Positions 1 to 25,655 of a stretch of DNA of 25,655 nucleotides are shown piece after piece. Below the pieces are notes generated by a model. That model saw nothing but the letters and a program-made list of their open reading frames with translations. It had not been told where the DNA came from and did not search any database. Numbering within the stretch: position 1 is the stretch's first letter; the number at the start of each line of letters is the position of its first letter. A program made the position numbers and the translations under genes. Source of the stretch: a virus; the IMG/VR virus record IMGVR_UViG_3300013131_002250, positions 1-25,655 of that record; one strand, given 5' to 3'.

Positions 1-1805
1 AGACCTGGCTGAGTAGCAGCATCTACTACCGCCTGAGCCACTGCCTCTGCTGTAGTTGCTTGAGCAACTACTACCTCCTGAGTATCAACGGCTGCTTGAG
101 CAGTTGCCAATACCGCTGTTTTATCTTCAACTACAACAGTGGCTGCCGCAATGGTTGGAGCAGACGCTGTAAGAGTCTCGGCGGTAGTCATAGCAGTGCT
201 AGCAGTATTGACAGCAGTCTGAGCCTCGGAAACAGCAGTCTGAGCCGCTGTAATTGCTTGAGTTGTTTGTGTTGTTGGAGTTATTGTCTCTGCTGTTGCT
301 ACAACAGTTTGAAGAGTTGACGCAACTGACTCTGTTGCTGCTGCTGAAACCACAATCTGGGCTTTAGCAACTTCAACTACTGCTTCTTTGACCTCTGTTT
401 GAGCGGTTATGGTGTTTGCTATTGCAGTTGTCTCGGTAGAGGTAGCAGTTGCGTTTGCTGTATTAGCCTCTGACTGAGCAGTTGATTGAGTGGTTTGAAG
501 AGTGGTAAGAGTTGTTTGTTCTGTAGCAAGAGTTGTTTGAGCAGCAGTATTTGTTGTTTGAAGAGTGGTAAGAGTTGTTTGTTCTGTAGCAAGAGTTGTT
601 TGAGCAGCAGTATTTGTTGTTTGAAGAGTGGTAAGAGTTGTTTGTTCTGTAGCAAGAGTATTAGATGCTGCTTGAGCAGCGGCAGTTAGTGCTGGGTCTG
701 AGGTTGTTTTTGTAACAGAAATATTATCAATTATATAATAATCAGAATCTTTTGTAATAGTGACTGTTTGAATGTTTGAACCTGTGACAGTCTCGGTTGA
801 TGTATGACTTGTTGTGCTTCCACTTGTTGCGTTGACATTGTTTTCCATAACAGTGACAGTTGCTGTACCGTTTTGGTTTGTTGTAGTGATATTTGTGTCA
901 CCATTTTTAGCATATACACCCATAGAAACTTCAGTAACAGTTCCAGTATTTGATGGGTTTACATTGATAACCACATCGTTGGCTGGATTAATAATTGTAA
1001 GACCAGGGCCACTTGTCTGAGGGGTGTTCCAGTTCCCACCTATAGAAACACCTGTTGAACTTGTAGATGAGGTAACTGTAGTTTCGCCAGTAGTTACAGT
1101 AACTACTGTAGTTGTATTATTAGAAAAAGTTTCTGTAACTGTAACACTTGAATTTGCATTTGCTGCCGCAGCATTTGCCGCATTAGCCGCTGTCTGTGCT
1201 TCTGTTACTACTGCTGTTTGTGTTGCTACAGCATTAGCCGCTGTATTGGCTGCTGTCTGTGCTTCTGTTACTACTGCTGTTTGGGTCGTAACTGCGGTGG
1301 TTGCTTGGGCCAGAGTTTGATTGGCAGTTTCCGCACTTGTAGCCGCCGTTTGGGCTGTTTCAACTGATGTTGCTGCTTGTTGCGTAGCACTATTGGCTTG
1401 TTGTATTTCTGTAGTTGCTGTCTGAACTGCCTGAGTTGTTTGTGTTGTTGGTGAAGATATTGATGATGCTACCTCCGCTATTTGGTCTACTTTTGTTTCT
1501 AAACTTGTTACAGTAGATTCTGCTGTTGCTACAGCAGTTGCCGCTTCGGATGTTGATTCTGGCGCTGAATCTCCTGAAGAAGCCTGTGGACCACCTCCCG
1601 ACGACGCACTGGACCCTGAAGAGTTATTTGTTCCAGTACCACCTCCGTTAGAGGGCGGGGCTTCATCAGCAGTAGCAGATGATAGAGTAAGTATCCCATA
1701 AACAAAAGATACTAATGGAATAGATAAAAGATAAACAATTACTTTTTTACGAGTAATTCCTGAATATAATTTCGCACGCCGGAGCAAGGGGGCAACTCCC
1801 ACCAT
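1..1805 (-). CDS. Exported Ala/Thr/Gln-rich coiled-coil surface or fibre-like protein (C-terminus off the left edge)
   Basis: An open minus-strand frame runs from ATG at 1805 to the window edge (about 600 codons). The N-terminus has a basic stretch (LLRRAKLYSGITRKK), a hydrophobic segment (VIVYLLSIPLVSFVYGI) and a possible cleavage site after SSATA, so it is probably exported or membrane-anchored. A Gly/Ser/Pro-rich linker follows, then a long Ala/Thr/Gln/Val helix-prone region. A beta-rich insert (about 700-1140; motifs GVSIGGNWN, DYYIIDNISV) resembles a jelly-roll binding domain, and then the coiled coil resumes. Two stretches repeat with a 21-residue (three-heptad) period. The start is uncertain: ATG 1805 lacks a Shine-Dalgarno (SD) site, while TTG seven codons in has GGGAG upstream. 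Apparent plus-strand ORFs here are its shadows. It could be a phage fibre, a host-surface protein or an exclusion factor; I recognise no specific family. Confidence 0.7.
   Translation of the reverse strand, partial: MVGVAPLLRRAKLYSGITRKKVIVYLLSIPLVSFVYGILTLSSATADEAPPSNGGGTGTNNSSGSSASSGGGPQASSGDSAPESTSEAATAVATAESTVTSLETKVDQIAEVASSISSPTTQTTQAVQTATTEIQQANSATQQAATSVETAQTAATSAETANQTLAQATTAVTTQTAVVTEAQTAANTAANAVATQTAVVTEAQTAANAANAAAANANSSVTVTETFSNNTTTVVTVTTGETTVTSSTSSTGVSIGGNWNTPQTSGPGLTIINPANDVVINVNPSNTGTVTEVSMGVYAKNGDTNITTTNQNGTATVTVMENNVNATSGSTTSHTSTETVTGSNIQTVTITKDSDYYIIDNISVTKTTSDPALTAAAQAASNTLATEQTTLTTLQTTNTAAQTTLATEQTTLTTLQTTNTAAQTTLATEQTTLTTLQTTQSTAQSEANTANATATSTETTAIANTITAQTEVKEAVVEVAKAQIVVSAAATESVASTLQTVVATAETITPTTQTTQAITAAQTAVSEAQTAVNTASTAMTTAETLTASAPTIAAATVVVEDKTAVLATAQAAVDTQEVVVAQATTAEAVAQAVVDAATQPG
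493..656 (-). repeat. 63-bp in-frame tandem repeat, about 2.6 copies
   Basis: The plus-strand string GTTTGAAGAGTGGTAAGAG starts at 493, 556 and 619, a period of exactly 63 bp. The third copy diverges after about 38 bases. It encodes a 21-residue unit (core TLATEQTTLTTLQTT) inside the surface protein. Identity between copies is nearly complete at DNA level, which suggests recent expansion by slippage or recombination. Confidence 0.95.
1189..1283 (-). repeat. Second 63-bp-period repeat, about 1.5 copies
   Basis: A 32-base string beginning GCTGTCTGTGCTTCTG occurs at 1189 and again at 1252, also 63 bp apart. It encodes a repeated QTAVVTEAQTAAN-type segment of the same protein. The shared 21-residue period in two different sequences points to a three-heptad structural unit. 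Confidence 0.9.
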
Positions 1806-1814
1806 AGAGCATTA

Positions 1815-1832
1815 AACAGACAAATGTCTGTT
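1815..1832. promoter_or_regulatory. Perfect 8-bp inverted repeat with AA centre
   Basis: AACAGACA-AA-TGTCTGTT lies 10 bp before the surface-protein start and 38 bp after the recombinase stop. It could be an operator. A 2-bp centre between symmetric arms is also the general form of a serine-recombinase crossover site. On the minus strand it is followed only by TTAATG, so it is a poor terminator. Confidence 0.5.
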
Positions 1833-1869
1833 CTTCCAGTTAATATTTTATAAGATTAAAAAAATATAT

Positions 1870-2526
1870 TTATAATGCTTTACGCAGAAATGCTTTTCTT
1901 ACAGTAGAAGCGTACCACTTCTCTCCACCCAATACTGTTGGAATAGCCTCAGAATTAAGGCTATCAGCAATCATTTTATAGGATAAACCAAGATTTCTTT
2001 CACGTTCTATTCTTTCAACAACTGTTTCACTAATTAGTGGTAAAGGCCCTAAATCAACGCCCCAAACTTTGCCATTGTTACGTCTGTCTTGGTGAATGTC
2101 TTTAGAACGAAGTGAAATCATTCCGCGCTCCATCTCTGCCATAGCAGACATAATTGTTACAACAAATCTTCCTTGATATGTAGCAGTATCAAGACCTAAA
2201 TCCAGCAAAGCCAAGCGCCATCCATTTTTATGAGAGCGGTCAACTATGTCTAAGAAGTCTCTAGTTGAACGAGCAAGTCGGTCAAGACGAGTCACAAAAA
2301 GCGCCTGAGCCTTGCCATTATCTAAATCTTCGAGGGCTTGCTTGAGAATAGGACGACCTTGAATAGATTTTCCAGAGCGTCCTTCTTCTCTCAGCATTTC
2401 AACTGTATAACCCTGCGACTCTGCTGCGTAGCGAAGTTGTTTTTCTTGAGCATCAAGGCTTATGCCATCTTCTACCTGCATTTGAGTAGAAACACGAGCA
2501 TAACAAAAAGCAAGACCCTCACTCAT
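1870..2526 (-). CDS. Small serine recombinase (resolvase/invertase family)
   Basis: This 218-residue site-specific DNA recombinase has the resolvase N-terminal signature YARVSTQ, with the nucleophile at Ser13. It also has the conserved Arg-rich core (FVTRLDRLARSTRDF) and the MAEMERGMI segment leading into the long dimerisation helix. The C-terminal part (GLSYKMIADSLNSE, then WYASTVRKAF) resembles a DNA-binding HTH or the start of a Recombinase domain. At 218 residues it is closer to resolvases and invertases than to large phage integrases. The start ATG has AGGA seven bases upstream. It overlaps the preceding zinc-finger gene by 8 bp and lies downstream of thyX. Its position next to a fibre-like gene recalls invertase/tail-fibre switches, but no matched pair of inversion sites was found. 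Confidence 0.85.
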   Translation of the reverse strand: MSEGLAFCYARVSTQMQVEDGISLDAQEKQLRYAAESQGYTVEMLREEGRSGKSIQGRPILKQALEDLDNGKAQALFVTRLDRLARSTRDFLDIVDRSHKNGWRLALLDLGLDTATYQGRFVVTIMSAMAEMERGMISLRSKDIHQDRRNNGKVWGVDLGPLPLISETVVERIERERNLGLSYKMIADSLNSEAIPTVLGGEKWYASTVRKAFLRKAL

Positions 2527-2701
2527 TATGTTTTCCTAAAATTGCTTTGTGAAGATGTTTATTTGGACAAGTAGTAACTAAAGGGTCGTATTTGTTTCCA
2601 CAATCGCCACACTCCCAAATCATTTCGTGAACAGCATCGTGGTATCCATTTTTATATCCTTGGTCATACTGGTCTATAAAATGTTCTTTCATTTTTCCCA
2701 C
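2519..2701 (-). CDS. Small zinc-ribbon protein, 60 residues
   Basis: The protein has a CGDC...CPNKHLH arrangement (Cys-x2-Cys, about 11 residues, then Cys and His), suggesting one zinc site. The GTG start overlaps the TAG stop of thyX by one base, implying translational coupling; an ATG three codons later is an alternative. It overlaps the downstream recombinase by 8 bp, so the three genes are probably one operon. No specific family is recognised. Confidence 0.65.
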   Translation of the reverse strand: MGKMKEHFIDQYDQGYKNGYHDAVHEMIWECGDCGNKYDPLVTTCPNKHLHKAILGKHNE

Positions 2702-3414
2702 TAAGGAGCCACCCTTCCGTTTTTTACAAACGCAGCGTGGGTTAGTGGCATCAACTTTTCAAAGACCTTTTCATACTTTTCGGCAACCATCTCAATCTCG
2801 CGTTGGGGGAATGATGGAAAGCGCTGACCTTCAACATTGCGACGAAGGCTCAGAAAGTTCATAAGAGAACGAGCATTGATAGTTACATAGGCAGATGAAT
2901 AAATTGTTACTGGAAGCACTCCACGAGCAACTTCTCTAGCAACTCCATGACGAACCATTTCGTCATACGCCATGTAAGCCTCGCTACAAGACCTGCGATA
3001 GTTGACCATAGTTATGGCAGATTGCTCGGCACTTCCATCTTCAAATGTGTAAGCGCCAGGTTTGCCAATCTGAAGAAGTTTTCTATCTCTGTTGGGAACA
3101 TAGAACTCTGGATTCAGAATTCTGTATCTTCCAGATTCTTCGTTGTAGGAAGCAATTCTGTGGCGCATATGTTCACGCCAAACAAAGATGGGGGCTTTGA
3201 CATAAAAGGTGAAGACAGAATGCTCAAATGGTGAGCCATGCCTGTCTCTCATCAAAAAGCCAATAAGACCGCTGAGTTTCTTTTCGTCAGTTTCTGGGTA
3301 GCCAAGCGAACGCTCGCCTTGAGTTGAGACTCTGGCAGCAAAAGCAACATCTTGGTCAGATGCGCTGTGTTTGACTAATTCAACTGTGACGTCAGAACTA
3401 AATTTGACGTCCAA
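2701..3414 (-). CDS. thyX: Flavin-dependent thymidylate synthase ThyX
   Basis: ThyX makes dTMP from dUMP using FAD, methylene-tetrahydrofolate and NADPH. This 237-residue protein carries the diagnostic RHRx7S motif as RHRIASYNEES (residues 84-94) in the usual context (FVWREHMRHR, then GRYRILNPEFYVP). The C-terminal RSLMNFLSLR segment is also typical. The length matches the family. The start is TTG at 3414 with AAGGAG six bases upstream. Phages commonly carry thyX to supply thymidylate during replication. It fits functionally with the ribonucleotide reductase in this window, although the two are about 17 kb apart. Confidence 0.97.
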   Translation of the reverse strand: MDVKFSSDVTVELVKHSASDQDVAFAARVSTQGERSLGYPETDEKKLSGLIGFLMRDRHGSPFEHSVFTFYVKAPIFVWREHMRHRIASYNEESGRYRILNPEFYVPNRDRKLLQIGKPGAYTFEDGSAEQSAITMVNYRRSCSEAYMAYDEMVRHGVAREVARGVLPVTIYSSAYVTINARSLMNFLSLRRNVEGQRFPSFPQREIEMVAEKYEKVFEKLMPLTHAAFVKNGRVAP

Positions 3415-3417
3415 GGA

Positions 3418-3663
3418 CTACTCCTTATCGTCTTTGACAACTCTGAAGTTTTTAGCCTTTGCTAGGTCTTTGATAGCGCTGTCGTAAACATTGTTGAGTG
3501 GACTTTTCTTTTTTCCAGGCTTTTTGACAAAAATTGAAACAATAGCCTTAGCAAAAGCCACAGCCAACAAAATACCGAACATTCCAACAATAAGAACCAA
3601 ACTCCAACCAACAATGGCTAAAGCAAGTTCTCCAGCAATTCCAAACGGTTCTTTCCAGTCCAT
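3418..3663 (-). CDS. Small membrane protein, 81 residues
   Basis: The hydrophobic stretch from about residue 7 to 41 (LALAIVGWSLVLIVGMFGI then LLAVAFAKAIVSIF) suggests one long or two short membrane segments. A Lys-rich KKPGKKK and a charged C-terminal tail follow. ATG 3663 is preferred over the longer frame because AAGGAG lies just upstream, and the extra N-terminal codons would overlap the promoter. It is the first gene of an operon running into thyX 3 bp downstream. No family is recognised. Confidence 0.7.
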   Translation of the reverse strand: MDWKEPFGIAGELALAIVGWSLVLIVGMFGILLAVAFAKAIVSIFVKKPGKKKSPLNNVYDSAIKDLAKAKNFRVVKDDKE

Positions 3664-3702
3664 GCGTATTTCTCCTTCTGTTTGAGCGTGTATGCCTATA
3701 CA

Positions 3703-3730
3703 ATTATACACACTTAGACCTAAGTATGTA
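3703..3730 (-). promoter_or_regulatory. Promoter -10 box overlapped by a 24-bp operator-like palindrome
   Basis: On the minus strand a consensus TATAAT (complement of 3703-3708) precedes the 3663 start. A near-perfect palindrome at 3707-3730 has arms TACACACTTAG and CTAAGTATGTA around an AC centre, with one mismatched pair in 11. It overlaps the -10 by two bases and fills the -10/-35 spacer, the classic position for repression of the operon leading to thyX. Confidence 0.6.
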
Positions 3731-3771
3731 CAAAATATAAGCCTATGTCAAGCCCAATACTAATGTTCATA

Positions 3772-3826
3772 TTGGACGATTTATTGGACGATTTACACTT
3801 CTCTATTCAATTAGATAGGGAAGTGT
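3772..3826 (-). terminator. 12-bp tandem repeat and a hairpin after the 3826-4074 gene
   Basis: ACACTTC (3795-3801) plus CTAT pairs with ATAG plus GAAGTGT (3820-3826) around a short loop, directly after the stop of the minus-strand gene. On that strand no U-run follows, so it is at best a weak terminator or a 3'-end stabiliser. Immediately beyond it, TTGGACGATTTA is repeated twice in tandem (3772-3783 and 3784-3795). Confidence 0.4.
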
Positions 3827-4074
3827 CATTCTTCTTGCGTATATCTATGATAGGCACCAGTAGAACTATTTAAGATATATCCGTGCTCTACTCCCAACTC
3901 TCTTCCTTTAGTGCAGTTTTCGCAGTACAAATTGAAAAGAATCTTGCCAGAACGATATGCCTGATGAAACTCAAAACTGCCTGTACTTGTTCTTACATTA
4001 CATGAGTGACACACTGGCATCATTCCTTTACCTTCGCCTGAATGTGTTTTGACGTGACTAAATAAACTTAACAT
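3826..4074 (-). CDS. Small protein with two CxxC pairs, 82 residues
   Basis: CHSC and CENC are spaced about 35 residues apart, a likely treble-clef or zinc-ribbon site. The start ATG at 4074 has AAAGGAG eight bases upstream and overlaps the TAA of the 45-residue gene before it (TAATG). The longer upstream frame is therefore that small gene in another phase, not a real extension. No function is recognised. Confidence 0.65.
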   Translation of the reverse strand: MLSLFSHVKTHSGEGKGMMPVCHSCNVRTSTGSFEFHQAYRSGKILFNLYCENCTKGRELGVEHGYILNSSTGAYHRYTQEE

Positions 4075-4211
4075 TACTTGTGCTCCTTTAGGTGTCGGGT
4101 CAAAGTAGAATGCGCAAATATCCCAGAACGCACTTCTAACTCTTTCTTGCACTCAGGGCAGATAACTACCCGATTTGCTACTGCTGTCTTTGGCACTTTC
4201 TTCTCCTTCAT
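4074..4211 (-). CDS. 45-residue C2H2-like zinc-finger microprotein
   Basis: This frame encodes a basic N-terminus (MKEKKVPKTA), then CPEC and a helix ending HSTLTRHLKEHK, which is the spacing of a single C2H2 finger. Its ATG overlaps the TGA of the upstream gene (ATGA) and its TAA overlaps the ATG of the downstream gene (TAATG). It therefore sits perfectly between two coupled genes, which is the main support for it being real. It could bind nucleic acid or a protein. Confidence 0.7.
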   Translation of the reverse strand: MKEKKVPKTAVANRVVICPECKKELEVRSGIFAHSTLTRHLKEHK

Positions 4212-4468
4212 CTCTTGTATTGGTTATCTAGAAATTCTTGTGTAATTACTTTTAGGGGCTGGGATGTCAGATGCCAGCCACCACAGATAGAACAGTAGTA
4301 GGCGTGGTTCTCCCAAACATTCCTTCCCTTTCCTCGGCTTTTGCCTTTGTTGAGAATTCTGTATTTGACAAGCATGACTTCGGCTGCTGCCTCGTCTACA
4401 TAGCGTTTCTTGCTTCGGCATATCTGCTCAGGGGTTCTAGGTCTGCGCCTAGGCTTTGGTCGGGTCAT
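4208..4468 (-). CDS. Basic small protein with CSICGGWH zinc motif, 86 residues
   Basis: The N-terminus is very basic (MTRPKPRRRPRTPEQ) and the motif YYCSICGGWHLTSQP looks like half a zinc site. Similar short Arg-rich CxxCxxxH proteins are common orphans in actinophages. It starts 8 nt after a TACATT box with no SD, so the mRNA may be leaderless. It heads a three-gene coupled operon (4468 to 3826). Confidence 0.65.
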   Translation of the reverse strand: MTRPKPRRRPRTPEQICRSKKRYVDEAAAEVMLVKYRILNKGKSRGKGRNVWENHAYYCSICGGWHLTSQPLKVITQEFLDNQYKR

Positions 4469-4476
4469 GGGGGGGA

Positions 4477-4528
4477 AATGTAGCCCTATACAATGGAAAG
4501 TGCAAATCTTTGCGCTCTCATTACGTTA
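4477..4528. promoter_or_regulatory. Intergenic element copy A (TATACAAT ... GCGCTCTC block)
   Basis: TATACAAT (4487-4494) and GCGCTCTCATTACGTTA (4512-4528) are separated as in three other copies: exactly 21 bp between TATA and GCGCTCTC. It also contains the dyad GCAAA-TC-TTTGC. On the minus strand TTGCAC-N17-TACATT (4505 down to 4477) forms a sigma70-like promoter for the 4468 gene. Both neighbouring genes are on the minus strand. Confidence 0.7.
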
Positions 4529-4602
4529 ACGGAAGAGGGGGAACGAGGAAGGAGTGTGTGTTTTGTGTATTTGCTGGGCTGACTCCCTCCCAGGGCTAAA
4601 GA

Positions 4603-4878
4603 CTAAGCCTTCTCCAGGGCAACCTCGCGCTTAGAGCGGTTGATTCCTTTCTTTACTTTTTCTTTTAGGATAGTTCTAAACTGACCTAAACCATCAAAGC
4701 AAGTAACTGCTTCTCCTTGAACATAAAGAAATGTCCACATTCCGCGCTCGCCCTTTACTTTGAACTTTGAACCGCTCTTGAGAGTTTTGACTCCCTTTAT
4801 CTCAAGTACAGCGCTGACGTCAGATGGAATAGTTCCTTTAGGAAAATATCTTTCTAAAGCAAACTTTTCTTTTGTCAT
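4603..4878 (-). CDS. Hypothetical protein, 91 residues
   Basis: This is a small basic protein, probably mostly beta (VLEIKGVKTLKSGSKFKVKG, then MWTFLYVQGEAVTCFDG). The start at 4878 is chosen because AGGGAGGA lies just upstream; the longer frame lacks an SD. It is transcribed from element B (TTGCAC-N17-TAGAAT). It resembles actinophage orphans with an SH3-like feel, but I assign no family. Confidence 0.65.
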   Translation of the reverse strand: MTKEKFALERYFPKGTIPSDVSAVLEIKGVKTLKSGSKFKVKGERGMWTFLYVQGEAVTCFDGLGQFRTILKEKVKKGINRSKREVALEKA

Positions 4879-4895
4879 TTTTCCTCCCTGAAGTG

Positions 4896-4947
4896 ATTCT
4901 ATCACTATACAATAGAAAGTGCAAATCTTTGCGCTCTCGTTCCGTTA
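4896..4947. promoter_or_regulatory. Intergenic element copy B, between divergent genes
   Basis: TATACAAT (4906-4913) and GCGCTCTCGTTCCGTTA (4931-4947) are present. The GCAAA-TC-TTTGC dyad is identical to copy A. On the minus strand TTGCAC (4924-4919), N17 and TAGAAT (4901-4896) make a good promoter for the 4878 gene. On the plus strand TACAAT is a possible -10, and the block runs directly into GGAG and the TTG start of the GNAT gene. Confidence 0.75.
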
Positions 4948-4957
4948 GGAGTATCAT

Positions 4958-5455
4958 TTGAGTATGAAGCGACATAGGGATTTTGGTGGGGTAGTGGATG
5001 ATGTGGTTTATTTTGATGATGGGGCTGTGAGGCTTTTTGAGCCCTCGTACAGACAGGCTGGCGAACTGGATGCCCTGAAGAAGGAGTTAGAGTCTTATTT
5101 GGCTCCTACACGCATTGAATACGCAACTGTATCAACTATAGTAAACGAAAAGTTTGCTATAGGTTACGGAAATACAGTTGTAGGCGAACTGACAATTATG
5201 GACAGAGGAACCGTCGGAATCTGGCGTGACCCAAAGTTAATTGGACGGAGCATAGGCTCTAGAGCCCTGAAGTTGTTGGTAGATAACTACAAAGTTTATT
5301 CGCAGTATCGCGCCTACATACTTCCTACAAACGCAGATAGCAAGAAGATGGTTGAGAAGGTGGGCTTTGTCAACCAAGGAATTAGCACTGAACGTTTTTA
5401 TGTGGGTGGCGAATGGGTAGAGCACGAAGAGTACATCTATACAATAAGAAAATGA
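4958..5455 (+). CDS. GNAT-family N-acetyltransferase
   Basis: This is a putative acetyl-CoA-dependent acyltransferase of 165 residues. The C-terminal half has the GNAT pattern: an acceptor strand (VVGELTI), a P-loop-like IGRSIGSRALKLL in the Q/RxxGxG/A position, and the late motif NADSKKMVEKVGF followed by a YVGGEWV strand. The first ~50 residues match nothing I recognise. The start is TTG 4958, seven bases after GGAG; ATG 4964 is the alternative but is 13 bases away. It overlaps the next gene by 4 bp (ATGA). The substrate is unknown. Confidence 0.7.
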   Translation: MSMKRHRDFGGVVDDVVYFDDGAVRLFEPSYRQAGELDALKKELESYLAPTRIEYATVSTIVNEKFAIGYGNTVVGELTIMDRGTVGIWRDPKLIGRSIGSRALKLLVDNYKVYSQYRAYILPTNADSKKMVEKVGFVNQGISTERFYVGGEWVEHEEYIYTIRK

Positions 5456-6213
5456 CAATGCTAAAAAGAGAAAAAAATCCAATTACTGTTTATTGGTCTC
5501 CATTTTTTGAAGATAGCCCTACTTTGCTTGAGCCAGACTGGAATATGTTGTATCAAAACCCTGAATTAGTACATTTAGACTTAATAAACAATAAAGAAAA
5601 AACATCTAAAAATAAATCTTCTTTTAACTGTCCAGCAGTAAATGATAGACATTCTTCATCTTATGTATTTAAGAACAACTCAAGAACCACTTTTAGTTAT
5701 GATTTTAGTGATTTATCTAATCCAATAGTTGAGTCTTTAGAAGGAATACATTCTACATACTATAAACAGCCTAATATAGTTGGTAGTGGATATGTAAGAG
5801 TTTCTCTAAAGTGGGTGTTTTTTTGTGAAGAATCAGTAGTAGCAATTACAAATCATCCATATGCCCACAAACCAACAGAATACTCTGTAAATTGTTTATT
5901 TCCCTCTGGAAGATATGACATAAGTAAGTGGATTAGACCAGTCTCTATGGAAGTTCAAACTTGGAATGAAAAAGGAAAAATAACTATAAATGAAGGAGAC
6001 CCTCTTTTTTACTTAGAATTGATAACTAATAGACCAGTAATTATGAAAAGATTTAATGTAAACAAAGCATTGTATAGATATATAATTGCTTGTTCTCAAG
6101 CAGCAAGTAGTTATGGACCAAACAAACCTCTTGCAGAAAGATACTACAGATTTATTTCTACAAGTACAGACAAACTTGTTCTTAGAGAAATAAAGAAAAA
6201 TCTAATACAATAG
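5452..6213 (+). CDS. AT-rich orphan protein, 253 residues
   Basis: The ATG overlaps the TGA of the GNAT gene, so the two are coupled. The sequence is rich in aromatic, Asn and Ser residues (ITVYWSPFFEDSP at the N-terminus; LFPSGRYDISKWIRPVSMEVQ in the middle) and looks soluble. Codons are far more AT-rich than in the flanking genes, with runs of AAA, AAT and TTA, which suggests separate origin by transfer. Proteins opening with VYWSP are known to me as orphans in marine phages, but I cannot assign a role. Confidence 0.7.
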   Translation: MTMLKREKNPITVYWSPFFEDSPTLLEPDWNMLYQNPELVHLDLINNKEKTSKNKSSFNCPAVNDRHSSSYVFKNNSRTTFSYDFSDLSNPIVESLEGIHSTYYKQPNIVGSGYVRVSLKWVFFCEESVVAITNHPYAHKPTEYSVNCLFPSGRYDISKWIRPVSMEVQTWNEKGKITINEGDPLFYLELITNRPVIMKRFNVNKALYRYIIACSQAASSYGPNKPLAERYYRFISTSTDKLVLREIKKNLIQ

Positions 6214-6257
6214 AAAATTTATTTTTTCGCGCTCTCGTTCCGTTATAGAAAGAGGAA
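6204..6257 (+). promoter_or_regulatory. Intergenic element copy C, before the Ntn-hydrolase gene
   Basis: TACAAT (6206-6211) overlaps the stop of the preceding gene. GCGCTCTCGTTCCGTTA lies at 6229-6245, with the same 21-bp spacing as other copies although the sequence between is different (AT-rich). An AGAGGAAG SD and the ATG at 6262 follow. Both flanking genes are on the plus strand, so this copy argues for plus-strand function. Confidence 0.7.
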
Positions 6258-6261
6258 GCAG

Positions 6262-6792
6262 ATGACGACGGTAATAGGGATTCAAAGGGTGGATGGGTGT
6301 GTGTTGGTGGCGGACAGCCGTACAACTGGGGAGTCTGGCAGACCGTACTCGCACATTCTTGTAAACAAGATAACCATGCGTGATGAGTTTCTTATTGGTG
6401 GTGCTGGTGACCCGCAAGCCTGTGACATTGTTCAGCACATTTGGGAAATTCCAGAGTTTGTTGAAGATGAAGATGCTTATAGATTTATGGTGACTAAAGT
6501 TGCGCCAAGCATTCGTACTTGTCTTAAGGACAATGGATACGAAAAAGACAAACAAGACAAAGACTCAGGGTTTGTTTTTCTTCTTGCTTTTAGAGGAATT
6601 ATTTACGAACTAGATGAGACATTTACTGTTTCTATGACGGATAGTGGAATTTATGGAATTGGTAGCGGAAGCAAATACGCAATTGGAGCGCTACAAGCAG
6701 GGGCAGAATGGCCTCTTGCGATGGAAATAGCAGAGAACAATGACATCTACACCTCTGCTCCATTTCGCCTTTTTCAACAAGACAAAATTTAA
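6262..6792 (+). CDS. Proteasome-beta/HslV-like Ntn-hydrolase
   Basis: The protein is 176 residues, somewhat shorter than a typical 20S beta subunit. After Met removal the N-terminus is TTVIGIQ, with Thr1 as possible nucleophile. Asp17 falls exactly in VLVADSRTT, and a lysine at position 35 (VNKITMRD) is close to the family's Lys33. GIYGIGSGSKYAIGAL matches the Gly/Ser-rich segment near Ser129. It therefore looks like a catalytically competent threonine peptidase rather than a relic. It has a strong SD (AGAGGAAG) and its own element-C promoter region, and overlaps the convergent HNH gene by 4 bp. No unfoldase partner is visible in the window. Confidence 0.75.
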   Translation: MTTVIGIQRVDGCVLVADSRTTGESGRPYSHILVNKITMRDEFLIGGAGDPQACDIVQHIWEIPEFVEDEDAYRFMVTKVAPSIRTCLKDNGYEKDKQDKDSGFVFLLAFRGIIYELDETFTVSMTDSGIYGIGSGSKYAIGALQAGAEWPLAMEIAENNDIYTSAPFRLFQQDKI

Positions 6793-7316
6793 GAGGCTCG
6801 CTTTTTTGCTCTGTAAGTTCTCATATACAAAGCCTTCTTTTCTTTAGGTATGTTTCGTTTGTTTTCTCTGTTTGATATCTTGCGACAGATGTAGCAAATT
6901 GGGTATCCATCTTTGTAAATAGTGTTTTCTGGCGTTCTTGGGTGCCCGTTTTTACAGTAAGGCTTGAGGCTTGGTCTTCCAACAATAGTTTCAATACTTG
7001 TGTTCTGTCCCCGCTCTATTGCCATTTGGTTGTTTTCGTAAGGAGTGCCCAACTGAAGATGAGCAGGGTTTACGCATTGTTTGTTATCGCAGATGTGCAT
7101 GACGTGAAGTTTGCTACTAGGCATCTCGTAATCATTATAAACTATGGACCAAGATATTCTGTGAGCAAGCATTGGTTTTCTTTTTTTATAAGCAAAGACG
7201 CCATACCCATTTGAGTTATGAGCAGCAATCCAAAACCAGCAGTCATCCTCTTCTTCGTCTACTAATACCTTCTCCCAAAACCTCCGAGAGCGTTCTTCCG
7301 TCCATTTTAGCCTCAC
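6789..7316 (-). CDS. HNH homing-type endonuclease
   Basis: The HNH core is visible: CWFWIAAHNSNGYG, then AHRISW, then HVMHICDNKQCVNPAHLQLGT with the expected Cys, Asn and His residues. A C-terminal zinc region (CKNGHPRTPEN ... CYICRK) and a basic tail follow. Free-standing enzymes of this architecture are common mobile genes in phages. The GTG start at 7316 overlaps the upstream TGA (GTGA) with AGGGGA upstream; a longer GTG start at 7343 is possible. Confidence 0.88.
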   Translation of the reverse strand: MRLKWTEERSRRFWEKVLVDEEEDDCWFWIAAHNSNGYGVFAYKKRKPMLAHRISWSIVYNDYEMPSSKLHVMHICDNKQCVNPAHLQLGTPYENNQMAIERGQNTSIETIVGRPSLKPYCKNGHPRTPENTIYKDGYPICYICRKISNRENKRNIPKEKKALYMRTYRAKKRAS

Positions 7317-7957
7317 CCAAGTTTTCCCCTGTTTTCTTCCCACCTATCAATATCAACAGGAAAATCAAAATCCTCTGTCCAATCATCTATCTCTACGGAA
7401 AAAGTATTTTTGAACTCGTGTACTAATCTTTTGTGTAAATGCCAACCGCCAGTTCTAAAGGCTATGCTAGATTCAATAATTTCTAAAATTCTTGCTTTGA
7501 GCATTTCGTTAGACGAACCTTTGAAAGCAATTCCAAATATCTCGCGCCAAGGTTTTCCAGTAAGGTTTGAAGCCTTGCTTCTAATGAAAAAAGTAAACTC
7601 TCCCTCGTCTTTCATAATTGTCTCTACTGCTTCATCTGTGAAGTAGACATCTCCAAAGACTAAAACTGTACGCTCTTCAGACCAAATATCTCGTGATGAC
7701 CAAAACTTAGCCATATCTTTCCATTTAGGATGATAAGGCGGAATATAGCAACGAGCGCCATCTACTTCGTAAGACTTGTCACTACCAACAACTACAACAT
7801 CACTAGAGTATTTTAGGAACTGCCTGACAGTTCTTTCAATGAGAACTTCACCTTCAATGACAAGTTTATGTTTCTGAACACCCCTGTAGTTTTCCCAGCG
7901 CGAGCCCTCCCCCGCCGCGAGAATAAGGACTCTTGATTTGATGTCTTTAGAATCCAC
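7313..7957 (-). CDS. GT-A-fold nucleotidyltransferase (NTP-transferase family)
   Basis: The N-terminus carries the sugar-1-phosphate/phosphocholine nucleotidyltransferase loop RVLILAAGEGSRW, then LVIEGEVLIERTVRQ and the metal-binding FGDVYFTDE. It would activate a sugar or alcohol phosphate with an NTP. GTG 7957, preceded by GGAG at the end of the upstream gene, is chosen over the 8020 start, which would overlap that gene by 74 bp. The protein has 214 residues. It may supply an activated sugar to the phage glycosyltransferases here; the substrate cannot be read from sequence. Confidence 0.75.
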   Translation of the reverse strand: MDSKDIKSRVLILAAGEGSRWENYRGVQKHKLVIEGEVLIERTVRQFLKYSSDVVVVGSDKSYEVDGARCYIPPYHPKWKDMAKFWSSRDIWSEERTVLVFGDVYFTDEAVETIMKDEGEFTFFIRSKASNLTGKPWREIFGIAFKGSSNEMLKARILEIIESSIAFRTGGWHLHKRLVHEFKNTFSVEIDDWTEDFDFPVDIDRWEENRGKLG

Positions 7958-8450
7958 GCTTTGAACACTCCAAGTCAAGTTCTGAGACTGACTTACCCTT
8001 TGAAAAGTTTGCTGCTTCATCCTTTGAGAAGCCTTCTTTCAAAAACTGATGAATGCCTAAACGCTTTATTCTTTTCTTTAGGACTGCATTTTCTTTATTT
8101 TCTTCTGCGACCATAGCATAATATAAATAACAATACAAAGCCTCTGCCTCTTCTTGGTCAGGACAAAAAAGGCTTATCTTATGAATTAAGTCAAGGATTT
8201 CTATTTTTATATCTTTAGAAACAGCGTTATAAATAATTATAAAGTTAGAGTAGAAAAGGTCAGTGCTGTTTTTGTTGTAATGAGTTCTTATCTTTTCAAA
8301 CATCTCTGTATCAGAGGGCCATAAAGCCCAGCCATAAAAATCTGTTCTTACAGCGTACTTATCAAACCTACCTGCATCAAAACCTATCTCGCCAGCAAAG
8401 ATAGTGTGAGTGTTTCTATAGTGTCTGCTTTTTTCCATTGAAAGGGCCAC
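7947..8450 (-). CDS. Hypothetical protein, about 167 residues
   Basis: The first half contains a conserved-looking segment (IFAGEIGFDAGRFDKYAVR then YGWALWPSD); the second half is helical, with DQEEAEALYCYLYYAMVAEE and a Lys/Arg-rich region. GTG 8450 sits 6 nt after TATAGT in element D, which suits a leaderless mRNA; ATG 8438 is an alternative and neither has an SD. It overlaps the nucleotidyltransferase gene by 11 bp, so the two and the HNH gene form one transcript. No family is recognised. Confidence 0.6.
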   Translation of the reverse strand: MALSMEKSRHYRNTHTIFAGEIGFDAGRFDKYAVRTDFYGWALWPSDTEMFEKIRTHYNKNSTDLFYSNFIIIYNAVSKDIKIEILDLIHKISLFCPDQEEAEALYCYLYYAMVAEENKENAVLKKRIKRLGIHQFLKEGFSKDEAANFSKGKSVSELDLECSKRGF

Positions 8451-8458
8451 TTGATAAC

Positions 8459-8515
8459 TATACAATGAGAAATGCGTTTTTCCGCGCTCTCGTTCCGTTA
8501 TAGGCGGAGGAAGAA
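8459..8515. promoter_or_regulatory. Intergenic element copy D
   Basis: TATACAAT (8459-8466) and GCGCTCTCGTTCCGTTA (8484-8500) have the constant 21-bp spacing. Plus-strand TTGAAA (8438-8443)-N17-TACAAT would be a good promoter, yet no plus gene follows. On the minus strand TATAGT lies 6 nt before the GTG of the 8450 gene. A GGCGGAGGAAG purine tract follows the block, as in copies A and C. Confidence 0.7.
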
Positions 8516-8521
8516 CCGAGT

Positions 8522-8779
8522 TTAGGAGATGGGGTTGTTGGGGAAATTGGTGGGGTCGTCGGTAAGGAGGGAGTCGTAGGTGCTTGGGGGAACGATTTGC
8601 GCCGCTTTCTCGTGAGCCTTGAGATGGTCGAGCATTTCTACAGTTGACTCCGCTAAATAACTTGGCTCCAAGTCGTCACCGAAATAGCAAGCAGCGCATA
8701 TAAGTAAGTCTTTTTGACCAATGCTGGTGTAGTAAACATAAACATCTGAATTGTCCCAGCCAAATCTTGCATAACTCAT
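8522..8779 (-). CDS. Small zinc-finger-like actinophage protein, 85 residues
   Basis: The opening MSYARFGWDNSDVYVY, a CAAC pair and a later MLDHLKAHEKAAQIVPP helix give a Cys2...His2 pattern seen in many short actinophage proteins. The two halves probably bind one zinc. The ATG is 6 nt downstream of a TAAACT box and has no SD, so translation may be leaderless. Function is unknown. Confidence 0.65.
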   Translation of the reverse strand: MSYARFGWDNSDVYVYYTSIGQKDLLICAACYFGDDLEPSYLAESTVEMLDHLKAHEKAAQIVPPSTYDSLLTDDPTNFPNNPIS

Positions 8780-8808
8780 AGGTATAGTTTACAGCGTATG
8801 ATGGGCTT
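8780..8808. promoter_or_regulatory. Compact divergent leaderless promoters
   Basis: Only 29 bp separate two divergent ATGs and neither has an SD. On the minus strand TAAACT (8791-8786) is 6 nt from ATG 8779; on the plus strand TATGAT (8797-8802) is 6 nt from ATG 8809. Both have TANNNT form, placing predicted transcription starts at the start codons. No convincing -35 boxes are seen. Confidence 0.5.
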
Positions 8809-9156
8809 ATGACCGACAACAAAGAGTTTTTTGAAGAAGACGAAGAGTCTGTCTCTATGTATTTTGAAGATGAAGAAGATTTTGAAAACTTTTTGATTGA
8901 TATGTGCATTATTGAAGAAGCAGGATTTGATGATGATGGAGAAGTTTTATATCAATACAACTTTGCCAAACTCAAGGAGTTGTTGCCAGAACTTTACGAA
9001 GAGATTATGGCTGGTCTAAACGAAAGAATGATTGGACTGTTCAATGAGGGGCTGGTGTCAGTTGAGTATGACGAGAATCTAGTTGCTCATTTTGTTGCAA
9101 CTCCAGAAGGATTAGAGTACTTTCACAAAATGTATAATCAAGAACAAGATGAGTGA
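8809..9156 (+). CDS. Highly acidic protein, 115 residues
   Basis: About 34 of 115 residues are Asp or Glu against about five Lys/Arg, so the net charge is near -29. The acidic clusters are concentrated in the first 45 residues (FFEEDEESVSMYFEDEEDF). The C-terminal half looks folded (LKELLPELYEEIMAGLNER, then a VAHFVATPEGLEYF strand-helix that could be a winged-helix end). It probably starts leaderless and overlaps the convergent 9138 gene by 19 bp. Acidity of this degree occurs in DNA-mimic inhibitors, but there is no homology evidence here. Confidence 0.65.
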   Translation: MTDNKEFFEEDEESVSMYFEDEEDFENFLIDMCIIEEAGFDDDGEVLYQYNFAKLKELLPELYEEIMAGLNERMIGLFNEGLVSVEYDENLVAHFVATPEGLEYFHKMYNQEQDE

Positions 9157-9446
9157 CCAAACTCCCAACCCTCACAAAGAGGCTCGGTTGTATCTTTTGG
9201 GTGCCAATTTTTTATATCTGACTTGGGCACAGTTAGCCAATCCATCAACTCGTGTGCACACTTATGACATAGATGGTGATAAAGAGGATAATTAACTTTA
9301 TCTTTGTTGCTGTATGTAATGTCGTCTACAAACTCAGCGTAGCCACCCTCTAAACGAATGCGAAGGCTATAATCAAAACCGCCAGTAGGGTTTTTTACGA
9401 GAGTTGTTTTACATTTAGAGCATTTCAATTTACGTTTTTTTCTCAC
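9138..9446 (-). CDS. Zinc-ribbon protein, 102 residues
   Basis: A basic N-terminus (MRKKRKLKCSKCKTTL) carries one CxxC and HHLCHKCAHELMDWL carries another, giving a likely Cys4 zinc site with a beta-rich middle. GTG 9446 is 7 nt from the -10 of a well-formed promoter and has no SD. Function is unknown. Confidence 0.65.
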   Translation of the reverse strand: MRKKRKLKCSKCKTTLVKNPTGGFDYSLRIRLEGGYAEFVDDITYSNKDKVNYPLYHHLCHKCAHELMDWLTVPKSDIKNWHPKDTTEPLCEGWEFGHSSCS

Positions 9447-9453
9447 TAGTCAT

Positions 9454-9482
9454 ATAATACCAAAAAAATAAAAATAAAGCAA
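9454..9482 (-). promoter_or_regulatory. Sigma70-like promoter for the 9446 gene
   Basis: Minus strand: TTGCTT (complement of 9477-9482), a 17-bp spacer and TATTAT (complement of 9454-9459), then 7 nt to the GTG start. This implies a leaderless transcript. Confidence 0.6.
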
Positions 9483-9505
9483 ACTACTAAATATCAACCT
9501 TATAA

Positions 9506-9532
9506 CAGAAAAGGCCCCCCGAAGGGAGCCTT
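9506..9532 (-). terminator. Rho-independent terminator of the HTH gene
   Basis: On the minus strand AAGGCTCCC-TTCG-GGGGGCCTT forms a 9-bp stem with a stable UUCG-type loop and one T-G pair, followed by TTCTGTT. It lies about 20 bp after the stop of the 9551-10162 gene. Confidence 0.8.
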
Positions 9533-9550
9533 ATCTGCGACGGATGGATG

Positions 9551-10162
9551 TCAAGACTGCAAAGTAAACCTATTCTTTTCAAGAATTGGTTTGTAGCAAG
9601 TGCTTTTAGAGTTATGGTTTTTTAAGTAACCATAACGAGCCATTCTAAATCGCAATGAACCATGCGTAACGCCTAAGCGTTTGGCAAGCCTGTAAAGACT
9701 TACACCTTCAGTTTTATGAGCATGATTAATAAGTGCTGTGTACTCCTCTGCTTCCTTACGAAATTTAGGAGAATGCGAACGCACCTGTTGTGCCATCGGC
9801 TGAAGTTCCAACAAACGAGACAAAGTCTGCTCTGTTGGTTCAGCATAAACTTTTGGCTCTTTCACTAGTTTTAGTGGTGGAGTCGGTACTGGAAAATTCA
9901 TTGACGAAGAAAGAGTACTTGCTGAACCAGAATTTTCGTAAATGCCATTAACAATTTGACGAATTCGTTCACGAGTCATTCCACCAACTGCGTCAGCAAT
10001 TGCTTGCAAACTCCAATGGCTATCTCTCAATTTTCTGATGTATGCGTTGCGCATCTGAGTGTCTGAGCCGATTTTTGCAAAGGCATCAACAACTTCTTGT
10101 GGCAACTTATGATTTATTTTTACATAAGTGCTTGTCACTATGTATTCCTTTCTTCTCGTCAT
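9551..10162 (-). CDS. DNA-binding regulator with two helix-turn-helix motifs
   Basis: The first HTH (HWSLQAIADAVGGMTRERI then RQIVNGIY, about residues 49-75) resembles sigma region 4. The second, near the C-terminus, is VSLYRLAKRLGVTHGSLRFR. A proline-rich linker joins them, and the C-terminal tail is basic. It is probably a phage transcriptional regulator. ATG 10162 lies 8 nt after a TACCAT -10 (leaderless); GTG 10138 with AAAGGA upstream is an alternative start. It is monocistronic, with its own promoter and terminator, and diverges from the glycosyltransferase gene. Whether it is a repressor, an activator or a sigma-like factor cannot be decided. Confidence 0.75.
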   Translation of the reverse strand: MTRRKEYIVTSTYVKINHKLPQEVVDAFAKIGSDTQMRNAYIRKLRDSHWSLQAIADAVGGMTRERIRQIVNGIYENSGSASTLSSSMNFPVPTPPLKLVKEPKVYAEPTEQTLSRLLELQPMAQQVRSHSPKFRKEAEEYTALINHAHKTEGVSLYRLAKRLGVTHGSLRFRMARYGYLKNHNSKSTCYKPILEKNRFTLQS

Positions 10163-10170
10163 TTAGTCTT

Positions 10171-10199
10171 ATGGTACACACCCTTTACATTAGGTGCAA
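10171..10199 (-). promoter_or_regulatory. Promoter of the HTH regulator
   Basis: Minus strand: TTGCAC (complement of 10194-10199), a 17-bp spacer and TACCAT (complement of 10171-10176), then 8 nt to ATG 10162. The same TTGCAC-N17 arrangement occurs in elements A and B. Confidence 0.6.
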
Positions 10200-10225
10200 A
10201 TTAAGATACCTTCCTGCTTTTTTAG

Positions 10226-10302
10226 TTGACATATTGTTTGATTAGACTAATATTCAAAACTTGCCTGTCTTTGCTAAAAGTAATACAAATACCTGATAAA
10301 GT
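10226..10302 (+). promoter_or_regulatory. Promoter region of the glycosyltransferase gene
   Basis: TTGACA (10226-10231), a 16-bp spacer and TAATAT (10248-10253) form a near-consensus promoter. A second box, TAAAGT (10297-10302), lies 6 nt before ATG 10309, so a leaderless transcript is also possible; there is no SD. Confidence 0.6.
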
Positions 10303-10308
10303 AATAGC

Positions 10309-11154
10309 ATGGCGAAAAAGACAAACAACAAACCAGCAGAAGTAAAAGAACAAGATAAACCGCAAATCAATCCTGGCTTAGAAAAAATTAAAGGCAAGAA
10401 ATTGATGATTGCCACTCCTTGCTATGGCGGATTAGTCAACGAAGGATACGCACAGTCGATGTTTACGCTTCCAAGCGTATGTACTCAATTTGGAGTATCC
10501 GTTGGCTACATAACAATTGCTAATGAGAGTCTTGTAACACGAGCAAGAAATGAACTCGTAAATGCTTTTATGAAAAGCGATGCTGACTATATGATGTTTA
10601 TTGACGCCGATATTAGATTTGACCCTAAAGCAGTTATTCGTATGCTTGCTGCTGATAAAGATGTAGTTGTTGGCGCATACCCGCTCAAGCAACTTGATTG
10701 GGAAAAAGTTGTTGCTATGTCTAAAGAAAAACCTCTTACGCCAAAAGAAGCAGCCAAAGAGGCTGCAATGTATGTAATTAATGTGCATAAGCCAGATGCT
10801 GCTTTAGTTGGGAAAACTGTAGATGTTCAAATAAAAAACGGACTTCTTGAAGTTTATGATGCTGGAACTGGATTTATGCTTATCAAGCGCCATGTACTTG
10901 AGAAAATGATTGAAAAGTATCCAGAGACTAAGTATTACAGTGATAGAGATGTAACTTTGTCTGCTGAAGAAAATACCAGATATGCGCTATTTGACACACA
11001 GATAGATGCTGATAGAAGATACCTCAGTGAAGATTACACATTCTGTCGTCGCTGGCAGAAACTAGACGGAAAGATACATCTTGATGTCAACACGGTTTTG
11101 GACCATGTCGGAACCCATGTCTTCAGGGGCAGCACGATTGTCAGACCGAAGTAA
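10309..11154 (+). CDS. GT-A-fold glycosyltransferase, 281 residues
   Basis: The GT-A start (KKLMIATPCYGG), the DxD motif in YMMFIDADIRFDP (sugar-nucleotide/metal site), the acceptor-side GTGFMLIKRHVLEKM and the late YLSEDYTFCRRW (acidic ED in place of the usual catalytic Asp/Glu) identify a family-2-like enzyme. The 25-residue Lys-rich N-terminal extension is unstructured. It overlaps the next small gene by 50 bp. A paralogous fold lies at 23742. Likely targets are a phage structural protein, phage DNA or host surface glycans; sequence alone does not say which. Confidence 0.85.
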   Translation: MAKKTNNKPAEVKEQDKPQINPGLEKIKGKKLMIATPCYGGLVNEGYAQSMFTLPSVCTQFGVSVGYITIANESLVTRARNELVNAFMKSDADYMMFIDADIRFDPKAVIRMLAADKDVVVGAYPLKQLDWEKVVAMSKEKPLTPKEAAKEAAMYVINVHKPDAALVGKTVDVQIKNGLLEVYDAGTGFMLIKRHVLEKMIEKYPETKYYSDRDVTLSAEENTRYALFDTQIDADRRYLSEDYTFCRRWQKLDGKIHLDVNTVLDHVGTHVFRGSTIVRPK

Positions 11155-11275
11155 AAAACTAAAAGAAGATTTAGACAAAGACTCTTTTGGAGCAGCAACT
11201 CTTAGAGTTGTTATTAGAGTCGTGCTTGTCTATGTCATTGTTTGGATATTCCAAAGAATGGCTGGAAATCCTTAA
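11105..11275 (+). CDS. Small membrane-anchored protein, about 56 residues
   Basis: A charged N-terminal helix (LSDRSKKLKEDLDKD) is followed by one transmembrane segment (RVVIRVVLVYVIVWIFQRM). Candidate starts are ATG 11105 and ATG 11117 (GGA four bases upstream), both within the end of the glycosyltransferase gene. It may be a partner of that enzyme or a holin-like peptide. Confidence 0.5.
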   Translation: MSEPMSSGAARLSDRSKKLKEDLDKDSFGAATLRVVIRVVLVYVIVWIFQRMAGNP

Positions 11276-11308
11276 GCGTGTCGAAACTAGGTATCTAGAC
11301 TAGTTTGT

Positions 11309-11320
11309 TAAACTTCGAGG
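11309..11320 (+). promoter_or_regulatory. Leaderless promoter TAAACT-N6-ATG
   Basis: TAAACT (11309-11314) precedes ATG 11321 by 6 nt. GAGG abuts the ATG and is too close to act as an SD, which favours leaderless initiation. The same hexamer at the same distance occurs before genes at 8779 and 23707. Confidence 0.5.
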
Positions 11321-12445
11321 ATGTATAACATTCTCCATGGAGACTGCCTAGACCTTCTTACTACGCTTGAAGAAAAAAGCGTCGATTCAATAATTACAGA
11401 CCCACCATACGAACTTGGATTTATGGGTAGGTCTTGGGACTCAACTGGTATTGCTTTTAGTCCAGATGTTTGGAAAGCAGCGTTAAGAGTTCTCAAACCT
11501 GGCGGATATATTCTTGCTTTTTCTAGCGCTCGCACTTATCACCGAATGGCAGTTGCTATTGAAGATGCTGGTTTTGAAATTCGTGACCAAATTATGTGGG
11601 TCTACGGTTCTGGTTTTCCTAAGTCAATGAATATTGCTCTTGCTATGGAAAAGAAAGGTCTTGACTCTTCTCAATGGGAAGGTTGGGGAACTGCTCTTAA
11701 ACCAGCACACGAACCAATTGTTATGGCAAGAAAACTTTTTGAGGGAACAGTTGTAGATAACGTATTGACTTGGGGAGTTGGAGGCATTAATATAGACGCA
11801 TCACGAGTTCCTGGTGAACCCGTGCCAATTAATAAACTTGAAGAGTGGTCGGGGTTCGGTCAAAAGATTGAACCAGACTACAAACAAGAAATGAATACAA
11901 GTGGACGCTTTCCAGCAAACTTTATTCACGATGGAAGTGATGAAGTTGTTGAATTGTTTCCTCGCGCTAAGGGTGGCGCTTATCCATCAGTCAGGGGTAA
12001 GAGTGACATTGGCGCCTTCGCACAAGGAGGAACTCATAAAGACAAACCAAATCAAGCCAGAGTCATGGGAGACGATGGTTCGGCAGCGAGATTCTTTTAC
12101 TGCGCTAAAGCAAACTCAAAAGACCGAAACGAAGGTCTCGAAAATTATCAAAATGGACAACGAGACTTATTTAGTGGAGACAACGACTCTACTAGAGACA
12201 ACTCTGTCAATGACGAAGATAAACGAAAAAACACTCATCCAACAGTAAAACCAACGGAGTTAATGCGCTATCTAATAAAGATGGTGACTCCTTCTGGCGG
12301 AACTGTGCTTGACCCGTTTGCTGGGTCTGGTTCTACTGGAAAAGCAGCAATGTTAGATGGGTACAAGTTCATTGGCATTGAGATGAATGAAGAGTATGTA
12401 GCAATCGCTAAGGCAAGAATTGAACACGCTTTATCAAAAAAGTAG
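11321..12445 (+). CDS. Site-specific DNA methyltransferase (N6-adenine/N4-cytosine type)
   Basis: The catalytic motif IV DPPY is at residues 27-30 (DSIITDPPYELGF). The SAM-binding motif I DPFAGSGSTGKAAM lies about 40 residues from the C-terminus, followed by FIGIEMNEEYVAIA. Motif IV before motif I indicates the beta order. The middle is a 200-residue target-recognition region. At 374 residues it is typical of phage orphan methylases, and no cognate nuclease is adjacent. It is followed 8 bp later by a Mom-like gene, suggesting a joint anti-restriction role. Confidence 0.93.
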   Translation: MYNILHGDCLDLLTTLEEKSVDSIITDPPYELGFMGRSWDSTGIAFSPDVWKAALRVLKPGGYILAFSSARTYHRMAVAIEDAGFEIRDQIMWVYGSGFPKSMNIALAMEKKGLDSSQWEGWGTALKPAHEPIVMARKLFEGTVVDNVLTWGVGGINIDASRVPGEPVPINKLEEWSGFGQKIEPDYKQEMNTSGRFPANFIHDGSDEVVELFPRAKGGAYPSVRGKSDIGAFAQGGTHKDKPNQARVMGDDGSAARFFYCAKANSKDRNEGLENYQNGQRDLFSGDNDSTRDNSVNDEDKRKNTHPTVKPTELMRYLIKMVTPSGGTVLDPFAGSGSTGKAAMLDGYKFIGIEMNEEYVAIAKARIEHALSKK

Positions 12446-12453
12446 CGTGATGT

Positions 12454-13089
12454 ATGGGGTTGAAGGAAGACTACGACATTGAAAAAATTTCATACGAAAC
12501 GGCTATGGATATTGTTATTGCCAATCATTATCTTCATAGGAAGTGTCCTGTTTCTCAGGCTTTTGGGTTGGTTGATAAAAGAGATAGACGAGTCGTTGGA
12601 GTCGTTACCTACGGAGTAAGTCCTTCTTCTACGCTTCTCAAAGGCATATGTGGACCAGAAGAAATGTATAACGTCTATGAACTAAATAGGCTGTGGGTTG
12701 AGGACTCTGTGCCTAAAAACGGAGAAAGTTATCTAGTAGGCAACACTATGAAGTTATTAGATAGAGAAATTATTGTTTCCTTTGCTGACACATCGCAAGG
12801 GCACGTTGGTTATATCTATCAAGCCTCTAATTTTATTTACACTGGACTATCTGCCAAATTCAAAGACCCGAAGGTGCGTGGGCGTGAAAATCAACATCAC
12901 GCAACTTACGCAAACGGATTGACTAATCAGCAAGTCATTGACAAGTTTGGCGCTGATAATGTTTACTTTGTTGAGCGTCCACGCAAGCACAGATACATAT
13001 TTTTCAACTGTAGCAAGACGCGAAGAAAAGAACTGCTAAAGAAACTTAGATATAAAGTTATTGAATATCCGAAGCGCCAGATGGTATAA
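12454..13089 (+). CDS. Mom-like DNA adenine modification protein (GNAT-related)
   Basis: Phage Mu Mom converts adenine in DNA to N6-carbamoylmethyladenine. This 211-residue protein shows the pattern I associate with Mom-family proteins: NHYLHRKCPVSQAFGL, then VVGVVTYG, then NVYELNRLWVEDSVPKNGES, then a central IVSFADTSQGHVGYIYQASN. A basic Lys/Arg C-terminus (RKHRYIFFNCSKTRRK) would suit DNA binding. It lies 8 bp after the methyltransferase gene with no SD of its own. The assignment is by remembered motif pattern, not alignment. Confidence 0.75.
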   Translation: MGLKEDYDIEKISYETAMDIVIANHYLHRKCPVSQAFGLVDKRDRRVVGVVTYGVSPSSTLLKGICGPEEMYNVYELNRLWVEDSVPKNGESYLVGNTMKLLDREIIVSFADTSQGHVGYIYQASNFIYTGLSAKFKDPKVRGRENQHHATYANGLTNQQVIDKFGADNVYFVERPRKHRYIFFNCSKTRRKELLKKLRYKVIEYPKRQMV

Positions 13090-13270
13090 GAACAGTATCG
13101 GTTTCGTCGTAGATATCTAAAGCGGTATTTATAAATGTATCTTCGTGCTCGTGAAAATGATGACGGCAGAAGTACAAATCTCCATTATTGAAAACAACCA
13201 TATAAGCAGCACGAGCAACGCATCTGTCGCAGAAATCTTGTGGCTGAATTATGGTTTTAGATGTTTCCAT
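13058..13270 (-). CDS. DUF7455-like zinc protein, 70 residues
   Basis: The layout FCDRCVARAAYMVVFNNGDLYFCRHHFHEH (written here as CDRC then FCRHH) matches DUF7455, a small actinobacterial and actinophage family with CxxC plus CxHH ligands. ATG 13270 lies inside the end of the DUF3039 gene (13-bp overlap), and the frame before it belongs to that gene. It overlaps the convergent Mom-like gene by 32 bp. Its role is unknown. Confidence 0.75.
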   Translation of the reverse strand: METSKTIIQPQDFCDRCVARAAYMVVFNNGDLYFCRHHFHEHEDTFINTALDIYDETDTVLIPSGASDIQ

Positions 13271-13496
13271 TATCTGCCAACTGTTCGTAGATTTCTTTGC
13301 ATTGTGGGCAGACTTTGAACTTCTCTGGGTCGCGGGATGGTACCCATACTTTTCCGCAGAGGGCAACCACTGGCCATCCATTTATCAAAGCCTCCGTTAA
13401 TGTGTCTTTAGGAACATAATGAGAGAACCTGTCGTGGTCACCATTTCCTGTAGAGGTATCTACAATAGTGTCGGTATCAAAAGAGGTAGCGCTCAT
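13257..13496 (-). CDS. DUF3039 family protein, 79 residues
   Basis: The C-terminal two thirds match DUF3039: HYVPKDTLTEALINGWPVVA, then LCGKVWVPSRDPEKF and CPQCKEIYEQL, with Cys ligands for one zinc. The family is essentially actinobacterial, which supports the host assignment. The ATG is 6 nt after TAAAAT (complement of 13503-13508), which overlaps the upstream stop; there is no SD, so it is probably leaderless. Confidence 0.85.
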   Translation of the reverse strand: MSATSFDTDTIVDTSTGNGDHDRFSHYVPKDTLTEALINGWPVVALCGKVWVPSRDPEKFKVCPQCKEIYEQLADNGNI

Positions 13497-13508
13497 AGTT
13501 AAATTTTA
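13497..13508 (-). promoter_or_regulatory. Leaderless-type -10 box for DUF3039
   Basis: Minus-strand TAAAAT followed by TTAACT and then ATG 13496. The box overlaps the stop codon of the GH130-like gene. No SD is present. Confidence 0.4.
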
Positions 13509-14459
13509 AGACTGAATTGGCCTTAGTGATTTGAAAACATGCTCTTTAGGAATAAAAGCAATATGTGATGAAATGTCTTTTTTACCCCAACTAATAACAA
13601 AATCATCTTTATGCTCTACAAGACCTGCTGCAAACTCAACTCCGTAGTGGAAAAAATTGAATCCTTTGGATATAGCAATAATTCTTCCAACATTGTCATA
13701 ACGAGTAAAATAGTGTACATAGTGACGGATGTAAGTATTAACTGTTCCAAAAGTTTGTGGAACCCAGACAGTATCTGCCTTACCAAACATTCTATGTACA
13801 ACAGCCAAGTAAGTACCATCGCCAAGATTGTGAAGATTGCTGTTGCCTCTAAGGGCTGATATGTCAGGAGCATCAGTCATATAAGTTGTTAATAGTCCCT
13901 TTTTGTATGTTGCATTAGGACCATAAATAAAATCAAAGTTTGGGTTTTCATCGTATGGAATCATCCAGTTTTTTTCTGGGCGCTTAGAATCAATTCCAGG
14001 ATATTTAACCATATCAAAGGCTTGCATCTTTTTAGTGTCAAGACGACACGTTGCCATACGAGCAACAGGAGTGTGGTCTACTTCCATAGTTACGCAGGTA
14101 AAGTGCCAAGAGTCGTCACGCCAGTAAAGTTTTGGGTCTTCTAACCCTCTATCAATTTTTACTTCAAGTTTAGATACATCCACCTTTTTTAGTTCTTTTA
14201 TTTGAAAGTCTTTATCTAACTCAGAAAAATAAATTTTAGATTTTATAGTTGACGGATTGCCGGTTGTGACTCTGTATTCTCCAGTTGGCATAATCACATA
14301 GTTACTAGAGCGAAGCATTATGGCAAAGCCACCTTTTTTGGAGTAACCAATAGATGCGTTAGTCGCAGACCAAGTTTGGTCTTCGGGGTCAGCAAGGCGT
14401 CTAATTTGATGAGTTTTGCCATCCAACTCAGTGATAAGCGGAATACGTTCTTTAGACAT
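13506..14459 (-). CDS. GH130/GH43-like five-bladed beta-propeller glycosidase-type protein
   Basis: Repeated blade motifs typical of GH130-type mannoside phosphorylases/hydrolases are visible: DRGLEDPKLYWRDDSWHFT, RPEKNWMIPYD, LHNLGDGTYLAVVHRMF and VEFAAGLVEHKDDFVISWG. The RGLEDPKL acid cluster and the late WG-x-D/E blade end are characteristic. The length is 317 residues. The start at 14459 has AAAGGA upstream and lies inside the end of the methyltransferase gene. It could trim or remodel a mannan-like host polymer or the phage's own decoration; activity cannot be judged without alignment of catalytic residues. Confidence 0.7.
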   Translation of the reverse strand: MSKERIPLITELDGKTHQIRRLADPEDQTWSATNASIGYSKKGGFAIMLRSSNYVIMPTGEYRVTTGNPSTIKSKIYFSELDKDFQIKELKKVDVSKLEVKIDRGLEDPKLYWRDDSWHFTCVTMEVDHTPVARMATCRLDTKKMQAFDMVKYPGIDSKRPEKNWMIPYDENPNFDFIYGPNATYKKGLLTTYMTDAPDISALRGNSNLHNLGDGTYLAVVHRMFGKADTVWVPQTFGTVNTYIRHYVHYFTRYDNVGRIIAISKGFNFFHYGVEFAAGLVEHKDDFVISWGKKDISSHIAFIPKEHVFKSLRPIQS

Positions 14460-15225
14460 ATATTTCCTTTGGATAACGCTCAATTACAGAACTAACTTTC
14501 TTTGCTACTACAAATATGTTGTCGCCCGTATGTTGAATCTTAAATCCAGCCGCTTGTAGTGTTTCAACTGTAGAAATTATTGGGTCTTCAAAAGTATCTT
14601 CTGTCCACAATGAGCCATCAAAGCCAGCCGCTTGTAAAACTCTAGAAAGACTATGAACACTGTATTCATAGTTATGTCTGTGGTAGTTTCCAGGAATGTG
14701 ATACTGCATATAAAAGTAAGGCTCGATGCCAGCAAGCATCTTTGTAAGACCGCGACTACTAACAACATTGGGAGTTGTAACAATAAGCGTCCCGCCGTCT
14801 TTCATTACCCTGTTTACTTCAGAGAGCATAAACATAGGGTCTATTTCCATATGCTCAATAACTTCGGAGCAAACTACATAATCAAATGTTGAGTCTGGGG
14901 CTGGTAGTTGAGTTTTTTCTAAATCTAAAGAAAAAGTTTGATACGACTTATTGCCTATTTGTTTTTGCCATTCAAGGGGTTTTTCTAAGTCAAAATCTGT
15001 AACGGATACTTCTAACTCTGGAGCAAGAATTTCTAAGCATTGTGGGAGAAGTTTGCTGGTTCCCAGTTCTAAAAGTTTTCCTTGAGGGTTCTGGTCTAGC
15101 AGTACTTGAATTGTTCTCAGGTAGCGACGCTTATGTACATTATGATATTCGTCAGAGTTGTCAACTAAAGCATCAACATTTTCTTTTATGTGTGGCGCTA
15201 TGTCTTTATAGGTATCTGAGAACAC
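14452..15225 (-). CDS. Class I SAM-dependent methyltransferase, 257 residues
   Basis: Motif I (KLLELGTSKLLPQCLEIL), the acidic strand-2 end (VSVTDFDLE), motif IV (FDYVVCSEVIEHMEIDP) and motif VI (GGTLIVTTPNVVSS) define a UbiE/COQ5-like fold. Such enzymes beside glycan genes often methylate sugars or glycan ends. GTG 15225 lies 7 nt after TATACT with no SD. It overlaps the GH130-like gene by 8 bp, so the two are co-translated and probably act on the same glycan. Confidence 0.85.
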   Translation of the reverse strand: MFSDTYKDIAPHIKENVDALVDNSDEYHNVHKRRYLRTIQVLLDQNPQGKLLELGTSKLLPQCLEILAPELEVSVTDFDLEKPLEWQKQIGNKSYQTFSLDLEKTQLPAPDSTFDYVVCSEVIEHMEIDPMFMLSEVNRVMKDGGTLIVTTPNVVSSRGLTKMLAGIEPYFYMQYHIPGNYHRHNYEYSVHSLSRVLQAAGFDGSLWTEDTFEDPIISTVETLQAAGFKIQHTGDNIFVVAKKVSSVIERYPKEIYV

Positions 15226-15287
15226 ATATAGGAGTATAGTAGAGATAGTCGAATAGTGTAGATAACTCGCTTAGGTAAGGAAAGAAA

Positions 15288-15506
15288 ATGGATAGTAAAA
15301 AAAGAAGTAGTCTTAAGTCAATTACATGGCCAGCAGTTCATATTTTGTTTGTTGGTACTTTGGTTTATCTTTTTGAAAAAGCAATTACTGGAGAAGCCCA
15401 CTGGGAATACGCTGGTGCTTTTGCTTTAATTTACACTGGTTGTGAAATGGTAGGTTTTTATCTTCATGAAAGAGCCTGGGCTAAGTTTGGTAAAAAAGTA
15501 AAGTAA
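15288..15506 (+). CDS. DUF2061-like membrane protein, 72 residues
   Basis: There are two hydrophobic segments (PAVHILFVGTLVYLF and AGAFALIYTGCEMVGFYL), a basic N-terminus (MDSKKRSSLKSITW) and the C-terminal YLHERAW signature of DUF2061. AAGGA lies eight bases before the ATG. It is divergent from the methyltransferase with a 62-bp gap. Its role is unknown. Confidence 0.75.
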   Translation: MDSKKRSSLKSITWPAVHILFVGTLVYLFEKAITGEAHWEYAGAFALIYTGCEMVGFYLHERAWAKFGKKVK

Positions 15507-15709
15507 GTACCAGGCCCTAACGAAGTGGATGTAGAAGGAGTAGGTGATGGAGCAGACGTTGTGGTTTCTGTTGGGCTTGGAATTGGGCTTTGCGTTGGAT
15601 TTTGTGTTGGTGAAGGTGATGCTTTGCTCGGTTGAGAAAAGGGTGTTGGCGCTGGAAATTCTTTAGCGTAGACAGGATAAGGATAGTTTAGTACAAAAAC
15701 AGTATACAA
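15464..15709 (-). CDS. Possible Pro/Ser/Thr-rich exported protein (doubtful)
   Basis: A minus-strand frame antisense to the gap between two plus-strand genes encodes a PSPT-rich stretch (PSPTQNPTQSPIPSPTE) after a short hydrophobic segment (TVFVLNYPYPVYA). Varied synonymous Pro and Thr codons argue for selection at protein level. Against it, the TTG start has no SD and the 3' end overlaps the DUF2061 gene by 43 bp. If it is not coding, 15507-15716 is an intergenic spacer. Confidence 0.25.
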   Translation of the reverse strand: MYTVFVLNYPYPVYAKEFPAPTPFSQPSKASPSPTQNPTQSPIPSPTETTTSAPSPTPSTSTSLGPGTYFTFLPNLAQALS

Positions 15710-15716
15710 TTTAGGT
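15705..15716 (+). promoter_or_regulatory. TACAAT -10 box, leaderless
   Basis: TATACAAT (15703-15710) is followed by TTAGGT and the ATG at 15717. This is the same octamer as in the four intergenic elements, but without the GCGCTCTC block. Confidence 0.45.
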
Positions 15717-15860
15717 ATGGCAAAAGGTAGAGGCGGAAAGTCTTCAGGCGGAACTGGACCAAATCCTAACCGCAAAAATGGTAAGGCTTGGAAAAAATTT
15801 ATTAGGGTTTATGACCCTGAAAAAGAACGCTTAGTGCGTATCCCTAATCCTAAAAAGTAG
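15717..15860 (+). CDS. Small basic protein, 47 residues
   Basis: The Gly/Lys-rich N-terminus (MAKGRGGKSSGGTGPNPNR) is followed by WKKFIRVYDPEKERLVRIP. It is strongly basic and may bind nucleic acid. Support comes from the TACAAT box 6 nt upstream and a clean stop 2 bp from the convergent gene. No family is known to me. Confidence 0.5.
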   Translation: MAKGRGGKSSGGTGPNPNRKNGKAWKKFIRVYDPEKERLVRIPNPKK

Positions 15861-15862
15861 TA

Positions 15863-16009
15863 TTACTCAAGACCTGCTTCGTGCCATTTCTGGCAACGCA
15901 TCTTGGCTTCTTCGAGTCTGTATCTCACTGAACAAACATCACAAACATATCCAGGAACATCTGGATTATTTTGAATATCTTTAATTCCAGGCTTAGTTAT
16001 ATTTGGCAT
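15863..16009 (-). CDS. Small zinc-binding protein, 48 residues
   Basis: YVCDVCSVRYRLEEAKMRC followed by QKWHEAGLE gives CxxC plus C and H ligands, a single zinc knuckle. It starts at ATG 16009, 17 bp after the FmdB-like gene, with a poor SD. It is the last gene of the lysis-region minus-strand run. Confidence 0.55.
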   Translation of the reverse strand: MPNITKPGIKDIQNNPDVPGYVCDVCSVRYRLEEAKMRCQKWHEAGLE

Positions 16010-16026
16010 AAGTAAATAATAACAGG

Positions 16027-16206
16027 CTATCCGCCAGTTGAATAAAAGCCAGGTCCTTTGAAAGAAATGGCTGGAGTTGAATAAACTCTTTTTAGTGGCA
16101 GGTCGCAGAGGGGCGCTGAGCAAGTAGAGACAGTATCTTGGTCATCAGTGCTTCTACTCTGAATAACGCGATGTTCTTTTTCGCAAGTGTATTCATAGGT
16201 TGGCAT
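16027..16206 (-). CDS. FmdB-family zinc-ribbon-like protein, 59 residues
   Basis: MPTYEYTCEKEHRV at the start and the end RVYSTPAISFKGPGFYSTGG are the two hallmarks of the FmdB/putative regulatory zinc-ribbon family. The first CxxC is degenerate (CEKEH), while CSAPLC remains. The ATG overlaps the TAA of the 26-residue peptide gene (TAATG). FmdB-like proteins are frequent small genes in actinophages; their function is unresolved. Confidence 0.75.
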   Translation of the reverse strand: MPTYEYTCEKEHRVIQSRSTDDQDTVSTCSAPLCDLPLKRVYSTPAISFKGPGFYSTGG

Positions 16207-16286
16207 TATTTACCGTATCTCATCCAAATGTACATAATTGCCATACCACTAAACAATCCGTAAATTAGAAAAAGTGCTTCTGGCAT
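16206..16286 (-). CDS. 26-residue single-pass membrane peptide
   Basis: The ATG directly follows the upstream TAA (TAAATG) and the TAA overlaps the next ATG, so the frame fits exactly between coupled genes. The product is almost entirely hydrophobic (ALFLIYGLFSGMAIMYIW) with an RYGK end. It may be a lysis accessory or regulator. Confidence 0.5.
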   Translation of the reverse strand: MPEALFLIYGLFSGMAIMYIWMRYGK

Positions 16287-16541
16287 TTACTTTTTCTTTG
16301 GTTTGGCTTTTGTTTTTGGTGTGGCTTTTGCTAGAGCCTTTTTCTTAGGCTTAGCAGGAGACTTTGCTTTTGGCTTTGCTTTGCGCTCAAACTTAGTTCC
16401 CTCTTGAACAATCCCATCGCCATCTCGGTCTACAGCAAATGGGTTGTATCCTTCTTCAATCTTCTTTGCTTTTCGGTCATGCTTGATAGCAATGACGGCA
16501 ATCAAAAGAGCAAGAGCAAGATAAATGATTATTGCTTCCAC
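16287..16541 (-). CDS. Membrane-anchored protein with Ca-loop-like motif and Lys/Ala/Pro tail, 84 residues
   Basis: An N-terminal transmembrane helix (AIIIYLALALLIAVIAI) is followed by DRDGDGIVQEGT, an EF-hand/dockerin-like DxDxDG loop. The tail is histone-H1-like (repeats of KPKAK, PAKPKKKALAK), with about half of its residues basic. GTG 16541 has AAGGGAG upstream; that SD lies in a hairpin (AACTCCC/GGGGGTT, 16549-16568), so initiation may be controlled. The tail would face the cytoplasm or the wall depending on topology. Confidence 0.65.
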   Translation of the reverse strand: MEAIIIYLALALLIAVIAIKHDRKAKKIEEGYNPFAVDRDGDGIVQEGTKFERKAKPKAKSPAKPKKKALAKATPKTKAKPKKK

Positions 16542-16576
16542 GGGTAACTCCCTTCGTTGGGGGTTAGTCTATATCA

Positions 16577-16978
16577 CTAAGCAGATTTACGCTTTGACAA
16601 CAAGGCAGCAAAGTCTTTATTTTTTGTACCACCGCCGTACTCCCAGGCGTAGCCAGAGGCTATAAGGGAATGGTTGACGGACTGCTCCGCTCCATCAACA
16701 AAAAGCCAGCCAAGAACACGACCATATTTTTCAGTAGAGTCTGGTTTCTCTGTGCGAATAACAACAACTTTGGCTGCGTCAAGAATTTCTTTGAGTTTTT
16801 TCTTACTTTCAAGTCCGAAGGCTTTTTCTTTTTTATCTAGAGTTCGAGACTCTGGAGTATCAATACCAGCCAAGCGTACACGCTGATAGTAGGAGACATT
16901 GAAACCCAAATCAATGTCAACGTCTATGGTGTCGCCGTCTATAACAGCGTGTACCTTCTTGACTCGATATTCATACAT
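16577..16978 (-). CDS. Thermonuclease-like (SNase) nuclease, 133 residues
   Basis: The OB-fold SNase motifs are complete: VIDGDTIDVDIDLG (metal Asp), RVRLAGIDTPES (catalytic Arg and Glu), and KYGRVLGWLFV (second Arg), ending HSLIASGYAWEYGG. It degrades DNA or RNA with Ca2+. There is no signal peptide, so it acts inside the cell or is released at lysis. It starts immediately after the lysin stop (TAAATG) and is the fourth gene of the lysis cluster. Possible roles are host DNA degradation or viscosity reduction at lysis. Confidence 0.92.
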   Translation of the reverse strand: MYEYRVKKVHAVIDGDTIDVDIDLGFNVSYYQRVRLAGIDTPESRTLDKKEKAFGLESKKKLKEILDAAKVVVIRTEKPDSTEKYGRVLGWLFVDGAEQSVNHSLIASGYAWEYGGGTKNKDFAALLSKRKSA

Positions 16979-17785
16979 TTAATGAGAACCACTTTCGAAT
17001 TTTACACAGGAATGAGTGTCGCAGTGGCACTCTACTTTTTTCTTTAGTTTTTTATGCTGATAAACCATAAGTAAGTTCCAAGCAAACATAGCAAACATAA
17101 GAACCCACATAATCTCCATTTCAGTAATTGGAGAGGAGACCATAGTTGTATGGTCGTGGTTCATTTTCAAAGCACCGCCGCAATGTGGGCACTTCTTTGC
17201 TGTGTCTGCTTTCGGCTCTGTTTTTGCTGCTGGTGCTGAAGCACCTGCACCTTTGAATTTAGGACGACCAAATCCAACAATAGAAATTTGTACTTTCTTT
17301 GGGTTCTTTTTGAAAGCACGAAGTTTTTTGCAAGCCTCGCCGCCGTTTCTTTGGCTACCTTTCTTGCCATCACCAGTTGTGTTGCCTTCAATACACCAAA
17401 CAGTTCCATCACCATTATCTTCAATTACGATTCCAACGTGTGAAATTCTGTCGACGCCATCTGCTGGGAAGTCGAAATACGCAATATCACCTGGGTCTGG
17501 GTCCGCCAAATCACCATCAATCCATGCGCCTTTATCTTTGAACGCTTTTGCACCTGACGGAGTGTAGACAGTATTAGGAACTTTTACTCCTGCTTCATTA
17601 GCACACCACATCACAAAAGAACCGCACCAAGGTTGGAAATTTGCTTTTGTATAAGCACCATACTTAGTTTCGTTATTTTTTGGTCCTTCAATGTAGCCAA
17701 CTTGTGACTTAGCAATTTGTACTAAGCGAGCAGCACTTCCTTGTGGTTTTGAGTCCGAAGGAGCGGGTACTGGAAAATCACTCAT
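16979..17785 (-). CDS. CHAP-domain endolysin with zinc-binding linker and C-terminal membrane anchor
   Basis: The CHAP amidase/peptidase domain spans roughly residues 18-175. Its catalytic Cys54 is in QPWCGSFVMWC and His116 in SHVGIVIE, with an acidic partner near EGN. An Ala/Lys linker leads to CPHCGG (199-204) with His210 and His212. A transmembrane helix follows (MEIMWVLMFAMFAWNLLMVY, 223-242), then a basic turn and a Cys/His tail (CHCDTHSC). It would cut host peptidoglycan. No cell-wall-binding domain is seen. The SD AAGGA lies before the ATG, 2 bp after the holin gene. The anchor is unusual for an endolysin. Confidence 0.88.
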   Translation of the reverse strand: MSDFPVPAPSDSKPQGSAARLVQIAKSQVGYIEGPKNNETKYGAYTKANFQPWCGSFVMWCANEAGVKVPNTVYTPSGAKAFKDKGAWIDGDLADPDPGDIAYFDFPADGVDRISHVGIVIEDNGDGTVWCIEGNTTGDGKKGSQRNGGEACKKLRAFKKNPKKVQISIVGFGRPKFKGAGASAPAAKTEPKADTAKKCPHCGGALKMNHDHTTMVSSPITEMEIMWVLMFAMFAWNLLMVYQHKKLKKKVECHCDTHSCVKFESGSH

Positions 17786-17787
17786 TG

Positions 17788-18231
17788 TTAGTCCTTATCC
17801 CAGTCTGTGTCAACTGGCTTCTCTTCTGGCATTGCGCCATCTGGTTTGTTAGCAAGACGCGCTCTTACTGAGTCTGCCTCTACTTCAGCCTTGAGTTCGT
17901 TAATTTCTAACTCGGATTCTAATTTTTTATCTGCCTGTGTGTTTTTGGCATCCATCTCTTTGTTGTCTAGTTGCGCTTTCATAATGTCTTTAGCGCCAGA
18001 CTGACCAATCAAAAGACCTGCCAAAGTTCCTGTAATGAACGTGGCAACGGAACCAAGAACATTGAAGAACATCTTGTCATTTTCTGACTGTGCGCCAATT
18101 GGCTGGGTTACAAACAAAAGCCCGTAAAGAATTCCTACAGCAGTAAGAAAAAGAATGGAACCTAATGTGATTCCCAAAATAAATTTTAGTCGAGCATCTA
18201 AGTCTTGTGGTGATAAACGTTCTTTAGCCAT
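17788..18231 (-). CDS. Holin-like protein, 147 residues
   Basis: There are two hydrophobic segments, FILGITLGSILFLTAVGILY (about 17-42) and MFFNVLGSVATFITGTLAGLLIG (about 54-76). A long charged, helical C-terminal tail follows (KKLESELEINELKAEVEAD). Size, topology and position directly before the endolysin are those of a class II-type holin, which would form membrane lesions that release or activate the lysin. It overlaps the lipoprotein gene by 8 bp. Confidence 0.75.
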   Translation of the reverse strand: MAKERLSPQDLDARLKFILGITLGSILFLTAVGILYGLLFVTQPIGAQSENDKMFFNVLGSVATFITGTLAGLLIGQSGAKDIMKAQLDNKEMDAKNTQADKKLESELEINELKAEVEADSVRARLANKPDGAMPEEKPVDTDWDKD

Positions 18232-18457
18232 TGTTTGTTCCGTCCGTTGTAGTTGTTTCCTTTGGTGGATTTATAATATCTTCGCCAACAATATCCCTAG
18301 AGCAAGTTCCAGAAGCCTCGCACTCAGGAGGAGTACATTCTTTAGTTTCCCAGTTTGCCGGGTCTTGACATGGGTAGCGGAAATGTCCGTCGTACCCGCA
18401 GCCTGATAGAGCAACCACGCTCAAAAGGCTAATTACAAATAGTTTTTTCTTAAGCAC
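18224..18457 (-). CDS. Cys-rich lipoprotein, 77 residues
   Basis: A signal peptide (KKKLFVISLLSVVALSGC) ends in a lipobox (LSGC), so Cys20 should be lipidated at the cell surface. Further Cys residues (YPC, KEC, PPEC, GTC) could form disulfides. GTG 18457 has GGAAG five bases upstream. It leads the lysis cluster; a TATAAAAT box lies about 29 bp upstream. It might be a lysis timing or superinfection-exclusion lipoprotein; no family is recognised. Confidence 0.7.
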   Translation of the reverse strand: MLKKKLFVISLLSVVALSGCGYDGHFRYPCQDPANWETKECTPPECEASGTCSRDIVGEDIINPPKETTTTDGTNNG

Positions 18458-18519
18458 TTACGCTTCCTTCCACCACAGAGTTTCTATTTTATAGGATGGA
18501 AAGAGGCGTGAGTTTGATT

Positions 18520-18903
18520 CTAGAGCGAGCCTTCTTCTTCTAAAACAAAACCAGAGGCTCTGTCATAGAGGCGCCAGTCCGCTGAGACGACATTGAAGCG
18601 CTCCTGAAGTGCTTTGAATACTTCATCTTTTACCAGCGACCCACAGGTGTAGAGGTCAAACTGAAGTATTCCTGGGTCGTGCTCATCCCAGATGTGAAAT
18701 GCGATATGGCTAGTTTCAATCATGACAATGGCGGTAAGGCCCTTGTTTCCTTCAGCATCTACATACTTTGCGTATGGACCCTTGATGACCTTCATTCCAA
18801 TTCGGTCTACGAGTCTGTCTAGAAACTGAATGGCATCTAATTCATTTTGAATTGGGTTAGATACCTTGGCGTTTATGAGTATGTGCTTGTGCTGTATAGA
18901 CAT
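18520..18903 (-). CDS. S-adenosylmethionine decarboxylase-like (SpeD) pyruvoyl proenzyme
   Basis: This 127-residue protein shows the bacterial SpeD core: self-processing Ser65 and His66 in IETSHIAFHIWDEH, the conserved His70, and Cys87 in YTCGS. The length is right for class 1b SpeD. The residue before the pyruvoyl serine is Thr64, where SpeD normally has Glu. SpeD supplies decarboxylated SAM for spermidine; some SpeD homologues, including phage ones, have instead become ornithine or arginine decarboxylases. No spermidine synthase gene is in the window. AAGGAG precedes the ATG. It follows whiB by 49 bp. Confidence 0.75.
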   Translation of the reverse strand: MSIQHKHILINAKVSNPIQNELDAIQFLDRLVDRIGMKVIKGPYAKYVDAEGNKGLTAIVMIETSHIAFHIWDEHDPGILQFDLYTCGSLVKDEVFKALQERFNVVSADWRLYDRASGFVLEEEGSL

Positions 18904-18952
18904 GACTCTCCTTCTCTTCTAGAAGTAAAAGTTTACAGCACCAACGGATTGA

Positions 18953-19288
18953 TTAATTTTTAGCGAGGTTTATATGCTTTCCAAGACGCCAACGCCCTTG
19001 ACGCTGAAGGATTACTCCACGCTCTTCCTCCGAGAGTCCACCCCAGACTCCGTAATACTCTGGAACCTTGAGAGCATGTTCTAGACACTGTTGTTTAACT
19101 GGACAGGGAACACAAATCTGTTTTGCCCTAGCAATTTTCTTTTGTTTATCTAGACCACGAAGATGAGATTCAAGAAAAAATATTTCAGCATCATGTTTTC
19201 TACATTCACCATCGTTTTGCCATTCCCACAAATCAGCAGTAGGAGAAAGAGTTGCTGGAACTGGAAACTTAGGTGTAGGGCTCTTCAC
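18953..19288 (-). CDS. WhiB-like (Wbl) iron-sulfur transcription regulator
   Basis: The four cluster cysteines are C29, C59, C62 and C68 (GECRKHD, then ICVPCPVKQQCLEHAL). The G-rich turn GVWGGLSEEER and a basic C-terminus (RQGRWRLGKH) complete the Wbl layout. Wbl proteins bind sigma factor and respond to oxygen or NO, and phage copies can reprogramme host transcription or block superinfection. The family is confined to Actinobacteria and their phages, so it fixes the host phylum. GTG 19288 has GAGGAG upstream. A TAGGGT box in the 90-bp upstream gap is a possible -10. Confidence 0.95.
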   Translation of the reverse strand: MKSPTPKFPVPATLSPTADLWEWQNDGECRKHDAEIFFLESHLRGLDKQKKIARAKQICVPCPVKQQCLEHALKVPEYYGVWGGLSEEERGVILQRQGRWRLGKHINLAKN

Positions 19289-19378
19289 TAATAACTCCTC
19301 TAGTAGTTGCCAAGCACCCTACCTAACAAGTCAAAAGTTATTCAAATTATTTGTAGTTTAGACTGTATAGTTGTTTTA

Positions 19379-19954
19379 TCAACTATTTTTGCCTGGAATC
19401 CAAAGCGTATCGCCAACTTCTCTGTTAGCCCACCGAGCAAGTACAAACAACAAATCAGACAAACGGTTGAGATATTTTGCTGTTAACGGATTCACGCCAG
19501 AGCCAAACTGATGAATTGCTCTCCAAGTTTCACGCTCTGCCCTACGAACAACTGTCCGAGCCACATGGAGTTGAGCGCTGATGTAAGTTCCAGATGGAAG
19601 AATAAAAGACTCAAGATTACTGAGTTGTTCGTTGTAAACATCTATCTGGGACTCTAGCCAAACTATCTGCTCTTCTATAACTCTTAGGGGAGGATACTCT
19701 GGACTATCAACAACTGGAGTGCAGAGGTCTGCTCCAACATCAAACAAATCATTTTGAATTTGTAAAAGAATGTTGTATATCTCAGGCTCTGTATTTTTAC
19801 TCATTGCCATAACTACGCCAATATTTGAGTTGGATTCGTCAACGGTTGCAAACGCCTCTAAACGGGGGTCATTCTTAGAAGTGCGAGAGTTGTCTCCAAG
19901 TGCTGTAGTTCCGTCGTCGCCTGTCTTTGTGTAAATACGAGTAAGTCTTACCAT
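19379..19954 (-). CDS. PduO-type ATP:cob(I)alamin adenosyltransferase
   Basis: The enzyme transfers adenosyl from ATP to reduced cobalamin, forming coenzyme B12. The ATP-binding N-terminus is IYTKTGDDGTTALGD. The trimer-interface motifs ESFILPSGT, LHVARTVVRRAERE and YLNRLSDLLFVLAR are all present, including the Arg and Asp residues typical of the active site. The length (191 residues) is normal. ATG 19954 has AGGA five bases upstream and overlaps the TAA of the preceding microgene. In this operon its product is the cofactor needed by the class II ribonucleotide reductase. Confidence 0.95.
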   Translation of the reverse strand: MVRLTRIYTKTGDDGTTALGDNSRTSKNDPRLEAFATVDESNSNIGVVMAMSKNTEPEIYNILLQIQNDLFDVGADLCTPVVDSPEYPPLRVIEEQIVWLESQIDVYNEQLSNLESFILPSGTYISAQLHVARTVVRRAERETWRAIHQFGSGVNPLTAKYLNRLSDLLFVLARWANREVGDTLWIPGKNS

Positions 19955-20088
19955 TAGTGTCCTGTCATTGAGCGCCAAATATCAATTGTTTTATTATTAA
20001 CTATATGTAGACAAAGTAAAGTTAAGGCTAACTGAACAATTACTTTGTATGAAGAGTTTTGTTTTACATTTTTATCTAATAATTTCAT
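19954..20088 (-). CDS. 44-residue membrane peptide between the DUF4430-like and adenosyltransferase genes
   Basis: The frame fits exactly between two genes: its ATG overlaps the upstream TGA (ATGA) and its TAA overlaps the downstream ATG (TAATG). The product has a polar N-terminus, one hydrophobic helix (YKVIVQLALTLLCLHIV) and a short tail (NNKTIDIWRSMTGH). It could be the membrane partner of the secreted protein before it. The exact nesting is the only evidence that it is a gene, but it is good evidence. Confidence 0.65.
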   Translation of the reverse strand: MKLLDKNVKQNSSYKVIVQLALTLLCLHIVNNKTIDIWRSMTGH

Positions 20089-20543
20089 GGAAACTTTAAC
20101 TCTCCTTTAGGACCAGTCCAAACTAACCCTATTGAATCTCCAGGATTTAAGTATTGTTGGTCTATAGCAAGTTGTCCCCAGCCCCATTCTTTTCTTGGAA
20201 ATGGTAAAACTTGTTTTTCTTTTATAATAATTGCCCAATAGGCTTCTGCTGGTGGCATAACTTCACAAGTTTCCATAAATTTATCTGGAAGACCATTTAG
20301 TCTACAAAGAACACCGTCACCATATTTTTGTGTTCCTTCTGTGGTGTAGCCAGAAGTTTTTAGAAGTTCTAATGCGTTTGTTTCAGCAGATACCTGTATG
20401 CACTTTTCTATTTTTGTTTCAGCATCGAGAGAGCCAAAATCAACATACAAGTTGACGCAATCAGCATCAGCCTTACTCAAAAAAGACAACCCAAGAAAAG
20501 TTAGACAAATAATTAAAAAAGATGGTATTAGTCTGTTTTTCAC
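20085..20543 (-). CDS. Secreted DUF4430/SCO2322-like protein (transcobalamin C-terminal-like fold)
   Basis: A signal peptide (FLIICLTFLGLSFLSKADA, cut near residue 27) is followed by a ~125-residue domain. The order of motifs is that of DUF4430-type proteins: a long helix with ALELLKTSGY, then YGDGVLCRLNGLPD, then PPAEAYWAIII and a final LNPGDSIGLVWTG. Four Cys (29, 48, 80, 93) may form two disulfides. The DUF4430 fold is the C-terminal domain of transcobalamins. SCO2322-type proteins are, to my memory, found near ECF-transporter genes in Actinobacteria. The GTG start overlaps the nrdJ stop (GTGA). Cobalamin capture is inferred from context. Confidence 0.6.
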   Translation of the reverse strand: MKNRLIPSFLIICLTFLGLSFLSKADADCVNLYVDFGSLDAETKIEKCIQVSAETNALELLKTSGYTTEGTQKYGDGVLCRLNGLPDKFMETCEVMPPAEAYWAIIIKEKQVLPFPRKEWGWGQLAIDQQYLNPGDSIGLVWTGPKGELKFP

Positions 20544-22582
20544 TGATTGTCCTTAATAAGTTTCACCTCGCAAGCGTCAGTAGTACAGTATGCCTCACCG
20601 ATGGCATCAGAAGCAAGTCCCGCATAAATACCTGAAAAATCTATTGGGAAGAGTTTGAGTGTTCCCTCATCTTCATACTCCTTTTCGGTAATCTGAGTGT
20701 AAGGCAACTGAGGATAAGTAAAGTTTCCTGAAGGTAAGAACGAAACAGTCTTGAGTTGTCCGTCATACATGTGAAGGACTGTGCCTACATGCTCTGACTC
20801 TTTTTCAGGGTCAAATGAGATGGTGACAGAAACAGAGTTGTCAGACCAATAACGTTGAGCAACTGCTGCAAGCGACATCTTTTCAAAAATTGTTACATCA
20901 CGCTCTGCTCTAAGAGCCTCGGACTTGATTGGGAAGAAAACAACACTGGTTGTGTCGGGTGATTCCACCGCTGCTTCAACTCGGTAGTTAGCCATCTTGA
21001 AAAGAGCAAGCATTGGGTCTTGGTTAGAGAAACGAATTGCACGATTGAAATACTTTCCTCCTGGAGTCCAATGAACTCCTGGAGATTCACCAGCAAGAAT
21101 GCTAACCGTTCCACTAGGTTTTACTGTTGTTGTTTTGATTGATTCACGAACACCAAGCCATTCGGAGTATGTTTTGTCATACGCTTGAATAGTTTTATAT
21201 CCTGAGTCCATCCATTCACGAAGAGTTGGAAGACCAACACGGTCAGCGAAGTTAGCAACTCCTGACATTGACGTGCCAATGCGACGATTACGCTGCATAA
21301 TTGCGTTGGTCTCTTCCCAGTGGGTTGGAAGAAGAGTGACAGTCTTTGCGTAAAGATAAGCAAATTTGAGTGTTCGGTTGTAATCTTCAGATGATTCATG
21401 TCTGTTGAGATAAGTTTCTACAAGTGTGCAGCACTCAAAAGATTCAAGTGATTGTTCTGCGCAAGGGTTATAACCTGATACACGCCAGTCTTTATTGTTT
21501 TCTGGGTCAGCAAGACGACCATACTTACGAGATACATCAAGCCAAATAACTCCAGGTTCTCCGTTGCGAGCAATGCCATCAACAATTGGAGATAAATCAG
21601 TGCCAACCGTTGCTTCTACAGAGTTGTTTGACATCCATGCCCAGCCTGGATTTGCTGGGTCATAAGAGTTACGCTCTGGATAAACTTCAGCGTTTTTTAG
21701 ATTTAGAAAATCAGAATCGTCAACACGACCAATAAGAAGTTCAGCGCTACGACGAACATTCCCACTAACAACACATACGCCAATAAGATTGCCAATATCA
21801 GCAATGTCCTTACGAGTGAGTTTTTCATCAGCACGTCCTTTGAATAATTTATGGATGTGGGTATGAAGTTTTTCTAGCGGTTTATGTCCTGCTGCTGTTC
21901 CTCCGAATGTTTTGATTGGAGTTCCCTCAGGACGTATTTCCGAGTAATCAAATAATGGAGTCTTCGTATCTGGTCGGAGGTAAGCATTGAGGATGAGGAC
22001 GAGTGATTCGACCCAGCCTTCTCTGGTGTCTGGAATGACATATGTTTCCTCTCCCTTAGGTTCATAAATTATAAAGTCTTTGTCAGCGCCCTTATCATCA
22101 AATCCAACGCCAACACCAAGCATTGATGCTTCCATCAAGAAAGCAAAAGGTTTTGCTGGATTTAGTTTTGTCATTTCTGTTGTAGAAACAAAAGCACAAT
22201 TTTGTAGAGCGGCTGAGTTTCTTTGGATGTTTACGATTGGAGTTCCCATAATCCAAAGACCGCGTCCTGGCGGAGTCCACTTCAAATTGAAGAGGCGGTC
22301 AAATGCTTCTTTTGCTGATGCTGCTGCACGAGTATCAGACCAAGGAAGACGCTGTGCTTTAGCGTGGTCCTTTTGAATTGAATACATTCCATTGATAACG
22401 CGCTCGCAGACATTAACCCAAGTTTCTTTTGTGCCATCTTCTTTTAGACGAGAGTAAGTTCGTAAGAAAGTAATTTCGCCAACCGAGTTACCAGCAGCGT
22501 CTCGGTATCCGAAGGGTGCTTGCTTTGACTTATAGCCTTCTACAAAATCCTCTGACAACCTAAAAGAAAAAGCAATAGACAC
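20540..22582 (-). CDS. nrdJ: Adenosylcobalamin-dependent (class II) ribonucleoside-triphosphate reductase
   Basis: The protein (680 residues) resembles the monomeric Lactobacillus-type enzyme, which reduces NTPs to dNTPs using a thiyl radical made from AdoCbl. Redox Cys129 is in AALQNCAFVS. NPCAEQ carries the thiyl Cys374, and Cys385 (ECCTLVE) lies 11 residues later, the same spacing as C408/C419 of the reference enzyme. SGNVRRSAELL and MEASMLGVGVGFDD are also typical. A C-terminal CTTDAC keeps the Cys-x4-Cys shuttle pair. GTG 22582 with GAGGAG six bases upstream is chosen over the longer frame. It is the first gene of the cobalamin operon. Confidence 0.95.
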   Translation of the reverse strand: MSIAFSFRLSEDFVEGYKSKQAPFGYRDAAGNSVGEITFLRTYSRLKEDGTKETWVNVCERVINGMYSIQKDHAKAQRLPWSDTRAAASAKEAFDRLFNLKWTPPGRGLWIMGTPIVNIQRNSAALQNCAFVSTTEMTKLNPAKPFAFLMEASMLGVGVGFDDKGADKDFIIYEPKGEETYVIPDTREGWVESLVLILNAYLRPDTKTPLFDYSEIRPEGTPIKTFGGTAAGHKPLEKLHTHIHKLFKGRADEKLTRKDIADIGNLIGVCVVSGNVRRSAELLIGRVDDSDFLNLKNAEVYPERNSYDPANPGWAWMSNNSVEATVGTDLSPIVDGIARNGEPGVIWLDVSRKYGRLADPENNKDWRVSGYNPCAEQSLESFECCTLVETYLNRHESSEDYNRTLKFAYLYAKTVTLLPTHWEETNAIMQRNRRIGTSMSGVANFADRVGLPTLREWMDSGYKTIQAYDKTYSEWLGVRESIKTTTVKPSGTVSILAGESPGVHWTPGGKYFNRAIRFSNQDPMLALFKMANYRVEAAVESPDTTSVVFFPIKSEALRAERDVTIFEKMSLAAVAQRYWSDNSVSVTISFDPEKESEHVGTVLHMYDGQLKTVSFLPSGNFTYPQLPYTQITEKEYEDEGTLKLFPIDFSGIYAGLASDAIGEAYCTTDACEVKLIKDNQ

Positions 22583-22619
22583 GATAATCTCCTCTTTGCG
22601 TAAATACGAATTCAATACT

Positions 22620-22643
22620 CGTCTATGGTGAACACCCTAGACG
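22620..22643. promoter_or_regulatory. 24-bp operator-like palindrome upstream of nrdJ
   Basis: CGTCTA and TAGACG flank GGTG-AA-CACC, with a single T/C mismatch between the two half stems. It lies 38 bp before the nrdJ start and, on the minus strand, contains TAGGGT, a possible -10 also seen before whiB. It is probably the control site of the operon. It does not match the NrdR box as I know it. Confidence 0.55.
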
Positions 22644-22659
22644 TAAATTTTACAAGTTT

Positions 22660-22887
22660 TTAGAACAGCGAAGGGTGTTTGAAATTGGACGATTCTTTAC
22701 TATGTAAATCTAAAACAATTGATTTAGCAAGTTCTAAACCAGAAATAAAATTAGGAGAGTCGTAATCTCTGCGAGCATCACTAATCTTCCGTTCTATAAC
22801 TTCAGCAATTTTCCAACGTAGTTCAGATTCTATCTGAACCTTATGCTGTTCATAAGTGCTCCAAGTTATTGAGTTGCTTTCAGTCAT
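22660..22887 (-). CDS. Hypothetical protein, 75 residues
   Basis: A small, mostly helical protein (HKVQIESELRWKIAEVIERK, then LELAKSIVLDLHSKES) with no membrane segment or Cys ligands. It overlaps the DUF4406 gene by 8 bp, so it is co-translated with it. No family is recognised. Confidence 0.6.
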   Translation of the reverse strand: MTESNSITWSTYEQHKVQIESELRWKIAEVIERKISDARRDYDSPNFISGLELAKSIVLDLHSKESSNFKHPSLF

Positions 22888-23203
22888 CTAAAAACACCCC
22901 TTCTGTCGCTATTAGTTCTTCCAGTAGTCTAATGGGGATTCCACATTGTTTTGCAACCTCAACCTCTAGTTGAGCCCCAGACGAACTCTGCCATCCAGGA
23001 AGAAGTGCTACAACATCTGCTCTGAGAAGTTCTTCTAAATCCTTGCGCATATAAATTTCTTTTGGTAAATCCGTTACTCCTTCAAAAGCCTCTGACGGGT
23101 CAAATACTCGTTGACCAAAAGCCCTAAGTGTTTCGGCTGCCGCCTTAAATGCTGGGTAATTGTATTCAGGCAGCCCCGTCATCGGACCTGATAAATAAAT
23201 CAT
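22880..23203 (-). CDS. DUF4406 protein, nucleoside 2-deoxyribosyltransferase-like
   Basis: MIYLSGPMTGLPEYNYPAF is the family start; DPSEAF and the late LLPGWQSSSGAQLEVEVAK (Ser and Glu as in the deoxyribosyltransferase active site) complete it. The relatives cleave or exchange the glycosidic bond of deoxynucleosides or modified nucleotides. The length (107 residues) is normal for DUF4406. The ATG overlaps the stop of the preceding gene (ATGA). Its place near nrdJ suits a role in nucleotide salvage, but the substrate is unknown. Confidence 0.85.
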   Translation of the reverse strand: MIYLSGPMTGLPEYNYPAFKAAAETLRAFGQRVFDPSEAFEGVTDLPKEIYMRKDLEELLRADVVALLPGWQSSSGAQLEVEVAKQCGIPIRLLEELIATEGVFLDD

Positions 23204-23514
23204 TCATCCTCTTCCGCTTTTTTTGCTGCCCACTTTGCTCTGAGTTTGGCAGATTCTTCTTCGCAATTGTGGACTTCAACAAGAAAATCTTCTGAGTCAC
23301 ATTCGCCGCAATGAATTCTTTCAATTCTTCCAGGGTCTTCTAAATCTAGTGCTAGAAAAAGATTACCTTCAATTTCAACATTATCATCAAGTTTTAGTTC
23401 ATCTACTAACGACATCCACTTGCGAATATCTTTTAGATATAACGGTTTACCGTCTTCTGCTTTACAAAAAATAAATATGGTTGCTGACTTTGTTACGTTA
23501 TTAGATTTCTTCAT
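23200..23514 (-). CDS. Hypothetical acidic protein with CGEC motif, 104 residues
   Basis: A beta-rich N-terminus (ATIFIFCKAEDGKPLYLKD) and IHCGECDSEDF, with a later HNC, suggest a small metal-binding fold. The C-terminal helix is charged (SAKLRAKWAAKKAEEDE). ATG 23514 has GGAGA upstream and lies 14 bp inside the preceding gene; the longer frame is rejected because it is the shadow of that gene. Its function is unknown. Confidence 0.6.
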   Translation of the reverse strand: MKKSNNVTKSATIFIFCKAEDGKPLYLKDIRKWMSLVDELKLDDNVEIEGNLFLALDLEDPGRIERIHCGECDSEDFLVEVHNCEEESAKLRAKWAAKKAEEDE

Positions 23515-23707
23515 AAGGGTCTTCTCCAGAGGGTGTGTATCCAATAGGGAAACTACCCGCCCAGAGAGCCAGACAGTCAGTAGCGTGGAAGAAATATACC
23601 TCCCCCGCCCATGCCAAAACAAGCACTCCTTTGCCGTTTAGATTTGCCCTTGTGTGAGTCGGACAACCAGACCATGAACATTTTGCTGTTGTTAGGCGCT
23701 GACTCAT
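23501..23707 (-). CDS. Small hypothetical protein with Cys/His residues, 68 residues
   Basis: CSWSGCPTH near the N-terminus and FFHATDCLALW could supply a zinc site. The middle is a beta hairpin (GVLVLAWAGEVYF). The ATG is 6 nt after TAAACT with no SD, so it is probably a leaderless head of the operon reaching DUF4406. No family is recognised. Confidence 0.6.
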   Translation of the reverse strand: MSQRLTTAKCSWSGCPTHTRANLNGKGVLVLAWAGEVYFFHATDCLALWAGSFPIGYTPSGEDPYEEI

Positions 23708-23719
23708 TGTAGAAGTTTA
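23708..23719 (-). promoter_or_regulatory. Leaderless promoter TAAACT-N6-ATG
   Basis: Minus strand TAAACT (complement of 23714-23719), then TCTACA and ATG 23707. It is the same arrangement as at 11309 and 8786. It heads the minus-strand run towards nrdJ. Confidence 0.5.
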
Positions 23720-23741
23720 ACAGAGGGAGTAGACTTGGAAG

Positions 23742-24404
23742 ATGACAACACGCACTGACGTTTTGATAGCAACCCCTGGACACTCGGCAAAAATGGAGTA
23801 TGTCAAAAGCCTTGTAAAGACTTGTGCCGCTTTAGATGAAAAAGGGATTTCCTACAAATTCATCTCTCGCTACTCCTCTTTTGTGCCAACCGCTAGAGAA
23901 CTGACAACTTTGGATATGAGCCAGCACCATTACGGAACAGACGCCAAAGTAGGTGGCGGAGTGGAGTATAAAAAGATTTTTTGGATTGATTCAGATATTG
24001 AGTGGGAGCCAGAAGACTTCCTGAAGTTATATGAGTCAGAACTAGAAATTGTTTCTGGTTTATACGTTCTGGACCAGATTGGAACAGTTGCGGTCAACTA
24101 TCCAAATGAGCAAGGGGTTCCAACCAGAGTCAACAAACTTGAGTTCTTTTTACATGATTTGCCTGTTGAAGTTGGTGGAGTAGGGTTCGGGTTCTTGGCT
24201 GTGAAGTCGGGAGTCTTTGAGAAAATGGAAAGACCTTGGTTCTTGATAAATCGTGTCCAATGGAGTGCCCTAAACCCTGACTTGAGGGTTAATGTTGGGG
24301 AAGATTACTCTTGGTGCGCTAATGCGTCAAGGGCTGGATTCAAAATTTTTGTAGACCCTCTTGTCAAGGTGAAGCACCATAAAGAGACAGTTTTTGAAGC
24401 CTAA
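23742..24404 (+). CDS. GT-A-fold glycosyltransferase, 220 residues
   Basis: The N-terminus TDVLIATPGHSAKMEYVKSL, the DxD motif in IFWIDSDIEWEPEDFL, the GVGFGFLAVKSGVFEKM acceptor loop and VGEDYSWCANASRAG (catalytic ED) mirror the 10309 gene, so the two are distant paralogues. The protein is about 60 residues shorter and lacks the Lys-rich N-terminus. GGAAG immediately before the ATG and GGGAG further upstream are SD candidates. It transcribes divergently from the 23707 gene. It probably glycosylates a virion protein, DNA base or host glycan. Confidence 0.82.
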   Translation: MTTRTDVLIATPGHSAKMEYVKSLVKTCAALDEKGISYKFISRYSSFVPTARELTTLDMSQHHYGTDAKVGGGVEYKKIFWIDSDIEWEPEDFLKLYESELEIVSGLYVLDQIGTVAVNYPNEQGVPTRVNKLEFFLHDLPVEVGGVGFGFLAVKSGVFEKMERPWFLINRVQWSALNPDLRVNVGEDYSWCANASRAGFKIFVDPLVKVKHHKETVFEA

Positions 24405-24415
24405 GCAGTAGTGGC

Positions 24416-24450
24416 AGTACTTCTCCTATATAAATATAGGAGGAAGTACT
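24416..24450 (+). terminator. Long hairpin after the glycosyltransferase gene
   Basis: AGTACTTC-TCCTATA pairs with TATAGGA-G-GAAGTACT around TAAA: 15 bp with one bulged G. It begins 11 bp past the stop codon. The first T-run (TTTTT) is about 20 bp further on, so it may be a processing or stabilising structure rather than a standard terminator. Confidence 0.6.
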
Positions 24451-24617
24451 ACTGCCAACTTACCTGCTTTTTGTGTTGATATTTGACAAAAACTATTGTA
24501 GTGTTAGGCCATTTTTTGGCATTTTTATGGTTGTGTATCATAGGTTGAAATTGTGTCAAATATGAAAAATTACGGTCTTGAAAAAGTAAATGTAGTATTG
24601 AAATTTTCTGTCCGTAC

Positions 24618-24749
24618 CACTATTATTGAATTACTTAATTACTTAAAAGTTAACTATAAGTATAGCCGGAAGGGATGTAAACGCTTAACGCGTAAGGGAA
24701 AAATAGTCTACTTTTATGTAATTCAATAATAGTGTAATTCAAAATAGTG
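24618..24749. repeat. Iteron-like inverted and direct repeats
   Basis: CACTATTATTGAATTAC (24618-24634) and its exact reverse complement (24718-24734) are 83 bp apart. A one-base-shorter direct copy, GTAATTCAAAATAGTG, follows at 24734-24749. AATTACTT is doubled beside the left arm. The core GTAATTCA/GTAATTAA thus occurs four times, two per orientation. Confidence 0.85.
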
Positions 24750-24780
24750 TTGTAAGTTTTTTTGTGTTAGACTCTAGATA

Positions 24781-24808
24781 TTGAAATTCAGATTAGACAT
24801 TTTATAAA
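24781..24808 (+). promoter_or_regulatory. Promoter for the 24848-25619 genes
   Basis: TTGAAA (24781-24786), a 16-bp spacer and TATAAA (24803-24808) predict a start near 24815, just before the leader peptide. Confidence 0.5.
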
Positions 24809-24824
24809 AAGGGGAGTAAGTTAA

Positions 24825-24851
24825 ATGATAGCAATGAAAGGACAAAAATGA
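24825..24851 (+). CDS. Eight-codon leader peptide (MIAMKGQK)
   Basis: GGGGAG lies 8 bp before the ATG, although the predicted transcript start falls within it. The TGA overlaps the ATG of the next gene (ATGA). It is a candidate upstream ORF for translational coupling or attenuation. The internal AAAGGA also serves as the SD of the next gene. Confidence 0.35.
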   Translation: MIAMKGQK

Positions 24852-25150
24852 CGAACGATGAAAGATTGAAATTAGTTTCATCAAACGATGAAGCAAATTT
24901 AGATGGACGATTTTTTACAAGTCCTGAAGTTATTGAAGAGCCAAAAGAAATCAAAACGGAAGAAGACTTGAAAGGGGCTTTGACTCAAGAGATTGCTTTT
25001 GCTTTATTGAAGTGGTGGTTTCCAAATCGTTTACCAGTTGGAGATGACTACGAAAGATGGGTTGAGATTTCCCTGAAAGATGCAACTGCTGTAACTGAAC
25101 ATCTAATTACTTTAGGAATTATTAAGGCAGAGCCAAATGACGACATCTAA
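24848..25150 (+). CDS. Hypothetical protein, 100 residues
   Basis: A soluble, acidic protein with a flexible N-terminal third (PEVIEEPKEIKTEEDLKGAL) and a helical C-terminal part (EIAFALLKWWFPNRLPVGDDY, given here as LLKWWFPNRLP). AAAGGA lies five bases before the ATG. It overlaps the next gene by 14 bp. No family is recognised. Confidence 0.65.
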   Translation: MTNDERLKLVSSNDEANLDGRFFTSPEVIEEPKEIKTEEDLKGALTQEIAFALLKWWFPNRLPVGDDYERWVEISLKDATAVTEHLITLGIIKAEPNDDI

Positions 25151-25619
25151 TCCAAAAGAACAGTCCTTAGAAGTTCTTGCTTCCATGGGTATTTCCTTTG
25201 AAGAAGCAAAGCAAGTCTCAGAGGCACTAAAATCAACTCGTCTCAAAGATGACCGAGTCTGTGTCTGTGGACACAAGATGAGTAATCATAGAGTTTCAAG
25301 TAATGGACTTATCTCCTGCGTTCCCTCAAGACATCAATGTCCTTGTAAAAGAGCAAAGCCAGTACTGCGTTGTGACAACCTAAGACCATTCATGAGAGCA
25401 ACTAAAGGTCATGGGTTGCAACATGCTTTAGTTCTTGGTCTCACTAAAGCGGTTGAGATTGGGGCAACGGTTGAGTGGTTGGAGACGCCAACTAAGTGCG
25501 AGCGTTGCGAAAAAGAGGCTAAAGTACGACCAGTCTGCCTAACTAAGAGTGGATTCAAAAGTAGCGAAAATTACGGCTACGACTACCTACTATGCGATAC
25601 TTGTTTTTCGGAGGTATAG
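25137..25619 (+). CDS. Cys-rich zinc-binding protein, 160 residues
   Basis: After a UBA-like helical start (LEVLASMGISFEEAKQVSEA), a first Cys cluster (VCVCGHKMSNH ... CVPSRHQCPCKRAK) and a second (KCERCEKEAKVRPVC ... LLCDTCF) should bind two or more zinc ions. A helix (GHGLQHALVLGLTKAVEIG) separates them. The first cluster resembles a recurrent actinophage protein of unknown function. ATG 25137 lies within the end of the preceding gene. Confidence 0.65.
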   Translation: MTTSNPKEQSLEVLASMGISFEEAKQVSEALKSTRLKDDRVCVCGHKMSNHRVSSNGLISCVPSRHQCPCKRAKPVLRCDNLRPFMRATKGHGLQHALVLGLTKAVEIGATVEWLETPTKCERCEKEAKVRPVCLTKSGFKSSENYGYDYLLCDTCFSEV

Positions 25620-25620
25620 A

Positions 25621-25655
25621 ATGAACAGAAAAGATTTTGATTCAGAACTCAACAG
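25621..25655 (+). CDS. Start of a gene cut by the right edge
   Basis: GGAGG lies six bases before the ATG; only MNRKDFDSELN is visible. It begins one base after the previous stop and so probably continues the same operon. Too short to identify. Confidence 0.6.
   Translation, partial: MNRKDFDSELN

Follow-up and report, generated by a model that had tools for sequence, protein, structure and literature searches.

The 25,655-nucleotide stretch of viral DNA analyzed here (IMG/VR record IMGVR_UViG_3300013131_002250, positions 1 to 25,655; hereafter, the window) harbors four copies of an intergenic element which we interpret, with a probability of about two in three, as the recombination joint of a gene-cassette array with an integron-like layout, the adjacent serine recombinase being the likely enzyme. 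The recombinase, the sites and the genes around them are arranged as follows:

1870..2526, minus strand: small serine recombinase of 218 aa, the likely array enzyme (PF00239, E=2e-36; motifs YARVS and TRLDRLARS)
4487..4560, plus strand: site A, with TATACAAT at 4487-4494, A/T tract at 4495-4511, core at 4512-4528 (2 mismatches) and purine/G tract to ~4560
4603..4878, minus strand: gene of cassette A-B, DUF7246-like, 91 aa (profile match below the curated cut-off)
4906..5000, plus strand: site B, with TATACAAT at 4906-4913, A/T tract at 4914-4930, core at 4931-4947 and a purine/G tract entering the GNAT gene
4964..5455, plus strand: gene of cassette B-C, GNAT acetyltransferase-like (profile match)
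5413..6213, plus strand: 266-aa ORF without a family match, located between the GNAT gene and site C
6203..6310, plus strand: site C, with TAATACAAT at 6203-6211, A/T tract at 6212-6228, core at 6229-6245 and a purine/G tract entering the Ntn-hydrolase gene
6262..6792, plus strand: gene of cassette C-D, Ntn-hydrolase, proteasome-like (profile match)
6789-7343, minus strand: HNH endonuclease, interval C-D
7313-8020, minus strand: MobA-like nucleotidyltransferase, interval C-D
7947-8465, minus strand: DUF7004, interval C-D
8459..8600, plus strand: site D, with TATACAAT at 8459-8466, A/T tract at 8467-8483, core at 8484-8500 and a G-rich tract entering the 3' end of the minus gene 8522-8779
8522..8779, minus strand: small CxxC...HxxxH protein to the right of site D (homologues lie right of sites in several relatives)

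The same phage fragment also encodes ThyX (2701-3414), an N6/N4 DNA methylase (11321-12445), a Mom-like DNA modification protein (12454-13089), a SAM decarboxylase-like protein (18520-18903) and a ribonucleotide reductase (20540-22615) that is 78% identical to that of phage DSL-LC01. A tandem repeat with three exact TTGAAGAGTGGTAAGAGTTGTTTG copies at 63 bp spacing occupies positions 495-644.

The four copies, which an earlier note on this DNA had placed at 4487, 4906, 6204 and 8459, are real and all lie on the plus strand. Copies B (4931), C (6229) and D (8484) match the core 17-mer GCGCTCTCGTTCCGTTA exactly, whereas copy A (4512) reads GCGCTCTCATTACGTTA, with two mismatches; 0.03 matches with up to three mismatches would be expected in shuffled sequence. 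The fixed register described in that note proved exact, TATACAAT (AATACAAT in copy C) ending 17 bp before GCGC and GCGC standing 21 bp after 'TATA', and the gene contexts also agreed (minus/minus at A, minus/plus at B, plus/plus at C, minus/minus at D, under a single orientation throughout). The spacer between TATA and GCGC had been called differing among copies, yet it is filled by a conserved A-tract/T-tract, AAAAn4-6TTTTTC, that had been overlooked. Likewise, the SD-like purine tract is present but belongs to a larger purine/G tract, found even where no plus-strand gene lies 3' of it. With position 0 set at the G of GCGCTC, the cores are followed by a purine-rich tract and then by a G-rich, C-depleted one (51% G and 3% C at +40..+60), which on the site strand reaches into the coding sequence of either strand. 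This G-rich tract is retained where it is coding, both in the window (4529-4600, 4948-5020, 6246-6330 and 8501-8600) and in related copies. Across all copies compared, core positions 3-5, 10-12 and 14 are nearly fixed, and positions 6-9 vary (TCGT, TAGG, TCTT, CCTT and others).

In individual copies, folding can pair the purine tract with the core, as a non-coding RNA or RNA structure at each copy would predict; this pairing nevertheless reached -11.3 kcal/mol against -11.4 kcal/mol with shuffled tracts, no covariation was found among the copies, and no Rfam match exceeded the threshold. Two frames show a tempting codon pattern, which stops interrupt, and by inspection no frame holds a constant start codon, so that a short peptide was rejected as well; we consider an RNA or peptide product scarcely credible. 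A Rho-type rut site on the C-rich minus strand, through which some minus genes are translated, was unsupported.

The motif search in relatives that the earlier note had proposed recovered further copies. Scanning the exact 17-mer across 2.9 million viral contigs matched 10 other contigs, every one with related flanks, and a weight matrix run over 1.22 Mb of related phage loci detected 51 distinct copies, the reversed sequence used as control giving two matches at most under the lowest threshold and no match at scores of 10 or more. Two degenerate scans raised the number of distinct copies to 81. In a sequence-model scan, the copies formed one cluster of 5-22 kb per large record, accompanied by a few isolated weaker matches far from the array (G049:116299, G051:19697 and G051:156118), which are possibly dispersed single insertions. 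Among 84,980 bacterial and archaeal genomes (GTDB), the exact core was matched 11 times, never with the element's flanks, and these matches look like chance; named phages gave no DNA match.

These copies fall into two genome types. In window-type records (type I), TANAAT occurs exactly at -23..-18 in 29/29 copies regardless of the neighboring genes, whereas type II records keep the core without TANAAT and present, in most copies, a minus-strand TATAAT at -31..-26 instead. The promoter option of the earlier note is partly supported, by the type I copies and not by the other core-bearing genomes. If the element took no part in exchange and were purely a promoter with a site bound by a phage transcription factor (activator, repressor or stoperator), the hexamers at a fixed register in each type would be accommodated. 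We judge this very unlikely, given that the geometry to the -10 differs between the types, that the array and not the gene direction sets the orientation, and that precise gain and loss of cassettes is left unexplained. By an automatic ORF caller, the gene contexts across copies were minus/minus in 29, minus/plus in 13, plus/plus in seven and plus/minus in two, and nearly every element adjoins a gene start. A replication or R-loop reading built on the -10 and the G-run is disfavored by the absence of the -10 in type II genomes. In the type II arrays L058, L060, L161 and L173, the left genes of many sites share the N-terminus MPILGT.ASQ, followed in several of these proteins by a YLVVAGGGGGG-type glycine-rich stretch, in what looks like an adhesin-like paralogue family.

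The behavior of the flanking sequences gave strong support to the third option of the earlier note, a portable boundary cassette for gene exchange. Where copies from different records had homologous proteins on one or both sides, 90 pairs were homologous on one side only and 15 on both, and gene adjacency was kept in 23% of comparisons across an element, compared with 56% across the other boundaries in the same regions. The Ntn-hydrolase gene, for instance, has different left neighbors across a site in relatives. The 3' end of the GNAT gene keeps TATACAATAAGAAAA (5438) where a full site (12805) stands in the relative L066, which indicates that a further gene, the ORF running to 6213, sits between. 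At the DNA level, 37 of 50 close pairs, which are not independent events, shared one flank only, the switch falling inside the element: left-sharing pairs are identical at positions 0-5 and have lost identity by +15, and right-sharing pairs are identical or nearly so from +15/+16 onward.

Four empty/occupied pairs revealed whole cassettes gained or lost: 441 bp with an HNH-like gene (L218 vs L214; flank identity ~98-99.6%), 705 bp with a 211-aa ORF (L218 vs L219; ~97.5-98%), 3,831 bp (L236 vs L234; ~95%) and 749 bp (L186 vs L184; ~89%). The possible crossover windows, -6..7, -1..1, -7..7 and 1..6 respectively, have in common the bond 0|1, that is, TTTTTTCG^CGCTC; the joint nearer the recombinase is a degenerate core in two of the events (705 bp and 749 bp). 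Of the distinct indels called from raw alignment gaps, 8/53 lie at a site, and most of the non-site indels are alignment gaps of lower identity or fall on the downstream side of the recombinase; only 2.3% of the array positions lie within 20 bp of a site. Between the near-identical phages L214-L223, indels of 1.0-1.3 kb also occur away from the element, at ~+1.6 to +3.2 kb relative to the start of the recombinase; genes are therefore also turned over nearby by some other means.

One pair, L012_2657/L169_9015, is identical only from ~+9 and conflicts with a crossover at 0|1. A crossover elsewhere in the core would be at home in the main rival explanation, in which the element is a regulatory boundary conserved for promoter or factor binding and shuffled by general homologous recombination, as are the promoter/stem-loop cassettes of T4, exchange being a by-product and the recombinase a mere neighbor. 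The TANAAT at fixed register in window-type genomes and the gene start at nearly every element are in keeping with it too, and the core without a -10 in type II genomes speaks against it. So does the agreement of sites within a genome: the difference at core positions 0-5 is 0.106 among sites of one record and 0.286 between records, whereas the flanks differ equally within and between records (0.738 / 0.737 and 0.714 / 0.715), so that unrelated cassettes carry their own genome's version of the site. A single recombinase, or exchange recurring at the site, would be expected to produce such genome-wide agreement.

The candidate enzyme lies 2 kb from the sites. The window protein has a resolvase-family catalytic domain with the nucleophile serine and the arginines, its YARVS and TRLDRLARS motifs are invariant in eight aligned relatives, and it also has a partial PF07508 domain. 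Its PDB matches are resolvases and the TP901-1 integrase, and its AlphaFold model has a mean pLDDT of 66. The array was accompanied by a PF00239 serine recombinase, encoded on the opposite strand, in 12/15 records tested, and the remaining three are contigs truncated close to the first element; a tyrosine recombinase (PF00589, including IntI) was found near the array in 0/15. Judging from sequence, this protein, in place of the HTH and WhiB proteins named in the earlier note, is likely the key partner of the array.

The linkage also holds in the reverse direction. We fetched 75 loci by the recombinase protein alone (68-95% identity) and then scanned them for the element, which was present upstream in 48 of the 49 loci having at least 3 kb of upstream sequence; in the 49th, L201 (record G019), it lies ~13 kb upstream on the same contig. 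Over 430 kb upstream and 540 kb downstream of the recombinase, 199 sites were upstream on the opposite strand, none upstream on the same strand and two downstream. Both downstream sites belong to L194 (record G002), where they are mirrored at +7474 and +8901 from the recombinase, the sole such case; they could allow inversion of the segment containing the recombinase. Among 20 mom-bearing records without the element, several of them fragments, 19 also lack the recombinase; the exception, phage DSL-LC01, has a 62% identical recombinase and no recognizable site. DSL-LC01 does show a weak two-copy repeat with CAGGCGTCCCTAT (L147:3606-3626 and L147:7362-7382), upstream of the recombinase in the expected orientation, which might represent decayed sites or chance.

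This restriction of the sites to the neighborhood of one recombinase, on one side and one strand, counts against shuffling by homologous recombination, although the linkage could reflect synteny by descent. Co-divergence of recombinase and site (Mantel test) was set aside as confounded by phylogeny, given that the flanks correlate too. On the other side stands the symmetry of the site: a search for inverted half-sites around a 2-bp crossover gave a best score of 0.413 against a column-shuffled mean of 0.412, and the absence of a dyad is unusual for a serine recombinase dimer. Because of this lack, homologous shuffling at a shared boundary, in which the recombinase would be a bystander, is the main rival, which on balance we regard as unlikely.

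Under the preferred recombination-joint reading, each joint would be asymmetric and built from two cassette ends. The left part, running to TTTTTTCG and made of the A-tract and T-tract (preceded in window-type genomes by TANAAT), would represent the right-hand end of one cassette, and the right part (CGCTCnnnnTCCGTTA, purine tract and G-run) the left-hand end of the next. The recombinase would recognize the T-tract/GCGCTC/TCCGTTA block and cut and join the sites exactly at TTTTTTCG^CGCTC or close to it. Directly oriented sites would permit single cassettes to be excised, inserted or exchanged with their orientation kept, regardless of the direction of the inner gene. The portable -10 of window-type genomes may express plus-strand genes to its right. 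Recombination does not require the type I -10 or the G-run, and neither is accounted for by this explanation. We lean modestly toward a broader formulation, gene capture convergent with integrons, in which a small serine recombinase acts on short, asymmetric, non-hairpin double-stranded sites and inserts, excises or exchanges accessory cassettes of actinobacteriophages; in one branch, the cassette ends would bear a portable promoter.

Integrons resemble the array in having a recombinase gene at one end and same-orientation sites between mobile cassettes, and in the gain and loss of whole cassettes. The phage-borne integrons found in the literature searched use IntI and attC, and CALINs are known in virulent phages (PMC9892861). 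The array differs in its recombinase, serine instead of tyrosine, and in its sites, which show neither the attC hairpin with R boxes (an R' box at the core or an R''..R' pair in 0/79 copies) nor any structure or covariation; because of enzyme and site, we do not class it as an integron despite its layout. Moreover, most genes here point towards the recombinase and not away from it, and each cassette is able to bring start signals of its own.

The T4-type mobile promoter/stem-loop cassettes (PeSL), whose promoter and stem-loop are oriented with the downstream gene, share with the element a conserved intergenic position at module joints and a promoter-like part. Unlike them, the element is tied to one locus and one recombinase, is oriented independently of gene direction, has no supported stem-loop and is kept in genomes without the -10. 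The multi-site inversion systems Cin/Gin/Min, in which inverted sites flank invertible segments, also place a serine invertase next to several sites, and some type II arrays lie beside adhesin-like genes; in contrast, 199/201 sites here are direct, the two mirrored ones being those of G002, and the small enzyme carries a partial PF07508 domain. Mycobacteriophage stoperators, bound by the phage repressor to block transcription, and start-associated sequences are likewise short asymmetric intergenic repeats of actinobacteriophages, whereas the present element has exchanged flanks, is linked to a recombinase and is not tied in one sense to gene starts.

No serine-recombinase cassette array in phages was found in the literature searched, a provisional statement of novelty with most subscription journals outside its scope. 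Phage genomes are mosaic, yet the enzymes and sites that set their joints are mostly unknown; this array, borne by phages with WhiB and other actinophage genes, gives the joint sequence, a candidate enzyme and natural before/after genomes together, which makes it directly testable. If the proposed reading is true, it could yield a small orthogonal tool for cassette exchange, and the array would represent the integron plan invented a second time, independently and with another recombinase chemistry.
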